DNA of 64,000 bases. It comes from Nitrosopumilus sp. K4. GTDB lineage: Archaea > Thermoproteota > Nitrososphaeria > Nitrososphaerales > Nitrosopumilaceae. The translations under genes and the position numbers were made by a program. The notes below the pieces were generated by a model. The model was not told the origin of the DNA. It searched no databases and saw only the letters and a list, made by a program, of their open reading frames with translations. This document shows positions 1 to 64,000 of the stretch, in pieces (positions within the stretch are counted from its first letter, which is position 1; every line of letters begins with the position of its first letter). The stretch is from contig NZ_CP067007.1 in assembly GCF_018128925.1 (NCBI RefSeq), positions 1,516,330 to 1,580,329 on the forward strand, given 5' to 3'.

Positions 1-96
1 GCCTCAATTATTGCAGGTGCAGTCTTTGGTGGTATTGCCGCAGCATTCTTCATTAGAGGAAGATCTGGCAAATACGCAGCAATGGGACGTGGTTAA
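1..96 (+). CDS. C-terminal end of a membrane-anchored protein (partial)
   Basis: The first 31 codons are open and end at TAA. The peptide is a hydrophobic segment (SIIAGAVFGGIAAAFFI) followed by a short basic tail (RGRSGKYAAMGRG). This is the usual end of a secreted archaeal protein held by a C-terminal transmembrane helix with a cytoplasmic basic stop-transfer tail. The rest of the gene lies upstream of the window, so the function cannot be told. Confidence 0.6.
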   Translation, partial: ASIIAGAVFGGIAAAFFIRGRSGKYAAMGRG

Positions 97-158
97 AATG
101 AATCACTCCCAATGTTTTCTAATCAATTTTGTGATCAATCAAGAAAGGGAGGACAAGT

Positions 159-368
159 ATGACATATTGTATTGGAGAGTGTAAGAAATACAAAGCAACA
201 AAACCAACACAAATTGGCAGGTATGCAGCAGGACAAAAACGGTGTAATTATTGTGAAGTTTTTGTAGAATACGATGGAATAACATGTCCATGTTGTAATA
301 GGCAGCTTAGATGTCTACCACGAAGTAGAAAAGGAAAAGAAAAGTATCTCGAGCAAGTAGTTAGATAA
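159..368 (+). CDS. Small zinc-ribbon protein
   Basis: A 69-residue basic protein with eight cysteines in paired spacing: CIGEC near the N-terminus, CNYC at about residues 30-33, CPCC at 44-47 and a later single Cys. One or two structural zinc sites are likely. A strong Shine-Dalgarno-like GGGAGG sits about 7 bases before the ATG, which supports the start. The C-terminus is rich in Lys and Arg, so nucleic-acid binding is possible. I do not recognise a specific family, and the function is unknown. Confidence 0.7.
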   Translation: MTYCIGECKKYKATKPTQIGRYAAGQKRCNYCEVFVEYDGITCPCCNRQLRCLPRSRKGKEKYLEQVVR

Positions 369-381
369 AAAAGAAAGAAGA

Positions 382-861
382 TTATTGTATCGATACGGAT
401 TTTTTCTTTTGTGTCTTCGTTGGTTTTGATTTTGGCAAAGTAATGTCTAAGACACCATCTGAAAGTTTTGCCTTTACCTTGCCTGAAACAACTTTTTCAG
501 ACAAAGGAAGTGTTCTATAATACGACACATGGCTCCTTTCTTTTCTAAGATAGTTCTTTTTCTTTTCTTCAGACTCTTCTTTATGTTCTGCAGAAATTTC
601 CAGAGAGTTATCAGTCACATTAAGATTGATTTCATTTTTCTTTATTCCCGGAACATCCATCTTTACGCGAAATTGTTTTCCTTCATCAATCACATCACAA
701 GATGAATGTGGCATTTTTGGCATTGAAATTGATGGAAATGATGAAAATGCTTTTTCCATTTCTCGTCTCAAGTTATCAATTGATTTGTCAATATCTAGCC
801 AATTTGATGTCCATGATGGTTCTATCTTAGATTGTTTTTTTACAGGCTTTTTTGTTGTCAT
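382..861 (-). CDS. Hsp20/alpha-crystallin small heat shock protein
   Basis: 159 residues. A basic N-terminal arm is followed by an alpha-crystallin domain at about residues 50-150. Family marks are FRVKMDVPGIKKNEI, a strand NSLEISAEH, the RSHVSYYRTLPL segment, and the motif KLSDGVLDITLPK, which matches the A-x-x-x-G-V-L consensus. Members form oligomers that hold unfolding proteins in an ATP-independent way. It is divergent from the gene at 988, and the shared intergenic region carries a motif repeated in this island (934-947). It is one of three Hsp20 genes in the window. Confidence 0.93.
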   Translation of the reverse strand: MTTKKPVKKQSKIEPSWTSNWLDIDKSIDNLRREMEKAFSSFPSISMPKMPHSSCDVIDEGKQFRVKMDVPGIKKNEINLNVTDNSLEISAEHKEESEEKKKNYLRKERSHVSYYRTLPLSEKVVSGKVKAKLSDGVLDITLPKSKPTKTQKKKSVSIQ

Positions 862-933
862 GATTTATGATGTAAAAATTAACTATAAAAAAAATGAGTA
901 GTATTTTCAATTTTGAAAGCACTGTTTTGAAAA

Positions 934-947
934 TCATGCCTGAAAAT
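934..947 (-). promoter_or_regulatory. Shared island motif, copy 1 (TTTTCAGGCATGA type)
   Basis: On the minus strand this reads ATTTTCAGGCATGA, identical over 14 bases to 7254-7267. Weaker versions lie at 3602-3615 and 5035-5047. It sits a few bases upstream of the TATA-like TATTTATAA (about 955-963) of the gene at 988. It is a candidate activator site; this is inference from recurrence only. Confidence 0.4.
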
Positions 948-987
948 AAAACGTCTATTTATAAGAAAATAGATTGTCTAAAGTCTA

Positions 988-1260
988 ATGGCAATACCTG
1001 TTGATGTCCAAGATTATGTTGAAAAACATATCAAATTGATGATTTCACAAACAGAAACTTATCTTCCTTTCATTAGAGTTGCATTTCCGTATTCAAAAAA
1101 TTTAGCTGATGGAGTATACAATCTAATTATTGGCAGTGCACTTTCTGTTTTTGTAAATCAATATGCAATGCGAATGAAATATCCAACTGCTGATGATTTT
1201 ACAGAATTTGGAAAAATTTCTCTAAAATACAGAGATCAGATAGATCAATTCTTTACCTAA
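988..1260 (+). CDS. Conserved small protein of unknown function
   Basis: 90 residues, mixed helical, with no cysteine pairs or signal peptide. A TATA-like TATTTATAA lies about 28 bases before the ATG, so the transcript is probably leaderless and the start is well placed. The 3' end overlaps the stop of the convergent Hsp20 gene at 1257 by four bases. I do not recognise the family. Its place between two Hsp20 genes suggests a link with the stress island, but nothing in the protein shows this. Confidence 0.65.
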   Translation: MAIPVDVQDYVEKHIKLMISQTETYLPFIRVAFPYSKNLADGVYNLIIGSALSVFVNQYAMRMKYPTADDFTEFGKISLKYRDQIDQFFT

Positions 1261-1652
1261 TTGATTTTGATCTTTTGACCAGAAATCTTCTTAGGAATAA
1301 TAATTCTTAAAATTCCATTTTCAAATTTTGCAGTAGTTTTATTTTTATTGATATTTCCTGGCAATGAGATTGTTTTCTTAAAATATTGAAATTGTGTTTT
1401 CACACCTAGTTTTTCTTCATAGTATGTTTCCTTTAGTTTTGCCTCAACACCAATTGTATTTTGATCAAATGTTACTTTGATATCTTTTTTATTTACTAAA
1501 GGAAGATCGAATTCTAATAACCAGTAGGTTCCAAACTCGCGTAGACATGATAATGGTGATAAAATTTGGCTATCAATATCATCGCTAAATAATGAACTAA
1601 GTGATGGTTGAATTATTCTTATTTCAAATTGGTTATCAGCATAATCTTTCAT
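1257..1652 (-). CDS. Divergent Hsp20/alpha-crystallin family protein
   Basis: 131 residues. An alpha-crystallin fold is suggested by WLLEFDLPLVNKKDIKV, the central FQYFKKTISLPGNI (matching the YxRxxxLP segment of Hsp20) and the terminal AKFENGILRIIIPKK (matching the A-x-x-x-G-I-L motif). It is more divergent than the 382-861 protein. It is the last gene of an operon that runs CBS-HPF (3548), PAC2 (2382), then this gene, with a 4-base gap after the PAC2 stop. The context suggests a chaperone role beside a PAC2 protein. Confidence 0.85.
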   Translation of the reverse strand: MKDYADNQFEIRIIQPSLSSLFSDDIDSQILSPLSCLREFGTYWLLEFDLPLVNKKDIKVTFDQNTIGVEAKLKETYYEEKLGVKTQFQYFKKTISLPGNINKNKTTAKFENGILRIIIPKKISGQKIKIN

Positions 1653-1656
1653 TTAA

Positions 1657-2382
1657 TCACCTGTAAATTTGTGGAGCTCTTCCAGTTTGTTTGTCCTGCT
1701 GCTGTTGTTGTAATGCACGAATGGTCTCTTCCATTAGATTTCTATGTTGTATTCGAAGTCTTTCCATTTTCTTTTTGATGTCAGTTGTATCTACTTTAAC
1801 ATTCAGAACTTTTGCAAGTGTTGTAATTGCTAAGATCGATGCTTCAGGATCGGGAAAGAAAGGATGGCATTCTGCATACAGAATTAATGCTGGAGTTTTT
1901 GATTTTCTAAAAACAGTGATTATTGCAGCGTCAGTACCAAAAATTGAGCCTGCAAGAAATTTTGGAATCTCATTTTTATATAACAATTCTTCAAGTGGTT
2001 GATGTGTTGCTAAACCATATATTTTTGGAGTTTTTGGTTCTCGATTAATGGTTTCCATTCCACTGACAATGATGATTTTTTTTATATCATTATTTTTGCA
2101 ATATTGTAAAACTGATTCTGAAAAATTATTTGCATGATAAGGATCAAAGGGGAGATCAGAAATTATCACAAAGATGTTATCTTTTTTATAAATTCTGATT
2201 GGAGAAAGAATTTCTCCATTTTCAACAAACAATGTAGGTGGTAAATCAGGTAGATCAATCTCCCCAATTTGCTTCATCCCTAAATAATGGATTAAATAAG
2301 ATATTGAAAATGTGCCAACAAGACCATTGCTTGGAAAGCCTACCAACAGGATATTTTCTTTAATTGATTTGTTTAATGTCAT
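1657..2382 (-). CDS. PAC2 family protein (proteasome assembly chaperone-like)
   Basis: 241 residues. The N-terminal LLVGFPSNGLVGTFSISYL is the hallmark of archaeal PAC2-family proteins, followed by LPPTLFVENGE and a Rossmann-like core with IIIVSGMET. In eukaryotes PAC2 helps assemble the proteasome alpha ring; archaeal members are mostly uncharacterised. The C-terminus ends in a charged helix with a Gln run (QQQQQ). The start codon shares one base with the stop of the upstream CBS gene, so the two are translationally coupled. Confidence 0.88.
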   Translation of the reverse strand: MTLNKSIKENILLVGFPSNGLVGTFSISYLIHYLGMKQIGEIDLPDLPPTLFVENGEILSPIRIYKKDNIFVIISDLPFDPYHANNFSESVLQYCKNNDIKKIIIVSGMETINREPKTPKIYGLATHQPLEELLYKNEIPKFLAGSIFGTDAAIITVFRKSKTPALILYAECHPFFPDPEASILAITTLAKVLNVKVDTTDIKKKMERLRIQHRNLMEETIRALQQQQQDKQTGRAPQIYR

Positions 2383-3548
2383 TAGAATTCTGGAAGTCCA
2401 ATCTTTCTAATACTTGTCTTTGAACGTTGTTTAGCACGTTTAGACAATGTTTTTAGTAATTTTTGGCTTAACTCCTCTAGGACTTCGCTTAAATCAAATC
2501 CAACTGAATTGTAAATCATTGGAGCATGATGAGGAGTTATAATCATAATTGATACTTCGTATTTTCCTTCTTTTTTACCTCCGGTTCTTTGTTGTTTAAT
2601 TGAAACACGGGCTTCTTGAATTTCTGAATAGACTTTTTGTAATCTTTTCAGCGTATTCATAAATTTTTTACTGATTAGACTTACATTCTTTTGATCTTCG
2701 GGTAGTCCAACAATATACAACGGAATTGGAGTTTCAATTTTTGATGCAAGCAATCCAAGAATATCTCTTAATGTGATAATCCCTTGTAGATTATCCCATA
2801 AATTAACAAGACAGCATGTTGTATCTGTTTTTTGCATTAATTTTATAATTTTGTTAAGATCATCATTTGGTGTACATTGGGGGATTCGTGTACTTCCAAT
2901 GTTTCCTATTCTTGATTCTAATTTGTGAATCGTTCTGCTTCCCATTGATTTTCTTCCTTGTTTTTCTTGTGGAATAATAGAATCAAGAAGATGTGAGGAA
3001 GTAAGAACTTGTTTGACTTGGCCTTTGTTCATCACTGGTAAGTGATCCAGTTTTTTTGAAGTCATTATTTTTCTAGCGCTGCTAAGTGATTCGTCAGAGG
3101 AGACTATGATTGGGTTTTGAGTATAAATTAAATTAGCTTTAATCCATTTGTTGTCTTTTTTTGAGAGTAATTTTAGAATTTTTTTAGCGGTAACTACCCC
3201 AACAATTTTGTTTTTTTGAACAACTGGTACTTCACGAATTCTATAATGTGCTATGATGTTTGCTGCTTTTTGAATGGAATTGTTTGGTGTAACAAATGGA
3301 ATTGGGTAAAGAAATGGATCCACTTTCATAGTTGTAATGCTTTTTGCATTAAGTAATGTTCTAACATTTGTGGATAGTGTAGTTTTTCCATTTAAATAAA
3401 ATGCATCATAAGCGTTATTCTTTGTTAATTTACCAATTACACTTGATAGAGTTTCTGATGGCTCAATTAAGGTGGCCTTAGAAATAAGGGGTTTTACCTT
3501 TTGTGACTGAATATCTTTAAGATGTTCATAAATTGTATCTGTAATCAT
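2382..3548 (-). CDS. CBS-domain protein with C-terminal HPF/RaiA-like domain
   Basis: 388 residues. The first ~265 hold about four CBS repeats, with typical pieces such as IREVPVVQKNKIVGVV (near 105-120) and KLDHLPVMNKGQV (near 165-178). CBS pairs usually bind adenosyl ligands. Residues ~275-380 are different: a helix (SKKFMNTLKRLQKVYSEI), a basic strand, then YEVSIMIITPHH and a final helix (LSEVLEELSQKLLKTL). The order and spacing resemble the ribosome hibernation factor HPF/RaiA (sigma-54 modulation) fold. This would be an energy-sensing ribosome-silencing protein. The CBS call is firm; the HPF likeness is by eye. It heads an operon with PAC2 and Hsp20. Confidence 0.85.
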   Translation of the reverse strand: MITDTIYEHLKDIQSQKVKPLISKATLIEPSETLSSVIGKLTKNNAYDAFYLNGKTTLSTNVRTLLNAKSITTMKVDPFLYPIPFVTPNNSIQKAANIIAHYRIREVPVVQKNKIVGVVTAKKILKLLSKKDNKWIKANLIYTQNPIIVSSDESLSSARKIMTSKKLDHLPVMNKGQVKQVLTSSHLLDSIIPQEKQGRKSMGSRTIHKLESRIGNIGSTRIPQCTPNDDLNKIIKLMQKTDTTCCLVNLWDNLQGIITLRDILGLLASKIETPIPLYIVGLPEDQKNVSLISKKFMNTLKRLQKVYSEIQEARVSIKQQRTGGKKEGKYEVSIMIITPHHAPMIYNSVGFDLSEVLEELSQKLLKTLSKRAKQRSKTSIRKIGLPEF

Positions 3549-3601
3549 TTTTCTCTACTTCTTTGAGATTCCTCTTATTTTTAAATTAAAAGAAAACCTA
3601 G

Positions 3602-3615
3602 ATTTTCAGGATTGA
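3602..3615 (+). promoter_or_regulatory. Shared island motif, copy 2 (diverged)
   Basis: ATTTTCAGGATTGA differs from the 14-base copies at 934 and 7254 by two bases. It lies about 20 bases upstream of the TATA-like GATATATTTAA of the CBS gene at 3672, a usual place for an archaeal activator site. It is supported only by recurrence in the island. Confidence 0.3.
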
Positions 3616-3671
3616 TATTCATTAATGATATTTGAATGGATATATTTAACGAATAAAATTAATGGTTTGTA

Positions 3672-4532
3672 TTGAAATTAAAAAATGCTGATCTAAATCA
3701 AATTATCATTAAACGAACCATAACTGTCAAACCTGATTCTAGTTTACTTGAGGCAAGAGAAGTCCTACTACGACATAATCTAAAGCGTCTTGTTGTTATA
3801 GATACTAAAAATAAACCAGTTGGAATTTTAACAGAAAAAGATATTGCAAAAACAATCTATGCATTAGGCGATAAGCCAATCAAATCTGTAAAAGTATCGG
3901 GATTTATGTCGAAGAATCTTATCACTGTAAAGAAAACGGATACGATTTATGACTGCGCAAAAAAGATGAAGAAAAATCATATCAGCTCAATTATTGTTCT
4001 TGGTAAAAATGGTGTTTTGGAGGGATTGGTGACAAAAACTGACCTTGCTTCAATTTTTCTAACACATGCGGTAAGTCCACTAAAAATTTCTAAAATTATG
4101 ACTAGAAATGTAATTACAGCAATGCCTGGTGATTCATTATTGTATGTTGAAAGTTTGTTAATTCACAATAGAATTGCAAGAATTGTTGTTCAGAGAAATA
4201 GGATTCCTGTAGGCATAATTACATTCAGAGACTTTGTACCAGCAAAATTACCTCATTGGATTGCAGAATCAGCAGATCCTAAAGAAGTTCAACAATACAA
4301 AATGAAAGGCATGGCCGACTTTAACGTTAATCAAATGAGTCATCTGTTACATTTCAAAGCAGTTGACATAATGTCTTCCAATCCAATTACAGTTGATGCT
4401 GACGAGGATGTTGGAGTAGCTGTGTTGCTAATGATTAGAAATAATATCAGTGGAATTCCTGTAGTTAAAAAATCTAAACTTGTAGGAATTATTACAAAAT
4501 CAGACATTGTAAAAGCAATTGCTGAAGCTTAA
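3672..4532 (+). CDS. Quadruple CBS-domain protein
   Basis: 286 residues made almost wholly of CBS repeats, at about 8-60, 72-128, 138-190 and 228-286. Typical segments are LKRLVVIDTKNKPVGILTEKD, HISSIIVLG and NNISGIPVVKKSKLVGIITKSD. No catalytic domain is fused, so it is probably a stand-alone ligand sensor. The start is TTG: the only nearby ATG (3663) is in another frame and soon stops. It is divergent from the CBS-HPF gene and convergent with a UspA gene one base away. Confidence 0.9.
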   Translation: MKLKNADLNQIIIKRTITVKPDSSLLEAREVLLRHNLKRLVVIDTKNKPVGILTEKDIAKTIYALGDKPIKSVKVSGFMSKNLITVKKTDTIYDCAKKMKKNHISSIIVLGKNGVLEGLVTKTDLASIFLTHAVSPLKISKIMTRNVITAMPGDSLLYVESLLIHNRIARIVVQRNRIPVGIITFRDFVPAKLPHWIAESADPKEVQQYKMKGMADFNVNQMSHLLHFKAVDIMSSNPITVDADEDVGVAVLLMIRNNISGIPVVKKSKLVGIITKSDIVKAIAEA

Positions 4533-4533
4533 C

Positions 4534-4962
4534 TTACTTTACAATAAGGATAGAACAAGGAGAATTATTTGCAAGTTTATTTGAAACACTTCCTAAAAAG
4601 AATCTTGCTGTAGCGCCCAACCCTTTTGAACCAACAACAATCAAGTTACATTGTTCTTTTTTTGCAAGCTTAACAATTTCATCAGTGATATTTCCTTCTT
4701 TCATTACTATTTTTGAATCAACACCGCGTTTTGTTGTAGTATTTTTTGCATTAATCAAAACTTTTTTTCCAAATTTTCTCAAAATATCAAGATATTCCTT
4801 TCTATCCAACAAATTGATTGGTAATGATTTTTCAACTACATATAACAAAATTAATCGAGATTGATAATTTTTTGCCATTTCACATGCATGTAAAAGAGCT
4901 TTTTCTGAAAATTTTGATCCATCAAGCGGAACGAGAATACTCAAGTAGAGTGATTTTTTCAT
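4534..4962 (-). CDS. Universal stress protein (UspA family)
   Basis: 142 residues. The N-terminal ILVPLDGSKFSEKAL and the C-terminal VVGSKGLGATARFFLGSVSNKL match the ATP-binding G-2x-G-9x-G(S/T) motif of UspA. ATP-binding USPs act as stress-linked regulators, though archaeal targets are unknown. It is divergent from a uspA gene pair at 5131. A 19-base segment of its 5' coding part recurs inverted in the intergenic region (5020-5038). Confidence 0.93.
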   Translation of the reverse strand: MKKSLYLSILVPLDGSKFSEKALLHACEMAKNYQSRLILLYVVEKSLPINLLDRKEYLDILRKFGKKVLINAKNTTTKRGVDSKIVMKEGNITDEIVKLAKKEQCNLIVVGSKGLGATARFFLGSVSNKLANNSPCSILIVK

Positions 4963-5019
4963 AAGAGGGTTATTGATGATGGATATTTAACTAAACTCTT
5001 CGAATAAAATTTTGATTTT

Positions 5020-5038
5020 TTTCAGAAAAAGCTCTTTT
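5020..5038 (+). repeat. 19-base inverted repeat of uspA coding sequence (4892-4910)
   Basis: The plus strand here (TTTCAGAAAAAGCTCTTTT) is identical to the minus strand at 4892-4910, inside the neighbouring uspA. The match is perfect over 19 bases and the copies lie only about 110 bases apart. It may be a scar of a small inverted duplication; a regulatory role is unproven. Confidence 0.6.
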
Positions 5039-5047
5039 TAGGCATAA
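5035..5047 (+). promoter_or_regulatory. Shared island motif, copy 3 (diverged)
   Basis: TTTTTAGGCATAA, between divergent uspA genes, resembles the motif at 934 and 7254 with two changes. It overlaps the end of the 19-base inverted repeat. It lies farther from the likely TATA of the 5131 gene than the other copies do, so the call is weak. Confidence 0.25.
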
Positions 5048-5130
5048 AATTTTTGAAATTGTTATGATCTATTATTAGAAATGATAATCTTAATTTGGTA
5101 TTAAATCGTAAAAAGTGAGAATAAAAAGAA

Positions 5131-5559
5131 ATGATTAGGAAAAAAATTAAGAAAATCCTAGTTCCACTTGATGGTTCTAAGAACTCTATGAGAGGATTGG
5201 ATGAAGCAATTTATCTTGCAAGACAATGTCATGCAACAATTACAGGATTGTATGTGATTCCTATTTATCCTAGAAATTTTGCTGATGCAATAATGCCGTA
5301 TCAAATTCACCTATCAAAATCAGCTAAAAAATTCATGAGTAATGCAAAGACAAATTGTGCAAAGAAAGGAATTGTCTTCAGATCAAAAATTATGTTTGGC
5401 AGTCCAATTGGTGAGATTGAAGATCTATCTAAAAACAAAAAATTTGACATCATAGTTATTGGCTCAAGAGGGCAAAGTGGATTAAAGGAAGTGTTTTTGG
5501 GTAGTGTTGCAAACGCCATAGTTCATAAATCAAAGATTCCGGTATTAGTCATAAAATAG
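5131..5559 (+). CDS. Universal stress protein (UspA family)
   Basis: 142 residues with the UspA N-terminus (KKILVPLDGSKNSMRGLDEA) and ATP-binding C-terminus (VIGSRGQSGLKEVFLGSVANAI). The first part is encoded by DNA identical over 109 bases to the uspA on the other strand at 7083-7191, while the middle differs, so the two paralogues look like a gene-conversion mosaic. It is followed after 8 bases by another uspA and probably co-transcribed with it. Confidence 0.93.
   Translation: MIRKKIKKILVPLDGSKNSMRGLDEAIYLARQCHATITGLYVIPIYPRNFADAIMPYQIHLSKSAKKFMSNAKTNCAKKGIVFRSKIMFGSPIGEIEDLSKNKKFDIIVIGSRGQSGLKEVFLGSVANAIVHKSKIPVLVIK
5147..5255 (+). repeat. 109-base perfect inverted repeat, left copy
   Basis: Base-for-base reading shows 5147-5255 equals the reverse complement of 7083-7191. 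Both copies encode the N-terminal part of UspA paralogues, from the ILVPLDGS strand to TITGLYV. The identity includes third codon positions, which points to recent duplication or gene conversion rather than selection on protein alone. Confidence 0.95.
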
Positions 5560-5567
5560 GTGAAAAG

Positions 5568-6035
5568 ATGTTTTCAAAAATGCTTACAAAAATACTTGTT
5601 CCATACGATGGTTCAAAATATTCTTCAAAGGCATTGTCAAGAGCAATAGAATTAGCTCATAATTTAGATTCAGAGATATTTTTGTATTCAGTAATTAATG
5701 TAGATTATATTTCGCCACCTGGAATGTTAGGATTAACCAGAACAAAATCTGAAAAAGAATCTGCAAAAAAATGGGAAAAAACTGTCAACATAGAAGCTGA
5801 GAAAATGTTGAAAACGGCTCTAAAAAAATGTGAAGACAAAGGAATTACAGCCTCCTATAGCATAGGAAGAGGAAATATTGCAAGTGAGATACTAAATTTT
5901 TCAAAAAAGAAAAAAATTTCATTAATAGTAATTGGTAGTCAAGGTTTGCATGGAATTGGCAAATTCAAAACTTTAGGTAGTGTTAGTAGAAGAGTTTCTG
6001 AATATGCAAGCTGTCCTGTATTATTAATTAGGTAA
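5568..6035 (+). CDS. Universal stress protein (UspA family)
   Basis: 155 residues with the UspA N-terminal strand (KILVPYDGSKYSSKAL) and the C-terminal ATP-site motif VIGSQGLHGIGKFKTLGSVSRRV. GGTGA lies just upstream of the ATG as a ribosome binding site, overlapping the region right after the previous uspA stop, so it is the second gene of a uspA pair. It is more divergent than the two conversion partners. Regulatory partner unknown. Confidence 0.92.
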   Translation: MFSKMLTKILVPYDGSKYSSKALSRAIELAHNLDSEIFLYSVINVDYISPPGMLGLTRTKSEKESAKKWEKTVNIEAEKMLKTALKKCEDKGITASYSIGRGNIASEILNFSKKKKISLIVIGSQGLHGIGKFKTLGSVSRRVSEYASCPVLLIR

Positions 6036-6037
6036 AA

Positions 6038-6265
6038 TCAAGCCAATTCACCTAAGAAATGAACAGTACCATGATCAACTAGAACTGTTCTATCTTTTGG
6101 AACATGAAATAGTTTTTTGGAATTATTTGATTGTACAATAAGTTTTGAAAAAGGATCTTTCAGAGATTTGTATAAAATTCCTTTTTCACCAATCGATTGA
6201 GACCAATGTGTGCCCTGAACAAACGTAATTGTTTGAAATTTAATCACTTGATATGAATACACCAT
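6038..6265 (-). CDS. Small protein of unknown function
   Basis: 75 residues, no cysteines, no signal peptide and no membrane span, with predicted beta-strand pattern (VIKFQTITFV, KLIVQSN, TVLVDHGTVHFLG). It sits 6 bases after the CBS gene at 6712 on the same strand, so it is probably co-transcribed with it. I do not recognise a family. Length and operon position support a real gene. Confidence 0.55.
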   Translation of the reverse strand: MVYSYQVIKFQTITFVQGTHWSQSIGEKGILYKSLKDPFSKLIVQSNNSKKLFHVPKDRTVLVDHGTVHFLGELA

Positions 6266-6271
6266 TTAAAA

Positions 6272-6712
6272 TCACATGTTTTTTTCCATTCGTGTCAATA
6301 TTTGATCACAGATCCTTCTCATTTCAGAATCAGAACCTACGCTACAAATTTTAACTAGATCAGTAGTTGTTACAATTCCAATTATTTTATCATCTTTCCT
6401 TACTGGCAATTTGTGAATGTTCTTTGTTTTCATTATTTGTGCTGCTTCCCAAACCGTTTCATCTGGTCCAATATCAATTAGTGGTGAAGATATCACTTTT
6501 TCTAAAGTTGATGAAAGGGGAATTTCTTTTGATGTAATTCGTTTTACAAAATCCCGTTCTGTTAAAATTCCAACTGGAAGGTTGTTTTTTGTTACAATAA
6601 CACAACCAATATTTTTTTCATCCATTATTTTTGCCGCATCTTTTATTGTAGTAGATAGATCTAGTGAGGCTAGATCGCTGATCATAATGTCTTTAACAAA
6701 AGTATGTGCCAT
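6272..6712 (-). CDS. Two-CBS-domain protein
   Basis: 146 residues forming one CBS pair (Bateman module). CBS1 holds IGCVIVTKNNLPVGILTERDFV and CBS2 holds NIHKLPVRKDDKIIGIVTTTDLV. The layout (KDIMISD... start, ~145 residues) matches the widespread archaeal stand-alone CBS pair, which binds AMP/ATP-type ligands. It resembles the protein at 7316 and is probably its paralogue. It lies between uspA genes, a recurring pattern in the window. Confidence 0.92.
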   Translation of the reverse strand: MAHTFVKDIMISDLASLDLSTTIKDAAKIMDEKNIGCVIVTKNNLPVGILTERDFVKRITSKEIPLSSTLEKVISSPLIDIGPDETVWEAAQIMKTKNIHKLPVRKDDKIIGIVTTTDLVKICSVGSDSEMRRICDQILTRMEKNM

Positions 6713-6778
6713 AATATCCCTTGAAATTTGTTTTAATAAAGTGGATCCCTATTTCCTTGCATAAAATTAAATTTTACA

Positions 6779-7198
6779 TTATTTTACAATCAAAACAGGA
6801 ATTTTTGATTTATGTAAAACATAATTTGATGTACTTCCTAGAAATGCCTCTTTAATTGAACTCATACCTCTTGAACCAATAACTATGATGTCAAATTTTT
6901 TGTTAGTTGCATAACTAATAATTTTTGGTCCTTCGTCTCCATAAACTATATCATCTAAAAACACAATTCCGTTTTTTGCACATTTTGTCTTTGCTTTTGA
7001 CATGTATTTGTCTGCATTTTGTAAAAGATACTTTTCGATATAGGATATCTGGGAATCTGTTTTTGGTTTTGATAAGGGAACTACATACAATCCTGTAATT
7101 GTTGCATGACATTGTCTTGCAAGATAAATTGCTTCATCCAATCCTCTCATAGAGTTCTTAGAACCATCAAGTGGAACTAGGATTTTCTTAACATTCAT
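6779..7198 (-). CDS. Universal stress protein (UspA family)
   Basis: 139 residues with the UspA N-terminus KKILVPLDGSKNSMRGL and the ATP-site motif VIGSRGMSSIKEAFLGSTSNYV. The first third is identical at DNA level to the uspA at 5131 (109 bases), and a second island of about 29 identical bases encodes the NKKFDIIVIG strand. The middle and last parts differ, so it is a mosaic paralogue. It is divergent from the CBS gene at 7316. Confidence 0.93.
   Translation of the reverse strand: MNVKKILVPLDGSKNSMRGLDEAIYLARQCHATITGLYVVPLSKPKTDSQISYIEKYLLQNADKYMSKAKTKCAKNGIVFLDDIVYGDEGPKIISYATNKKFDIIVIGSRGMSSIKEAFLGSTSNYVLHKSKIPVLIVK
7083..7191 (-). repeat. 109-base perfect inverted repeat, right copy
   Basis: Reverse complement of 5147-5255. 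The two copies face each other with 1.8 kb between them, holding a uspA, a small ORF and a CBS gene. Recombination between them could invert that segment. Confidence 0.95.
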
Positions 7199-7253
7199 AA
7201 TTAATTGGGTATTTAATCAAATTTAAGATGTTTCTATTGGATTATCGTTTTTG

Positions 7254-7267
7254 ATTTTCAGGCATGA
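7254..7267 (+). promoter_or_regulatory. Shared island motif, copy 4 (TTTTCAGGCATGA)
   Basis: ATTTTCAGGCATGA, a perfect match to the minus strand at 934-947. It lies about 20 bases upstream of the TATA-like CATAATATAAGG of the CBS gene at 7316, where archaeal activators often bind. Confidence 0.4.
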
Positions 7268-7315
7268 GATTATACAAAGACCATAATATAAGGAAATTAT
7301 CAAAAATAATTGAAA

Positions 7316-7780
7316 ATGAGCGAAGATGCAAAAGGGATTACGGTCAAAGACATTATGACAAAATCAGTTATTGCAGTTGATTCCACAGCTACTGTTAATG
7401 AAGCGGCTAAAATGATGGAAGATGCAAAAGTTGGTTCAGTAATAGTTATGGAAAATAACACTCCTGTCGGAATTGTTACTGATAGAGACTTTGCTGTCAA
7501 AGTCGCTGCTCATGCATACCAAATTTCAACTTCTGTAAAACAAATAATGTCTTCTCCTCTAATTACTATTGGACCAGATGAGTCTGTATGGATGATTTCT
7601 GATTTAATGTATACTAGAGGAGTAAGAAAACTACCTGTTATTGAAAATGATCAAGTGATTGGAATGGTAACTGCAACAGATCTTGTAAATCAACTTGCAG
7701 TCTCAACTGATGAAGATATTCAAAAAATGTTTCACGAATCAATTATCAAAGTATACAAACAATATAGTCCATACAACTGA
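7316..7780 (+). CDS. Two-CBS-domain protein
   Basis: 154 residues from the ATG chosen here (an in-frame TTG lies two codons upstream). One CBS pair: CBS1 with KVGSVIVMENNTPVGIVTDRDF, CBS2 with GVRKLPVIENDQVIGMVTATDLV, then a short helical tail. It resembles the 6272-6712 protein. The TATA-like CATAATATAAGG about 30 bases upstream fits a leaderless or nearly leaderless transcript from the ATG. It is convergent with crcB, three bases apart. Confidence 0.92.
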   Translation: MSEDAKGITVKDIMTKSVIAVDSTATVNEAAKMMEDAKVGSVIVMENNTPVGIVTDRDFAVKVAAHAYQISTSVKQIMSSPLITIGPDESVWMISDLMYTRGVRKLPVIENDQVIGMVTATDLVNQLAVSTDEDIQKMFHESIIKVYKQYSPYN

Positions 7781-7783
7781 TCA

Positions 7784-8161
7784 TCAATTAATTATAGCAT
7801 TCATCAAAGTTTTTCCTCCAATTAATGTACCAATTGATAACCCCACATTTGCTAAAACATTCAATCCCATAGTTAGATAATGATGATTGTCTATTAGATT
7901 GCTAGAATCTAATGCAAAAGAAGACATTGTTGTAAGTGAGCCACAAAATCCAACGGCTGCAAAAAGCGAATATCTACTATCAAGGTTCCATTGATTTGAA
8001 AATACTACAAACATTCCAAGAATAAATGCTCCAATCACATTTACAATTAAGACATTTAGTGGGAGTGTATTAAACAAAAGTGGCGATTCAGTAATTTTGT
8101 ATCTAATAAAAGCTCCAAATACAGAACCTCCTGCCAAAAACACAAATTCTAAACCTTTCAT
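7784..8161 (-). CDS. crcB: Fluoride ion channel CrcB/Fluc
   Basis: 125 residues with four hydrophobic helices, the length of the family. Marks are the N-terminal GGSVFGAFIRY, the conserved NVIGAFILG in helix 2, and GFCGSLTTMSSF in helix 3, which carries the central Na+ break and the Phe box. Fluc channels work as antiparallel dimers and let F- leave the cell. The leader folds as a fluoride riboswitch (8187-8251), which is strong independent support for the function. A single gene implies a homodimeric channel unless a second copy exists elsewhere. Confidence 0.96.
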   Translation of the reverse strand: MKGLEFVFLAGGSVFGAFIRYKITESPLLFNTLPLNVLIVNVIGAFILGMFVVFSNQWNLDSRYSLFAAVGFCGSLTTMSSFALDSSNLIDNHHYLTMGLNVLANVGLSIGTLIGGKTLMNAIIN

Positions 8162-8194
8162 TGTCTACCTTCATCCTTTTTTTGTTGGTAGACA
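8162..8194 (-). promoter_or_regulatory. Riboswitch expression platform: hairpin at the crcB start codon
   Basis: On the crcB strand TGTCTACC (8187-8194) is perfectly complementary to GGTAGACA (8162-8169), which abuts the ATG. The 17-base loop contains AAAGGATGAA, the likely ribosome binding site. The 5' arm is also the 3' end of the aptamer, including part of the pseudoknot strand. The two folds exclude each other, so fluoride binding should free the start region. A translational switch is inferred; the pairing is seen directly. Confidence 0.75.
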
Positions 8195-8251
8195 TTATCA
8201 GTGTAGTTAAACACGGTTTAGGTATACAATACCAAGGCTAATGTCATAGCC
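8187..8251 (-). ncRNA. Fluoride riboswitch (crcB RNA) aptamer
   Basis: Read on the minus strand: stem GGCT/AGCC closing an ATGACATT loop (8236-8251); a small extra hairpin GGTAT/ATACC (8221-8233); AAACCG; a stem GTGT/ACAC (8201-8204 with 8211-8214); CTGAT; then AATGTC and TACC. The loop bases GACATT pair perfectly with AATGTC (8191-8196) as the pseudoknot. The order stem-ATGA loop, AAAC-G, hairpin, CTGAT, pseudoknot strand, TAC matches the known Thermotoga petrophila fluoride aptamer as I recall it, with one added hairpin. It begins at about the expected transcription start and lies in front of crcB. Confidence 0.9.
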
Positions 8252-8272
8252 AACTGTGATTTTTTTCTTATG

Positions 8273-8281
8273 ATTTTTATA
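8273..8281 (-). promoter_or_regulatory. TATA box of crcB, overlapping a divergent TATA
   Basis: TATAAAAAT on the minus strand, about 25 bases before the first base of the riboswitch. On the plus strand the overlapping TTTTTATAGG lies about 28 bases before the ATG at 8306. The two divergent genes therefore seem to share one AT-rich promoter core. Confidence 0.6.
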
Positions 8282-8305
8282 GGTTTGTTATTTTTTTGAG
8301 ACTAG

Positions 8306-8500
8306 ATGACCATAAAACTCCGATGTGAAGACTACGGTTTTGAGTGCAATTTTGTTCTAGAGGGAGAGAAAAGTGTTGGATTACTTGAACAGTTAAGAAA
8401 ACATTTTGAAGATGAACATGGAATTGATTATACAACTGAGGCAATTACTCAGATGATTATGAATCGTGGCCATTCATTAGAATCAATTAAAAAAGATTAA
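8306..8500 (+). CDS. DUF1059-type small protein
   Basis: 64 residues. It follows the pattern of the DUF1059 family: a Cys near the N-terminus (LRCEDYGFECNFVLEGE), then a helix with LLEQLRKHFEDEHGID. The CxxxGxxC and ExHG features suggest a small zinc- or metal-associated fold, but no function is established. The TATA element 28 bases upstream suggests a leaderless transcript. It is divergent from crcB and shares its promoter core; a link to fluoride is not shown. Confidence 0.75.
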   Translation: MTIKLRCEDYGFECNFVLEGEKSVGLLEQLRKHFEDEHGIDYTTEAITQMIMNRGHSLESIKKD

Positions 8501-8668
8501 TTCTTTTCAGTTGTTTTTTGTTTTTAACATTTAATACAAAGTAAGTGGTACATAATTTAGAAAAGTTCTAAATTTTTAAGGAATTTTCTGTTTATAAAAT
8601 TGCATTTTGATTACAAAATTACCTACAACAATTTGCTTTTATCTGATAAACACCATACTAAGTTAGTA

Positions 8669-9604
8669 GTGGTAGTAAATTATTCTAGTGATTATGATGT
8701 CAAGTGTCATCTTGATACTTGCAAAACCTACCCTGTCATTACAGATTCTGAAAGAGGAGAAATGTTTTGTGGGGGATGCGGGTTGGTATTGATACAAAAC
8801 ATAGCAGATGCTTCACATGAAAACAACGGTTACAGTCAAGAAGAATTTATGAAATTAGCTAGAACTGGTCCTGCAACTTCTTTGACTATGCATGACAAGG
8901 GTTTGTCAACAGTAATTGGCACAAATAAAGATTCTTCAGGAAATGCATTATCAAGTAAAACAAAATTTGAATTTAATAGACTCAGAACTTGGGATCAGCG
9001 AAGTAAATCAAGGAAAACTGCAACATTAAGCAAAGCATTTACTTTATTACACGGTATGAAAACAAAACTTGGAGTTTCAGATAACGTAGTTGAAAATGCT
9101 GCATATATTTACAGAAAAGTAGTTTCTGCAAGACTAACTAGAGGACGAACTATGGCTTCATTGGTTTCAGCTGCATTATATGCTTCATGTAGAGAAAACA
9201 ATATTCCTAGAACTTTGGATGATATTGCAAAAGCAGGAAATGTAGAGAGACGAATATTGTCAAGAGATTTGAGAACCATTATCAAAAAATTAGGATTAAG
9301 TTTGAATCAATATGATACCACATCTTTTATTTCAAAAATTTCGAACAACATGAATCTAAAGGAGAAAACAAAACGTGACGCATTTAAGATTCTTCAGAGA
9401 TGTGAAAAAGAAATGATTACTGCAGGCAAACATCCAGTCGCTCAGGCTGCTGCATCCTTATACATTGCATGTATAATGAATGGTGAAAAAATTAGTCAGA
9501 AGAAGTTTTCAGTAGAATCAGGGGTCAGCGATGTAACAATTAGGAATAGAGCCGTTTTAATCAAAAAAACTTTGAAAATTTTAGATGAAAATAGTGATCT
9601 TTAG
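8669..9604 (+). CDS. tfb: Transcription initiation factor IIB (TFB)
   Basis: TFB recruits RNA polymerase to the TBP-TATA complex. An N-terminal zinc ribbon is seen in CHLDTC...CGGCG, followed by the B-reader/linker region and two cyclin-like repeats: one with TRGRTMASLVSAALYASCRENNIPRTLDDIA, the second with HPVAQAAASLYIACIMNGE. The frame stays open up to a TTG at 8600. A TATA-like TTTATAAA at 8591-8598 would start transcription near 8620, so I prefer the GTG at 8669, with TTG 8633 as the other choice. Thaumarchaea carry several TFB paralogues. Confidence 0.93.
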   Translation: MVVNYSSDYDVKCHLDTCKTYPVITDSERGEMFCGGCGLVLIQNIADASHENNGYSQEEFMKLARTGPATSLTMHDKGLSTVIGTNKDSSGNALSSKTKFEFNRLRTWDQRSKSRKTATLSKAFTLLHGMKTKLGVSDNVVENAAYIYRKVVSARLTRGRTMASLVSAALYASCRENNIPRTLDDIAKAGNVERRILSRDLRTIIKKLGLSLNQYDTTSFISKISNNMNLKEKTKRDAFKILQRCEKEMITAGKHPVAQAAASLYIACIMNGEKISQKKFSVESGVSDVTIRNRAVLIKKTLKILDENSDL

Positions 9605-9653
9605 ATAATTATTTGAATGTTAATTCTAAATCATTAAACAATTTTTTAGAAAG

Positions 9654-10076
9654 TTAAAATCTATTCAAAGAGGTTAGTGGTGATTCAAAAACCACTTCTC
9701 TAAGTTTGTTTACTAGATCCATAATGACTCTAATTTGTTCCATCGTGATTTCTTGTAGTTTTTGAATTTGATCCTTTAGTGTATGAATTTCTATTTCAAG
9801 ATTTGATTTCTGTTTTTGCAAATCCACTATTTGATCTTGTAGTTTTGAGTTTTGATTCTTTAGTTTGTTGTTTTCTTCTGTGAGTCTTTGAATTTTTTCA
9901 GATTTTGTTTCGCCTGGAAAAGGTTCTGGTACTGGTTCGGGTTCTGGCAGTCGAATTGGTTCGGGTTCTGGTGAAGGTTCTGGAATTTCTGGTGGTTCTG
10001 GTTCTTCTTGTGCAATTGTAGTTTGAGTACCAAATAATCCAAAAAATAGAAGTGACAAAAATAGTATCTTATTCAT
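9654..10076 (-). CDS. Secreted proline/glutamate-rich coiled-coil protein
   Basis: About 140 residues from the ATG chosen (MNKILF), which starts a clear signal peptide ending near TIAQ. A Pro-Glu-rich spacer with PEPEP repeats covers about residues 24-56, then a heptad-rich coiled coil covers about 60-120 (RLTEENNKLKNQNSKLQ and onward). It is probably an extracellular stalk or envelope-associated protein. An ATG five codons upstream is possible but adds charged residues before the signal. No enzyme motif is seen. Confidence 0.75.
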   Translation of the reverse strand: MNKILFLSLLFFGLFGTQTTIAQEEPEPPEIPEPSPEPEPIRLPEPEPVPEPFPGETKSEKIQRLTEENNKLKNQNSKLQDQIVDLQKQKSNLEIEIHTLKDQIQKLQEITMEQIRVIMDLVNKLREVVFESPLTSLNRF

Positions 10077-10163
10077 TTTTCCATGCTCCATTAGTGAGAC
10101 AAGTTTTTTCTATAAGAATATGATTATTGATTGTTAAAAATGATTTAAACAAAATATGAGAAG

Positions 10164-10397
10164 TTATTTGTAGAAATCAGGTTCTTGATCTCTTTTTTGT
10201 TTTGGAAGGTCTTCCATCACAGCTTGAACTACTTCGTTGTGATTGTATGTCAGATGTCTAAGAAATTTTGCAGATTCATCTGCTCTGGTTTTTTCATCTG
10301 CAAACAACATTTCAGGACTGCTTAGCTCTGCCATCATCGTATTGCATTCTTGGCATGGGTCAAAGTCTAGATAGAGCTTCATGTTTTTTCTCATCAT
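10164..10397 (-). CDS. Small protein with a CxxC pair, unknown function
   Basis: 77 residues. It has CQEC near residues 15-18 and a later HLTYNHNEVV, so a metal site made of two Cys and two His is possible. It is acidic and probably soluble. It lies 14 bases after the cdc48 stop on the same strand and could be the last gene of the hsp20-cdc48 operon. A second start (MKLYLDF) five codons inside has better Shine-Dalgarno spacing. The family is not recognised. Confidence 0.6.
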   Translation of the reverse strand: MMRKNMKLYLDFDPCQECNTMMAELSSPEMLFADEKTRADESAKFLRHLTYNHNEVVQAVMEDLPKQKRDQEPDFYK

Positions 10398-10411
10398 CCT
10401 TAGTATTTAGA

Positions 10412-12550
10412 CTATTTTATAGAGTGAGTCATGGGAACTTCTTTGTCTCTAGGCTTGATTTTGTCTATAGCATCAAGAATATCTTGTTGAGAAATCTTGA
10501 TGTCTTTGACATTTTCAGATTTTCCATCAACATATCTCTTTAATGCGGCAACAGCTGCCCTATTAGCTACTGCGGCTATTTCAGCACCACTAAAACCTTT
10601 TGTCAATTCAACAATTTTTGCAAGATCAACATCCTCTGCTAGTGGTTTCTTTTTTGAGTGAATCTTGAAGATATGTTCACGACCTTTTTCATCTGGTTTT
10701 GGAACTTCAATAATTCTGTCAAATCTTCCAGGCCTTAACAAAGCCTCATCTACAATATCTAGTCTGTTTGTTGCACCAACAATCAAGACATTGTGAAGTT
10801 CTTCTAGTCCGTCAATTTCTGTAAGAATTTGCGAAACAACATTTTCAGAAACATGTGATGAGTCACTACCACTTCTTCTTGGAACAAGAGCGTCTATTTC
10901 ATCAAAGAAGATTATACATGGTGCAGCTTGTCGTGCTTTTCTAAAGATCTCTCTAACACCTTTTTCTGATTCACCAACCCATTTTGAAAGTAATTCAGGG
11001 CCTTTGACACTAATAAAATTAGAATCAGTCATTTTTGCTAGGGCCTTTGCAATCAATGTCTTACCAGTTCCTGGAGGGCCGTATAATAAAACGCCTTTTG
11101 GAGATTCTACATCAACATACTCAAATGCTTCTTTGTGTTTAACTGGCCATTCTATTGCTTCACGTAATTCTTCTTTAAGATCATCCAAACCTCCAACATC
11201 GTCCCAGCTAACATTTGGAACTTGAACTTGAACTTCTCTTAATGCACTAGGTCTAACTTCTTTTAGTGCATCTCTAAAGTCTTCATTAGTGATTTGGATT
11301 TTCTGTAGAATTTCTGTTGAGATTTTATCTTCATCTAGATCGATTTCAGGAAGAATTCTTCTCAAAGATCTCATTGCAGCTTCTTTTGATAATACTTCTA
11401 AGTCAGCTCCTACAAATCCATGAGTTGTTTTTGAGATTTGTTTAAGATCTACTTTCTCATCAATTGGCATTCCTCTTGTATGAATTGAAAGAATTTCACT
11501 TCTTCCTTCCTCATCTGGAATTCCAATTTCAATTTCTCTGTCAAATCTTCCAGGCCTTCTTAGCGCAGGATCTATAGAGTCTGGTCTGTTTGTAGCAGCA
11601 ATAACTACAACCTTTCCTCTACTTTTCATTCCATCCATTAATGTCAATAATTGAGACACAATTCTCTTTTCAACCTCTCCTGAAACTTCATCCCTTTTTG
11701 GGGCAATAGAATCTATTTCATCAATGAATATTATGCTTGGAGAATTTTCTTCAGCCTGATTGAATATTTCACGAATTCTTTCCTCACTTTCTCCATAATA
11801 CTTGCCCATAATCTCAGGACCACTAAGAGAGATAAAATGTGCATTAGTTTCGCCTGCTACTGCTTTTGCTAGTAATGTCTTACCAGTTCCTGGAGGGCCG
11901 TATAATAAAACGCCTTTTGGAGCTTCCACACCAATTTTTTCAAACAATTCTGGATGACGCATTGGAAGTTCAACCATTTCTCTAATTTTTTGAACTTCGT
12001 TTTTCAAACCACCTAGTTCATCATAAGTAATTCGTGGTACAGTTGCATCAACAGCTTTAGTCATATTACCTAGTTTGAAAATTGTTTGTTCTGTTACAAT
12101 TACTGGTTTGGCAGGTTTTGTGCTAGTTACAATAAATTGAACCCTACCTCCCATTTGGGTATTTAGTGCAATGGTATCTCCAGTTGTAAAAACATGATTA
12201 AGATAATTGTAGATCATGTATTCTTGTAATCCTTCAGCTGCAATTTTTTCAGTCGGGGACAAAACTATTTGTTCGGCAATTACTGCTTCAACAGCTTTTA
12301 TTGTAATTTTATCTCCAATACCTGCACCAATATTCTGTCTAGTTATTCCATCTATTCTAATAATACCAGTTCCATATTCCTCTGGTGAACCTGGCCAAAG
12401 TTTCACATGAGTTTTTTTATTATAGGTTAATTCTAGAATTTGTCCAGTATTCCACTTAGTGTCCTCTAGAATCTTTGGATCAATTATTGCTCGACCTTTT
12501 CCAACATGTTGTTTTGGAATTTCATCGATTTTTAAAGTAATTTCGCTCAT
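10412..12550 (-). CDS. cdc48: Cdc48/VCP-type AAA+ ATPase
   Basis: 712 residues: an N domain (1-180, double-psi barrel plus small domain), then D1 with Walker [15 protein letters not shown] and Walker [16 protein letters not shown], and D2 with [14 protein letters not shown] and [14 protein letters not shown]. Both rings keep the arginine-rich RRPGRFDR motif. Cdc48 unfolds proteins and feeds the proteasome. It follows an Hsp20 gene by 25 bases, so both belong to one proteostasis operon behind the palindromic operator at 13087. The Walker A coding segments of D1 and D2 are identical over 49 bases. Confidence 0.97.
11055..11103 (-). repeat. 49-base perfect direct repeat within cdc48 (D2 copy)
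   Basis: Identical to 11874-11922. It covers the Walker A loop and following strand of D2. The identity at third codon positions, across two domains that differ elsewhere, suggests intragenic gene conversion. Confidence 0.9.
11874..11922 (-). repeat. 49-base perfect direct repeat within cdc48 (D1 copy)
   Basis: Identical to 11055-11103, 819 bases away on the same strand. It covers the Walker A loop of D1. Confidence 0.9.
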
Positions 12551-12575
12551 TTTTTCACCATAAATAATTGGGGGG

Positions 12576-13079
12576 TTATTCTACCTCCACCGTTTTGCCT
12601 TTTGGCTTTTCATCCTCAACTAGTTTGAATACTAGTTCAAGAATTCCATTTTTGTAAGAAGCTTTTGCAGAATTCTCATCAACTTTGTATTTCAAAGGAA
12701 TTTTTGCATGGTATTTCTTTTCACCGTGCTCTGCAGAAAGATCTACAATTTTGTCTTGTACAACAATTTTTACATCGGTTTTTTCTACTCCAGGCATTTC
12801 AGCTACAAGTTTTACCAGTTTTTCTTTTTCATCAACAATTGTATCTACAATTGGTTCCCTTGTTTCAGCTGTTGGGAGTAATCCTGGTTTTACATTTCCA
12901 TACTCCTTTACTACAGGTTTTCCATCTGGACCAACAGTCATTGTATAACCATAATAAAATGGTCCAGCAGAATCCTTTCCTTTGGATTCCTCAAAAATGT
13001 CATCTACATTGAAAAAAGACTGTGACATTCTCTTGAAGATCCTATCAAATTCATCATCAAAGAACATTGTCATATACAC
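12576..13079 (-). CDS. Hsp20-family chaperone linked to cdc48
   Basis: 167 residues. The N-terminal [13 protein letters not shown] and a Gly/Pro-rich linker precede an alpha-crystallin-like domain (about 80-165) with [27 protein letters not shown] and [13 protein letters not shown]. It belongs to the archaeal Hsp20 variety whose N-terminus begins FFDDEFD. TATA (about 13104-13113) to ATG distance of about 28 bases supports this start as leaderless; a second ATG lies four codons in. It is the first gene of the cdc48 operon. Confidence 0.88.
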
Positions 13080-13086
13080 CTATGCT

Positions 13087-13104
13087 ATGTAATGTGTATT
13101 ACAT
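13087..13104. promoter_or_regulatory. Palindromic operator candidate in the hsp20-cdc48 promoter
   Basis: ATGTAAT-GTGT-ATTACAT: perfect 7-base arms with a 4-base spacer. It lies exactly between the hsp20 TATA box (about 13104-13113 on the minus strand) and the start codon at 13079. A dimeric repressor bound here would block the initiation complex, as known for archaeal heat-shock repressors such as Phr. The regulator is not known. Confidence 0.5.
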
Positions 13105-13178
13105 TATATAAAGATTATTGAGATTATGTCAATATCTTACAAAATCCTATTATAACTGACATTATATAATAATATTTA

Positions 13179-13844
13179 ATGAGACTTTCAAACGTTTCTG
13201 TTCCTGAGGCGGTAAGGGAGATTATCACAAGAAATCGTTCAATTTATGATTGTATGAAAATGGATTTGATCAACTATACAGCATTAGCAGTAAAGATCCA
13301 ACCAGAGGTGGAAAAAGTTTTGGGAAATCCTGTTAATCTAAACACAATTGTTGTTGCAATTAAGAGATATGCAGATTCCTTTGAGATAAAAGACGAAGTA
13401 AAGGATGAATCTGTTCTGAAAAATGCCAGATTGGCTTTGACAGATGGTATTATGGATATCAAATTTTCATTAAATGACCCAAGCATGGATCCAATGGCTA
13501 TATTAGATAAATTCTCAAAAATTACTAACAATTACGAATTCTTTAGATTATCTGATTCATTTAGATTCCTTACTGAAGATATTGACGATATTAGACAAAT
13601 TTTTGAAAATGTTCCTAATCCAGACGAGTTTTTCAACACAGGACTTGCAAAAATCAGAATTTCTATTCCACCACATCAAAATCAATCTGATGTAGTTTCG
13701 TATGTTGCTGAGGTTTTGCATGCAAATGGAATCGAGTTGGTAAATGCATTTTTCAGTCAGGATAGTATTACCATCATTCTTCGTGGTGATGATGCTTCCA
13801 GAGCATATGCAATATTACATTCTGATATTGCCAAGGCTAGATAA
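13179..13844 (+). CDS. Conserved protein with a C-terminal ACT-like domain
   Basis: 221 residues. The first ~65 residues form helices typical of a small DNA-binding-like domain (VPEAVREIITRNRSIYDCMKM, then LINYTALAVKIQPEVEKVLG). Two similar beta-alpha-beta halves follow; the last (about 150-215: AKIRISIPPHQNQSDVVSYVAEVL, ELVNAFFSQDSITIILR) looks like an ACT fold. ACT domains often bind amino acids, so a ligand-responsive regulator is plausible. It is divergent from the hsp20-cdc48 operon. I cannot name the family with certainty. Confidence 0.7.
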   Translation: MRLSNVSVPEAVREIITRNRSIYDCMKMDLINYTALAVKIQPEVEKVLGNPVNLNTIVVAIKRYADSFEIKDEVKDESVLKNARLALTDGIMDIKFSLNDPSMDPMAILDKFSKITNNYEFFRLSDSFRFLTEDIDDIRQIFENVPNPDEFFNTGLAKIRISIPPHQNQSDVVSYVAEVLHANGIELVNAFFSQDSITIILRGDDASRAYAILHSDIAKAR

Positions 13845-13916
13845 TTTTATTATTTTATCATTATTTTAAGAAATGAACTCATAGGATATATTCAGTAATT
13901 TTGAGGATATTGATAA

Positions 13917-15269
13917 ATGGCTCGAAGTAAGAAAAAAATCGTTGTTTTAGGAGGCGGTTTTGCAGGACTTGAATGTACAAGGAAATTAGAGGAATATTTC
14001 AAGAATGAGTCAGAGATTGAGATAGTTTTAGTTAGCGAAGATAACTTTCTGCTATTTACCCCAATGCTTCCTCAAGTGGCATCTGGAATGATTGAAACAC
14101 GACATATTGTAATGCCAATTAGAACAATAATTAGATCCAAGTTTTATGAAGGTAGAGTCAAAAACATTGATCCGTATGGTAAGATTGTAAATTTATGGGG
14201 AACAGGAAATAAGAGGGGAATTTCGTTACATTATGATTTTCTTGTTGTTGCTTTAGGTAGTGAAACAAACTTTTTTGGAATGAGTGATCTTGAAAAGAAT
14301 GCATACCAAATGAAAACTCTCAACGATGCTGTTCTAGTTAGGAATAGAATGATAGATATGCTTGAACAAGCTGAAAATGAGACAAATCCGATTCTGAAAA
14401 AAAGTCTTCTTACTTTTGTTGTTGTAGGTGGCGGTTTTGCAGGAATTGAAACTGCAGGAGAAATATTAGATCTTCTTTTAGATGTAAGAAAATACTATCC
14501 CAATATCAAAAAAGAAGACATTCGTGTAATTGTACTGGAAGCTTTACCAAGTATTCTTCCTGGTTTCAGTGAAAGTCTGGCAAGATTTGCACAAGAAAAA
14601 TTAACGAATCATGGAATAGAGATCAAACTGCAAACAGCAGTAACAAGTTTTGATGGAGATGAGGTAATGATCAAAAGATTAGATGTTGACAAAGACGCCG
14701 TAGATGATTCGGTGATAAGTTCTATTCAATCAAAGACAGTAATTTGGACCGCAGGTGTTACACCCGTAAATACGATCAAAAGATCACTTTTCAAAACAGA
14801 TAAAGGAAAAATTATTGTTGATGAAAATTTGGAAGTTAAAGAATTTCCAGGAGTTTTTGCAATTGGGGATTGTGCTTTATTTTTTGATCCAAAAACAAAA
14901 AGACCATTTGCTCCAACTGCTCAAATAGCAGAGGCTCAGGCAAAGGTTGCAGCAAAAAATCTGTATGCTTTGATAAAAAACGAGGAAAAAACCAAGTTTG
15001 TCTATGAATCAAAGGGTCAGATGGCAATTATTGGTAAACGAACAGGTATTGCATCATTTTTGGGAATGAATATTCATGGCTTGCTTGCATGGCTTCTTTG
15101 GAGAAATGTGTATCTTTCAAAAATTCCAACATGGGATAAACGATTTAGAGTATTTTTAGACTGGACTGCAGACATCTTTTTTGATAGAGATATTTCTAGA
15201 CTAAAATTCATGAGACGTGAACCAGAAAAGGAATACAAGGTTCTTGATGAAGTAGATGATGTTTGGTAA
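13917..15269 (+). CDS. FAD-dependent NADH dehydrogenase-like (NDH-2) protein
   Basis: 450 residues. Two Rossmann motifs are seen: the FAD site VLGGGFAGLECTRKLE near residue 10 and the NAD(P)H site VVVGGGFAGIETAGEI near 165. A second FAD-contact motif is GVFAIGDCALF near 312. The segment LLFTPMLPQVASGMIE is typical of type II NADH:quinone oxidoreductases. The C-terminal ~90 residues, with LLWRNVYLSKIPTWDKR, form the usual amphipathic membrane-binding part. It probably passes electrons from NAD(P)H to quinone without pumping. Substrate is inferred from family. Confidence 0.9.
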   Translation: MARSKKKIVVLGGGFAGLECTRKLEEYFKNESEIEIVLVSEDNFLLFTPMLPQVASGMIETRHIVMPIRTIIRSKFYEGRVKNIDPYGKIVNLWGTGNKRGISLHYDFLVVALGSETNFFGMSDLEKNAYQMKTLNDAVLVRNRMIDMLEQAENETNPILKKSLLTFVVVGGGFAGIETAGEILDLLLDVRKYYPNIKKEDIRVIVLEALPSILPGFSESLARFAQEKLTNHGIEIKLQTAVTSFDGDEVMIKRLDVDKDAVDDSVISSIQSKTVIWTAGVTPVNTIKRSLFKTDKGKIIVDENLEVKEFPGVFAIGDCALFFDPKTKRPFAPTAQIAEAQAKVAAKNLYALIKNEEKTKFVYESKGQMAIIGKRTGIASFLGMNIHGLLAWLLWRNVYLSKIPTWDKRFRVFLDWTADIFFDRDISRLKFMRREPEKEYKVLDEVDDVW

Positions 15270-15270
15270 A

Positions 15271-16788
15271 TTATTTTTTGATTCCGTAAACTATCATTGC
15301 CGGAGCTGCAACATACATTCCGACATTCATCATGATTACTGCAATGCCGTATCCTAGAATCTCTTGCTCTGAATCTGCCATTGACATTATTGATAGTGTT
15401 GAAAGCATCGGGGTTATTCCGATCCTTACCATCTCTTTGAATACTGGGTTTTCTCTTTCATAGTCTGCCACATACGGTGAGAATGAATAGTAAAACTGGT
15501 TAAATCCTGCCATAAATGACGCACCTGACTCTGTGCTCATCACTTTGCTGTCTCTTATCTCTCTTAGTAACTGCACCTGTGGTGCCATCTCAGAGCCGTA
15601 TGTTGCAGTTGCAATCAGACATCCGCCGCCTTCATCTCCATTTGTCATTTCAACATCATTTGTTTGATCATTGTTTTCCTCACCTAAAATTGAAAATGAA
15701 TTGACTGATTCTTCAAATCTTGAAATTTCATCCTCAAAATTTTCTATTCCATTACTATATGCAAAGATGTAGAATTTTTCTGGTGTTGAAATAATTATTT
15801 CTCTAAATTTTACTTGAAATGATTCGCCATTACTTTGAAATGTACCTTGGGCATTTGTTACATACGATTCTTTTCCATTAATTTTAAATTTCTCTTGTGA
15901 AATTATTTCAAGATTTCCAGATTCTGTTGCGCCCTTAAGAAATTCTGCTTTTTCCAGTATAAGTTCATCCAAGCTTTTTCCATTTGTGTCAGTAATTGTT
16001 AATGAAATGACTGGATTGATTGGACCTACTTTTGGTCCAACGGCAACAACATCAGGCGTGTTTTCATCAACTTTTTCTGGTTCTTGTAATAACCATCCAG
16101 GGGGAGCACTAAAGGTAACCTCTAGTCCCTCACTTTGATACATTTGATTTCCAGTAGGCATTTCTCCAGAAGATTCGATTCTTTCTGGATTACCTAGTTC
16201 TAGTAAATTAGATACTTCAGAGCGATTTACTACTTCAGCTTTTGTTATTCTAACTTGTTCAATATCAACTGGAATATCACGTGATTTAGTTTCAACTGAG
16301 GCAATCTTATCAAGAGTATCAAAACTTTCTTGAGTTACAATTCTACCAAATACAGAATATTGTCCATCAAGAAAATTGGAATTTTTATGAACAATAAAAA
16401 ATTGAGAGCCGGCACTATTTGGATCAGCTGCTCGTGCCATTGAAACAATTCCTCTGTTGTGTTTTATGGAATTAAATTCTGCATCGACCGAGGTCTCCGG
16501 TCCTCCTGTTCCCCAAGTACTCTCATCACCTGAAATAGTATTTGGATCTCCTCCTTGTATCATAAAACCTGGAATAATTCTATGAAATAAAGTTCCATCA
16601 TAAAATCCAGAATCAGCTAATTCAATGAAATTTGAGACATGGTTGGGGGCATCGTCAGGAAAGAATTCAATTGTGATGTTTCCAAGTTCTGTCTGTAATA
16701 CTACAAGTTCATCAGATTGTGCAAAAGAGTGGTTACTAAAAGTGATGAAAAGTAATGATAGTGAGAAAATTACTAAAAGTGTTTTCAA
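15271..16788 (-). CDS. Secreted cyclophilin-type prolyl isomerase with CFI-box C-terminus
   Basis: 505 residues. Signal peptide (1-23), then a cyclophilin domain (about 25-190) with FHRIIPGFMIQGGDP and SQFFIVHK, the catalytic Arg and core Phe/Gln motifs. Residues ~205-370 form a separate beta-rich domain with GLEVTFSAPPGWLLQEP. After an acidic linker comes GGGCLIATATYGSEMAPQVQ, the CFI-box motif, and about 100 residues with hydrophobic stretches at the end. The DNA of the CFI part (about 15290-15625) is visibly richer in G+C than the rest, as if exchanged among paralogues. It should fold or anchor envelope proteins outside the cell. Confidence 0.92.
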   Translation of the reverse strand: MKTLLVIFSLSLLFITFSNHSFAQSDELVVLQTELGNITIEFFPDDAPNHVSNFIELADSGFYDGTLFHRIIPGFMIQGGDPNTISGDESTWGTGGPETSVDAEFNSIKHNRGIVSMARAADPNSAGSQFFIVHKNSNFLDGQYSVFGRIVTQESFDTLDKIASVETKSRDIPVDIEQVRITKAEVVNRSEVSNLLELGNPERIESSGEMPTGNQMYQSEGLEVTFSAPPGWLLQEPEKVDENTPDVVAVGPKVGPINPVISLTITDTNGKSLDELILEKAEFLKGATESGNLEIISQEKFKINGKESYVTNAQGTFQSNGESFQVKFREIIISTPEKFYIFAYSNGIENFEDEISRFEESVNSFSILGEENNDQTNDVEMTNGDEGGGCLIATATYGSEMAPQVQLLREIRDSKVMSTESGASFMAGFNQFYYSFSPYVADYERENPVFKEMVRIGITPMLSTLSIMSMADSEQEILGYGIAVIMMNVGMYVAAPAMIVYGIKK

Positions 16789-16860
16789 TATTTTTTGTCT
16801 AAATGGCTTACTTAAAAGCCAATTGTATTAGTTTTTAACAAGTTATCATAGTTATGAAAT

Positions 16861-17352
16861 ATGGACCCTGATGAAAAAATTCAGGCACATTTAGTTTCTG
16901 TGTGGAGGGAACCAAAAAAATTCTTTTCAATAGGGGGAAAAGAAGGAATGCTTGTATTAACAGACAAGCATTTGATGTTTATCCATAAAACTGAAGCCAA
17001 AATAAAGTGGTGGCAGGCAATAACCCAAAGACAAGTTGTTAATTTTATCAAATCAAAAAATACCATGATTATTCATGACGGATATAATGAAAAAAATCTC
17101 ATTGAAGATTTAGAAAATGAAAAAAATATTGAGATCTCATTTGATGATATTACAAGCATAAATCATGAGGAAAAACCATGGGGAAGTGTTTTGTTATTAG
17201 AATATCATAAAAACGGCAAGGAAGAAAAATTCCAATACTCCATAGCTCAAGATTGGGTGAAATATCCAGCCAAGGAGCCTACAAAATACATGAAGGTTGA
17301 TTGGGCTCCTTTTGTGCAATATATTAAAGACAGACAGAAATTTGTAGAGTAA
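16861..17352 (+). CDS. Conserved protein with PH-like fold, unknown function
   Basis: 163 residues, soluble. The strands GGKEGMLVLTDKHLMFIHK and the later EISFDDITSINHEEKPWGSVLLLEYHK read like a PH-like/GRAM-type beta sandwich. A central charged region with ENEKNIE lies between. It stands two bases before the cbiE start and is co-oriented with it. No catalytic motif is seen. The fold suggestion comes from strand pattern only. Confidence 0.65.
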   Translation: MDPDEKIQAHLVSVWREPKKFFSIGGKEGMLVLTDKHLMFIHKTEAKIKWWQAITQRQVVNFIKSKNTMIIHDGYNEKNLIEDLENEKNIEISFDDITSINHEEKPWGSVLLLEYHKNGKEEKFQYSIAQDWVKYPAKEPTKYMKVDWAPFVQYIKDRQKFVE

Positions 17353-17354
17353 AA

Positions 17355-18071
17355 TTGGGAAAAGTCTATGCAGTAGGTGTTGGACCTGGATCACCGAAAT
17401 ATGTAACTGAGATTGTAAAAGAAATTGTCCAAAATTCTCATGTCGTTATAGGATACAAGTATACACTCAAAACAATTGAACATTTGCTGCAAGGAAAGGA
17501 AGTCGTAGAAGTTACAATGAATAATCAAGAAGAATCATACCAACAAATTTTTCCAGAGTTAGGAGATCGAACCTTAGTAATACCATTTACGGGTGATGTT
17601 AATTTTTCAGAATCTGAAGTTGTTGATAGATTAATTGAAATTTTTGGTGATGTAGAAATTGTTCCAGGAATAAGTTCTATTCAAGTAGCTGCTGCAAAAT
17701 CAAAAGTCCCATTAGATAAATCCAAAGTAATTACTATGCATGTTACAACTCCAATAGAAGAAAAAAAACTAGAATTGCAAAAAGCGTTAATTGATGGGTT
17801 TAGTGTCATATTGGTTCCAAGACCTTGGCCAAAACAACCTGATAAACACTTTATGCCATCTGAGATTGCAGAATACCTTAGAAAAAATGGATTTGATACA
17901 AAAAATATGAAGGTTCATGTGTTTGAGGCTCTAACAACTGAAAATGAGACATGGTTTGTTGGCAAAGTAAGTGAGTTAGAAGGAAGGAAATTTTCTGATT
18001 TGTCTGTTATGGTTTTTGATCAAGCGGTTTTGGATTCTTACATGAATTACAAGTGGCAGTGGAAAAACTAA
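17355..18071 (+). CDS. cbiE: Cobalt-precorrin-7 (C5)-methyltransferase CbiE
   Basis: 238 residues. A tetrapyrrole methylase fold is shown by the SAM-site start VYAVGVGPGSPKYVTEI, the VIGYKYTLKTIE helix and the PGISSIQVAAAK loop. CbiE methylates C5 of the corrin ring in anaerobic-type cobalamin synthesis, a pathway present in ammonia-oxidising archaea. The start is TTG, directly after the previous stop. No other cob gene is in the window, so cbiE stands apart from any cobalamin cluster here. Substrate is assigned by family resemblance. Confidence 0.87.
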   Translation: MGKVYAVGVGPGSPKYVTEIVKEIVQNSHVVIGYKYTLKTIEHLLQGKEVVEVTMNNQEESYQQIFPELGDRTLVIPFTGDVNFSESEVVDRLIEIFGDVEIVPGISSIQVAAAKSKVPLDKSKVITMHVTTPIEEKKLELQKALIDGFSVILVPRPWPKQPDKHFMPSEIAEYLRKNGFDTKNMKVHVFEALTTENETWFVGKVSELEGRKFSDLSVMVFDQAVLDSYMNYKWQWKN

Positions 18072-18080
18072 ATAAGTTAA

Positions 18081-18341
18081 TTATACAATAATGGAAATTT
18101 CAGAAGACATTCCACCATATCCAGGATCAATTCTTTGTTTTGGATTTAATGATGTGTCATGATGACATGCTTTGTTGCATACAGGACAGAATTTTCTGTC
18201 TAGCACTATACACTGACATATGTGGTTTTTTACATATGCTTGTGCAGCTTGGTTCCATTCTCCAGTACCGTTACAGTATACGCACATGTTAGATGAGATT
18301 GTCCCTACACCCTTGCAGAAATCACACATGTCCTCAGTCAT
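18081..18341 (-). CDS. Small Cys-rich zinc protein with DnaJ-like CxxCxG repeats
   Basis: 86 residues. Two CxxCxG-type units (CDFCKGVG and CVYCNGTG) at the N-terminus look like half of a DnaJ zinc-binding domain. A further cluster CQC...CPVCNKACHH follows at about 42-62. At least two zinc sites are likely. There is no J domain in it. It could be a chaperone-linked or RNA-linked zinc protein; no specific function is recognised. Confidence 0.7.
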   Translation of the reverse strand: MTEDMCDFCKGVGTISSNMCVYCNGTGEWNQAAQAYVKNHICQCIVLDRKFCPVCNKACHHDTSLNPKQRIDPGYGGMSSEISIIV

Positions 18342-18382
18342 TTATGATCTTATTTTCTAGAACCAATATATTTTAACATATT

Positions 18383-19279
18383 TTAATTGCCTAGATTCTG
18401 GCTCTGACCTATTACAAGATTGTTAATGTTTGGAAAAACATATGCTACAATTTTCATCCATGGGTAATTAGGATCATACAATCTGTAAAAACCGGCATCA
18501 TCAAATGTGATAGATAATGATTTTCCGGGTTGGATGTCTTCAGTTGCTATTCGTCCATCAGCTGTGAATGGATTGTGACGATCTCCATAATTTTCCTTTC
18601 CACTAAATATGCTATGAGAAACAACATCATTGTTTACGATTGTAATTGATGTTCCAGGTTCTATTGAGATTCTATCTAGTGAAAAATATCTCAAGCTTTC
18701 TGCACCTGAAAGTCCAATGTAATTAGTGCCAAGATCTTTAGATGATGCGCCTTTCATAATTTGTATTGTAAGTTGTTCTTTTGTAGTTGATTCTGTTGGG
18801 GTTGGTTTAATTTTTGATAAAGTAGAAAGTTTTGTAGCATAGATTATTTTGTAAGAGTCATCTCCTACTGTAATTCTTCCTGTAAACCAATAGACAGATG
18901 CAGTTGTGCTTTCCTCAACTAATCTTCCAAAAAATCTAACTGAAGCTTCATTGCCTGATTCGTTTTCAATGTTTCCATTAATTCTGATATACTTGCCTTC
19001 TCTCAGGAATGTCGATTTTAGTTCTGTTGGAAGATAATCTTCGTCATCTAGTGTAATGAATCCATCTTCTATGGTAGATCTAATAGAACTTCCAGTTTGT
19101 TGTTGTGTGGATATCGCAAGATCAATTTCTGAGATTCTAATGATTTCTTCAGTTACTGCAAATCCAGAGCCTTCCAAAATCAAGGCGTTGTTTGGGTCAA
19201 CCTGTCCATAAACATTTGAAAATGAAAATCCTAATGATATTGTAAGTAATACAATTAATCCTACTGTAAGTCCTTTCAC
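18383..19279 (-). CDS. Secreted cupredoxin-fold protein lacking the copper ligands
   Basis: 298 residues with an N-terminal signal peptide (about 1-25). Residues ~30-170 form a beta-rich domain. The last ~90 residues align with plastocyanin-like domains: PGTSITIVNNDVVSHSIFSG, then IQPGKSLSITFDDAGFYRLYDPNYPWM. The N-terminal His is kept, but where active relatives read CxxHPWM this one reads DPNYPWM, so both the Cys and second His are gone. It is unlikely to bind type I copper and may be a structural or binding module of the envelope. Confidence 0.82.
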   Translation of the reverse strand: MKGLTVGLIVLLTISLGFSFSNVYGQVDPNNALILEGSGFAVTEEIIRISEIDLAISTQQQTGSSIRSTIEDGFITLDDEDYLPTELKSTFLREGKYIRINGNIENESGNEASVRFFGRLVEESTTASVYWFTGRITVGDDSYKIIYATKLSTLSKIKPTPTESTTKEQLTIQIMKGASSKDLGTNYIGLSGAESLRYFSLDRISIEPGTSITIVNNDVVSHSIFSGKENYGDRHNPFTADGRIATEDIQPGKSLSITFDDAGFYRLYDPNYPWMKIVAYVFPNINNLVIGQSQNLGN

Positions 19280-19363
19280 TGTATGTTTTTTCAGTTAATT
19301 TGGTTTATAATTTGCTACTGAATTATTTTAGACTGATTAGGCAAATCCACGGGTTTACTAAAA

Positions 19364-19900
19364 TTAGAATCCTAGTATGTCAAAACCTTGCTCACCAGCA
19401 AGTTTAATCATATAATCTTCTAAAAATCCGCCAATTAGAAGCAATCCGATAACTATTCCAACCTCTATTCCAGTAGGTCTGATAAATGGAATCAAGTTTG
19501 TTTTTTTACCTATTGCCCTAATCAAAATGAAACTTCTTGATGTTGCCATGGAGTAGGCAACAAGCTCCATTAATCCGAATGGTGAGAGATATAGAATTGC
19601 AAGAGGAGGAATCTCAGCCAGTTGAGGAGTTATTGAAACAATGGCAGAAAATGCAAATCCTGTAGACCATGCAGAAAACAGACCCCATGCAACACCAAAT
19701 CCCGGAATAAACATGGGCAATGAAATTGTAGTGTTATGTACAAAGATTCCTACAGCATCAATATCCTTTACTAATTCTTCAAATTCACCCATGAATGTAT
19801 TTGCTTCCTCATCAGATACTTCAGACATTGAACCGATCTGATATGCTGCTGAAAAAAGACCCATGAAAATAAAGAAGAGGATTATTCTGGTTCTTGACAC
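19364..19900 (-). CDS. SpoIIM-family (DUF95) membrane protein
   Basis: 178 residues with about four hydrophobic helices. The pattern fits COG1300/SpoIIM: an N-terminal helix (RIILFFIFMGLFSAAYQIG), an extracytoplasmic loop with VHNTTISLPMFIPGFG, a helix with GLFSAWSTGFAFS, and LYLSPFGLMELVAYSMATS, where the HG/E helix of the family lies. The role in archaea is unknown; it is an integral membrane protein often next to replication or envelope genes. It is divergent from the PolD small subunit gene, 75 bases away. Confidence 0.8.
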   Translation of the reverse strand: MSRTRIILFFIFMGLFSAAYQIGSMSEVSDEEANTFMGEFEELVKDIDAVGIFVHNTTISLPMFIPGFGVAWGLFSAWSTGFAFSAIVSITPQLAEIPPLAILYLSPFGLMELVAYSMATSRSFILIRAIGKKTNLIPFIRPTGIEVGIVIGLLLIGGFLEDYMIKLAGEQGFDILGF

Positions 19901-19975
19901 ATTGTACTATTCATGGTTGAATATTTGAGGGTTCGGAGTACAGGGAGATTTAATTAAACCAGAAAATATTCTTCG

Positions 19976-21424
19976 ATGTTGAAAAAGGAACTTGCCTTTG
20001 CCTTGAATTATGCGTTGAACAAGGGCTTTCAGATTCATCCCAATGCATTTAAGATTCTCGAAGATATTGATGTAAAAAAACTCGAGAAAATAATTAGGGA
20101 GATTGTCAGGGAAAAATCAAAACAGAAAATGTTTCAGATTAATCAGGATGATCTTGAGACATATCTTGGAATCAAAGATGATCCAACTTTACAAAATGAA
20201 ATAAAGGTACTCTCTGATCCTACCCCAAAAATCACCTCAGGTGAGGGCGTAAAAGGGTATAATGCATTATTTTCTAGTCGGTTTAACAAGTTAAAGAGAA
20301 TCATCTCAGACAGACCAGAATCAAGGATGCTCAAATCTATCGCATCTGTAAAAACTGCAAAATCCGAGGATGATATGTATGTCTGTGGACTGGTCTCGAT
20401 TAGAAGTACTGAAAGAAACATTACCAAATTAGTATTAGAGGATCCCTCAGGCACATTTGAAGGAATTGTATTTGATGGGGAGCTGCAAACAACTGCAGGT
20501 ACTTTGCTTATTGATCAATTTGTTATGGCAAGAGTAAGCATGGGAAAGAATGCAGGTTTTATCATAAAAGATTTGATTCTTCCAGATATTCCAGATCAGG
20601 CCTCAAACAGGTCTGAAAGTGAGGCATATGCCGTATTTCTTTCAGATTTGCATATAGGAAGTAAATACTTCATGGAAGAGGAATTTACAGAATTTGTTGA
20701 TTGGATCTCTAGTCCGGATCCTGTTGCAAAACGAATTCGATTCGTGTTGATTGGGGGAGATGCCGTAGACGGTGTAGGAATATATCCTAATCAAGACAAA
20801 GAGTTGGTTTGTCAGACAATTGAGGAGCAACTAATGAAGATGGAAGGATTATTAGATAAGATTCCAAAACATGTCAAAATCATCATAATGCCAGGGAACC
20901 ACGATCCTGGAAGAAGAGCACTTCCACAGCCTGCGATTCCAAAAAAATACAATGATAGTTTGTGGGAAAGAGAAAACGTAGTAATGGTAGGAAATCCTGC
21001 TATGGTCTCGTTAAATGGGGTAAAGGTTCTGATGTTTCATGGACAAAGCATAGATGATATTGTAAAGACAACGCCTGGATTAAGTTATGATAATCCAGTA
21101 AATGTTATGAAGCATCTTCTAAGGGCTAGGCACCTAAGTCCAATTTATGGTAGCCAGACTCCCATTGCGCCTGAGATGGAAGATCTTATGGTTATTGATG
21201 ACATTCCAGATATTTTTCATGTTGGGCATGTACATAGAGCCCAATTGGACATGTACAAGGGAGTTCTTTTGGTAAACTCGGGTTCCTGGCAAAAACAGAC
21301 TCCTTTTCAAGCAAGTGTAGGCATGACTCCAAATCCAGGTATTGCTTTATTGGTTAATTTGAAGACTTTGCAGGTTTTTCATGAAAACTATAATTCCAAT
21401 TCAAATAACATCTTGCAAAGTTAG
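19976..21424 (+). CDS. polB: DNA polymerase D small subunit (DP1)
   Basis: 482 residues, the exonuclease subunit of the archaeal replicative polymerase PolD. After an N-terminal helical region comes an OB fold (about 125-200: YVCGLVSIRSTERNITKLVLED). The Mre11-like phosphoesterase motifs are complete: FLSDLHIGS, IGGDAVDGVG, PGNHDPG, FHGQSID and HVGHVHRAQ. It should proofread for DP2, which is encoded at 25687 on the same strand. The 3' end overlaps the convergent orc1/cdc6 gene by 24 bases. DP1 and DP2 lie on opposite sides of the origin. Confidence 0.97.
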   Translation: MLKKELAFALNYALNKGFQIHPNAFKILEDIDVKKLEKIIREIVREKSKQKMFQINQDDLETYLGIKDDPTLQNEIKVLSDPTPKITSGEGVKGYNALFSSRFNKLKRIISDRPESRMLKSIASVKTAKSEDDMYVCGLVSIRSTERNITKLVLEDPSGTFEGIVFDGELQTTAGTLLIDQFVMARVSMGKNAGFIIKDLILPDIPDQASNRSESEAYAVFLSDLHIGSKYFMEEEFTEFVDWISSPDPVAKRIRFVLIGGDAVDGVGIYPNQDKELVCQTIEEQLMKMEGLLDKIPKHVKIIIMPGNHDPGRRALPQPAIPKKYNDSLWERENVVMVGNPAMVSLNGVKVLMFHGQSIDDIVKTTPGLSYDNPVNVMKHLLRARHLSPIYGSQTPIAPEMEDLMVIDDIPDIFHVGHVHRAQLDMYKGVLLVNSGSWQKQTPFQASVGMTPNPGIALLVNLKTLQVFHENYNSNSNNILQS

Positions 21425-22609
21425 ATCATCTTTGAATGTCTTTTTTACCATTTCTGGAGATATTGTGAGTTTGTATTTTTTTGTCCTACCATGAATTCCT
21501 TGATGCACGAGTCTTCCAGTGATTATTCCTGATAATTCTATTTCACTTAGCATTTGGGTTATTCGTCTCTGAGTAAGTTCATCCCGTCCTACTGTCTTAC
21601 ATAATGCCTTGTAGGTTGAGTAAATCTCACCTGTAGATGAGCCCGATGCCTTCATAATTGCAAGAATTACTAGTTTTTCATGTAGTGGGTATGATTTTAG
21701 TGAGGTTTCCTCTTTGTTTTCTTCTATTTTTTGTGAAGCTTCTCTAACATGTTCTTTTGTAACCTTTTCCGATTGCTGTCTCTCGGCAAGTTCACCAGCA
21801 ACTCTGATTAGGTCAATTGCTCTTCTAGCATCACCGTGTTCTCCTCCTGCTAAAGCAGCACAAAGATTTAGAGCTGATTCTTCAACTGAGCCCGCTTCAA
21901 ATGCCTCTGATATTCTCTCCTCAAGGATTTTTTTGATTTGTTCAACATTATAATTTGTAAAGACTATTTCTTCTTCCCCTAAACTGCTGATAACTCGTGG
22001 GTCAAGTTTCTCTTTGAATGTTAGATCGTTAGAAATTCCAATTAGAGTTAAAGAACCGTTATTGAGACTCTCATTTGCCCTTGTAAGTTGATATAAAATA
22101 TCTTTACCAGTTTTTGACACAAGTTCAGCAAGATAGTCAATTTCATCAATAACAAAAACAACATTGATTTTTTCAGTGTTTATTTTAGATAGTATTCGTT
22201 TGAAGACTTCACTAATAGCCAAACCAGTTGAGGGTAACTCTTTCTCAATTAATCCTAATTGACGCCCAAAACTAACCAATAACCCATAAAGTGTCGTCTC
22301 TTTTTTTGAATTAGAATAGATTAGTTTTATTGGAAAATTTGATTTTTCAACCCTTTCTTGTATTTTAGAAATTATTTTTTTTACTACTAATGTTTTACCA
22401 GTCCCAGGTTTTCCATAAACTAATAGATTTGATGGTCGGGATTGTTTAAGGATTGGTAGTAATGATTGTGTTACTTGTTCTTGTTCATTATCTCTATGTT
22501 GGATAGTTTTAGGAATGTAGGTAAAATGAAGAATGTCGCGGTTTTTTATGATTGATTTTCCTGATTCTGCTGCATCTAACAATCTATCTATCGGATCCGA
22601 CATACTCAC
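21401..22609 (-). CDS. cdc6: Orc1/Cdc6-type origin-binding initiator ATPase
   Basis: 402 residues. AAA+ domain with Walker A LLVYGKPGTGKTLVVKKI (about 58-75), Walker B VVFVIDEIDYLAEL (about 150) and sensor 1 LTLIGISNDL. A winged helix follows at about 310-395 (LHEKLVILAIMKASGSSTGEIY). Its role is to bind ORB elements and load MCM. It starts right beside the non-coding origin at 22610-23078, which carries matching ORB repeats. The single copy seen here is probably the cognate initiator of this origin. Confidence 0.97.
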   Translation of the reverse strand: MSMSDPIDRLLDAAESGKSIIKNRDILHFTYIPKTIQHRDNEQEQVTQSLLPILKQSRPSNLLVYGKPGTGKTLVVKKIISKIQERVEKSNFPIKLIYSNSKKETTLYGLLVSFGRQLGLIEKELPSTGLAISEVFKRILSKINTEKINVVFVIDEIDYLAELVSKTGKDILYQLTRANESLNNGSLTLIGISNDLTFKEKLDPRVISSLGEEEIVFTNYNVEQIKKILEERISEAFEAGSVEESALNLCAALAGGEHGDARRAIDLIRVAGELAERQQSEKVTKEHVREASQKIEENKEETSLKSYPLHEKLVILAIMKASGSSTGEIYSTYKALCKTVGRDELTQRRITQMLSEIELSGIITGRLVHQGIHGRTKKYKLTISPEMVKKTFKDDLTLQDVI

Positions 22610-22753
22610 ACACCTGTGTTTCTCCTCAACAATAACATAACCATATCTGAATTAGGAGAGTATAGAATAGAATAGTAACTCTAGTTTAGTTTGTAATTAA
22701 TTATTTTTAGTTAGATTATTAGATTTTCTCAAAAAAAAAATTGAAGAAAAGAA

Positions 22754-22764
22754 GAGTGGAAATA
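22754..22764 (+). promoter_or_regulatory. Half ORB (mini-ORB), inverted relative to ORB1/ORB2
   Basis: GAGTGGAAATA on the plus strand equals the core of ORB2 read on the minus strand, and is followed by TTGG instead of AAAGGGG. It faces the two full ORBs across an AT-rich 70-base tract. Confidence 0.55.
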
Positions 22765-22837
22765 TTGGTGTGTGGGTATTCTTATTTGATAACAAATTGT
22801 TAATTTTTTGTTAAGAAATAAAGAAAAAAGCCTATTT

Positions 22838-22863
22838 TGACCCCTTTATTTCCATTCCAGGCG
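22838..22863 (-). promoter_or_regulatory. Origin recognition box ORB1
   Basis: On the minus strand the core reads GGAATGGAAATAAAGGGGTC. It matches the archaeal ORB plan: a GTGGAAA-like half next to an A-rich spacer and the G-string AAAGGGGT. It is 62 bases from ORB2 in the same direction, about six helical turns, so two initiators would sit on the same face. Confidence 0.88.
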
Positions 22864-22899
22864 TTAAGATTGGTGTTAACATTGTTAATCACCTAAAAC

Positions 22900-22925
22900 T
22901 GACCCCTTTATTTCCACTCCAGGCA
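22900..22925 (-). promoter_or_regulatory. Origin recognition box ORB2
   Basis: On the minus strand the core reads GGAGTGGAAATAAAGGGGTC, differing from ORB1 by one base in this core. The GAGTGGAAA half is closer to the consensus ORB of Pyrococcus and Sulfolobus than ORB1 is. Confidence 0.9.
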
Positions 22926-23078
22926 CAAAAAAAACCATTATAAAATTACTTTATTGATTATATTGTTAATAACAAAAAATACCCTAGGCGTGGGTTAGGC
23001 AGTCAATGTTAACAAACCACTTAGTTAACAAAAATTCTCGGATCTATTGAACTGTTAAACTCAGATCCTCTAGATCCT

Positions 23079-23465
23079 ATGGCCAAAAAACGGATCAGAA
23101 TAGATATGGAAGACTCTGATGGTGCCAAATATGACATTAAACTAGAGGGTAATGTTACTAGAGAAAAAGTTCTAAAAATATTTGAAATGATGGATTTGAT
23201 GAATATTGAGGAGGAACAGGAAACTACCAACATGGATTCGGTAGGCGCAAAAATTTGGAATATTGTAGATAAATTCTTCCCAATGGGCAAATTTACCTCT
23301 ACAAACATTCTAGAAAAATATGAAGATGAGTATAATGAACCAATAAAACTTAGTATAATATCCACATACTTATCACGATTTTCAACTAAAGGTAAGATTG
23401 ATAGAACTAGAACAGGTCGAGAATGGACATATCAAACCTTAAAAATTGGCCAAAAACAACGTTAA
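23079..23465 (+). CDS. Origin-adjacent conserved protein, probable winged helix
   Basis: 128 residues. The N-terminus is a strand-rich acidic/basic segment (KKRIRIDMEDSDGAKYDIKLEG). The C-terminal ~75 residues read as a winged helix: VGAKIWNIVDKFFPMGKFTSTNILEKY, then IKLSIISTYLSRFSTKGKI and a basic wing with RTRTGREWTYQT. It starts at the edge of the origin and points away from orc1/cdc6. A role in binding or controlling the origin is possible, but the family is not recognised. Confidence 0.75.
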   Translation: MAKKRIRIDMEDSDGAKYDIKLEGNVTREKVLKIFEMMDLMNIEEEQETTNMDSVGAKIWNIVDKFFPMGKFTSTNILEKYEDEYNEPIKLSIISTYLSRFSTKGKIDRTRTGREWTYQTLKIGQKQR

Positions 23466-23469
23466 ATTC

Positions 23470-23631
23470 TCAAGAAATTATAATTTTACGAACAATAAGT
23501 CTATCTTTACCTAGAATTAACTTGACATATTCACCTTTTTGTATGTCCATATATTTTCTGAATTGTTTGGGAATTGAAATTGTCCCAGCAGAGGTAATTT
23601 TTACTAACACTTCATTTTCTTGTACAGACAC
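23470..23631 (-). CDS. AbrB/SpoVT-type small DNA-binding protein
   Basis: 53 residues, start GTG. The swapped-hairpin barrel signature is clear: VLVKITSAGTISIPKQFRKYMDIQKGEYVKL, that is, strand, Gly-Thr-Ile-Ser-Ile-Pro, helix, Gly-Asp/Glu-x-V. The last strand is RLIVRKIIIS. AbrB dimers bind DNA, often as transition regulators or antitoxins, but no toxin-like ORF is next to it. A TATA-like TATATATTATTAAA lies about 25 bases upstream of the GTG. The convergent gene at 23079 stops 4 bases away. Confidence 0.85.
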   Translation of the reverse strand: MSVQENEVLVKITSAGTISIPKQFRKYMDIQKGEYVKLILGKDRLIVRKIIIS

Positions 23632-23720
23632 ATAATTACTATAATTTAATAATATATATAATTTAATAAATTCTAATGATTATATGGTATAATAAAATAT
23701 GCCTATTTTGGGGAAATTTC

Positions 23721-23737
23721 TTAATGAAAATCATTAA
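23721..23737. repeat. Short perfect hairpin TTAATGA-AAA-TCATTAA
   Basis: Seven-base arms with a three-base loop in the 134-base gap between the AbrB gene and the membrane-anchored winged-helix gene, downstream of the latter. It may be an operator or a 3' stem. No U-tract follows it closely, so a terminator role is weak. Confidence 0.4.
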
Positions 23738-23765
23738 ATGAATTTTGGTTTTTAAAATTATTTTT

Positions 23766-24365
23766 CTATGCAACTGTAGGACTTTGTTGAACGGCAGAAA
23801 TTTTTTCCAATCCTTTCTCCGAAATTGAATATGTATATGGTTTAGTTTTGGTATTTCGCTCAACCAATCCATCCTCATACATTTTTTTCATTAATCTAGA
23901 AGTGTGCTCCCTACTTCTGTCTAATGCCTTTTGAATGTCACGTGACGTCATAACCTTATTCGTGATTAGGTGTAACACATGCTCTGTGATGTCATTTGAA
24001 TCAATATTAGGCGTGTTTTCAGATATTTGGGGTTGTTCTTTTGTCTCAATAGGCTCAATTTTACTTTCAGGTTTTGTTACTGTTTCTTGCTTCTTTGTTA
24101 ATTGTTCGAGATATTGCTTTAATTCCATATTGGGATCCTCCGTCTTTGTCTCAATACCTTGCAATTCTAAGGCATCCAGGCGTATTTTCATATCAATTAA
24201 CTGTCTTTCATAATATTCTAGTCGTTCAGATTGTGATGAATCATCCATTTGTGATGTTTTGATGTATGGACGTATTTTATAGAATACATACAAACCTCCT
24301 AAACCAACCACAAATGCCAAAATCACACTAAAAATCACCTCAGGATCCGGAATTTCTATTAACAT
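23766..24365 (-). CDS. Membrane-anchored winged-helix protein near the origin
   Basis: 199 residues from the ATG chosen; an in-frame GTG directly precedes it. One N-terminal membrane helix (about 9-30, VIFSVILAFVVGLGGLYVFY), a charged, partly coiled linker (about 45-130), and a C-terminal winged helix (about 130-190) with MTSRDIQKALDRSREHTSRLMKKMYEDGLVER, a MarR/ArsR-like recognition unit. The topology places the DNA-binding domain in the cytoplasm. It could tether DNA or act as a membrane-bound regulator. Its position 1 kb from the origin makes origin tethering an attractive but untested idea. Confidence 0.8.
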   Translation of the reverse strand: MLIEIPDPEVIFSVILAFVVGLGGLYVFYKIRPYIKTSQMDDSSQSERLEYYERQLIDMKIRLDALELQGIETKTEDPNMELKQYLEQLTKKQETVTKPESKIEPIETKEQPQISENTPNIDSNDITEHVLHLITNKVMTSRDIQKALDRSREHTSRLMKKMYEDGLVERNTKTKPYTYSISEKGLEKISAVQQSPTVA

Positions 24366-24612
24366 CACAAATTTTATGCCTATATTGTGATTTATCGTGA
24401 TTGACCAACATTAATTCACACTTTAGATTAACAAACTCACATTAATTATCACAAATCCATAAGCATACAAACAACAATGATCACATTCAATATCACATAT
24501 TACATGCCTGGCGTATGAGCCTGTCTATCACACTAATCACTTCATCTTCCCTTTCGGGAAAAATATCACTCTCATTTATCACACTAATTTGTTCAGAAAG
24601 TTTTGATATCAC
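24364..24612. repeat. Cluster of ATCAC/GTGAT motifs
   Basis: ATCAC starts at 24364, 24448, 24480, 24492, 24528, 24536, 24565, 24578 and 24608, and GTGAT at 24387 and 24397. Most extend to ATCACA. The cluster covers the intergenic gap and the 3' coding part of the gene at 24493. Spacing is irregular. It may be a binding array for one of the nearby small DNA-binding proteins. Confidence 0.5.
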
Positions 24613-24855
24613 ATCAATATCATCAGGCAAAAGTATGCCTAAACCACGCAAAAGTATGATTGAGTAAAATAATGCAATTAATTTATCTCTGGATTGCCCC
24701 ACTTGCCTGTAATAGGCTCCTTTTGTTATAGTAAATTTAGATTCAAGAAGATCCTTCTGATTTAAAATAATTTCAATTTGTCGCTCTGTAAATAGTGATT
24801 TTTTGATAATTTTCCTAATAATATTGTTAAAATTAGATTCTTCAATGTCTGCCAA
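24493..24855 (-). CDS. Small helical protein of unknown function, origin neighbourhood
   Basis: 120 residues, all-helical by appearance. FTERQIEIILNQKDL followed by TKGAYYRQVGQSRDKLIALFYSIILLRGLGIL resembles a helix-turn-helix or sigma-region-like unit that has been found in small thaumarchaeal proteins. The end is acidic. It is divergent from GGGP synthase, and the shared 65-base gap holds the palindrome at 24859. Function unknown; DNA binding is a suggestion only. Confidence 0.65.
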   Translation of the reverse strand: MADIEESNFNNIIRKIIKKSLFTERQIEIILNQKDLLESKFTITKGAYYRQVGQSRDKLIALFYSIILLRGLGILLPDDIDVISKLSEQISVINESDIFPEREDEVISVIDRLIRQACNM

Positions 24856-24858
24856 AGC

Positions 24859-24874
24859 TATACAAATCTGTATA
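24859..24874. promoter_or_regulatory. Palindrome TATACA-AATC-TGTATA between divergent genes
   Basis: Perfect 6-base arms with a 4-base spacer, starting 4 bases upstream of the start codon at 24855 and 47 bases upstream of the GGGP synthase start. It overlaps the place where transcription of the minus-strand gene would begin. Candidate operator of the gene's own product. Confidence 0.4.
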
Positions 24875-24920
24875 ACGGTATTCCAATTAAACTTTAAAGA
24901 GTCATCTACAAACCAAGTTT

Positions 24921-25673
24921 ATGACTGGAAATAAAGTAGAATCATTTCTAAAATCCGAATTAAAAAAGAAAAACGCATTACTTTTCGTTTTAATTGACTC
25001 TGAGGTATCAAATCTAGAATCTTCAAGTAAATTGGCCAAAGATGTTGAAAAAATTGGTGCATCAGCCATTTTAGTTGGTGGTTCATCTGCAACTGATCAG
25101 ATTGAGATGTCTCAAGTGGTAAAGGGAATAAAAAAAGGAATCAAAATCCCAATAATCCTCTTTCCTGGTAATGTTACTGGTGTTGTGCCCGATGCAGACG
25201 CAATCTTATTTAGCTCTCTAATGAACTCTGAAAATCCTTATTTTATCACTCAAGCCCAAGCATTAGGAGCCCCAAGTGTGTTAAAATTTGGTTTGGAACC
25301 ATTACCTACTGCATATTTGGTAATTGGTGATGGAACATCTGCATGGTTTGTTGGTTCTGCAAGAGGAATACCATTTGACAAACCCAAAATAGCTGCTGCT
25401 TACTCACTAGCAGCCCAATTTTTAGGCATGAGATTTGTGTATTTAGAAGCAGGCTCTGGAGCAAAATCTAGTGTTACGCCTGAAATGGTCAAAACAGTAC
25501 GTAAGACTTTCAATGGTTTTCTTATTGTAGGTGGAGGCATAAAAGATGTAGAAACTGCTACTGGAATTGTCAAGGCAGGAGCTGACGCATTAGTTATTGG
25601 CACCTTTTTAGAAAAGGGTGGTAGTATCAAAAAACTCGAAGAAATAGCAAAAGCAATTCAAAGAAGCAAGTGA
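24921..25673 (+). CDS. Geranylgeranylglyceryl phosphate synthase
   Basis: 250 residues, a TIM barrel that joins sn-glycerol-1-phosphate to geranylgeranyl diphosphate, the first ether bond of archaeal lipids. Family marks are VLIDSEVSNLESS-like start with Asp, SAILVGGSSATDQ, PIILFPGNVTGVVPDADAILF, YLEAGSGAKSSV and VGGGIKDVETATGIVKAGADALVIGTF (phosphate loop). The adjacent polD large subunit starts 14 bases after its stop, so they are probably co-transcribed. Confidence 0.95.
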   Translation: MTGNKVESFLKSELKKKNALLFVLIDSEVSNLESSSKLAKDVEKIGASAILVGGSSATDQIEMSQVVKGIKKGIKIPIILFPGNVTGVVPDADAILFSSLMNSENPYFITQAQALGAPSVLKFGLEPLPTAYLVIGDGTSAWFVGSARGIPFDKPKIAAAYSLAAQFLGMRFVYLEAGSGAKSSVTPEMVKTVRKTFNGFLIVGGGIKDVETATGIVKAGADALVIGTFLEKGGSIKKLEEIAKAIQRSK

Positions 25674-25686
25674 TTATACAGATAAC

Positions 25687-28600
25687 ATGTCTGAAAACGA
25701 TGCAATATCACGTATTAGTGGTATTAAAATGCCAGATTATTATCAAAACTATTACTCAAACCTATCTAGTGATACTTACACCATATTTGAGAAGGCAGCA
25801 GCAGCAAAATCTAGCCTTGTAGACTCATCAGGAATCATTGAACCCAAAATAGCATTTGATTTAGCAGATCGTGTTGCTAAAATGCACGAAATTGATATTG
25901 CTGAACCATTGAGAAATCTGTTAAAAATTAATGGAAAAGAACTGTCTGCATTAATTCTATCAAAAGAGATAGCCTTAGGAAAATATACTCTACCTGACTC
26001 GACATTGGAAGAAAAACTAGACCTGGCAGTCAGAGTAGGATTAGCCATTGTTACAGAAGGGGTAACAATTGCTCCATTACAAGGAATTAGTGAGGTTAAA
26101 ATCAAGAAAAACAAGGACGGAACAGAGTATCTCTCAGTCTCTATTGCCGGACCAATGCGTTCTGCTGGTGGAACAGAATCAGCTGTAACTATGCTGATAG
26201 CTGATCATGTTAGAAAGGCTGTAGGTTTATCAAAATTTCAAGCAAATTCATTTGATGATGAAACTGGCCGATTTATCGAAGAATTAAGAATCTATGAAAG
26301 GGAAGCAAGCAGCTTTCAATTTCATATTCTAGATGAGGATATTGAACGTGTTATCTCAAATCTCCCTGTTGAACTAGATGGAGTAGATACTGATCCATTT
26401 GAGGTTGTTAATCACAAAGGAATGACACGTATCAAAACTGATAGAGTAAGAGGCGGTGCCTTGAGAGTACTTAATGACGGTCTGATTGGAAGATCTAAAA
26501 AACTACTCAAAAGAATCGAACTGTATAATCTGGATGGTTGGGAATGGCTGGCCGATCTCAAAGGGGCAATTCAAACAGGAGAAAATCAAGAAGACGCTGC
26601 AGCTAAAAGAATGCGTGAAGTGATTACTGGCAGATCAGTGTTATCAATGCCTAACAAACTTGGAGGCTTTCGATTAAGGTACGGTCGAGCATGTAATACA
26701 GGATTTGCAGCTGTAGGGATCCATCCTGTCATAGCAGAGATTCTTGACCATACTATTGCTGTAGGGACTCAAATCAAAATTGACATTCCAGGAAAGGGGG
26801 CAACTGTTGCTTTTGTTGATTCAATAGAAACCCCAACCGTACGACTAAGAAATGGAAATGTCGTTAAAGTCAGAGATGTAAAACATGGAATTGAAATCAA
26901 AAAAGACATTGAAAAAATCTTACATCTTGGAGACATCCTAATTTCCTTTGGAGATTTTTTAGAAAATAATTCCCAACTAGTCCCCTCAGGATATGTAGAA
27001 GAATTCTGGAATGAGGATCTAAAAGAAAAACTAGCAAAATACGAGCCTGATGACAACTTTTTGGGTATGTTTCTAGAAAAACCTCCATCACTAGATGACG
27101 CATTAAAACTATCAATTGATTTTAAAATTCCATTACATCCAAAATATCTTTACTATTGGGATCATATTTCTGCAGAAGAATTAGAACAGCTACTACACCC
27201 AACAAAATTGAATGAAGATTCAATCGAATATGGTTTTGATGTCAAAAAAATACTGGAGACTCTTGGAGTTCCCCATTTGGTTAGTAGTGAGAAAATTGTT
27301 TTAGAAAATCAAGAAGCAAAAATTTTCTTCAATCTTCTTTTTAGAAACCAAATAAAAATCTCTGATTTGTCAGTTCCAAAAATAATTTCAGAATCATCTG
27401 GGATTGAAATTAGAAACAAATTTTCCACTTCAATTGGTGTGAGAATTGGTAGACCTGAAAAGGCTGCTCCTAGATTGATGAAACCTCCAACTCATGTCTT
27501 ATTTCCCATCAGCGACAAAGGTGGACCTACCAGAGATCTTCTAAAGGCATCTAGACAACCTAATTTCTTTACGAATATCTTTAACAGAACTTGTACAGTA
27601 TGTAATGAACCATCTATTGGGATCAAATGTTCAAAATGTGGCAACAAAACAACGATTCATTACAGATGTGGAAAATGTAGGGAAACACTAGATAGCCCGT
27701 TTTGTGAAAAATGTAAAAGAAAAACATCATCCCACTCACACCAAGCATTTCCCTTAAAGGCAAGATTAGTCACTGCACAAGAAAAAATGGGCCTTCGGGC
27801 TCAGGAACCTTTCAAAGGAGTAAAAGAACTGATAAACCAAGACAGAATTGCTGAGCCTCTTGAAAAAGGATTAGTTCGTCAAAACTTTGGCCTAACTGTT
27901 TTCAAAGATGGGACAGTAAGATTTGATGCAACAAACTCTCCACTAACACAATTCAAACCATCATGGATAGGCACTTCAATAGATAAACTCAAGACTCTGG
28001 GATACACTCATGATGTTGATGGAAATCCACTCACCGATCCCGACCAAACAGTAGAGCTTCGAATGCAGGATGTCATAATCCCAAATGAGAGTGGACGATA
28101 TCTAGTATCAATTTGTAAATACATTGACATTCTGTTGGGAAATTTTTATGGAAAATCACCATTCTATAACGTAAAAAGTACTGATGAACTTATTGGACAT
28201 CTCATAATTGGTCTTGCACCACATACTTCTGTAGGAATTGTAGGCAGAATTATTGGTTATACTGAAACACATGTTTGTTTTGCAACACCAAACTGGCATT
28301 CTGCTAAAAGACGTGATGCAGATGGTGACGCAGATTCTATAATGCTCTTAATGGATAGTTTATTGAATTTTTCAAGACAATTTTTATCTGATAGGATTGG
28401 AGGCCTTATGGATGCACCACTTCTTGTGCAACCTTTAGTCCTTCCACATGAATCACAACCACAAGCTCACAACCTAGAAGTTACAAAATCTTTCCCACTA
28501 GAATTCTTTAATGATACAATAGACCAGAAAAAAGCATCTGATATTACATGTGTAGAAATTATCAAAAATCGTCTTGAGACAGAAAAACAATTCTATGGAT

Positions 28601-29064
28601 ATGATTTTACCCATCCAACATCATCTCTTACCACCTCAAAATCTAGAAGTGCATATTCTACACTAGGTTCAATGTTGGACAAATTTGATATGCAAATCAG
28701 GAATGCAGAATTGATAGATGCTGTAAACACAACAGAAATTGTATCAAATGTAATTTCAACACATCTAGTTCCTGACATAATGGGAAACCTTCGAGCATAT
28801 GCTAGACAAAATTTCAGATGCACAGGATGTGGAAAATCATATCGAAGAATGCCGTTAATACAGACTTGTATATGCGGCCATAAGCTTATTCCTACAATTA
28901 CAAGAGGTTCTGTTGAAAAATATTTGAAACTTGCCAAAAGACTAGTTGACAAATATGATGTAGGCGCTTATCAAAAAGGAAGAATCCATGCACTTTCTGA
29001 TGAAATTGATCTGGTTTTTGGAAAAAGTCAAGGTGATCAATCTCTTCTAACAGACTACGCTTAG
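25687..29064 (+). CDS. polC: DNA polymerase D large subunit (DP2)
   Basis: 1125 residues, catalytic subunit of PolD with the two-barrel RNA-polymerase-like core. The catalytic loop is at about 870-885 (SAKRRDADGDADSIMLLMD), where the Asp residues of DGDAD bind metal. A zinc module with four CxxC pairs lies at about 638-680 (CTVC...CSKC...CGKC...CEKC), and the C-terminal CTGCGKS...CICGHKL is the usual region contacting DP1. Many DP2 genes carry an intein; none is present here. DP1 is encoded 4.3 kb upstream across the origin. Confidence 0.97.
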   Translation: MSENDAISRISGIKMPDYYQNYYSNLSSDTYTIFEKAAAAKSSLVDSSGIIEPKIAFDLADRVAKMHEIDIAEPLRNLLKINGKELSALILSKEIALGKYTLPDSTLEEKLDLAVRVGLAIVTEGVTIAPLQGISEVKIKKNKDGTEYLSVSIAGPMRSAGGTESAVTMLIADHVRKAVGLSKFQANSFDDETGRFIEELRIYEREASSFQFHILDEDIERVISNLPVELDGVDTDPFEVVNHKGMTRIKTDRVRGGALRVLNDGLIGRSKKLLKRIELYNLDGWEWLADLKGAIQTGENQEDAAAKRMREVITGRSVLSMPNKLGGFRLRYGRACNTGFAAVGIHPVIAEILDHTIAVGTQIKIDIPGKGATVAFVDSIETPTVRLRNGNVVKVRDVKHGIEIKKDIEKILHLGDILISFGDFLENNSQLVPSGYVEEFWNEDLKEKLAKYEPDDNFLGMFLEKPPSLDDALKLSIDFKIPLHPKYLYYWDHISAEELEQLLHPTKLNEDSIEYGFDVKKILETLGVPHLVSSEKIVLENQEAKIFFNLLFRNQIKISDLSVPKIISESSGIEIRNKFSTSIGVRIGRPEKAAPRLMKPPTHVLFPISDKGGPTRDLLKASRQPNFFTNIFNRTCTVCNEPSIGIKCSKCGNKTTIHYRCGKCRETLDSPFCEKCKRKTSSHSHQAFPLKARLVTAQEKMGLRAQEPFKGVKELINQDRIAEPLEKGLVRQNFGLTVFKDGTVRFDATNSPLTQFKPSWIGTSIDKLKTLGYTHDVDGNPLTDPDQTVELRMQDVIIPNESGRYLVSICKYIDILLGNFYGKSPFYNVKSTDELIGHLIIGLAPHTSVGIVGRIIGYTETHVCFATPNWHSAKRRDADGDADSIMLLMDSLLNFSRQFLSDRIGGLMDAPLLVQPLVLPHESQPQAHNLEVTKSFPLEFFNDTIDQKKASDITCVEIIKNRLETEKQFYGYDFTHPTSSLTTSKSRSAYSTLGSMLDKFDMQIRNAELIDAVNTTEIVSNVISTHLVPDIMGNLRAYARQNFRCTGCGKSYRRMPLIQTCICGHKLIPTITRGSVEKYLKLAKRLVDKYDVGAYQKGRIHALSDEIDLVFGKSQGDQSLLTDYA

Positions 29065-29066
29065 TG

Positions 29067-30389
29067 CTATCTTAATTTGACATATTCATAGGCACCAAGT
29101 TTATTGTCAAAACAATATTTTACCTTCTGATAGTTTTTTCTCATTGACTTTACTTTTGAAAGAATCTTCTTTGGATCCTTTTTGTCAATTACTACTTGTT
29201 TGATAAACTCAGCAATTTCCTGCATCTCATTTTTCTTCATACCTAATCGTGTGATTTCTGAAACACCTAACCTAATTCCACCTGGATGGAAATAATTACG
29301 CCCAGCCTTAATATCGCCTGGAATCAGTTGCCTGTTTACAATTATGTTGGCTTTTTCTAAATCGGCTTCAACTTTTCCACCATCCGAATAATCAAGAACA
29401 TTTACAGCAATTTGATGTGATTGTGTAAACCCTCTACTCTCTCCTAAAACTTTGAAACCTACAGAACTAAGAGCTTCTGCAAAATTTTTTGCATTTTTGA
29501 TTACTTGACTAGCATAACCCTTTCCAAATTCTAAGGCTTCTGCAAAAGCTACAGCTTTTCCTGCCATATGATGAATATGGTGGCTGCTTGTTAATCCTGG
29601 AAATGTAGCTTTCTTGATTGGTTCTTCATGTTCTTTTGAACCGAGAACCAATCCGCCTTGTGGGCCAAATAAAGTCTTATGAGTACTCATAGTCATTGTA
29701 TCTGCACCTTCTCTTAATGGATCTTGGAATTTTCCTCCAGCAATTAGACCTGCTACATGAGCTGCGTCATAATTGATGTGCATTCCATAATTTTTTAGAA
29801 AATCAGATAATTCTTTTACAGGGTGTGGAAATAAGAACAATGAACCTCCAAACATTGCCATTTTAGGAAGGCGTTTTTCTTTTTCTAAATCCTTTATCTT
29901 TTGTTTTGTCTTATCAACATCAATTGTCATCTCTTCGGCATCAAATGGATAGAATTCAATCTCCAAACCATGAACTAACCCTGCAGTTCCTGAATGCTCT
30001 CTTTTTCCATGTGAAATATGACCTCCTGCAGGAATTGATGGAGCAAGCATTACATCACCGGGGTTTGTAAATGCTGAATAAACTGCCAGATTTGCTACAA
30101 CTCCTGAAATAGGTCTCACATCAGCAAATTTTGCTTTGAAAAGCTTCTTTGCAAGTTTCATACACTCAAATTCTACGTCATCAATGAAGACACATCCAGC
30201 ATAAACCCTGTCTCCTGGCCAACCTTCTGCATATCTATTTCCAAAATCTGAAATTATCGCCTCTCTGACTGCGGGACTAGGAATATTCTCACTTGCTATC
30301 AAAGGAATTGAATTTTCAAACCATTTGTGATGTTCTTTTAATTTTGAGAAAATTTTATTGTAAGATTCTTTATTTGCAGACGTGGCCAT
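29067..30389 (-). CDS. glyA: Serine hydroxymethyltransferase
   Basis: About 440 residues, PLP enzyme that interconverts serine and glycine with a pterin C1 carrier. The PLP lysine lies in TMSTHKTLFGPQGG near residue 240. Other marks are SENIPSPAVREA, NRYAEGWPGDRVYAGC and NYDAAHVAGLIAGG. I take the ATG at 30389; a TTG three codons upstream is in frame. Thaumarchaeal SHMT may use a methanopterin-type or folate carrier, which the sequence does not decide. Convergent with polC, two bases apart. Confidence 0.96.
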   Translation of the reverse strand: MATSANKESYNKIFSKLKEHHKWFENSIPLIASENIPSPAVREAIISDFGNRYAEGWPGDRVYAGCVFIDDVEFECMKLAKKLFKAKFADVRPISGVVANLAVYSAFTNPGDVMLAPSIPAGGHISHGKREHSGTAGLVHGLEIEFYPFDAEEMTIDVDKTKQKIKDLEKEKRLPKMAMFGGSLFLFPHPVKELSDFLKNYGMHINYDAAHVAGLIAGGKFQDPLREGADTMTMSTHKTLFGPQGGLVLGSKEHEEPIKKATFPGLTSSHHIHHMAGKAVAFAEALEFGKGYASQVIKNAKNFAEALSSVGFKVLGESRGFTQSHQIAVNVLDYSDGGKVEADLEKANIIVNRQLIPGDIKAGRNYFHPGGIRLGVSEITRLGMKKNEMQEIAEFIKQVVIDKKDPKKILSKVKSMRKNYQKVKYCFDNKLGAYEYVKLR

Positions 30390-30454
30390 ATTTTGCAACT
30401 TGATTTTCCCAATTTAAAAACACCGATTTTGTCTTACGGAATTTGATCTGCAAC

Positions 30455-30464
30455 GTATAAAAGG
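30455..30464 (+). promoter_or_regulatory. TATA box of the thermosome gene
   Basis: GTATAAAAGG, a near-ideal archaeal TATA element, about 27 bases before the ATG at 30487. The transcript should have almost no 5' leader. Confidence 0.7.
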
Positions 30465-30486
30465 GGAATCTGGAGTTTTTCCTTCT

Positions 30487-32196
30487 ATGGGTATGCAAGC
30501 GACTTCAAAAGGAAATATGCCTGTTGTTTTACTAAAAGAAGGCGGTTCTGAAACTAAGGGCAGAGATGCACAAAAAAACAATATTGCTGCTGCTAAAATT
30601 ATTGCTGAAATCGTACATACCAGTTTAGGTCCTAGAGGCATGGATAAAATGCTAGTTGATTCTCTAGGAGATGTAACAATTACAAATGATGGTGCAACCA
30701 TTTTAAAAGAAATTGATGTTCAACATCCAGCTGCAAAAATGCTAGTTGAAATCTCAAAAACCACTGATAATGAGGTAGGAGATGGTACAACTTCTGCAGT
30801 TGTCTTGGCAGGTGCTCTTCTTGAAAATGCGGAATCATTATTGGATCAAGATGTTCATCCAACAATTATTGTAGATGGATATAGAAAGGCAGCAAAGAAA
30901 GCAAAACAATTTCTTGAGAGTATCGCTGACACAATATCTGCAAATGATAAAACAATTCTTAATAAAATTGCAAAAACATCAATGCAAACAAAACTTGTAA
31001 GAAAAGATTCTGATCTTTTAGCTGACATTATTGTAAAATCAGTTCTTGCCGTAGTAGAAAAAGAGGGTGAAAAATTTGATGTTGATATTGATGATATTAA
31101 AGTAGAAAAGAAAGCAGGCGGTTCAATCAAAGATTCAATGATTATTCAGGGTATTGTACTTGACAAAGAAATAGTACATGGTGGAATGCCACGAAAAATA
31201 TCTGATGCAAAAATTGCACTTATCAACACAGCACTTGAAATTAACAAAACTGAAACTGATGCCAAAATCAACATCTCAAATCCTCAACAATTGAAATCAT
31301 TTCTTGATGAAGAAAATAGAATGCTAAAAAATATGGTGGATAAAGTAATTGGTTCAGGTGCAAATGTAGTGTTGTGCCAAAAAGGTATTGATGATATGGC
31401 TCAACATTATCTTGCAAAAGCAGGAATTATTGCAGTTAGAAGAATTAAGGAAAGTGATCTTACAAAACTAGCAAAAGCAACTGGTGCTAGAATTGTAACA
31501 AACCTTGATGATCTATTTGAAAAAGATCTTGGAAATGCAGAAACTGTTGAGGAAAGAAAAATTGAAGAAGATAAATGGGTTTTTGTTGAAGGATGCAAAC
31601 ATCCAAAATCTGTTACATTATTGCTTCGTGGAGGCTCTCAACGTGTTGTTGATGAAGTTGAACGTTCTGTTCATGACGCAATTATGGTTGTTAAAGATGT
31701 CATTATTGACCCAACAATTGTTGCTGGTGGCGGTGCTCCTGAAACATATGCTGCAGCCAAACTTAGAAGTTGGGCAAAATCACTTGAAGGTAGAGAACAA
31801 TTAGCTGCTGAAAAATTCGCTGATGCTCTTGAATCTATACCATTAACTTTAGCAGAGAGTGCAGGTATGGATCCGATTGATACTCTTACTGCCTTACGTT
31901 CTAGACAACTAAAAGGAGAAAAATGGACTGGAATTGATGTTATGAAAGGAAAAATTGCAAATATGAAATCCAGTGATATTATTGAACCTCTTGCAGTAAA
32001 ACTCCAAATTGTTTCTGCATCATCAGAAGCTGCATGTATGATTCTTAGAATTGATGATGTAATTGCTACTCAAAAATCTGCAGGTCCACCACCTGGTGCT
32101 GAAGGTGGAATGCCTGGAGGAATGCCTGGAATGGGTGGAATGCCTGGAGGAATGCCTGGAATGGGTGGAATGCCTGATATGGGCGGCATGATGTAA
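30487..32196 (+). CDS. Thermosome subunit (group II chaperonin)
   Basis: 569 residues. The ATPase motifs are complete: [41 protein letters not shown] and VVAGGGAPE. The apical domain with the built-in lid is at about 200-370. The tail is Gly-Met rich ([12 protein letters not shown], repeated), as in many chaperonins where it faces the cavity. Subunits form an eight- or nine-fold double ring. Thaumarchaea usually have two paralogues; only one is here. A second ATG two codons in is possible. Confidence 0.97.
32104..32175 (+). repeat. Tandem 30-base repeat coding the GGM tail of the thermosome
   Basis: Two full copies of a 30-base unit (32104-32133, 32134-32163) plus a 12-base partial copy encode [10 protein letters not shown] units. 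Such repeats easily change copy number. Confidence 0.85.
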
Positions 32197-32255
32197 TTAT
32201 TTTTACAAAAACCATTTTTCAAAAGTTTATTTGATTACTAATTTTATGATTCACA

Positions 32256-32534
32256 TTGAGTAAATCAACATCCAAAGTAATTACTGGATTCAAGTATGTG
32301 TATCTGACTGCATTTTTTGCATTATTAGCAGGATTTTTTCATCCGTTGATCACAAACACTAGTTTTGATAGTGTAGTTATAGGAGTGATTGTTCTGTTTG
32401 TTGGTCTTGCTGGTGGGATCCTTCTTTACAAGGCTGCAATTTCAGAAAAAAGAAAAACAATTTTTCTTGGAGGGGGGTTTGGCCTTATTGCCATCTCATT
32501 ATTCTATATCTTTCAATTAACTGGAAGAGTTTAG
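32256..32534 (+). CDS. Small membrane protein with three helices
   Basis: 92 residues, start TTG. Three hydrophobic helices: about 12-27 (YLTAFFALLAGFF), 36-56 (VVIGVIVLFVGLAGGILLY) and 68-86. Basic residues (KRKT) between helices 2 and 3 point to the cytoplasm. It overlaps the glutamine synthetase stop by 4 bases, convergent. No family is recognised. Confidence 0.65.
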   Translation: MSKSTSKVITGFKYVYLTAFFALLAGFFHPLITNTSFDSVVIGVIVLFVGLAGGILLYKAAISEKRKTIFLGGGFGLIAISLFYIFQLTGRV

Positions 32535-33991
32535 ACATCAAAATATAGATAAAATTCATGAGGATGAGGTCTGATTGAAATTTCACGTTGATCTCTTCTC
32601 TCTAATTCTATAATTTTATCAATTACATCATTAGTGTAAATTGGATTTAGGAATTTTCTATCACTTTCTAACTCATCTAACGCTTCACCTAAACTCTTTG
32701 GCAAGACACCTATTCCTCTTTTTGCTCTGTCTGATTTGGTCATTTTGAATATGTCGTCTAGAACTTGTTCCCCAGGATCCATTTTCTTCTTAATTCCATC
32801 CATTCCAGCTGCGGTAACTGCCGCAAAAACCAGATATGGATTTGATGAAGGATCTGGAGCCCTGAACTCTAGTCTCTTTAGATGGGCATAATTTTTTCCT
32901 TTGAGGTGTTTTGGAACTCTAACGATTGCAGATCTATTTCCTGCACTCCATGCAATATACGCAGGTGCTTCGTATCCTGGAACTAATCTGTGATAAGAGT
33001 TTGTAGTAGGATTACAAATTGCAGATAATGCTTTTGCATGATTAATTATTCCACCGCAAAAGTATCTGCCAATCTGACTTAATTCATCTTCTTCATCTGG
33101 GTCATAGAATGCATTGCTTTTCCCTTTCCACAAACTAACATTCACGTGCATTCCAGAACCTGAATCCATTGCAATAGGTTTTGGCATCATTGTTGCAACT
33201 TTACCATATTTTTCAGCAACATTTCTAATAACATACTTGTATGACTGTGCCGCATCTGCAGCATTTGTCATGTAGTCATATTTGATATCAATTTCACATT
33301 GACCTGCAGTTGCTACCTCATGATGGTGATTATCACATAACACACCAAAATTTGTATTCAAAATATTTACACATTCATTCCTAAATGGTGTCAAAGTGTC
33401 AGATGGAGTACTAGGATAGTATCCTTCTTGAAGACCCATTGGGTATCCAGATCCTTCTTGACTCCACGGTGCTTCTTTGGATTCAATTGAATATGATTGT
33501 CCTTTGTAAGGTGTTAATACATCCCAATGAATTTTATCAAAAACAAAAAATTCTACTTCAGGTCCCCATGCACTACTATCGAATCCTTGAGTCTTGATAT
33601 ACTCTTCAGCCTTTTGAGAAATTCCTCTAGGATCCCTTGATAGTCTTCCTCTGCCTTCTCCCCAATAGACATCACATAACAATCTAGCCGTTTTGTTTTC
33701 AGTCATCCAGGGAATTATTGCAAATGTATTAGGATCTGGTTTCAAAAGAAGATCTGAATCATCAATACTAGTAAATCCAATAATTGAAGAACCATCTAAT
33801 TTTGGAAGTCCATCTCGCATTTGCTCAGGAGTAAATGTATTAGCTGAGATTGTAGTGTGATGAAAACGACCTGTTAATCCAGTAAACTGTAAATCTATAA
33901 ACTGAATGCCCTCATGCTGAATTCTAGAAAACACTTCGTCTGGCGAATATGTTACTTGGATTGCTTTTCCATGACTAACTTTATAGGGCAA
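32531..33991 (-). CDS. glnA: Glutamine synthetase, type I (Phe at the adenylylation position)
   Basis: 486 residues, start TTG. The GlnA core is intact: WGPEVEFFVFDKI, ATAGQCEIDIKYD, the nucleotide-site MDSGSGMHVNVSLWKG, NPTTNSYHRLVPGYEAPAY and RSAIVRVPKHL. The segment aligned with the bacterial adenylylation loop reads DDIFKMTK, with Phe instead of Tyr. It should assimilate ammonium. A second paralogue lies at 48337, which has Tyr at that place. Confidence 0.95.
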   Translation of the reverse strand: MPYKVSHGKAIQVTYSPDEVFSRIQHEGIQFIDLQFTGLTGRFHHTTISANTFTPEQMRDGLPKLDGSSIIGFTSIDDSDLLLKPDPNTFAIIPWMTENKTARLLCDVYWGEGRGRLSRDPRGISQKAEEYIKTQGFDSSAWGPEVEFFVFDKIHWDVLTPYKGQSYSIESKEAPWSQEGSGYPMGLQEGYYPSTPSDTLTPFRNECVNILNTNFGVLCDNHHHEVATAGQCEIDIKYDYMTNAADAAQSYKYVIRNVAEKYGKVATMMPKPIAMDSGSGMHVNVSLWKGKSNAFYDPDEEDELSQIGRYFCGGIINHAKALSAICNPTTNSYHRLVPGYEAPAYIAWSAGNRSAIVRVPKHLKGKNYAHLKRLEFRAPDPSSNPYLVFAAVTAAGMDGIKKKMDPGEQVLDDIFKMTKSDRAKRGIGVLPKSLGEALDELESDRKFLNPIYTNDVIDKIIELERRDQREISIRPHPHEFYLYFDV

Positions 33992-34045
33992 TTTTGTACT
34001 TCAATCAAACACAAATACATCCATCATTTAAGGATTAGGTAAGAA

Positions 34046-34603
34046 ATGTCAGAATCAAATCAAATTGATATCAGCAAATTGCATCATATTGTTCTTAGAG
34101 AAACCGAAAATGATCCAATTCAAGAAATTGAACCAAACTTCTATAGAGAACTTTCTGAGTTTATTGGAAATTTAAAAAAACAGGAATTTGATGGTATTGA
34201 AAGTAAAATTAAAGATGCATTAATTGTGATGGCAACAGAACTAACATCACTATTGATTGAAATTAGATTAAATAAAATTTCAAAATCCGAAAAAATCGAA
34301 TTTGAAAATCTATTGGACGAAGAAAAATTCATTGTTGATTCTGAAGAAGAAAAAAATGAAAGAAAAGAGATGATTTTATCAGCAACAGTTAATGGAAAAT
34401 CAAAATTCCTTGAGTCACTTTCCCAGAATCATAAAACAAAAACTGTGGTCATTAGATTTCTTAAAGAAGTAGACGAAATTGTAGGTGCAGATCTTGAAAG
34501 ATATGGTCCATTTAAAACAGAAGACATTGCAACAATTCCATATGAAAATGCTCAGGCATTAATCTCTAAGAATGTTGCAACCAAGGTAAGATGGGAAGAT
34601 TAG
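34046..34603 (+). CDS. GINS complex subunit, Gins51 type
   Basis: 185 residues. The N-terminal A domain has the GINS start pattern IEPNFYRELSEFIGNLKKQ, and the B domain lies at the C-terminus (VVIRFLKEVDEIVGADLERYGPFKTEDIATIPYENAQALI). This A-B order is that of Gins51 (Sld5/Psf1-like). GINS bridges MCM and the polymerase at the fork. It lies 5 kb from polC in the same direction, within the wider replication region. It is short-spaced with the membrane protein at 34634. Confidence 0.9.
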   Translation: MSESNQIDISKLHHIVLRETENDPIQEIEPNFYRELSEFIGNLKKQEFDGIESKIKDALIVMATELTSLLIEIRLNKISKSEKIEFENLLDEEKFIVDSEEEKNERKEMILSATVNGKSKFLESLSQNHKTKTVVIRFLKEVDEIVGADLERYGPFKTEDIATIPYENAQALISKNVATKVRWED

Positions 34604-34633
34604 GTAGAAATTATACCTCGAACAATTAGTTTT

Positions 34634-34918
34634 ATGACACATACTGGTGTTGATGTAATTGATTTTTTATTTTACACAATATATCCAGTAATTGGAATAT
34701 TTGCAATAGAGGGAATTAGTAGAATAGCCAAATTTCCTAAATGGGCTAAACTATGGATTCAAGCTGCTGTTGCAATAGGTTTTGGTGTTTATTATTGGTT
34801 CATTTTACCTGAACCAAAGAATTTTCCACTAACAGCACTCGTATTGTTTGCATTAGCTGTTGCATTAATTTATCAAGGTAGGCGAGCAAAAATTTCACCA
34901 GAAAAAAGCCCTTACTGA
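34634..34918 (+). CDS. Small membrane protein with about three helices
   Basis: 94 residues. Hydrophobic segments at about 8-24 (FLFYTIYPVIGIFAIEG), 40-58 (LWIQAAVAIGFGVYYWFIL) and 65-82 (PLTALVLFALAVALIYQG), with a basic C-terminal tail (RRAKISPEK). It is 30 bases after the GINS gene and may be co-transcribed. Unknown function. Confidence 0.65.
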   Translation: MTHTGVDVIDFLFYTIYPVIGIFAIEGISRIAKFPKWAKLWIQAAVAIGFGVYYWFILPEPKNFPLTALVLFALAVALIYQGRRAKISPEKSPY

Positions 34919-34920
34919 TT

Positions 34921-35145
34921 TTATTTGAATCTGCCAAATATTCTTTTGAAAATACTTGGTTTGTTTGGTCCCCCATCTCGAACAACTTTTCTCTCTCCAA
35001 ATCGTTTAGCGCGAATCACAGATAATTTTACACATCTATGATCCTCTGGAAGCCTATGTTCAGAACAAAATGGATCCTTGCAATAATTACACTGAAAGGG
35101 CATATCTGTCAAATCACCACAATATGCACATTTTTCAGGCTTCAT
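34921..35145 (-). CDS. AN1-type zinc finger protein
   Basis: 74 residues. The AN1 pattern is clear: CAYCGD, then CNYCKDPFCSEHRLPEDHRC, with Cys and His spaced to bind two zinc ions. A basic tail follows (RAKRFGERK...FKRIFGRFK). AN1 fingers are linked with ubiquitin-like or stress functions in eukaryotes; archaeal ones are uncharacterised. Convergent with the membrane protein at 34634, two bases apart. Confidence 0.85.
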   Translation of the reverse strand: MKPEKCAYCGDLTDMPFQCNYCKDPFCSEHRLPEDHRCVKLSVIRAKRFGERKVVRDGGPNKPSIFKRIFGRFK

Positions 35146-35255
35146 ACTGTTGCATAGTTTTTTTCTTCTATTAAACTTGCTAAATTTTAAATGAATTACT
35201 TGAGCAACTAAACATTTTTACGACATGCAGATAGATTTCAAACAAGTGAGTGTTA

Positions 35256-35996
35256 ATGATACAAGATAAGGTTGCAATAATAACTGGCGCAAGCAGCGGA
35301 ATTGGATTTGCAACAGCTTTGGCACTTTCAAAAGCAGGAGCAAAGGTTGCTATTGGTGCAAGAAGAACTGATAGACTTGCAGAATTGGAAAATAAAATTA
35401 AAGAACATGGCGGCGAAGTATTTTCTCAAAAATTGGATGTTACAAAAAAAGAGGAATGCAATTCGTTTGTAGAATCTGTTTTATCCAAATGGGGTTCTGT
35501 AGATATACTAGTAAATAATGCTGGTCTTATGCCCTTGAGTTTTGTAAAAAATCTCAAAATTGATGAATGGGATCAAATGGTAGATGTCAACATCAAAGGT
35601 GTTTTGTACTGTACCGGTGCTGTTGTGTCACACATGCTTGAGAAAAAATCTGGTCATATTGTAAATATTTCATCCGTAGCTGGACGAATAGTATTTCCAG
35701 CAGGAAGTGTTTATTGTGCTACCAAACATGCAATTACAGCATTTAGTGAGGGTTTGCGAGAGGAACTGAGTGTTAGGAAAAACATTCGTGTAACTTGCAT
35801 TGAACCAGGAGTGGTTGCTACTGAACTAACAAATACAATTACTGATGAATCTTTGCAAGGATTTGTAGAAAATGCTAAAAAGATGGAAGCGTTGCAAGCA
35901 GATGACATTGCAAATGCCATTCTTTATGCAGTTGAATCTCCTAACCATGTAAATGTCAACGAAATTTTGATTAGGCCTACCACCCAAGAACGATAA
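35256..35996 (+). CDS. Short-chain dehydrogenase/reductase
   Basis: 246 residues from the ATG; a GTG two codons upstream is in frame. Classical SDR marks: cofactor loop TGASSGIG, NNAG at about 88, catalytic Ser in NISSVAG, and YxxxK in VYCATKHA. The Arg-rich GARRTDR after the second strand favours NADP(H). The substrate is unknown. The next gene, a flavoprotein, starts one base after this stop, so the two form an operon. Confidence 0.93.
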   Translation: MIQDKVAIITGASSGIGFATALALSKAGAKVAIGARRTDRLAELENKIKEHGGEVFSQKLDVTKKEECNSFVESVLSKWGSVDILVNNAGLMPLSFVKNLKIDEWDQMVDVNIKGVLYCTGAVVSHMLEKKSGHIVNISSVAGRIVFPAGSVYCATKHAITAFSEGLREELSVRKNIRVTCIEPGVVATELTNTITDESLQGFVENAKKMEALQADDIANAILYAVESPNHVNVNEILIRPTTQER

Positions 35997-35997
35997 A

Positions 35998-37149
35998 TTG
36001 TCAGAAAACATTCCTCATGTGTTAATTCTTGGAGGGGGTTTTGGCGGATTATCTGCAGCAAACGAAATTAGAAAATCATTGCCCTCTTTTAAAGTGAAAA
36101 TTACTGTAATTGACAAAAAAGATTGGTTCATGGTTGGATTTGCAAAACTATGGATCATGAATGGTACTAGAACATTTGAAAATTCTATTGGTTTCTTAAA
36201 GGAACTTGAAAAAAAAGACATTGACTTTATCAAAGAAGAAATTCTTCAGATCGACTTGCAAAATAAAACAGTCAAAACTTCTACCCAAAACCTTTCTTAT
36301 GATTTCCTTATCATTGCAATGGGAGCAACTCTTGCACCAGAAAAAATCTCAGGTTTAACACAATATGGAATGAATCTCTATGATCATAATGAATTATCAA
36401 AAATTAATCAAAAATTAAATGAAATCAAATCTGGAAACATTGCAATTGCAATAATGGGAATGCCATACAAGTGCCCGCCTGCACCTTTTGAGGCTGCTCT
36501 TCTCATTAATTCAATGCTTAACCAACTAGGAAAACGTCAATCAATCCAAATTCATTTCTATAGTCCGGCTCCTATTACATTACCAGCTGCTGGACCAGAA
36601 GTCAGTCAACAGATTCTAGATTTGGTAAACTCTGAAAAAATATTTTTCCACGATTCCTCAAAAACAATCTCTGTAGAAAAAAACAAACTCATTTTTGAAA
36701 ATGACAAGGCAAATTTTGATTTGTTATTAGCCATTCCGCCTCATGTTGTACCTGATGTAATTATAAAATGCGGACTTGCAAAAGAAGGAGGTTTTATAAA
36801 AATTAACAGAGATTGTAAAACCCCATTTGAAAATGTGTTTGCTGTTGGAGATGTCACTAGTCTTCCTGTAGGTGAAAAATTTGCAGTTCCAAAAGCTGGA
36901 ATATTTGCAGAAGGAGAAGGAATCACCGTAGCCAAAAACATTGTTTCAAAAATTCAATCAAAAGATGATTCAGCATTATTTGATGGTATAGGTGGATGCT
37001 TCATTGAATCAGGAAGAAACACAGCTTCCTTAATTGAAGTAGACATGTTTTCAGAATCAAAACCAACTACAAAATTAACTGAATCATCAAAAGAACATCT
37101 TGATGAAAAATTACAATTTGAAAAAGACAGAATAACAAATTGGCTATGA
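35998..37149 (+). CDS. FAD-dependent oxidoreductase (SQR/FCSD-like)
   Basis: 383 residues, start TTG directly after the SDR stop. FAD motif LILGGGFGGLSAANEI at the N-terminus and the second FAD motif NVFAVGDVTSLPVG near 282. MPYKCPPAPFEAAL near 158 is the segment with Cys seen in sulfide:quinone oxidoreductases and flavocytochrome c sulfide dehydrogenases. Whether it oxidises sulfide is not certain, as the other redox Cys are not placed by eye. The 3' end overlaps the gene at 37144 by 6 bases. Confidence 0.85.
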   Translation: MSENIPHVLILGGGFGGLSAANEIRKSLPSFKVKITVIDKKDWFMVGFAKLWIMNGTRTFENSIGFLKELEKKDIDFIKEEILQIDLQNKTVKTSTQNLSYDFLIIAMGATLAPEKISGLTQYGMNLYDHNELSKINQKLNEIKSGNIAIAIMGMPYKCPPAPFEAALLINSMLNQLGKRQSIQIHFYSPAPITLPAAGPEVSQQILDLVNSEKIFFHDSSKTISVEKNKLIFENDKANFDLLLAIPPHVVPDVIIKCGLAKEGGFIKINRDCKTPFENVFAVGDVTSLPVGEKFAVPKAGIFAEGEGITVAKNIVSKIQSKDDSALFDGIGGCFIESGRNTASLIEVDMFSESKPTTKLTESSKEHLDEKLQFEKDRITNWL

Positions 37150-37356
37150 CTGCCTATCTTTTTCTTTCGACAAATGCTCCAAAATAGCTCTTACCTCGAC
37201 ACCTAAATCATTAGAATTTTTTCCTAAATCAATCTTTTCTGGAATCTTGTTTTTAAGATCCTCATCTTCTAATTCCACTCTTCTTTTTTGAACACAATCA
37301 AGATGATCATCTCCTGTCCCAGAAATTCTATGGCAAATCGAACATATTTTCAACAA
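37144..37356 (-). CDS. Small protein with N-terminal CxxC, unknown
   Basis: 70 residues. CSICHRISGTGDDHLDC near residues 5-21 could form a single zinc site (Cys-Cys-His-Cys). The rest is a charged helix (LEDEDLKNKIPEKIDL...VRAILEHLSKEK). It lies between the flavoprotein and the tRNA gene. No family recognised. Confidence 0.6.
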   Translation of the reverse strand: MLKICSICHRISGTGDDHLDCVQKRRVELEDEDLKNKIPEKIDLGKNSNDLGVEVRAILEHLSKEKDRQS

Positions 37357-37409
37357 TTACTATACTTAATCCGACGATTTAATAATTTCATTTTGTGCCT
37401 GTCCACTAA

Positions 37410-37483
37410 GGGATCGTCGTCTAGCTTGGTATGATACTAGTCTGGGGGACTAGTGGTCGCAGGTTCAAATCCTGCCGGTCCCA
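37410..37483 (+). tRNA. tRNA-Pro (anticodon GGG)
   Basis: 74 bases. Acceptor GGGATCG/CGGTCCC with one G-U pair, discriminator A. The anticodon stem CTAGT/ACTAG closes the loop CTGGGGG, giving anticodon GGG for proline. T arm GCAGG-TTCAAAT-CCTGC is perfect. The D stem is weak with a U-U opposition (GTCT against TGAT). No CCA is encoded, so the CCA-adding enzyme at 38217 must complete it. No intron. The last base abuts the stop of the convergent kinase gene. Confidence 0.96.
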
Positions 37484-38245
37484 TTATAATTTTAGAATTT
37501 TCAACAATCCATCAAAACTTTCCCTAGTTTGCTTCTGCTTGTATTCTCTTAACGATTGAATGATTTTTTCTTTGGATGGAATTTTATACATTTTTTGAAT
37601 TTTTTTGGAAATTCCTGAACCAATAAAAATTGCCTGTGTAATTGATGTTACATTAGAAACTTTTCTTTTAGTACTTGAGCTTTCAAAATCTATCAAAGTT
37701 GGTTTTGTTTTTCCAACTATCACATGTTTTGAAATACTACTCAATTCACCATGATCAAAACTAATCTGATCTAATCTATAACAATCTTCTAAAATCATTT
37801 TTATTGTTGTTTTTAATTTTTTAACAACTCCTCTACCAGATAGATTATTTATCCAATCACCAATTTTTTCTCCTTCTAGAAATTCCATTACGACAAAATT
37901 TTTACTAGCATCAAGCAATTTTGGTCCAACATTCACTTCATTTACGGTCTTTAACAATACAGCTTCACTTTTCATCTCATTTCTTTGAGAATCCGACCTT
38001 CTAATTTTTACTGCAACATTCTTGTTGCCTCTTTTTGCAAGAACAACAACACCAACATACCCTTTTCCTAGAATTGCTAATTTTCCAATAGTAGTTGGAC
38101 CCCAAAATGCAACTGATTTTATTTTTAGCTTCCTTAGCTCATTTATTCTAGATTTTATTTGGATTTTACTTGCCTTAGGATATCCAATTATTTCTGAATA
38201 AGGTTCTAAATTGAGTTTATTTATTGAAACAAAAGATCTTTTCAT
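37484..38245 (-). CDS. Atypical Ser/Thr protein kinase (COG2112-like, RIO/Bud32 relative)
   Basis: 253 residues. N lobe (about 50-110): LGKGYVGVVVLAKRG as a Gly-rich loop and VAVKIRR with the ATP-binding Lys; hinge FVVMEFLEGE. The catalytic region reads DHGELSSISKHVIVG, and the metal motif is LIDFESSS, that is DFE rather than DFG. It resembles small archaeal kinases of the predicted COG2112 type. Its start overlaps the cca 3' end by 29 bases in another frame, so the two are coupled. The substrate may be tRNA-linked but is unknown. Confidence 0.8.
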   Translation of the reverse strand: MKRSFVSINKLNLEPYSEIIGYPKASKIQIKSRINELRKLKIKSVAFWGPTTIGKLAILGKGYVGVVVLAKRGNKNVAVKIRRSDSQRNEMKSEAVLLKTVNEVNVGPKLLDASKNFVVMEFLEGEKIGDWINNLSGRGVVKKLKTTIKMILEDCYRLDQISFDHGELSSISKHVIVGKTKPTLIDFESSSTKRKVSNVTSITQAIFIGSGISKKIQKMYKIPSKEKIIQSLREYKQKQTRESFDGLLKILKL

Positions 38246-39548
38246 CAGTTGAAATTATTTCCAATGATGCCTCTTTAATTGATTTACTTAGCGACTTGCC
38301 TCCTAGGTAAACTTTGAAGCCTTTTCGAAGATCACTTTGTAATCCTTTTGGAATACCATTTTGAAGGTTTTTCCTCAAAATCTCTTTGATAAATGTAATA
38401 GCATTATCATGATTTCTTTTTTCTAATGAATTAATTTTTGAGTCATCATCAATCCACATTAACTCAGTTTTGCTCATATTTTTCCCAATAAAGCTCTTAC
38501 ATCCGTCCTCTCTGAAAAATTCAGGACCTTTTTTTAGATATTTTTTAGGAATAATACTTGATTCTAGAAGAAAGAACAGGTATGCCTCCTTTTTCTCATC
38601 AGTATAAGACATACTACGTAGAACTCTAAAACCTCCGAGTTCTAACTGCGTAGACAACGACGATGCTGCCCTTTTAATTTGCCCCCATATTATATCTGGA
38701 CTTCTCATCTTAAAATCAAATTTTACAGTTAAAACATTCTCCCAACTAGACGTTTGTTTTCTTCTTGAAATCTTGAAAAATTTAGTATTTGGTTTTGCTT
38801 GAAATGCTCTACATGCTAAAACAAATTTCCCTATATTTTGCTTAGATATAGCAGCAGCAAGATTTCTGTTACCGTCTATAGGATCAATTATTACTATTGA
38901 TGTTTCAAACTTCTTGGATGTTTTTCCAATCACCTGCCCTTCCTTAATTTTAGAAATTGTTTTAATTACATTTTCAAATGTATCAAAATTAAGAATTAAC
39001 ACTTCAGTTACATATCCACTAAATCCCTGTTTTGCAATTTCAGCACCATAAATCCCTATAGATTTCAGAAATGTTTTAAGAAGTCTTACCTCGTCTTTCA
39101 TTTTTGATGTCAGAGCTTTTTGCATAAATTTTGTATGAAATGGTGACCTATCTGCAGAGCTTTTCCATTGACCTTCCTTTACATCATAACATGGAACTAT
39201 GTTGATCTTTGTTTTCTTTATTTCAGCCTCTACATAGGGATGCTCTGAATATCTAACATAAGGTTTGAATTTTTTCATTGATGCAAATCCAATCTTTTTT
39301 GCAATATCTTCAAACCTTTCATCTGAAGTTGACTTTTTGAACTTGACAAAAATATCTATGTCTGCCTCTTTTGACAGCCAAGTTCCCTTTGCATAAGAGC
39401 CACCAAATTCAGCATCAATAACATCAGAAAACTTTTCAATTTCTTTTTTTACAAATTGCATTGCAATTTCAGCAATGCTTCTTTTTGAATTTATCAAACT
39501 TTTTGATGGCACAACTGATTTCTTTACATCTGAAACAATTTTTTTCAT
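38217..39548 (-). CDS. cca: CCA-adding enzyme (archaeal class I)
   Basis: 443 residues. The nucleotidyltransferase head has GGSYAKGTWLSKEADIDIFVKF, with the two metal Asp. The following central and tail domains (IIDPIDGNRNLAAAIS, FKMRSPDIIWGQIKRAAS) are typical of archaeal class I enzymes, about 440 residues long. It adds or repairs the tRNA CCA end. The gene overlaps ThpR by 4 bases upstream and the kinase by 29 bases downstream, giving a three-gene tRNA-linked operon. The tRNA-Pro beside this operon lacks an encoded CCA. Confidence 0.95.
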   Translation of the reverse strand: MKKIVSDVKKSVVPSKSLINSKRSIAEIAMQFVKKEIEKFSDVIDAEFGGSYAKGTWLSKEADIDIFVKFKKSTSDERFEDIAKKIGFASMKKFKPYVRYSEHPYVEAEIKKTKINIVPCYDVKEGQWKSSADRSPFHTKFMQKALTSKMKDEVRLLKTFLKSIGIYGAEIAKQGFSGYVTEVLILNFDTFENVIKTISKIKEGQVIGKTSKKFETSIVIIDPIDGNRNLAAAISKQNIGKFVLACRAFQAKPNTKFFKISRRKQTSSWENVLTVKFDFKMRSPDIIWGQIKRAASSLSTQLELGGFRVLRSMSYTDEKKEAYLFFLLESSIIPKKYLKKGPEFFREDGCKSFIGKNMSKTELMWIDDDSKINSLEKRNHDNAITFIKEILRKNLQNGIPKGLQSDLRKGFKVYLGGKSLSKSIKEASLEIISTDEKIFCFNK

Positions 39549-40087
39549 GACTTGCTTTTTACCTCCCCTAAATCAGAATATAGTGGACCATTTGGTGTAA
39601 GGGTACTTTGTTTAAATTTAAAATTTATAATTTTTTGTGAGCCAAATTCAGCATTTTCAAACTTTTTCATTTCCCTTGTAATGTCCCCAATCTTGTTTTT
39701 AATTCTAAACACTGTAACATGAGGCCTAAATGGTTTATCACTAGTAAATCCAAGAGGTGCCAATGTATTTTCTACTTTCTTGGCCAATTCGACTAATTTG
39801 TTTCCCCCTTCATTATCAGTTCCAATCCATATTACTCTTGGAAATTTTAGCTTGGGAAATACGCCAATCCCCTGAAAATTCACTACAAATTCTGAAAATT
39901 CAATTTTTGCCAGTGCATCTTTAACTTCATTGGCTTTATCATCGGAGATTTCTCCCAAAAATTGTAGTGTAAAATGTAGATTGTCTAGATTTACTGCTTT
40001 TGCGTTTATTCCAATATTTGATTGAAATTTTGAAATTGAATCAATAACTTTTTTGTCTGAAATTTCAACAGCGACAAAAGTTCTCAT
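39545..40087 (-). CDS. thpR: RNA 2',3'-cyclic phosphodiesterase (ThpR/LigT family)
   Basis: 180 residues from the ATG I prefer (MRTFVAVEIS, the family's usual start); the frame is open 19 codons farther upstream. The two HxTx motifs of the 2H phosphoesterase family are present: HFTLQFLG near 43 and HVTVFRI near 127. These enzymes open 2',3'-cyclic phosphate ends or act on 2'-5' RNA links. It is the first gene of the operon with cca, which fits RNA end processing. Confidence 0.92.
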   Translation of the reverse strand: MRTFVAVEISDKKVIDSISKFQSNIGINAKAVNLDNLHFTLQFLGEISDDKANEVKDALAKIEFSEFVVNFQGIGVFPKLKFPRVIWIGTDNEGGNKLVELAKKVENTLAPLGFTSDKPFRPHVTVFRIKNKIGDITREMKKFENAEFGSQKIINFKFKQSTLTPNGPLYSDLGEVKSKS

Positions 40088-40159
40088 TATGATTTTCATT
40101 TTGACATCTCTATAATAATTTCCGGTACCTTCATAGACAAGCAATTTTTTGATAGTTTA

Positions 40160-40708
40160 TTGACAAAACTTATTGTATGTTTAACAGGAATGCCTGGAGC
40201 AGGAAAATCTACAATTGCTACAGGTCTCAAATCAAAAGGATATGACACAATTAACATGGGTAATACTGTTAGAGAAGAGGCTAAAAGACGAAACTTAGAA
40301 CCTACAGGACAAAATCTAGGAAAACTTATGCTTGAACTTCGTGAAAAAAATGGACCTGGTGCTGTTGCTGAATTAGTAATTCCAGAAATTGAAAACTCAA
40401 AATCAAATGTGATAATTATTGATGGAGTACGTTCTAATGCAGAGATTGATGTTCTAAGAAAATTTGGAACTGTAAAACTACTTGCAATTCATGCATCTAC
40501 TGATAAAAGATTTGAATTCTTAAAAGAACGAGGACGCTCCGATGATCCACAAACAAAAGAAAATTTTGAGGAAAGAGATAACCGTGAATTAGGAGTAGGC
40601 ATAAGCAATTCAATTGCATTATCTGATGATGCAATCACAAATAATAATAAAACCAAAGAGGAACTTATTGAAGCCTCTTACAAAAAAATCCAAGGATGGA
40701 TTAAATGA
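40160..40708 (+). CDS. P-loop kinase, UPF0200 (dephospho-CoA kinase/NMP kinase-like)
   Basis: 182 residues, start TTG. Walker A at the N-terminus: LTGMPGAGKSTIATGL. Further marks are the NMP-kinase-like MGNTVREEA and DGVRSNAEIDVLRK, then ERGRSDDPQT with basic lid residues. It matches the archaeal UPF0200 family, whose members resemble dephospho-CoA kinases and nucleotide kinases. The substrate cannot be told from the sequence. The next gene overlaps it by 4 bases. Confidence 0.87.
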   Translation: MTKLIVCLTGMPGAGKSTIATGLKSKGYDTINMGNTVREEAKRRNLEPTGQNLGKLMLELREKNGPGAVAELVIPEIENSKSNVIIIDGVRSNAEIDVLRKFGTVKLLAIHASTDKRFEFLKERGRSDDPQTKENFEERDNRELGVGISNSIALSDDAITNNNKTKEELIEASYKKIQGWIK

Positions 40709-41103
40709 GATTCCCAAATCTTAATTGCAAAATTCAAATATTCTCACCGTTAAACCCTTCAGAGGATCCCGAAAAAATCAAAAAATCTATTTCAAATGTT
40801 TTATCAGGTTCTACCATATCATTCGAAAATTTTTCAATAAAAGGAGAAAGTGATAATTTAGAATCATTAGAAAAAATCTATGAAACTATACATTCCAGAC
40901 AATCACAAAGAGTTTTGCAACGCCAACTTGTGAAGCATTCTGATAAGAACACTACGTGGTTTTATCTTAATAAGCAGGCAGCATTTGTTGAAAAAATTGT
41001 CCTATGTGAAGAAGCAGACGAATCTCCCCTGGGTCCATTAAAAGTAATTTTAACTTCTCCAACTATTGACAAAGTTATTGATTTTTTAGTATTTGAGGAC
41101 TAA
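40705..41103 (+). CDS. UPF0201 family protein (RNA-binding-like fold)
   Basis: 132 residues. The pattern ISPLNPSEDPEKIKKSISNVL near the start, then a region with ESLEKIYETIHSRQSQRVLQRQL, and GPLKVILTSPTIDKVIDFL at the end is typical of UPF0201, which has an alpha/beta fold similar to ribosomal protein L5/RNA-binding proteins. ATGA overlap with the UPF0200 kinase shows coupling; the two families are often adjacent in archaea, to my recollection. Confidence 0.82.
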   Translation: MRFPNLNCKIQIFSPLNPSEDPEKIKKSISNVLSGSTISFENFSIKGESDNLESLEKIYETIHSRQSQRVLQRQLVKHSDKNTTWFYLNKQAAFVEKIVLCEEADESPLGPLKVILTSPTIDKVIDFLVFED

Positions 41104-41166
41104 TTTAGCTAAGAAAATTCAATCATTGCTAGTCATTTTTTTTAGCTTAATTCTAAAAACAACATT

Positions 41167-41499
41167 TTGAGACTTGCCTATATGTTCATAAAACTAGGCA
41201 TAATTGGAGCAATTTTGATTGCTTCAGGTTTTATTTTCTCATCAGAAATTAACACATTATTTCCAAATACCTCTACATCAGTAGTTGAATCTCTAAAGAG
41301 CGATGTCAGTGATATTGGCATTAAAACTACTCAGTCAGTTGAAAAAAGAGTTGAAAAATCTCTTGATAGTGCTATTGATAAAACAAACGAAAAAATTAAT
41401 GATGGAATAAATGACGTTAGACAATCCTCAAGTAATTTGATATCAAACCAATTAACCAATTTCAATCCTGTTGAATCAGTTAAAAACATCTTTCAATGA
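41167..41499 (+). CDS. Single-pass membrane protein with helical extracytoplasmic part
   Basis: 110 residues, start TTG. One membrane helix at about 5-24 (FIKLGIIGAILIASGFIFS), then an amphipathic helical region with Lys/Glu/Ser repeats (SVEKRVEKSLDSAIDKTNEKI), which could form a coiled coil or amphitropic surface. No family is recognised. Short 5' region; it follows UPF0201 after 63 bases. Confidence 0.6.
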   Translation: MRLAYMFIKLGIIGAILIASGFIFSSEINTLFPNTSTSVVESLKSDVSDIGIKTTQSVEKRVEKSLDSAIDKTNEKINDGINDVRQSSSNLISNQLTNFNPVESVKNIFQ

Positions 41500-41535
41500 A
41501 AAACATAATTTTCATTTTGAAAATTTCTGAATTAT

Positions 41536-42261
41536 TTATTTAGATTTTTTAAAAATTGAAACAAGTTCAGGCAATGAAACTGCACTAGAACTTCTTACAG
41601 AAAAATCCATATCAGCAGACATTATAGTTTCTTCCGGATTAACTTCGATCAAAAATGCATTATTTTGTTTTGCATAAATTGGTAATGTATTTGCAGGTGA
41701 TACAACTAGTGATGTTCCAACAATTACCATAATATCACATTGATTTGAATGAATCATAGCTTCTTGCCAAACATCTTGTGGTAGTAGTTCACCAAACCAA
41801 ACCACATCTGGCCTCAAAATATTCCCACACTTACAAATTGGAGGAACTTCTTCAAACTCTGTTAGGATCTCTTCATTAAAACCACAAACAGTACATTTTA
41901 TCTTAATAATACTACCATGTAACTCCAAAACTTTTGAACTTCCTGCCCTTTGATGTAAACCGTCAATGTTTTGTGTTAACACTGTAACTTCGGCGTATTT
42001 TTCAAGTTCAGCAATTGCTTTGTGTCCAAGATTTGGTTTAGCTGAAAAAATATTGTTTCTTCTTTCATTATACCATTCCCACACCAATTGAGGATTATCA
42101 TAAAAAGCATTAATTGTGGCTAATTGCATTGCATCATATTTTCCCCATAGTCCATCTTTTCCTCTGAAAGTTGGGATTCCACTCTCTTGTGAGATTCCTG
42201 CACCAGTCACAAAAACAATTTTCTTTGAATCTTTGATTTTCTCAGCAATCTCTTCAAACAT
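41536..42261 (-). CDS. cobB: Sir2-type NAD-dependent protein deacylase
   Basis: 241 residues. NAD site VTGAGISQESGIPTFRG at the N-terminus, TQNIDGLHQRAG near 97, catalytic His in LELHGSI, and a zinc module with CTVC...CKCG. The VVWFGELLP loop and VGTSLVVSPAN complete the fold. It belongs to class III sirtuins that desuccinylate or deacetylate; the archaeal target is often Alba or acyl-CoA synthetase. It is the last gene of the prs-trmG10-rnz operon. Confidence 0.95.
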   Translation of the reverse strand: MFEEIAEKIKDSKKIVFVTGAGISQESGIPTFRGKDGLWGKYDAMQLATINAFYDNPQLVWEWYNERRNNIFSAKPNLGHKAIAELEKYAEVTVLTQNIDGLHQRAGSSKVLELHGSIIKIKCTVCGFNEEILTEFEEVPPICKCGNILRPDVVWFGELLPQDVWQEAMIHSNQCDIMVIVGTSLVVSPANTLPIYAKQNNAFLIEVNPEETIMSADMDFSVRSSSAVSLPELVSIFKKSK

Positions 42262-42266
42262 ATTTC

Positions 42267-43166
42267 TTATTTAATTTCAATTTCTAATAGATCCTTTGCT
42301 GTTATTACTGATTCATGGATCATCTTTGCTTCTTCCAGATGTCTTGACTCATCTTTGTATCTGGCAGAAAAGTGAGTCAAAATTAGATTCTTCACTTTTG
42401 CATTTTTTGCTAATGTAGCTGCTTGTTTTGCAGTTGAATGACATGTTTCCTCCGCTTTATCTTTTATTTCATCAAGAAACGTTGAATCAAAAACAACATA
42501 ATCACAGTTTTCAAAAAATTTTTCCAAATCTTTTGTTGGCATAGTGTCTCCAGAAATTCCAATTTTCTTACCAGGTCTTTTTTCTCCTAATACTTGATCT
42601 GGCCTAATTGTTTTTCCATCAACCTCTATGACGACTCCATTCTGTAATTGATTCCACAATTTACCTTCAGGTATTCCCAATTGTTTTGCTTTTTCAAGAT
42701 TGAATCTTCCAGGCTTGTCTTTTTCTTCAAAAAGATAAGAGTATGCAGTAATAGAATGATTTGCTTTACAAGCTGATATTGAATATTGCTTTGAATCAAA
42801 CACTATTCCTTCTTTTATTGTAGAAATCAATATGGGAAATGACAAACCAAAATTTAGAACCTTGATGTTTGCGCCAATGAATTCCTCTATTCCACTTGGC
42901 CCATAAATTTCCAAAATTTCTGTTCTATGTTGCATAGACATTGTTTGAAGAATTCCTAAAATTCCCACACAATGATCACCGTGCATATGTGTAACAAAAA
43001 TTTTCATTTTTTTATTCCATCCTAAACCTGACTTCATATATGCAATCTGTGCTGCTTCTCCTGCGTCAAACATCAAAACTTCACCTTCTCTTTCAAGGCA
43101 AATACATGATAAACCTCTGTGCTCTGTTGGTTGTGCTGCAGAAGTTCCCAGAAATACTAGTTTCAT
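42267..43166 (-). CDS. rnz: Ribonuclease Z
   Basis: 299 residues, short-form RNase Z. Metallo-beta-lactamase motifs: [11 protein letters not shown] (HxHxDH), later His in [22 protein letters not shown] and the terminal LTHFSARY. It cuts tRNA precursors at the 3' end before CCA addition. It overlaps the tRNA methyltransferase gene by 4 bases. The link to tRNA processing agrees with cca and tRNA-Pro nearby. Confidence 0.95.
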
Positions 43167-44110
43167 TTTATCAAAATTGTCCTTGTCAAGCTTTTATGCC
43201 TATAGATTTCATATCTCTTTACTTGGTTTAATTTCAATTTCTTCTCAAAGTCTTTTTTACACATTATTGCAATCTTTTTTTTCCTAGGTAAATTTGCCAC
43301 AAATTTTTTCAAAATTTTCCCTGGATCTTCAGATGACTTTGATGCTCTACCATATGGAAGATCTGTAACGATACCATCAAACTCCCCTACGATTTTCTTA
43401 AATTCTGTAAAATCTTCTTTGATAAGTTTTGACTTGTAACCATTTGCATTCAAATTCTCTTTAGCTATTTCATGCATTTTTTTATCAAAATCAACACCTA
43501 TTGCATGTATTCCCATGGATTCTGCTTCTAATAATGTAGTACCTGTCCCACAAAATGGATCGCAAACGGTTTCACCCTCTTGCAGTCCTGCTAGATTTAT
43601 CATTGCTCTTGTTAACTTCCAATCTAGTTCATGTGGGTGTTTTCTTACCTTTTTTGGTCTAACTTGTTTAGGAATTTTCTTTGAAAAACCAAAAAAGTTT
43701 TCTTTATCAGTAAAAATGAGATAAACCGTTATGTCTGGATTGTCAAATGCAACTTTTGCCTGAGAGAATTTTGAAATCATATCTCCCATAGAACTTTCAA
43801 GTTCTGGAATGTTAAATTGATTCTTTGATAAATTAATTATTCTGCATACAAATGTATTTGCACTTTTTAACACATCAATATGTTCTTCATCTAAAAATAG
43901 CCCTGACATTTTTCGTAAAATTTGACCTGATACTTTTACAAATGTAGCACGTTTAGTTATTTTTTCCCAATTTGTTTTAGACTGCAATATTACAAGATTG
44001 GAAATAATTTTAAATTTAGAAAAACGATCATACATTTTTGCTATTGATATGATTTCATCTCTGGCGATTTCTGGATAGTCTTTTGAAAGGATGAAAAAGC
44101 TTTCTGGCAT
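43163..44110 (-). CDS. trmG10: tRNA (guanine10-N2)-dimethyltransferase (Trm-G10)
   Basis: 315 residues. A THUMP-type N-terminal part (about 1-150) is followed by a Rossmann methyltransferase with the SAM motif [17 protein letters not shown] near 183 and the catalytic [10 protein letters not shown] near 251. This (D)LPYG form is typical of the G10 N2-dimethylase. It sits between prs and rnz, sharing one base with prs and four with rnz. Family-based substrate assignment. Confidence 0.9.
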
Positions 44111-44991
44111 TACTTCATTGCTTGTGTAATAGTATTTGAAATATCAACTATTGATGTTTTACCAGGAATCGTATTTGCACTAACAATTTTTGTAACCCCT
44201 GCATTTCTAATCTTTTTTTCAGCATTATTCATTAGTAATGCATGCGTACAAGCAACAAAAATACGCCTACACCTTTGCTTTTTCAGAAATTCAGTTGCCT
44301 TGATAATGCTTCCTCCGGTACTGATCATATCATCGACAATTATCAGGTCCCTATCTTTTACTCCGTCAAATTTTGATGTTTTAATTTGGACCTTTCCAGT
44401 TTTCCTATCACGATGTTTGGTTAGTGCAATACAATCAGAGCCAAACTCTTTGGCAAACTCTTCAGCTCTATTCTTTCCACCTTGATCAGGTGATATGACA
44501 AGAGGTTCTTTTAGTCTCATTTTCTTAAAATATTTGGCAAGATCAGGTACCGCTGAAACATTCTTTGTTTTTATTTTAAAATGTTTTAATCCGATCATAC
44601 TGTGAATATCTACAACAATAATCTGTTTGGCACCAGCACCTTTGAATAATCTCCCAAGAACCTTCATTGTTACAATCTCTCCTGGCAAAAATTCTCTGTC
44701 TTGCCTTGCATATCCCATGTAAGGAACTATTGCAATTACATCATCAGATGTTTCTTTTGCTTTAGAAACAAGTGAGAGTGCATGCACTAGATTAGTATCA
44801 ACAGGTGGATAAACTGACTGAACAACTATAATGCGATTTTTTGATAACTTTCCATCAAGTGTAATTTTACTTTCACCATCAGGAAAAACCCTTACATCTG
44901 AGGTCACAAGATTAGCTTTGAGTTTTTTTGAAATGCTTTTAGCTAATTCCTCTGATGATTTTCCAGCAATGACAGTAATTTTTCTCAACAA
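44110..44991 (-). CDS. prs: Ribose-phosphate pyrophosphokinase
   Basis: 293 residues. PRPP synthase marks: FPDGESKITL, the flexible GYARQDREFLPGE loop with catalytic Arg, VVDIHSMIGLKHF, the KHR loop (TKHRDRKTG) and the PRPP loop DLIIVDDMISTGGSI. It makes PRPP from ribose-5-phosphate and ATP. It is the first gene of the tRNA-processing operon, where PRPP supply has no obvious special link. Confidence 0.95.
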   Translation of the reverse strand: MLRKITVIAGKSSEELAKSISKKLKANLVTSDVRVFPDGESKITLDGKLSKNRIIVVQSVYPPVDTNLVHALSLVSKAKETSDDVIAIVPYMGYARQDREFLPGEIVTMKVLGRLFKGAGAKQIIVVDIHSMIGLKHFKIKTKNVSAVPDLAKYFKKMRLKEPLVISPDQGGKNRAEEFAKEFGSDCIALTKHRDRKTGKVQIKTSKFDGVKDRDLIIVDDMISTGGSIIKATEFLKKQRCRRIFVACTHALLMNNAEKKIRNAGVTKIVSANTIPGKTSIVDISNTITQAMK

Positions 44992-45030
44992 GAATTTGTG
45001 AATTAATGGGATTCTTAAGTTTTGAGAAGG

Positions 45031-46776
45031 CTATTCCTCTCCACCCCTTCCAAGATCCCCAATTCCATATTCATCAATAACCTTGTTTCTTTCTTCATCA
45101 AGCTTGCTGATCTCTTCTCCTTCACGTTTCTCATCTCCCTGGTAAACAGTTCTAATTGGCCATGGAATTCTAATATCGTATTTCTTGAATTCTTCGTACA
45201 TGATCATTCTCATGTCTGTTTTAGTTTTGAACTGTGCACCATAATCTCTGACATATACCCACAAAGAGAAATCAAGAGATGAATCATTAAACTTGTTAAA
45301 TCTGACAACTGGCTGATTAATGTCTATGTGGATATCCTTATCACAACCACAACTTGGTCTGTTTTTTTGCAAGTAAGGACATCTTTGCTGTCTTATTAGG
45401 TGTCTTCCTTTTTCATCAATTACCTCTTTCATTGCACGTTTTCCGATCTTGACCAAAATTGCAGCAACCTGCCTTGGATTGTTGAGATATGATACGCCCA
45501 CATCTACGATTGCAGGCACCATTTTGATTTCTTTCGAGTAATTGATTATCTGTGCATTTACTAGCTGCCTTGTAGGGATAACAGCATATGATTCATTTAA
45601 CGCATCACGAACGTACGTGACCCTTGATGTAATTTTATGAACATATCCGTTGTATCCAGTATCTAGCTTTACTCGTTCCCCTTCAGCAAATATTTTGTCT
45701 TTCCGAATTAAGATATACGCAAAGTAGTTCTGCATAGTTTCTTGTAGCGCAAGTCCAATTCCAATAGCTAAACCTCCTGTTGCAGTTGCAAGCAAGACCA
45801 AATCTATGCCCCACCAACTAATTACTCCAATTACAACTGCACCAAATATTCCCAACGGCAAAATCTGAGAAAATGATTTTGGTAGATCTTTTCTCTTTCT
45901 TTTTGCATAACCTGGTGGTTTAGTGCCTGAAATTATTGGCTCATAACCGGAGAATCTCTTCTCTTCTCTCCATGTGTCTATTGGATAAATCTCCTCGGGG
46001 TCTTGTCCTGGTTTTAGTTTTTTCCCTGACTGATTATTCCCAGTTACACAATCATTGTAATACTTTTGATATTTTACTCTCTCAGATTTTTTCCATTCCT
46101 CAAATGGATTTTTGACTAGTTGTTCATAACTTCCAATTGGTATGCCCTTTGTAGTTCTAAACTCTTCGAGAAATTTTTTGCCCTCTGCTGTTCTTAGATT
46201 GTTTTGAAACTCTTCATCTGTCATGTCCTCTGGAGTGTGTTTTGGGGGAACCCACTTGAAGCATTTATGAAAAAGATCAATTTCGTCATCTGCAAACCCT
46301 CTTAACTCCTTCCACCGTTCATAATCTTCTCTTTCAAGATTTGACTTCTCTCTCTTGTTAAGAGCAATTGGAATCAGATGTGCTATGGTATAACCGATTA
46401 CAAGGATATTGATTGTATTGAGAATTTTTGCAAATGTTTCGCTGGGAGTTGAAAATTCATCTTCTAATACAATTTCACTTTCTTCAAATAATTCAAAGGA
46501 TTGGATGTATACATTCATTGAAGTAATCAACGCTATGGCAAAAAATGGCAAAACTACAACCCTAACAAATCTAGAAAAATGTGGTCTAACATAATGAAAT
46601 TTTTGGTGTCTTACCCAATTTGAGAATGTTCTATAAACAATCGCAATGCCAATTATTCCAATAACTAGAACTGTAAATGCTATCTGAATAGACTCATTTG
46701 ACGCAAGTAACTGAGTAATGCCTTGAAATTGACTTACTTGTCCTGTAACTGCATCAATTATTTCATCTTCAGCCAT
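45031..46776 (-). CDS. MscS-family mechanosensitive channel, large form
   Basis: 581 residues. Hydrophobic helices at about 32-48, 70-86 and 118-138, a long charged cytoplasmic insert (about 150-280) and then the MscS core near 290-350: GIFGAVVIGVISWWGIDLVLL and GLALQETMQNYFAYILI, with the pore-lining Gly/Ala helix. The beta domain has GERVKLDTGYNGYVHKI. A CGCD motif (CPYLQKNRPSCGCD) late in the protein may form a metal site. It should open under osmotic downshock. The gene ahead on the other strand is a KamA-type enzyme, with divergent promoters. Confidence 0.9.
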   Translation of the reverse strand: MAEDEIIDAVTGQVSQFQGITQLLASNESIQIAFTVLVIGIIGIAIVYRTFSNWVRHQKFHYVRPHFSRFVRVVVLPFFAIALITSMNVYIQSFELFEESEIVLEDEFSTPSETFAKILNTINILVIGYTIAHLIPIALNKREKSNLEREDYERWKELRGFADDEIDLFHKCFKWVPPKHTPEDMTDEEFQNNLRTAEGKKFLEEFRTTKGIPIGSYEQLVKNPFEEWKKSERVKYQKYYNDCVTGNNQSGKKLKPGQDPEEIYPIDTWREEKRFSGYEPIISGTKPPGYAKRKRKDLPKSFSQILPLGIFGAVVIGVISWWGIDLVLLATATGGLAIGIGLALQETMQNYFAYILIRKDKIFAEGERVKLDTGYNGYVHKITSRVTYVRDALNESYAVIPTRQLVNAQIINYSKEIKMVPAIVDVGVSYLNNPRQVAAILVKIGKRAMKEVIDEKGRHLIRQQRCPYLQKNRPSCGCDKDIHIDINQPVVRFNKFNDSSLDFSLWVYVRDYGAQFKTKTDMRMIMYEEFKKYDIRIPWPIRTVYQGDEKREGEEISKLDEERNKVIDEYGIGDLGRGGEE

Positions 46777-46909
46777 AATCTACATCAATTATTTTCTAGA
46801 ATACAAACTTTAAGACAATATATAGAAATTATAGATAATTCTGCACCATTTTTTTTCTATTTAAATTTTAATTGGAACCTTTAACAATGGTGAATGTGCT
46901 AATTACTAG

Positions 46910-48253
46910 GTGACCTATCAAGAAACTGTATGGGATAGCACTCCTACGTTAAAATCCTACACATTGTCCAATTTCCGTGATATTCCACAAATCCAAAAAC
47001 TTTCCAAAGAGAAACAATTTGAAATGGAAGTTGTAGGAAATGTTTTGCCATTTAAGGCTAACAACTATGTTGTTGAACAACTGATTGATTGGGATAATAT
47101 TCCAAATGATCCTATGTTTGTTCTTACTTTTCCTCAAAAAGGAATGTTAAAGCCTGAACACTATGACAAAATGTCAAATGCGCTGACAAACAATCTTGAT
47201 AAAAATGAAATTGCAAAAATTGCAAATGATATTAGATTACAACTAAACCCTCATCCAGCAGGACAAATGGAACTGAATGTTCCGACATTAAAAGATGGCA
47301 CTAAACTTTATGGAATGCAGCACAAGTACAAAGAGACATGCTTGTTTTTCCCAAGTCAAAGCCAAACTTGTCATGCATACTGTAGCTTTTGTTTTAGATG
47401 GCCACAATTTGTTGGAATGGATGAAATGAAATTTGCCATGAAGGAAGGCGAACAACTTGTCCAGTATGTTAAGGAGCATCCTGAGATTTCTGATGTATTG
47501 TTCACTGGTGGTGATCCGATGATAATGAAAGCTAAAATGTTTTCAAAATATGTTGATGCTTTAATTGACGCAAAACTTCCAAATCTCAAAACAATTAGAA
47601 TTGGAACAAAGTCTCTCTCATATTGGCCATACAAGTTTCTGTCAGATTCTGATTCACAAGAAATGCTTGACGTTTTTAGGAAAATTACTGACAATGGAAT
47701 TCACCTTGCATTTATGGCTCACTTTAACCACTTGGCAGAACTATCAACCGACGCGGTAAAACAGGCTATCAAACAAGTAAGGGATACGGGAGCACAAATC
47801 AGAACACAATCCCCTCTGCTATCTCATATCAATGACGATTCTAAGATGTGGGCAGAAATGTGGACTAAACAGGTTCAACTTGGATGCATTCCATATTACA
47901 TGTTTGTTGTTAGAGATACTGGGGCCCAACACTATTTTGGCGTACCATTGGTGCGTGCATTTAAAATATTCAGGGATGCGTATTCATCAGTTAGTGGATT
48001 GGCAAGAACTGTCAGAGGACCTAGTATGTCAGCTACGCCTGGAAAAGTTGTAGTTACAGGAACCACTTCAGTAAATGATCAAAAAGTAATTCTGTTGAGA
48101 TTTCTGCAAGGAAGAAACCCTGATTGGGTTCAGATTCCGTTCTTTGCAAAGTATGATGAAAATGCAATTTGGTTAGACGACTTAAAACCTGCATTTTCAG
48201 ATAAATTCTTCTTTGAAGAAGAGATGAATCAATTAAAAAACAAAAATCAATAA
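46910..48253 (+). CDS. KamA-family radical SAM enzyme (lysine 2,3-aminomutase-like)
   Basis: 447 residues, start GTG. Radical SAM cluster motif CHAYCSFCFRW near residue 158, followed by FTGGDPMIMKA. The KamA family PLP lysine is probably the one in SATPGKVVVTG. LSHINDD matches the aminomutase barrel. True lysine 2,3-aminomutase has CRHCTRRR; this one has FRW, so it is a divergent branch and the amino acid moved is uncertain. If it makes beta-lysine, it would serve osmoprotection next to MscS, but no acetyltransferase gene is adjacent. Confidence 0.8.
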   Translation: MTYQETVWDSTPTLKSYTLSNFRDIPQIQKLSKEKQFEMEVVGNVLPFKANNYVVEQLIDWDNIPNDPMFVLTFPQKGMLKPEHYDKMSNALTNNLDKNEIAKIANDIRLQLNPHPAGQMELNVPTLKDGTKLYGMQHKYKETCLFFPSQSQTCHAYCSFCFRWPQFVGMDEMKFAMKEGEQLVQYVKEHPEISDVLFTGGDPMIMKAKMFSKYVDALIDAKLPNLKTIRIGTKSLSYWPYKFLSDSDSQEMLDVFRKITDNGIHLAFMAHFNHLAELSTDAVKQAIKQVRDTGAQIRTQSPLLSHINDDSKMWAEMWTKQVQLGCIPYYMFVVRDTGAQHYFGVPLVRAFKIFRDAYSSVSGLARTVRGPSMSATPGKVVVTGTTSVNDQKVILLRFLQGRNPDWVQIPFFAKYDENAIWLDDLKPAFSDKFFFEEEMNQLKNKNQ

Positions 48254-48336
48254 TCTTGAATCTAAAACTTTACATGACAAAATTGACAACTCTGTAATAC
48301 TAACTATTATTAGTAAAGCGGTTTTTTAGTAATTCT

Positions 48337-49782
48337 ATGAATGCAGATGACGCACTAAAAAAGATTCAAGATGAGAATATTACATTTGTTAATTTATGGT
48401 TTGTAGATATTTTTGGTGAATTGCATAGACTGGGAATGCCAAGCTATGCAATCGACAAGAGTAGTTTTGAAAATGGATTGGAAAAACTAGACGCTAGCTC
48501 TATTGTTGGATTCAAATCTGTTAACAATTCTGATATGATCCTAAAACCAGATCCAAATTCTTTTAGAGTTTTACCAAGTGATTATGATCAAGGAAATCGA
48601 AAAAATGCAATTTTCTTTTGTGATCTATATGAAGGAAATACGACGCAAGAAGTTAGATACAATCGTGATTCTAGGGGAATTGCTCACAAAGCAGCTGAAA
48701 AGCTCAAAGAATTTGGCTTAACTCATACTAACTGGGGACCGGAAATAGAATTTTTTGTATTTGATACAATCAATGTTTATCCATCACCCTATGGTGCAAC
48801 ACAATCTTCAGGCGGTTCTGGATATTCAATAGAGTCAAAAGAATCTCCTTGGGCAAAAGGCAACGTAAGTACTGCAATTAATCTCAAAGAAGGCTACTAT
48901 CCATCTCAGCCCAAAGACACGCTTGAAACCTTTAGAAAAGACATTTGTGATGATCTTTACAACCATTTTGGAATCAAAATTGAGGCTGAACACCATGAAG
49001 TTGCAACATCTGGTCAATGTGAAATTAATCTAGTTTATGATGAGATGGTTGCAATGGCTGATAGTGTAGTAGCTGTAAAAAATATTGTAAAAGTTAAAGC
49101 AAAACGGAAAAATAAAGTTGCAACATTTATGCCAAAACCGATATTTGGAGACAATGCATCTGCAATGCACACACATCAAAGCCTATGGAATGATAAAGTA
49201 AATGTCATGTTTGATCCTGAAGATGACGTTGCACAAATGAGCCAAATTGGCCGTTATTATATTGGCGGAATACTGGAACATGCTTCAGCATTATGTGCAA
49301 TTACAAACCCTACAACAAATTCCTACAAACGACTTGTTCCAGGATTTGAAGCACCAGTCAATGTTTGTTGGGGAATGGGAAATCGTTCAGCAGCAATACG
49401 TGTTCCGATGTATTATAGAAATCAAGAAAAGAGCAAAAGAATAGAGTACCGTGTTCCAGATCCTACTGCAAACATCTATCTTCTTGAAGCTGCATTACTA
49501 TTAGCTGGATTAGATGGAATCAAAAAGAAAATTGATCCTGGCGATCCTGTTGAAGAAAATGTTTACAAATTAAGTCCTGAAAAGAAACGGGAATACAAGA
49601 TTGGTTCACTTCCAGTATCGTTAAAAGGTGCATTAGACTCATTGCAAAGTGACTCAGCATTCTTAGAAGAAGTTTTCACAAAAGACTTTCTTGACAAATA
49701 TTCCCAACTCAAATACAAAGAATATACTGCATTTGCTCAAACTCCTACTGCATGGGAAGTTTCAATGTATGCTGATGCTTGA
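48337..49782 (+). CDS. glnA: Glutamine synthetase, type I (Tyr at the adenylylation position)
   Basis: 481 residues. Core motifs: NWGPEIEFFVFDT, ATSGQCEINLVYDE, GDNASAMHTHQSLWND, NPTTNSYKRLVPGFEAP and NRSAAIRVPMYY. At the loop that carries the modified Tyr in bacterial GS, this protein reads ENVYKLSP, similar to KNLYDLPP, while its paralogue at 32531 has Phe. The two share the same length and domain order and are ancient paralogues. No adenylyltransferase is seen in the window. Confidence 0.95.
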   Translation: MNADDALKKIQDENITFVNLWFVDIFGELHRLGMPSYAIDKSSFENGLEKLDASSIVGFKSVNNSDMILKPDPNSFRVLPSDYDQGNRKNAIFFCDLYEGNTTQEVRYNRDSRGIAHKAAEKLKEFGLTHTNWGPEIEFFVFDTINVYPSPYGATQSSGGSGYSIESKESPWAKGNVSTAINLKEGYYPSQPKDTLETFRKDICDDLYNHFGIKIEAEHHEVATSGQCEINLVYDEMVAMADSVVAVKNIVKVKAKRKNKVATFMPKPIFGDNASAMHTHQSLWNDKVNVMFDPEDDVAQMSQIGRYYIGGILEHASALCAITNPTTNSYKRLVPGFEAPVNVCWGMGNRSAAIRVPMYYRNQEKSKRIEYRVPDPTANIYLLEAALLLAGLDGIKKKIDPGDPVEENVYKLSPEKKREYKIGSLPVSLKGALDSLQSDSAFLEEVFTKDFLDKYSQLKYKEYTAFAQTPTAWEVSMYADA

Positions 49783-49864
49783 AAATATGGTACAATCACC
49801 AAATTAATTCATTTTTTAAAAAAATGGTATAACCTTTTTAAAAAGAAAAACATTTTTTTCAATA

Positions 49865-50530
49865 TTGTACTTTAAAAAAATTTCATTATTGGCATTGATA
49901 ATGCCTGCGTTAATTGGTACAGCATTTGGTCATACGATTGATTCTGTAGGTGATGACGGATATAGGATTGAAATTGGATGGATGAATGAACCTGTTGTAA
50001 GTGGAGAAACCAATGGGATTGAACTGTATATCAGTCCGTTACGCCCATGCCCAGATATTTCAGATGCAATGAAATGTGCTGAATATCAAATATTTCAAAA
50101 CGGTGTATCTGGATTAGAAAAAACATTGAAAATGCAACTTGTATACAAGGATCAAAAAATTATGCTACCTCTAGTTGCTGATCACAACATACCTGGAAAA
50201 TACTATTCATTTGTAAACCCTACAATATCTGGTTACTATCAAGCAAATATTCTTGGAAATATTGGTGACAAAGTTGTGAGCTTATCTATGCATCCGCCAA
50301 AAGTTGAAGAACGCTCTTGGATTGAATTTCCTGAACCCTCTGATATAACATTATCACAACTAATTGATGGACATACTGCATTGCTTGGTGATGTCAATAA
50401 TCTAAAAGAATCAGTATCACAACTAGAGCAAGAAAAACAACAAACAAATGTTGGTTATGCAGGAATTGCCTTGGGAATAATTGGTATTGTAATTGCAGCA
50501 TTTGCATTATCTAAATCAAAGAAAAACTAG
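49865..50530 (+). CDS. Secreted, C-terminally anchored protein with copper-resistance-like domain
   Basis: 221 residues, start TTG. Signal peptide (KKISLLALIMPALIGTAFGH), then a beta-rich domain (about 25-145) beginning GHTIDSVGDDGYRIEIGWMNEPVVSGETNGIELYI. A short coiled coil (about 165-188, LEQEKQQ) and a C-terminal membrane helix (VGYAGIALGIIGIVIAAFAL) with a basic tail follow. The pattern N-terminal His after cleavage resembles YcnI/CopC-like copper proteins, but this is only suggestive. Convergent with an APC permease, abutting. Confidence 0.72.
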   Translation: MYFKKISLLALIMPALIGTAFGHTIDSVGDDGYRIEIGWMNEPVVSGETNGIELYISPLRPCPDISDAMKCAEYQIFQNGVSGLEKTLKMQLVYKDQKIMLPLVADHNIPGKYYSFVNPTISGYYQANILGNIGDKVVSLSMHPPKVEERSWIEFPEPSDITLSQLIDGHTALLGDVNNLKESVSQLEQEKQQTNVGYAGIALGIIGIVIAAFALSKSKKN

Positions 50531-51808
50531 TTATTTCCATTTTTTGTAAATAACAAAAAAAATTGCTCCTGCAGCAATAATTGCCAAACCTGATAAAATG
50601 ATCTCAACCTCAAATTGTATTGCCATGTATATTGTTGCTCCTAATCCAAACAAAGGCAATATGGGAAATTTTCCTATGTTCACAGGAACTTTGTATGGCC
50701 TTTCTAGTTCTGGCCTTACATATCTAAGAAGAATTACTGACAAGTTGATCATTGCAAATGTCACAACTACAGCAAATACAACAATGTTTGCAACAATTAC
50801 AATGTCTCCGACAAAAGAAAACCCAACTGCTGTTACAAAAATGAGAATCACAGCAATCCATGGAGTCTTGGTTTTATGATGAACCATCCCAAGTTTTGCA
50901 GGTAAGGAGCCATCTCTTGCCATTCCATAAAATATTCTTGCACCTGCAACAAGTGTTATCAAAATTGTACTTGCAGTAGCAAACAAAGCAATAAGAGATA
51001 AAATTAATCGACCTTGCTCGCCTAGCTTCACTTCAGCTACGATTGCAAGCGGAGCAGAAGATTCTGCTAATTGCTCCCAACTTATTGTTCTAATTGAGGC
51101 TAAAGACACTAGAATGTAGATTATAGTCGTTATCAAAACAGAGAGCATTATTCCTTTAGGCATGGTCTTTTTTGGACGCTTTACTTCTTCGGCTACATTT
51201 GCAATGTCTTCAAATCCAATAAATGCAAAAAACACTAAAACAAATGCTAGAATAATACCACTAAATCCTGAGGGATTCTCAAAGTAATCTATCTCGTGTT
51301 CTACTGGAAATGCAAATCCAACGAAAATAATTATGCCCAAGCCAGCAATTGTAACAATTGCAAAAATTGTATTTGCCCAAGCAGATTCCTTTATTCCAAT
51401 AAAATTAACAATAGATAACACACCTAAAATCGCCATAGCCGAAACTAGAATTGGAATATTGGTAAGCTCTTGTACATAACCTCCAAACCCTAACGCTACA
51501 GTAGCTGCAACAATTATTGATGTTAGTATTGTTAACCAACCAATTAGGAAACCTATGAAATCACTTTTGAAACCTTCTTTAACAAAAACGTATTCTGCAG
51601 CTGCTCTAGGAAATAATGTAGTTAATTCTGAATAACTTAGCCCTGCAAATGTAGCAACTATTGCACCAAGAATAAAGGAAATCCATAGTGCATTTCCAGC
51701 AAAGCCTGCTGCTTCTCCAATCAAAACATAGATTCCAGCACCTAAAATCAACCCAACACCATACATTGTTAGATGAAATAATCCGATATGGCGACTAAGT
51801 CCACTCAT
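50531..51808 (-). CDS. APC-superfamily amino acid permease
   Basis: 425 residues with about twelve hydrophobic helices. The helix-1 motif GLILGAGIYVLIGEAAG is the substrate-binding GA-G segment of the APC family; also FAFIGFEDIANVAEEVKRPKKTMPKGI in the conserved loop. It should import amino acids or polyamines by proton or sodium coupling. The specificity is unknown. It follows the YjbQ-like gene by three bases on the same strand. Confidence 0.92.
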   Translation of the reverse strand: MSGLSRHIGLFHLTMYGVGLILGAGIYVLIGEAAGFAGNALWISFILGAIVATFAGLSYSELTTLFPRAAAEYVFVKEGFKSDFIGFLIGWLTILTSIIVAATVALGFGGYVQELTNIPILVSAMAILGVLSIVNFIGIKESAWANTIFAIVTIAGLGIIIFVGFAFPVEHEIDYFENPSGFSGIILAFVLVFFAFIGFEDIANVAEEVKRPKKTMPKGIMLSVLITTIIYILVSLASIRTISWEQLAESSAPLAIVAEVKLGEQGRLILSLIALFATASTILITLVAGARIFYGMARDGSLPAKLGMVHHKTKTPWIAVILIFVTAVGFSFVGDIVIVANIVVFAVVVTFAMINLSVILLRYVRPELERPYKVPVNIGKFPILPLFGLGATIYMAIQFEVEIILSGLAIIAAGAIFFVIYKKWK

Positions 51809-51810
51809 TA

Positions 51811-52230
51811 TTATTCACCAACAATTTGCAAAATAATTTCTCTATTTCTTTTTCTAGTATCAAGTTCAACAAAAACAATTTGTTGCCATGTTCCTAAACA
51901 CAACATTCTATCATTAAATGGAATAGTAAGTGAAGGACCAACAAGTGATGCCTTTACATGCGAATGTCCATTTCCATCATGCCACATCTCTTCATGCCCA
52001 TATTTCAGATCCTTTGGAGCTATTCTAGAAAGCATTCTTGGAAAATCTTTGATTAATCCAGGTTCATACTCTATAGTAGTAATCGAACCTGTAGACCCCT
52101 TTACAAATACTGTCACATTCCCATTTGAAACATCTGAGTCAAAAACAGCTTTTGATACATTTTCAGTAATGTCTATCATGTCGTTTTCATTTTCAGATTG
52201 AATTTTGATTATTCTAGTAACTACAGTCAT
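51811..52230 (-). CDS. YjbQ/UPF0047 family protein
   Basis: 139 residues. Family motifs are GSTGSITTIEYEPG near 46 and the metal-binding HDGNGHSHVKASLVGPS near 89. The C-terminus has LGTWQQIVFVELDTRKRNR, which matches UPF0047. Some members show weak thiamine-phosphate synthase-like activity, but the true role is open. The gene precedes the APC permease in an operon. Confidence 0.9.
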   Translation of the reverse strand: MTVVTRIIKIQSENENDMIDITENVSKAVFDSDVSNGNVTVFVKGSTGSITTIEYEPGLIKDFPRMLSRIAPKDLKYGHEEMWHDGNGHSHVKASLVGPSLTIPFNDRMLCLGTWQQIVFVELDTRKRNREIILQIVGE

Positions 52231-52327
52231 AGCCTAATTATGAATAATGATGATTTAACATAAATCTACATTATCAATTTTAGAAACAAAATTTGGCACC
52301 AAACCTGAGAATATCCATTTTGTATAA

Positions 52328-52582
52328 ATGGATAAAAGTTACATTAACTCCATGGCGTTTCAATTAGCAGTTGTAATCCTAATTCCGATTATTTTGGGAA
52401 TTGTGACTGTTTCACCATTTGATGAACCACAAATTGAAGAGCCTGTGCAGCCAAAGGAAATTGATGATGAGCCAAATTTTGGAATGCTATATTTTTTTAT
52501 GATGATAATTTGGTTTTTCTTTTTGTTTAGAATCTTGTTTCAACTCAAAAAAGGTACGTTTACTTTACAAAGGAAATACTAA
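52328..52582 (+). CDS. Small membrane protein, two helices
   Basis: 84 residues. Hydrophobic helices at about 8-28 (FQLAVVILIPIILGIVTV) and 54-71 (LYFFMMIIWFFFLFRILF), separated by an acidic segment (EPQIEEPVQPKEIDDEP). Basic C-terminus. A TATA-like TGTATAAAT directly before the ATG is too close to serve this start, so the promoter lies upstream. No family recognised. Confidence 0.6.
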   Translation: MDKSYINSMAFQLAVVILIPIILGIVTVSPFDEPQIEEPVQPKEIDDEPNFGMLYFFMMIIWFFFLFRILFQLKKGTFTLQRKY

Positions 52583-52583
52583 C

Positions 52584-53450
52584 TCAGTACAGTTCTTTGT
52601 ATTTTGACCTCAATTCTTCATGAGGGCCAACCATAGAAAATGCCTTAACAACATCTGTTTTACTAATTACTCCACTCAAATTTTTCTTCGAGTCTATAAC
52701 TGGAACTCCACTAACATTATGTTTTATCATTAAACTAGCAGCAGTGGCAAGATCTTCTTCTTCACTAACTGTAATTAGCTTTTCATTTAACAAATCCCCA
52801 ACTGTAAGATCTTTTCCCTTGCCAATTGGTAATAAATAATCACGAGAACGTGTCTTCCCCTTTGTAAAATAGTCACTGTGTGCTAAGAGAGTGTTTGTTG
52901 TGATTAATCCTAAAGGACAGCCATTTTCATCAGTTACCACAAGCCTTGATATTTCATTTTTATTCATCAAGTTTAGTGCAAACTTTAACGAATCAGTTTT
53001 TCTACAAGTTACAACCTTTTTACTCATAAACTCCTTTACTAGATACTTTCCACCAAAGACACTAGCATACGCTTTTGTCAGATCTGTTCTTGAAACAATT
53101 CCTATCAATCCACCATTATCATCTACCAAAACAACTGAACCAATTTTAAAAGTCTCCATTCTTGATGAACACTGATCAAAATGATCTTCAAATCCATCAT
53201 TAATTGAAATAACATTTTTTTGCATAACATGTTTTATTGGAATCTCATCTACAACTCTTGCAGTTTTATCTTCACCTAAGAACCGATTAATGTCTCGCTC
53301 AGTAACAATTCCAACTGGTTTATTTTTTACTGCAACAACAATATGTTTTACAAAATTTTTTTGCATTTGTGATAATGTTTCAAATATAGATGATTCTGGT
53401 TGAACTGTTATTACTGGTGATGAATATCTTACTCCCATATTATTTCTCAT
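52584..53450 (-). CDS. Quadruple CBS-domain protein
   Basis: 288 residues, four CBS repeats at about 8-62, 75-132, 138-195 and 215-272. Typical pieces: FVKHIVVAVKNKPVGIVTERD, FKIGSVVLVDDNGGLIGIVSRTD, EISRLVVTDENGCPLGLITT and HNVSGVPVIDSKKNLSGVISKTD. It has the same design as the proteins at 3672 and 56058. No other domain. It belongs to the second USP/CBS island. Confidence 0.92.
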   Translation of the reverse strand: MRNNMGVRYSSPVITVQPESSIFETLSQMQKNFVKHIVVAVKNKPVGIVTERDINRFLGEDKTARVVDEIPIKHVMQKNVISINDGFEDHFDQCSSRMETFKIGSVVLVDDNGGLIGIVSRTDLTKAYASVFGGKYLVKEFMSKKVVTCRKTDSLKFALNLMNKNEISRLVVTDENGCPLGLITTNTLLAHSDYFTKGKTRSRDYLLPIGKGKDLTVGDLLNEKLITVSEEEDLATAASLMIKHNVSGVPVIDSKKNLSGVISKTDVVKAFSMVGPHEELRSKYKELY

Positions 53451-53515
53451 TTTACTTTTATTGATTTAAAACAAAACTCTGATTCTCAAGTATGATTGTA
53501 TAAAATGAAAATAGG

Positions 53516-53854
53516 CTAATACTGCGAAGTATTAGGCACAATTTCGATTTCTACATTGCTTCCATTAAATGAGGTTGCAATCGCTTTTATCTTACTTTTG
53601 TAAAGAAAGTATTTTTTGCCATCATCACTAATGGAGCCTGAAATACCAAGGAGTTTGTTATCATGCAAAGTCTGTAATCTTCTATATACAGTACTGATAG
53701 GGATCTTTGTTTCAGCACTAATTTCCATAGCAGATTTTGGTTTCTCCATTGTATTTTCAATTATGGCCCGACAATACTTGTCTGACATAACTTCAAGAAT
53801 AGCGTCCTTTCTTGAGTCATCTTCAACTTTTCTTCCTGAAATCATTGCTTGCAT
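53516..53854 (-). CDS. ArsR-like winged-helix transcriptional regulator
   Basis: 112 residues. Winged helix at about 15-80: ILEVMSDKYCRAIIENTMEKPKSAMEISAETKIPISTVYRRLQTLHDNKLLG, with a recognition helix IPISTVYRRLQTL. No metal-binding Cys pair. The remainder is a short strand region (YKSKIKAIATSFNGSNVEIEIV), perhaps a dimer or ligand part. It is divergent from a uspA at 53977 and could control it; the intergenic region has a repeat of ACTGCA. Confidence 0.85.
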   Translation of the reverse strand: MQAMISGRKVEDDSRKDAILEVMSDKYCRAIIENTMEKPKSAMEISAETKIPISTVYRRLQTLHDNKLLGISGSISDDGKKYFLYKSKIKAIATSFNGSNVEIEIVPNTSQY

Positions 53855-53976
53855 GAGTTACATTTAGCTGGTTTTTCATATAATGACTAAGAACACACTG
53901 CAATGCACTGCACCTAATCTAGGCGTGAAAGTTTTCTATGAGATTTAAATTAGACAAAATTTGAATTTGTGTAGAA

Positions 53977-54411
53977 ATGATGTTTTCAAACATTTTGGTG
54001 CCCTTTGACTTATCAAATCAGTCAATCCGTGCATTCAAAACTGCTTTGGATATTGCCAAAAATTACAATTCAAAAATCACTCTTTTGACATGTATAGAAG
54101 GAGACGCATGGCATCACAAGTTTTATGATTCAAGAGCAGATAATGAATTGATTAAAAAACAAAAAAAGGTTTCTCAAACTCAAATTGCAAAACTTGAGGC
54201 CTTGGCAAAAAAATCTGGCGTCACAACAAAATCACAGATAATCAAATCAAAATCTGTTGTAAAAGATGTAGTAACTTTTGCTAAATCTAGAAAATTCAAT
54301 CTTATTGTCATGGGTTCTCATGGTAGAACTGGTGTTGATAAATTAATTTTAGGTAGCGTTGCAAATGGTATTGCTCAAAAAGCTAGTTGTCCTGTATTGT
54401 TAGTAAAATAA
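53977..54411 (+). CDS. Universal stress protein (UspA family)
   Basis: 144 residues. NILVPFDLSNQSIRAF at the N-terminus and the ATP-site motif VMGSHGRTGVDKLILGSVANGIAQKASCPVLLVK at the C-terminal end. The position of Gly-2x-Gly-9x-Gly-Ser fits ATP binding. It precedes the dehydrogenase at 54427 with a 15-base gap, so the two are probably one transcript. Its promoter faces an ArsR-like gene. Confidence 0.93.
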   Translation: MMFSNILVPFDLSNQSIRAFKTALDIAKNYNSKITLLTCIEGDAWHHKFYDSRADNELIKKQKKVSQTQIAKLEALAKKSGVTTKSQIIKSKSVVKDVVTFAKSRKFNLIVMGSHGRTGVDKLILGSVANGIAQKASCPVLLVK

Positions 54412-54426
54412 CGAGATGAGATTAAA

Positions 54427-55329
54427 CTGATCTCAATTATAGGTTCAGGCAGAGTTGGAGCGTCAATTGCATTTCTATGTGCATCAAATTCAATAGATGA
54501 TATACTTCTTGTAAATAGAACAAAAACTAAGGCTGTTGGAGAAGCACTAGATATATCAAATGCAATTCCTGAAAACTCTGATATTTCAATTCATGGAACA
54601 GATGATTATTCTAAAATTGTTGATTCAAAGATTGTTGTAATTACTGCAAGTACAGGTGTTTATTTGACAGACAGAACTGAGATGATCGGTTCTCAAGTAA
54701 AAATGATTAAAGAAATTGCAAGTAAAATCAAACAGTACTGTCCTGATGCAATCGTATTAATGGTATCAAATCCACTTGATGTTTTAACATATTTTTTTCA
54801 AAAAGAATCTAAATTTCCTAGAACTAGAGTGATTGGAATTGCATCTAGTTTGGATACTAGTAGATTTAGATATTTTCTCTCAGAAAAATTTGATATAAAA
54901 CAATCACAAATTTCAGATGCAATTGTTTTAGGTGAACATGGCAATACTATGGTTCCAATCTTTTCACATGCTAAAATTGATGGAAATAGCTCTCTAGAAC
55001 TTCTTGATTTGAGTCAACAACAGGCAATTACCAAGGATGTGAGAGAGTACTGGAAGTATCTAAGAAACTATAAGAGTCGTTCACAATTTGGTATTGCTAA
55101 AAATACCTTTGATGTAATTTATTCGATCTTAAAAAACAAAGAATTGAATATACCAGCTTCAGTATTGCTGGAAGGTGAGTTCTCTCAAACAGATGTTTCT
55201 ATGGGAGTTCCTGTAATAATTGATAAAGATGGAATTTCAAAAATTTATGAAATAGAACTAAACGATTCTGAAAAAGAATCTCTAAAAAAATCTGCTCAAA
55301 CAATTAGAAATTATATAAAATCTGTTTAA
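54427..55329 (+). CDS. Malate/lactate dehydrogenase with non-standard start
   Basis: About 300 residues. NAD site ISIIGSGRVGASIAFL, DISNAIP, MVSNPLDVLTYFF, SLDTSRFRYFL and the catalytic His in GEHGNTMVP. No in-frame ATG, GTG or TTG occurs before 54664, which would lose the whole NAD site. GAGATGAG (54413-54420) is a good ribosome binding site six bases before CTG 54427, so I place the start there; ATT 54421 or a one-base frameshift after the ATG at 54416 are alternatives. The loop around GVYLTDRTEM lacks the usual specificity Arg of malate enzymes, so the substrate is open. Confidence 0.85.
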   Translation: MISIIGSGRVGASIAFLCASNSIDDILLVNRTKTKAVGEALDISNAIPENSDISIHGTDDYSKIVDSKIVVITASTGVYLTDRTEMIGSQVKMIKEIASKIKQYCPDAIVLMVSNPLDVLTYFFQKESKFPRTRVIGIASSLDTSRFRYFLSEKFDIKQSQISDAIVLGEHGNTMVPIFSHAKIDGNSSLELLDLSQQQAITKDVREYWKYLRNYKSRSQFGIAKNTFDVIYSILKNKELNIPASVLLEGEFSQTDVSMGVPVIIDKDGISKIYEIELNDSEKESLKKSAQTIRNYIKSV

Positions 55330-55331
55330 AT

Positions 55332-56015
55332 TTACATTACTAGTGAATGTAATCCATAACCTACAATATATGCAACAGCTGCTGCAGTACCGCCAATAAT
55401 TACAGTGTAGAAACCGTCTCGAATCATTGATCTTCTTACAATCTTTCCCTTGATCATGCCTACTAAGAAAAATGATATCAGGACTAATACTATTGAATAC
55501 ATGAATGCCTCAGAATTTGGCTCAGCCCCAATCAAAATGAAGATCATAAATGGAATTAATGGAATTAATCCAATCAAATTAAATCCAACAAAAGTGCTTA
55601 GAGAACTATCCGTAGGATTTTTTTCATCTTCAATCAATCCTAATTCCTCTTTCATCATTGTATCTACCCAAATCTTTTTTCTTGAAGTAATTATACGAAC
55701 AATTTCTTCAAGCAATTCCTCTTTGAATCCTTTTTTTCTATAGATATCTCTGATCTCGTCTTTTTCTTGTTCTTCTAGATTTTCAATTTCCCATTCTTCT
55801 TGCCTTCTTTTCATTTCAACAAATTCATTTTTTGCCTTTGAAGCTTGATAATTTGCAGCTGCCATTGAAAATCCATCAGCAAATAGATTTGCAAACCCTA
55901 AAATCAAAATAATCCCAGAAGGCAGTGAGGCACCAACTACACCTGCAACAATTGCAAAAGTTGTAACTGCCCCATCTATAGAACCATAAATAAAATCATC
56001 AAAATGCCATTTCAT
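55332..56015 (-). CDS. VIT1/CCC1-family Fe/Mn transporter
   Basis: 227 residues with about five helices. The motif IDGAVTTFAIVAGVVGASLPSG at the start, then FANLFADGFSMAAANYQASKAK, are hallmarks of the VIT/CCC1 family. The acidic cytoplasmic segment (about 65-130, with EEWEIENLEEQEKDEI) matches the metal-binding part between helices 2 and 3. It should export or sequester iron or manganese. Convergent with the dehydrogenase, two bases apart. Confidence 0.92.
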   Translation of the reverse strand: MKWHFDDFIYGSIDGAVTTFAIVAGVVGASLPSGIILILGFANLFADGFSMAAANYQASKAKNEFVEMKRRQEEWEIENLEEQEKDEIRDIYRKKGFKEELLEEIVRIITSRKKIWVDTMMKEELGLIEDEKNPTDSSLSTFVGFNLIGLIPLIPFMIFILIGAEPNSEAFMYSIVLVLISFFLVGMIKGKIVRRSMIRDGFYTVIIGGTAAAVAYIVGYGLHSLVM

Positions 56016-56057
56016 AATATTTTCCTTAATACGTTGTTTTAATGTATTTTCAAAAAT

Positions 56058-56885
56058 TTATTCAGATATGGCCTTTGTAATGTCAGTTTTTGAAATTATT
56101 CCTGCTATTGAACTATTTCCATCTAAAACTACTAGTCCGCTTACATTATTTTCTAAAATTAAACTACACGCATCAGATAGACTTTGATTAAATTTGATTG
56201 TGATTAATCCCTTAGTCATGACATCTCTTGCTAATGAAATATTCCCAAATCCTTCCTCAGAAAGAAACCCTTGTCTAATTTGATCTGAAATAGTAAATCC
56301 TGAATCGTCTTCTTCACTGCCTAACTCTATTGAAATTCTAAATAAATCTCTAAACGATATAACGCCAACAGGATTTTCATTTTGATCCTTTACGATGACT
56401 CTTGAAACTTTACTTTCAAACATCTTTCTTACAACTTTATACAATGGGGCAGCAGTGTGTGTAAAAACATAATCATGAGTCATATAGTCTACCACTTTTT
56501 TTCCATTTGAAATGTTTTCCAAATAGTATTTCACAAGATCGCTTTTTGTAAAAATTCCTTTTAGTTCATTTTTATTTCCTAATGCTAAAGAGCTTACTCC
56601 TTTTTCAATCATAGTTTTAGCTGATTTTTGAGGTGATTGAGTTTCATCTACAAATAATATTGGTTTCATTATTTTTGTAATTGAAATATTATCCAATCCT
56701 TGCCTAGTTTTTTCTGAAAATAAGAACAAACCAATGTCTTTCTCTGTAATTATTCCAATCGATTTTCCTCCTTCTGAAACAATTAATCTACTCAAATTAT
56801 GTTCTAATAATTTCTGAATTGTTTCTGAAATTGTTGAACTACTTAGAATGGAAATTGGTTTTTTAGAAATATCTGAAACAGACAA
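56058..56885 (-). CDS. Quadruple CBS-domain protein
   Basis: 275 residues, four CBS repeats, e.g. LSRLIVSEGGKSIGIITEKDIG near 30-52, GVSSLALGNKNELKGIFTKSD, KVSRVIVKDQNENPVGVISFRD and NNVSGLVVLDGNSSIAGIISKTD. It is similar in plan to the proteins at 3672 and 52584. It is divergent from the uspA at 57021. Ligand unknown, probably adenine nucleotide by family. Confidence 0.92.
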   Translation of the reverse strand: MSVSDISKKPISILSSSTISETIQKLLEHNLSRLIVSEGGKSIGIITEKDIGLFLFSEKTRQGLDNISITKIMKPILFVDETQSPQKSAKTMIEKGVSSLALGNKNELKGIFTKSDLVKYYLENISNGKKVVDYMTHDYVFTHTAAPLYKVVRKMFESKVSRVIVKDQNENPVGVISFRDLFRISIELGSEEDDSGFTISDQIRQGFLSEEGFGNISLARDVMTKGLITIKFNQSLSDACSLILENNVSGLVVLDGNSSIAGIISKTDITKAISE

Positions 56886-57020
56886 TATCTAACCGAAATT
56901 ATTTTTCTATAAAAGCAATCGGTATAATTTTCATTAGTGAATCTGAATTTAGTCTCAAACATCAAATTCAAAATTTGAAATCACAATCTTTTTTATATTT
57001 GAAGAATTTTATCTGAAAAC

Positions 57021-57443
57021 ATGGCAAAATTCAAAAAAATCCTTGTTCCGCTTGATGGATCCGCAAATTCTAATCGTGGTTTAGATAGAGCTATCGAAAT
57101 CGCAAAAGAAAGCGGTGCAGAAATTACTGGATTCTACGTATTTCATTTGCCACTAGTTGCAGGACTAAAATATACAAAAAAGATGCATGATGAAGCGCAA
57201 AAAAAGGCTGTAAAAGCAATTGGACCAGCTATGAAAAAAGTTCAGAAGGCTGGTGCCACTTTCAAATACAAAACTGGTGGTGGTCACACAGGAAAAGAAA
57301 TTGTCAACGCTGCAGAAAAAGGCAAATTTGACATGATAGTGATTGGTGCTAGAGGAATGGGTGCTGCTAAAGAAACCTTCATGGGCAGTACTTCAAACTA
57401 TGTTATGCATAAATCAAAAGTTCCTGTATTAGTGGTCAAATAA
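57021..57443 (+). CDS. Universal stress protein (UspA family)
   Basis: 140 residues: FKKILVPLDGSANSNRGLDRAI and the ATP-site VIGARGMGAAKETFMGSTSNYVMHKSKVPVLVVK. It is unusually rich in basic residues in the middle (KKMHDEAQKKAVKAIG). Closer to the USPs of the first island (5131, 6779) than to the 53977 protein. The upstream gap holds a palindrome TTCAAA-A-TTTGAA (about 56966-56978). Confidence 0.93.
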   Translation: MAKFKKILVPLDGSANSNRGLDRAIEIAKESGAEITGFYVFHLPLVAGLKYTKKMHDEAQKKAVKAIGPAMKKVQKAGATFKYKTGGGHTGKEIVNAAEKGKFDMIVIGARGMGAAKETFMGSTSNYVMHKSKVPVLVVK

Positions 57444-57540
57444 AAATTTGGGATTTTCCCATTTATTTTTCTAATATCATTAGCAACTAAGGAAATCATA
57501 TGTCTAGTAAAAATACTATGAAATGTAATTTATTTTGTAA

Positions 57541-58011
57541 TTGAAAGATAGACATTTTGTAATTATTGGACTTGTAGTTGGTATGATAGGTTTTGCTTCA
57601 TTTATTGGAATTATTGGTCAAGGTAATGTTAGACATGTTCCAATTTTTTGGCCAGAGAAAGTTGAACAAACAGTTGCCTTCAAAGACATTGATGGACAAG
57701 TAAAGATTGTAGGAATTTCGGGAACTGCTGAGGATAATAACCCCACATTAATCATGAGAACAAGTTTTGCATACATTCTGACAGTTGAAAATCACGGAAA
57801 CCAACATCATAGGTTGTATATTGATGGATTTAATGTCCAAACAGATCTACTGGAACCTGGACAGAGTGATACAATCACCATTTATCCAGATAAGGAAGGA
57901 ACTTTCAATTATTATGACAAGCGAGAAAGATTGTCACTATTAGGACAACTTAGATCAGTCGAAGTAGTTCCATCAGATGGATTTACTGGATTTCTTAGAG
58001 ATATGATATGA
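57541..58011 (+). CDS. Membrane-anchored cupredoxin-fold protein without copper ligands
   Basis: 156 residues, start TTG. One N-terminal membrane helix (VIIGLVVGMIGFASFIGII), then a cupredoxin-like sandwich: SFAYILTVENHGNQHHRLYIDG, LEPGQSDTITIYPDKEGTFNYYD. The C-terminal place where copper proteins have CxxHxxM reads YYDKRERLSLLGQL, with no Cys and no His. It may be a structural relative or bind something else. No strong neighbour link; it follows uspA. Confidence 0.7.
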   Translation: MKDRHFVIIGLVVGMIGFASFIGIIGQGNVRHVPIFWPEKVEQTVAFKDIDGQVKIVGISGTAEDNNPTLIMRTSFAYILTVENHGNQHHRLYIDGFNVQTDLLEPGQSDTITIYPDKEGTFNYYDKRERLSLLGQLRSVEVVPSDGFTGFLRDMI

Positions 58012-58098
58012 ATAAACAAGAATCCTTGATATTTTATTATGTAAAAACCTAGAAGTATAGGAAAAAAATGAAAAAATATCACAAAATGAGAGATTAAC

Positions 58099-59253
58099 AT
58101 GGTTGAAAGTAATTATGATATTCTAGGTATTGTTGACGGTTCTACAGAAAAGGAAATACGTGATGCGTTTAGAAGATTGGCACTTCAATTTCACTCTGAT
58201 AAAGGTGGAGAAAATGAACAATTTATCAAAATTAAACAAGCATACGAAGATCTCAAAATAGGCAAAAAATATCCTGATTCAGATTATGACAAATTACGTA
58301 ATTCTAGGGTATATTCAAGTGAATCTGAAGAAGATATTAAAAGAAAAAACCAGATTCTTGGACAACAACTTTCCAAAGAAATGCAAACTGCTGAGGAATG
58401 GGCAGCTGCACTAAATAGATCAAATTCAACTGCATCAAGATTATTTGGTTCAAAAACACTTGGAGAAATTGAATTAGAAAGAAAAGCCAATGGAGCATTA
58501 TCAATTAAAGGAAATTTTATGGCAGGAAGTTTAACTTATGATGGTCCAATTATTATGCAAGGAAATATTTCAAGTCCATCTTGGACTGAAGAGTTTAGAA
58601 CAAAAATTCACTTAACAAAAGGTGATTTCAAGTTTATAGATCCTCTTGAAAATAAGTATAAAATTGAAAATGGAGCAGAAATTATTGTTGATAACGGAAA
58701 TGTTGTCATAGGAAATATTTTTGGAAGAAAATACAAAGTTCAAGATCCGGATGGAAAAGTTGGTGTTTTTCAAACTCGGGAACATCGAACACGCATCATA
58801 GCTCCTAACGGAAAAATTATTGCTGAAAATGCTGTAAATACAGTTTTTCTTGATGCTGACTCTATTATTATTTTGAATATGGAAGATGATGTAATAATAC
58901 GTGCACGTGAAATTCTAGTTTATGGTAGCAAGATTACCTATGATTCAATAATCGAATTAAAGAAAGACGGCTTTGTTAGATTCTTTGAAAAATTTTCAGT
59001 TCAAGGACTTAGTAATGATGCAAAGATTAAACTTGAAAATGGAAAAGTAATTCCTCTATTTGATATAAAGACCAAAAAAATCAAGGATTTGGCTGATGAA
59101 TTTGTGCCTGACAAAGAAAATTATGATAAGAATGCTACTATGGTTGGCGGTGGATTTACAATAACATATGATATGCTTGATAATTTGTCAAAAAAACCAA
59201 CAAAACCCCAAAAGTCTGGTTGGGGTTCTAAATTTGGTTTTTCAAAAAAATAA
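58099..59253 (+). CDS. J-domain protein with HSD motif and C-terminal beta domain
   Basis: 384 residues. N-terminal J domain (about 4-60): YDILGIVDGSTEKEIRDAFRRLALQFHSDKGGENEQFIKIKQAYEDL. The motif that is HPD in working DnaJ proteins is HSD here. After a helical linker, residues ~115-370 form repeated short strands (NGAEIIVDNGNVVIGN, PNGKIIAENAV), like a beta-helix or repeated sheet. No Gly/Phe or zinc region. The Hsp70 partner, if any, is unknown, and the Pro change may weaken stimulation of ATPase. Confidence 0.85.
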   Translation: MVESNYDILGIVDGSTEKEIRDAFRRLALQFHSDKGGENEQFIKIKQAYEDLKIGKKYPDSDYDKLRNSRVYSSESEEDIKRKNQILGQQLSKEMQTAEEWAAALNRSNSTASRLFGSKTLGEIELERKANGALSIKGNFMAGSLTYDGPIIMQGNISSPSWTEEFRTKIHLTKGDFKFIDPLENKYKIENGAEIIVDNGNVVIGNIFGRKYKVQDPDGKVGVFQTREHRTRIIAPNGKIIAENAVNTVFLDADSIIILNMEDDVIIRAREILVYGSKITYDSIIELKKDGFVRFFEKFSVQGLSNDAKIKLENGKVIPLFDIKTKKIKDLADEFVPDKENYDKNATMVGGGFTITYDMLDNLSKKPTKPQKSGWGSKFGFSKK

Positions 59254-59345
59254 CGAAACTAAAGTCATAACTCTTACTCAGGTTTAATTTTCAAACTAAA
59301 GAATTACCGCATTATATATTAGCAAATCAAGTAAATAAAAAATAG

Positions 59346-60110
59346 ATGAATATTATGTTTTCAATTATCATAGGAGTAATAGTAGTATCTCTAATGTTTA
59401 CGATGTCTTCTTATGCAGTAGATACTTTTGAGCTTAGAGGCACTGGGATTTCTCTTGATTCAAACCTTGATAATCCTACCTTGTACAAATCTAGTTTACG
59501 ATTAGAATTTACTAGTTTATCAGAAGTTTCAAAGGGCTCTGTCATTCTAAAATCTAAGGGAGATATTCTTGCAGCTAGAATGATGATTGATGATTGGCAT
59601 ATTTCATACAATGCTGATGGAAGCTTTGTTGGTTCTGGCCCTGTGAGAACTTTACAAAATAACTATTATGATATGACTATATCCGGAGATAGAAAATTTG
59701 TTGCCAATAACTGGTCCATGTGGGAATCAGTTGGTGAATTACAAGGAGAAAATGGAGAGAAATATTCATTGAGATTTATTGTCACAGGTGATGACAGATT
59801 TTCATCAACGTCTCCACAATTAAAATCTACAATAGTAATACCAACTGGTAATGCCTATCAAAAAGAATCCTCTTCATACATACCTGAAAAACCCACCGTG
59901 TTTAGAGGAACTACTGTCTCATGGGTAAATCATGATTCTGTAACTCATACTGTTCAGAGTCAAGATGGTAAAGGAAATGTTGTTTCTTTGTTTAATAGTG
60001 ATATTCTTCAACCTGGAGATGTATTTGATTACGAATTTGCTAAACCTGGAATATATGATTATTTGTGCACTCTTCATCCATGGAGAACAGGCACAATTAC
60101 AGTAGTTTAA
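59346..60110 (+). CDS. Secreted cupredoxin with Arg in place of the axial Met
   Basis: 254 residues. Signal peptide (1-24), a beta-rich domain (about 27-165) and a C-terminal plastocyanin-like domain. Ligands His (HDSVTHTVQS) and CxxH (YDYLCTLHPWRTG) are present, but the axial Met of CTIHPWM-type relatives is Arg. A copper site with altered axial ligand would have shifted potential or be non-functional. It is followed, 39 bases on, by a sensor cyclase, so they may be co-transcribed. Confidence 0.88.
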   Translation: MNIMFSIIIGVIVVSLMFTMSSYAVDTFELRGTGISLDSNLDNPTLYKSSLRLEFTSLSEVSKGSVILKSKGDILAARMMIDDWHISYNADGSFVGSGPVRTLQNNYYDMTISGDRKFVANNWSMWESVGELQGENGEKYSLRFIVTGDDRFSSTSPQLKSTIVIPTGNAYQKESSSYIPEKPTVFRGTTVSWVNHDSVTHTVQSQDGKGNVVSLFNSDILQPGDVFDYEFAKPGIYDYLCTLHPWRTGTITVV

Positions 60111-60149
60111 TCCACGAAGATTATATTCATAAAAAATATCAAAAAATCA

Positions 60150-61904
60150 ATGGCAATTTCATTTAGCCTTGATAAGAAACTCATTCTTTTGGTAATGGTT
60201 GTTTCAGTAATTGCATTATCAATTACTGCATATTTGAGTTTCAATTATGCTGATCAAATTCTTCGAGAAAGACAAGGAGAGCAACTCTTTGGAGAGTCAA
60301 GAGTTAGAGGCGATACACTTAGATTACTTCTTGAATCTAGAATTGAACAAAATAAAATACTTGCAAATGATCCAATGATAAAAATTCTTGTCAGTGATTT
60401 AAATCAAGTTTCTGACGAGGAATTTGAAAATCTAAAAGAATCTAGTCGTAGGGCTTTTCTTACACAAATTCAAGCTTTTCAGGAACTTGTAGGATTTTCT
60501 ATTGGTTTTGAAGACGTGAAGATTATGTCTGCTGACGGAAAATTATTGTTTACTCTTGGAAGAGTTTCAAATACTAATTTTCAAAACGATCCACTATTCA
60601 AAAAGGGATTAGAAAAGTCGTTTGTTGATTTTGAACCTACTTCCACAGGAAAAAAAATGATTGTAGTCTCTCCAATTTTTGCAGAAGATCATAAAAAAGG
60701 TGATGAACCCATAGGAGTACTTATTTCAAGAATGCGTACTACGGCAATTGATAATATTTTACTTAACAGAAGCGGACTAGGAGAAACTGGCGAAGTTTAC
60801 ATGGTAAATGATGGATTTTTGATGTTATCTGAATCCCGATTTATTAATGATGTAATCTTTAAACAAAAAGTCGATACTGTTCCCGTTCAAAAATGCTTTA
60901 GAGAAGGTGAGGATCATATTGGATTTTATCCAGATTATAGAGGAATAGGAATCTATGGTTCATCATATTGTGCAGCTGACCTAGGATTTGTAATGTTGGC
61001 TGAAATTGATGAGGCTGAAACAATAGAACCAATATTGGTTTTACAAGATAGAATATTTCAAACTGGTCTTTTAATTACAACTGGAATGGCGATTATCGCT
61101 TTTGTTATTTCAAGAACACTATCAAAACCACTAATCAAACTAAAAAATGCAGCAAACAAAGTTGCAGAAGGAAACTTTGATGTCAGAACAAATATTACAA
61201 CTAGTGATGAAATTGGAGAACTTTCACATGCATTTGATTCAATGGCACAAAAATTACAGGATTCGTTAATTGAAATTAAACAAAAAGAAGATGTAATTAA
61301 GAAACAAGAAGACATTCTTTTACAATTCTCGGATTATAGTGAAAATTATTGCGTATGTATGGTTGATATAATGAATTCTACGAAGATCACCTCAGATCTA
61401 TCTGATACCCAAACCAGTGAATTCTACAAAATATTTCTTAACTCTATAGCAATAATTGTAAGAAAATTTGATGGGATAGTTGTAAAAAATATTGGTGATG
61501 CATTACTATTTTATTTCCCAGTAATTTACGCTGAACAAAAAAATACTTTGAAAAAATGTCTGGATTGCTGTTTGACCATATCTGAATCTCATGATAATAT
61601 TGCTAATCAATTAAAAAAAGCAAAACTGCCTGTGTTTAATTATAGAATTAGTGCCACATATGGAATTGTAAGAATTGCAAAAACTTCAACATCATCAGTA
61701 AATGATATTTTTGGAACTACTGTTAACAAATGTGCAAAAATTAACCGTGCTGCACCTCCAAATGGATTAATAATTGGACAAGATTTCTATAATAATGCAA
61801 AATCTATCGATGGATTCAATTTCAAAGAAATTGTTACTGATGAAGTATCCATTGCACATGGATACAAAGGATATTTAGTTAATAGAAAAAATAACAAAAA
61901 TTAG
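60150..61904 (+). CDS. Cache-HAMP class III adenylate/guanylate cyclase
   Basis: 584 residues. Membrane helix 1 (about 10-30), an extracellular Cache-like sensor (about 35-305), membrane helix 2 (about 308-325), HAMP (about 325-378, SRTLSKPLIKLKNAANKVAEG), a short coiled coil, then the cyclase domain (about 395-575). The metal Asp residues are in CMVDIMNST and IGDALLFYF; the Asn/Arg transition-state pair fits VNKCAKINRAAP. It probably makes cAMP or cGMP after an external signal. Archaeal class III cyclases are known only from scattered examples, and the output pathway is unknown. Confidence 0.92.
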   Translation: MAISFSLDKKLILLVMVVSVIALSITAYLSFNYADQILRERQGEQLFGESRVRGDTLRLLLESRIEQNKILANDPMIKILVSDLNQVSDEEFENLKESSRRAFLTQIQAFQELVGFSIGFEDVKIMSADGKLLFTLGRVSNTNFQNDPLFKKGLEKSFVDFEPTSTGKKMIVVSPIFAEDHKKGDEPIGVLISRMRTTAIDNILLNRSGLGETGEVYMVNDGFLMLSESRFINDVIFKQKVDTVPVQKCFREGEDHIGFYPDYRGIGIYGSSYCAADLGFVMLAEIDEAETIEPILVLQDRIFQTGLLITTGMAIIAFVISRTLSKPLIKLKNAANKVAEGNFDVRTNITTSDEIGELSHAFDSMAQKLQDSLIEIKQKEDVIKKQEDILLQFSDYSENYCVCMVDIMNSTKITSDLSDTQTSEFYKIFLNSIAIIVRKFDGIVVKNIGDALLFYFPVIYAEQKNTLKKCLDCCLTISESHDNIANQLKKAKLPVFNYRISATYGIVRIAKTSTSSVNDIFGTTVNKCAKINRAAPPNGLIIGQDFYNNAKSIDGFNFKEIVTDEVSIAHGYKGYLVNRKNNKN

Positions 61905-62230
61905 ATTAATTCAGTAGATTTTTCCTTTGTAGAAATATCATATGATTCTTCCACATTTGTGACAAAAATCTTCCCATCACCTTTAGCTCCTGTATGTGCT
62001 GTATCCATAATTGCAGAAACCACGGATTGTACTACAGAATCTTGTACTACAGTCACGATAACATCAGTTGAATTAAATTCAATTTGATGACCTCCTATTT
62101 CAGGTCTATCTCCAGCTCCTTGTCCCAAAGATTGAATTAATGTCACACCACCTACTCCTTCTTTTTTAGATATGGCATTTACCACTTTTTTTGACATTTC
62201 ACTTTGAACTATTGCTTCTACTCGCTTCAT
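61901..62230 (-). CDS. P-II-like signal protein with altered T-loop
   Basis: 109 residues. The fold fits P-II/GlnK: MKRVEAIVQSEMSKKVVNAI, VIVTVVQDSVVQSVVSAIMDTAHTGAKGDGKIFV, where the last segment is the nucleotide-binding B-loop. The T-loop is short and reads GQGAGDRPEIGGHQIE, without the modified Tyr of bacterial P-II or the usual GRG. It may bind ATP/ADP but signal through other partners. It overlaps the cyclase by four bases, tail to tail. The gene is not near an ammonium transporter here. Confidence 0.85.
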   Translation of the reverse strand: MKRVEAIVQSEMSKKVVNAISKKEGVGGVTLIQSLGQGAGDRPEIGGHQIEFNSTDVIVTVVQDSVVQSVVSAIMDTAHTGAKGDGKIFVTNVEESYDISTKEKSTELI

Positions 62231-62280
62231 AATTGGAATCTGAATATCGACGATTTAAAAATATGCATTATATATTTTCA

Positions 62281-62311
62281 AATATCAAAACTGAATTTCA
62301 AATTTGATATT
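62281..62311. repeat. Inverted repeat AATATCAAA ... TTTGATATT in a divergent promoter
   Basis: Two perfect 9-base arms (62281-62289 and 62303-62311) with a 13-base gap, between the P-II-like gene and the cupredoxin. It overlaps the region upstream of the cupredoxin TATA (about 62321-62327), a usual place for a regulator. Confidence 0.45.
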
Positions 62312-62351
62312 CATATCTAATTTATATGAAAACCAAAGTTGTAGAATTGTA

Positions 62352-63341
62352 GTGAAAATTCTCTTAATTCTTTCTATAATGGGCTTAATTGGAATTCCTT
62401 ATGCATTTGCAGAAGAATACGTTATTGATATTCCATTTGGAGCTTACAATCCTGAGTTGAACACTCCAGCAGAAGTGTGGTATAATCCCCCTCAAATTTT
62501 TGTCAAAGTAGGTGATACTGTAACTTGGTATAACGATGATAGAGAGGGTCATACTGTAACTAGTGGAGTAGATTCAGGAAGATTTGGGTGGATGAGAGAT
62601 AATTTTGGAACTCCAGACGGTCTTTTTGATAGTGATAGATTCATGCCAGGCGAATCATGGTCTTATACATTTGATAAACCTGGTTCTTTCTCTTATTTTT
62701 GTACAATACACCCATGGATGGCAGGAATTGTAATTGTTGAAGAACAAATTCCTGATTATCCTCATGATGCAACTGGAAAAGAAATAACATTTCCACTGTT
62801 AATGTACACTCCAGACAGAGCCATTGAAGTAAATCTTACATGGGATCCCCCTGTGATTAGAACCCATGAAAAAATCCAATTTGTCTATCAATTCTACGAT
62901 CCTATGACAAACTCTAATCTTGATAAAATGAAATATGACATAATAATATTTCAGAATGGAAAAGAAGTTTTTCATGATGAGGGATTAAACCAAATTGGTG
63001 GAGATTATCGAAATTTTGTATTTAGTGAATCTGGTTCAATAATTATCCGAATAGAGGGAATTCACTCTCCTTCGATTTTTGCTGAAGAAAGTGTTACAGT
63101 TTCTGGAGTCATAGAAAACAAGGCACAAAGATCCGTTGATTTTACTGCTGTAGTTTATGATAATCCGGAAAAAACCAGTCATGAAACTTATCACACCAAA
63201 CCTGCTCAACGACTCCAGTTTTATTATGAATTAATGATAATCATTATTCTTGTTCCGGGTGTATTGTTTATCGGCGCATTACTTTGGTTAAAGAGGAAAC
63301 CAAATGCTACACAAACCAAACCTGGTGCTGTTAAAATCTAA
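62352..63341 (+). CDS. Membrane-anchored plastocyanin-type copper protein
   Basis: 329 residues from the GTG chosen; the frame is open from 62304, but TTTATATG at 62321-62328 should start transcription near the GTG. Signal peptide (VKILLILSIMGLIGIPYAFA), a cupredoxin domain (about 25-130) with full type I ligands: His in DREGHTVTSG and CTIHPWM, then a second beta domain (about 140-260) and a C-terminal membrane helix (MIIIILVPGVLFIGALLWL) with a basic tail. It probably carries electrons at the outer face, as in the copper-based chains of ammonia-oxidising archaea. Confidence 0.92.
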   Translation: MKILLILSIMGLIGIPYAFAEEYVIDIPFGAYNPELNTPAEVWYNPPQIFVKVGDTVTWYNDDREGHTVTSGVDSGRFGWMRDNFGTPDGLFDSDRFMPGESWSYTFDKPGSFSYFCTIHPWMAGIVIVEEQIPDYPHDATGKEITFPLLMYTPDRAIEVNLTWDPPVIRTHEKIQFVYQFYDPMTNSNLDKMKYDIIIFQNGKEVFHDEGLNQIGGDYRNFVFSESGSIIIRIEGIHSPSIFAEESVTVSGVIENKAQRSVDFTAVVYDNPEKTSHETYHTKPAQRLQFYYELMIIIILVPGVLFIGALLWLKRKPNATQTKPGAVKI

Positions 63342-63376
63342 AATAATAAAAAGAAATTAAAAATGATTGAACTTTT

Positions 63377-63676
63377 CTAATCGATTAGTTCGGTCCAACC
63401 TTTGACGAAGACTGAGTTCTTGTAGAGTGGAACTGGTTGTCCAACAGTAAAGTCCATTGGTCTCATCCAAAAGATTGCCTTTGTTGGGCATACACCAATG
63501 CATGCACCATCAGAAATACATCTTTCTGGGTAGAAGACAAATGCTTTACCTCTCTTCCAGCCTTCAACTGGTTTTACTCTAAGTACATCTGGTCCTAATG
63601 AAGTACAGATTTCTACACATAGTGCACATCCAATACACATTTGTTCACCGATGTCTGGAATAATTCCTACTGGCAT
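63377..63676 (-). CDS. Ferredoxin with two [4Fe-4S] cluster motifs
   Basis: 99 residues from the ATG chosen (MPVGIIPDIG). The motifs are CIGCALCVEIC and, after an insert, CISDGACIGVC; the second is CxxxxxCxxxC, so that cluster has unusual spacing. A longer frame upstream starts with hydrophobic residues, but a TATA-like TTATATTAA on the minus strand (about 63703-63711), about 30 bases before the ATG at 63676, marks this as the start. It is a likely soluble electron carrier for pyruvate/2-oxoglutarate oxidoreductases or complex I. Convergent with the cupredoxin. Confidence 0.88.
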   Translation of the reverse strand: MPVGIIPDIGEQMCIGCALCVEICTSLGPDVLRVKPVEGWKRGKAFVFYPERCISDGACIGVCPTKAIFWMRPMDFTVGQPVPLYKNSVFVKGWTELID

Positions 63677-63777
63677 AACGAAATAAAGTCCGCTTTTGAT
63701 CTTAATATAATTTGCCCAAAAAATTGTCATTATAACGGCGTTTCAATTTCTTAACGGTGTTATAATTTTGATCGCAA

Positions 63778-63999
63778 TCACTTTTGTTCAATCTTGAAAA
63801 TTTTCCCTTGATTTTTATTCAAAATTTTGAGAAACAATGCCTTTTCATCCCCATTTAGATAAAAGATTCCCGCATTTTTTGATTCAATAATGTGTCTTCC
63901 TCCAGGTGATAATACCCACCCTTCATTTTCCTTCTTTCTTGCCATTGCAGATACGACAATTATGGAATTCTTTTGTTTTGAAATCGATGATAACAACAT
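63778..63999 (-). CDS. Small conserved protein, maybe partial at the window edge
   Basis: 73 residues read from the ATG at the very end of the window; the frame is at its edge, so an upstream start cannot be excluded. ISKQKNSIIVVSAMARK is a strand-rich start, then WVLSPGGRHIIES and a C-terminal helix (GDEKALFLKILNKNQGKIFKIEQ). No family is recognised. It precedes the ferredoxin on the same strand by about 100 bases. Confidence 0.5.
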   Translation of the reverse strand: MLLSSISKQKNSIIVVSAMARKKENEGWVLSPGGRHIIESKNAGIFYLNGDEKALFLKILNKNQGKIFKIEQK

Positions 64000-64000
64000 T

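Follow-up and report, generated by a model that had tools for sequence, protein, structure and literature searches.

Fluoride riboswitches form a class that is widespread in bacteria and archaea (PMC2864571). The roles of the conserved U41 and of the linchpin A40-U48 pair of the aptamer have been described, and in Bacillus cereus it is the linchpin pair that determines if the pseudoknot can be displaced by the expression platform (PMC11077080). The fluoride riboswitches of Pseudomonas syringae and Burkholderia pseudomallei have been named as translational controls (PMC13273304). Among archaea, a fluoride-responsive riboswitch of the euryarchaeal hyperthermophile Thermococcus kodakarensis has been tested and is presumably translational, going by the accounts of Speed et al. 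2018 given in PMC8241225 and PMC11077080; it lies upstream of TK0513, not of crcB (PMC4247193). As of 2021, only one natural archaeal riboswitch was described as experimentally determined (PMC8241225). Our literature search, with many subscription papers outside its reach, turned up no work on fluoride riboswitches in ammonia-oxidising archaea. Because translational members are known and the Thermococcus riboswitch has, by those accounts, been tested, the kind of element described here is already known. What we would add is comparative support for both of its folds across an archaeal class, together with apparent patterns of loss, platform change and multiplication.

The window, that is, the whole 64-kb stretch of Nitrosopumilus sp. 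K4 DNA that was analysed, encodes the CrcB (Fluc) fluoride exporter, and the leader before crcB is a fluoride riboswitch of the RF01734 class, predicted to sense fluoride. An Rfam covariance-model search matches it end to end with a slight margin of 2.4 bits over the curators' gathering cut-off. Two RNA matches in the window reach gathering level, this one and a tRNA, and in the whole genome it is the sole RF01734 match. As is usual for the class, the aptamer stands upstream of a fluoride-resistance gene: the crcB ORF, with its ATG at 8161-8159, follows directly downstream. The original prediction had placed a fluoride riboswitch here, and the significant Rfam match and the gene bear it out; all the element letters and coordinates that it gave are present on the minus strand. 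Read from 8251 to 8159, that strand runs GGCT ATGACATT AGCC TT GGTAT TGT ATACC TAAACC GTGT TTAACT ACAC TGAT AATGTC TACC (17 nt) GGTAGACA ATG, which contains the further core letters TAAACCG, CTGAT and TACC. By inspection the ligand-site letters, namely the ATG of the P1 loop and the positions of the conserved U41 and of the linchpin A40-U48 pair, are found at 8247-8245, 8198-8197 and 8190, and they include what we take to be the metal-site residues. Coordinates are collected in Table 1.

The Thermotoga petrophila and B. cereus aptamers likewise have P1, P2, a six-base pseudoknot, the ATG loop, CTGAT, UAC with the linchpin, and crcB downstream. The present leader differs from both in an extra hairpin, which lies between P1 and the AACCG junction, and from B. 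cereus in carrying a start-site helix where that leader has a terminator. With the P. syringae and B. pseudomallei switches it shares the order of aptamer and then putative translation control, with no intrinsic terminator; unlike them, it has an archaeal host and promoter. The T. kodakarensis switch, so far as the later accounts describe it, is alike in being archaeal, of the fluoride class and presumably translational.

Table 1. Elements of the crcB leader and gene (positions in the window)
Feature	Position	Strand	Evidence
Fluoride riboswitch aptamer (RF01734)	8182..8260	-	36.4 bits, gathering 34, E 2e-6
crcB (Fluc) fluoride exporter, 125 aa	7784..8161	-	Pfam CRCB PF02537, E 2e-21
TATA box TATAAAAA of the crcB transcript	8274..8281	-	About 30 nt before P1
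P1 hairpin GGCT/AGCC with ATG loop holding pseudoknot strand 1	8236..8251	-	All cells (100%) paired in 67 aligned leaders; 2/4 pairs change both sides
Pseudoknot strand 1 GACATT	8245-8240	-	In P1 loop; pseudoknot 99.8% paired
Extra hairpin GGTAT-TGT-ATACC	8221..8233	-	Outer three pairs covary in 71 distinct archaeal inserts
P2 hairpin GTGT/ACAC	8201..8214	-	82.9% of cells paired
Pseudoknot strand 2 AATGTC	8191..8196	-	6/6 complementary to loop strand
Switch helix 5' strand TGTCTACC	8187..8194	-	98.7% of cells paired in 67 selected leaders; three-way covariation
Switch helix 3' strand GGTAGACA, abuts start codon	8162..8169	-	Relatives' pairing; lost where aptamer decayed

Under strict filters RF01734 is found in at least 86 of 400 genomes of the class Nitrososphaeria, an undercount, because these filters missed even the K4 copy. 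For comparison we used 105 leaders scoring at least 24 bits. The perfect six-base pseudoknot that had been predicted recurs in 102 of these, with a second strand that varies among leaders (AATGTC, AATGCC, AGCTTC, AGCTCC, GACTCC, GAATCC and GATGCC). The pairing frequencies come from an alignment of 67 leaders, picked for having the switch helix described below, a choice that leaves P1, the extra hairpin and P2 untouched; the extra hairpin is paired in 81.7% of cells. Changes on both sides occur at 13 pairs in this alignment, as against 6.7 in shuffles, and the signal is gone when partners are slid. At one pseudoknot position the pair is AU in 38 leaders, GC in 24 and GU in five. Covariation thus backs P1, P2 and the pseudoknot, as in the RF01734 class.

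The extra hairpin was present as predicted; its presumed unusual status did not hold up. It is common to most Nitrososphaeria matches, though missing from family f4 and from most leaders of f21 and f22, and over the 71 distinct inserts its outer pairs read GC 66/AU 3, GC 59/AU 7 and CG 28/AU 21/UA 6/GC 3. Elsewhere, the gap between P1 and AACCG is mostly 2-4 nt among 76 listed aptamers, one of which is certainly archaeal, that were selected by pattern and then filtered for the pseudoknot; several have a stable hairpin there. Many long-gap pattern matches in a collection scan were chance ones, removed by requiring the pseudoknot. We have therefore rejected the hairpin as a novelty: it is general in these archaea, occurs in several bacterial aptamers and is a peripheral variation.

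Upstream of P1, TATA-like boxes peak at -30 to -25 from its first base across the 105 leaders, preceded by an A-rich stretch, which places the expected transcript start at P1. The K4 box fits this peak, in line with the expectation that the transcript starts at the aptamer. The intergenic region is shared with a divergent DUF1059 gene (8306-8500, plus strand), which is followed by a TFB (TFIIB-like) gene (8600-9604, plus strand).

An 8-bp alternative pairing, TGTCTACC/GGTAGACA, here also given as UGUCUACC/GGUAGACA, ends directly before the crcB ATG, and its 5' strand shares bases with pseudoknot strand 2 and with the conserved UAC, which contains the linchpin U. Taken alone, the pairing in the K4 leader could be due to chance (p about 0.055 when the downstream sequence is shuffled); it is convincing because of the relatives. 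Sixty-seven of 78 distinct leaders (the K4 leader and families f1, f3, f5, f11, f14 and f20, not chosen by helix) reach a helix score of at least 7; 2-6 do so with shuffled downstream sequence, and exchanging strands between leaders brings the mean to 39.5. When the helix was placed while leaving out each position in turn, pseudoknot position 5 had A as the partner of U in 41 leaders and G as the partner of C in 32; of the four exceptions, two are G-U. Within the helix-selected alignment (A1), the pseudoknot-covarying nucleotide forms UA in 41 switch helices and CG in 22. Across pseudoknot strand 1, strand 2 and switch strand, the three letters are A-U-A in 36 leaders, G-C-G in 22, G-U-A in five and A-U-G in two; no contradictory combination occurs in the 67-leader alignment where letters exist, so both folds act as constraints on one and the same nucleotide. 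Since a few clades account for most of the covariation, independent events are fewer than these counts.

The original prediction had described this start-codon pairing as excluding the pseudoknot, and the compensatory changes that it suggested looking for in relatives are found in both helices. They support two real and mutually exclusive folds, ON and OFF, as read from the aligned leaders. In the fold predicted without fluoride, GGUAGACA is paired with a probability near 1; with the aptamer strands blocked its first GG becomes free to about 0.73, and part of the rest pairs with the coding region. The fold prediction also paired CUAAACC in the aptamer with GGUUUAG, which lies in codons 3-5; we rejected this pairing as conserved because f3 genes read GGAATAG there and one genome, G028, keeps GGTTTGG without a riboswitch.

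In most leaders with a close ATG, the switch strand ends 0-2 nt before it or overlaps it. The helix also takes the U of the bound aptamer's linchpin pair. Sixteen leaders have G opposite this U in the switch strand, so that GGUG is formed while a wobble pair is retained. Selection for a Shine-Dalgarno-like GGUG next to an aptamer U that cannot change would be consistent with this. The 16S tail is ATCACCTCCTTAG (L270), and its best duplex with the K4 leader is AAGGATGAAGGT, at about -6 kcal/mol. Of this site only the GGU end lies under the switch, together with the bases that lead to the start codon. Within the window, 24% of ORFs have a Shine-Dalgarno duplex below -5 kcal/mol, compared with 5% in the control.

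On these alignments and predicted folds, we consider it very probable that the RF01734-class element turns crcB translation ON in fluoride. Transcription would start at P1 or no more than a few bases away. When fluoride is lacking, the pseudoknot's 3' strand and the UACC after it would pair with GGUAGACA before the AUG and cover the site where the ribosome lands. Once fluoride and Mg2+ are present, the pseudoknot and the linchpin pair would hold the shared strand and GGUAGACA would be free, so that CrcB could be made and fluoride exported. Since covariation backs both folds over the class, ammonia oxidisers included, exchange of a single base triple would put the mechanism to the test.

Transcription attenuation, with the switch hairpin acting as a terminator as in B. 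cereus, is very improbable here. The aptamer is of the same class, and transcriptional fluoride switches are well studied (PMC11077080, PMC13273304), but the 3' strand of the present switch is fixed against the start codon. Moreover, none of 74 leaders has a run of T4 or longer between the aptamer and the start region, a lack that is weak evidence since shuffles predict only about 2.7 such leaders. To our knowledge archaeal terminators need U-tracts, which counts against attenuation; the absence of a U-tract favours translational control, and translation would be the likelier step.

It is very improbable that the start-site helix is incidental, or a fixed hairpin that damps translation or stabilises the mRNA uncoupled from the aptamer. 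Such a helix would fold without the aptamer, and a short hairpin near the Shine-Dalgarno region seems, by eye, to be kept in some aptamer-less leaders of genus g3. Against this, the shared strand covaries with both partners together, and in family f4 the target at this position ahead of crcB is another aptamer strand, AACCGCTCG. The leader is most unlikely to be a decayed or inactive aptamer whose conserved letters are a relic, even though its score barely exceeds gathering, its P2 is short and decayed copies exist in one genome (G400) and in genus g3. True relics lose several elements at once, whereas here the core letters, pseudoknot pairs and switch complement are intact, as they are in three near-complete congeners. 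All the near-complete genomes of the genus (G000, G048, G110 and G243; more candidates were scored) have crcB with the riboswitch, and the pairing persists in their leaders; the combination of a non-significant Rfam score and lost pairings in close relatives, which would have spoken against the original prediction, did not occur.

Two designs of this switch can be told apart within the class. In 12 of 13 f4 leaders, a stretch of 8-11 bases ahead of the downstream gene (mostly crcB) pairs with AACCGCTCG, which comprises the aptamer junction and the 5' side of P2; the pseudoknot strand is not targeted. Reaching the same outcome by another strand suggests selection for coupling. Loss is seen as well. 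G400, a 60% complete genome, has AAGACATT as the loop, AATGTA as pseudoknot strand 2 and GGTAGCCA as the complement, and an AGGAGGT Shine-Dalgarno appears. The leaders of genus g3 can be aligned to the K4 leader, with P1, AACCG and the GGUAGACA complement eroded. These eroded aptamers (L283-L288 and L295-L297 in g3, L301 in G400) precede apparently intact crcB starts, and in both groups aptamer and switch complement decay together; the copies are natural controls for the joint loss of riboswitch and platform. The crcB genes of G028, G003 and G091, which lack a riboswitch, have no GGTAGACA ahead of them.

We lean towards reading the start-site-masking switch as an old device shared by the Nitrososphaeria, with exchangeable designs that use either the 3' pseudoknot strand (f1, f3, f5, f11, f14 and part of f20) or AACCGCTCG (f4). 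It would have been lost stepwise in g3 and G400. In genus g8 it would have multiplied, there leading operons that code for an extracytoplasmic protein (a cupredoxin or another protein), CrcB and DUF190, or standing in clusters of 6-8 copies. This wider pattern, with two platform types, loss in one genus and multiplication in another, is more interesting than the single copy.

The genes downstream of relatives' riboswitches include crcB, Na+/H+ exchanger, MutS-like and HAD genes. A Na+/H+ exchanger (PF00999) takes the place of crcB in several lineages (L063, L051, L071, L077, L072, L074, L075, L102 and L111). Genus g8 has riboswitch-headed operons (L271-L282; G037, G128, G133, G068, G115, G063, G151, G138 and G367) that encode a secreted or membrane protein, then CrcB and often a DUF190 protein. 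The first protein has a cupredoxin domain or belongs to a 391-aa family with no Pfam match. Within about 20 kb, at least six riboswitches lie together in L032-L033 (G086, contig C37, 54-73 kb) and at least eight in L034-L035 (G185, contig C57, 27-48 kb). They precede varied or very short ORFs, among them TFB-like and winged-helix ones and a TIR-domain ORF 124 nt on, and the clusters look like duplication of a leader cassette. In the g8 leaders L057, L059, L060, L064 and L066, the ATG that the switch abuts belongs to a short upstream ORF, located roughly 50-120 nt ahead of crcB. The first codons of this ORF (MNTKN..KQKLGW) are those of the 391-aa secreted protein in some genomes, which suggests transfer of the cassette.
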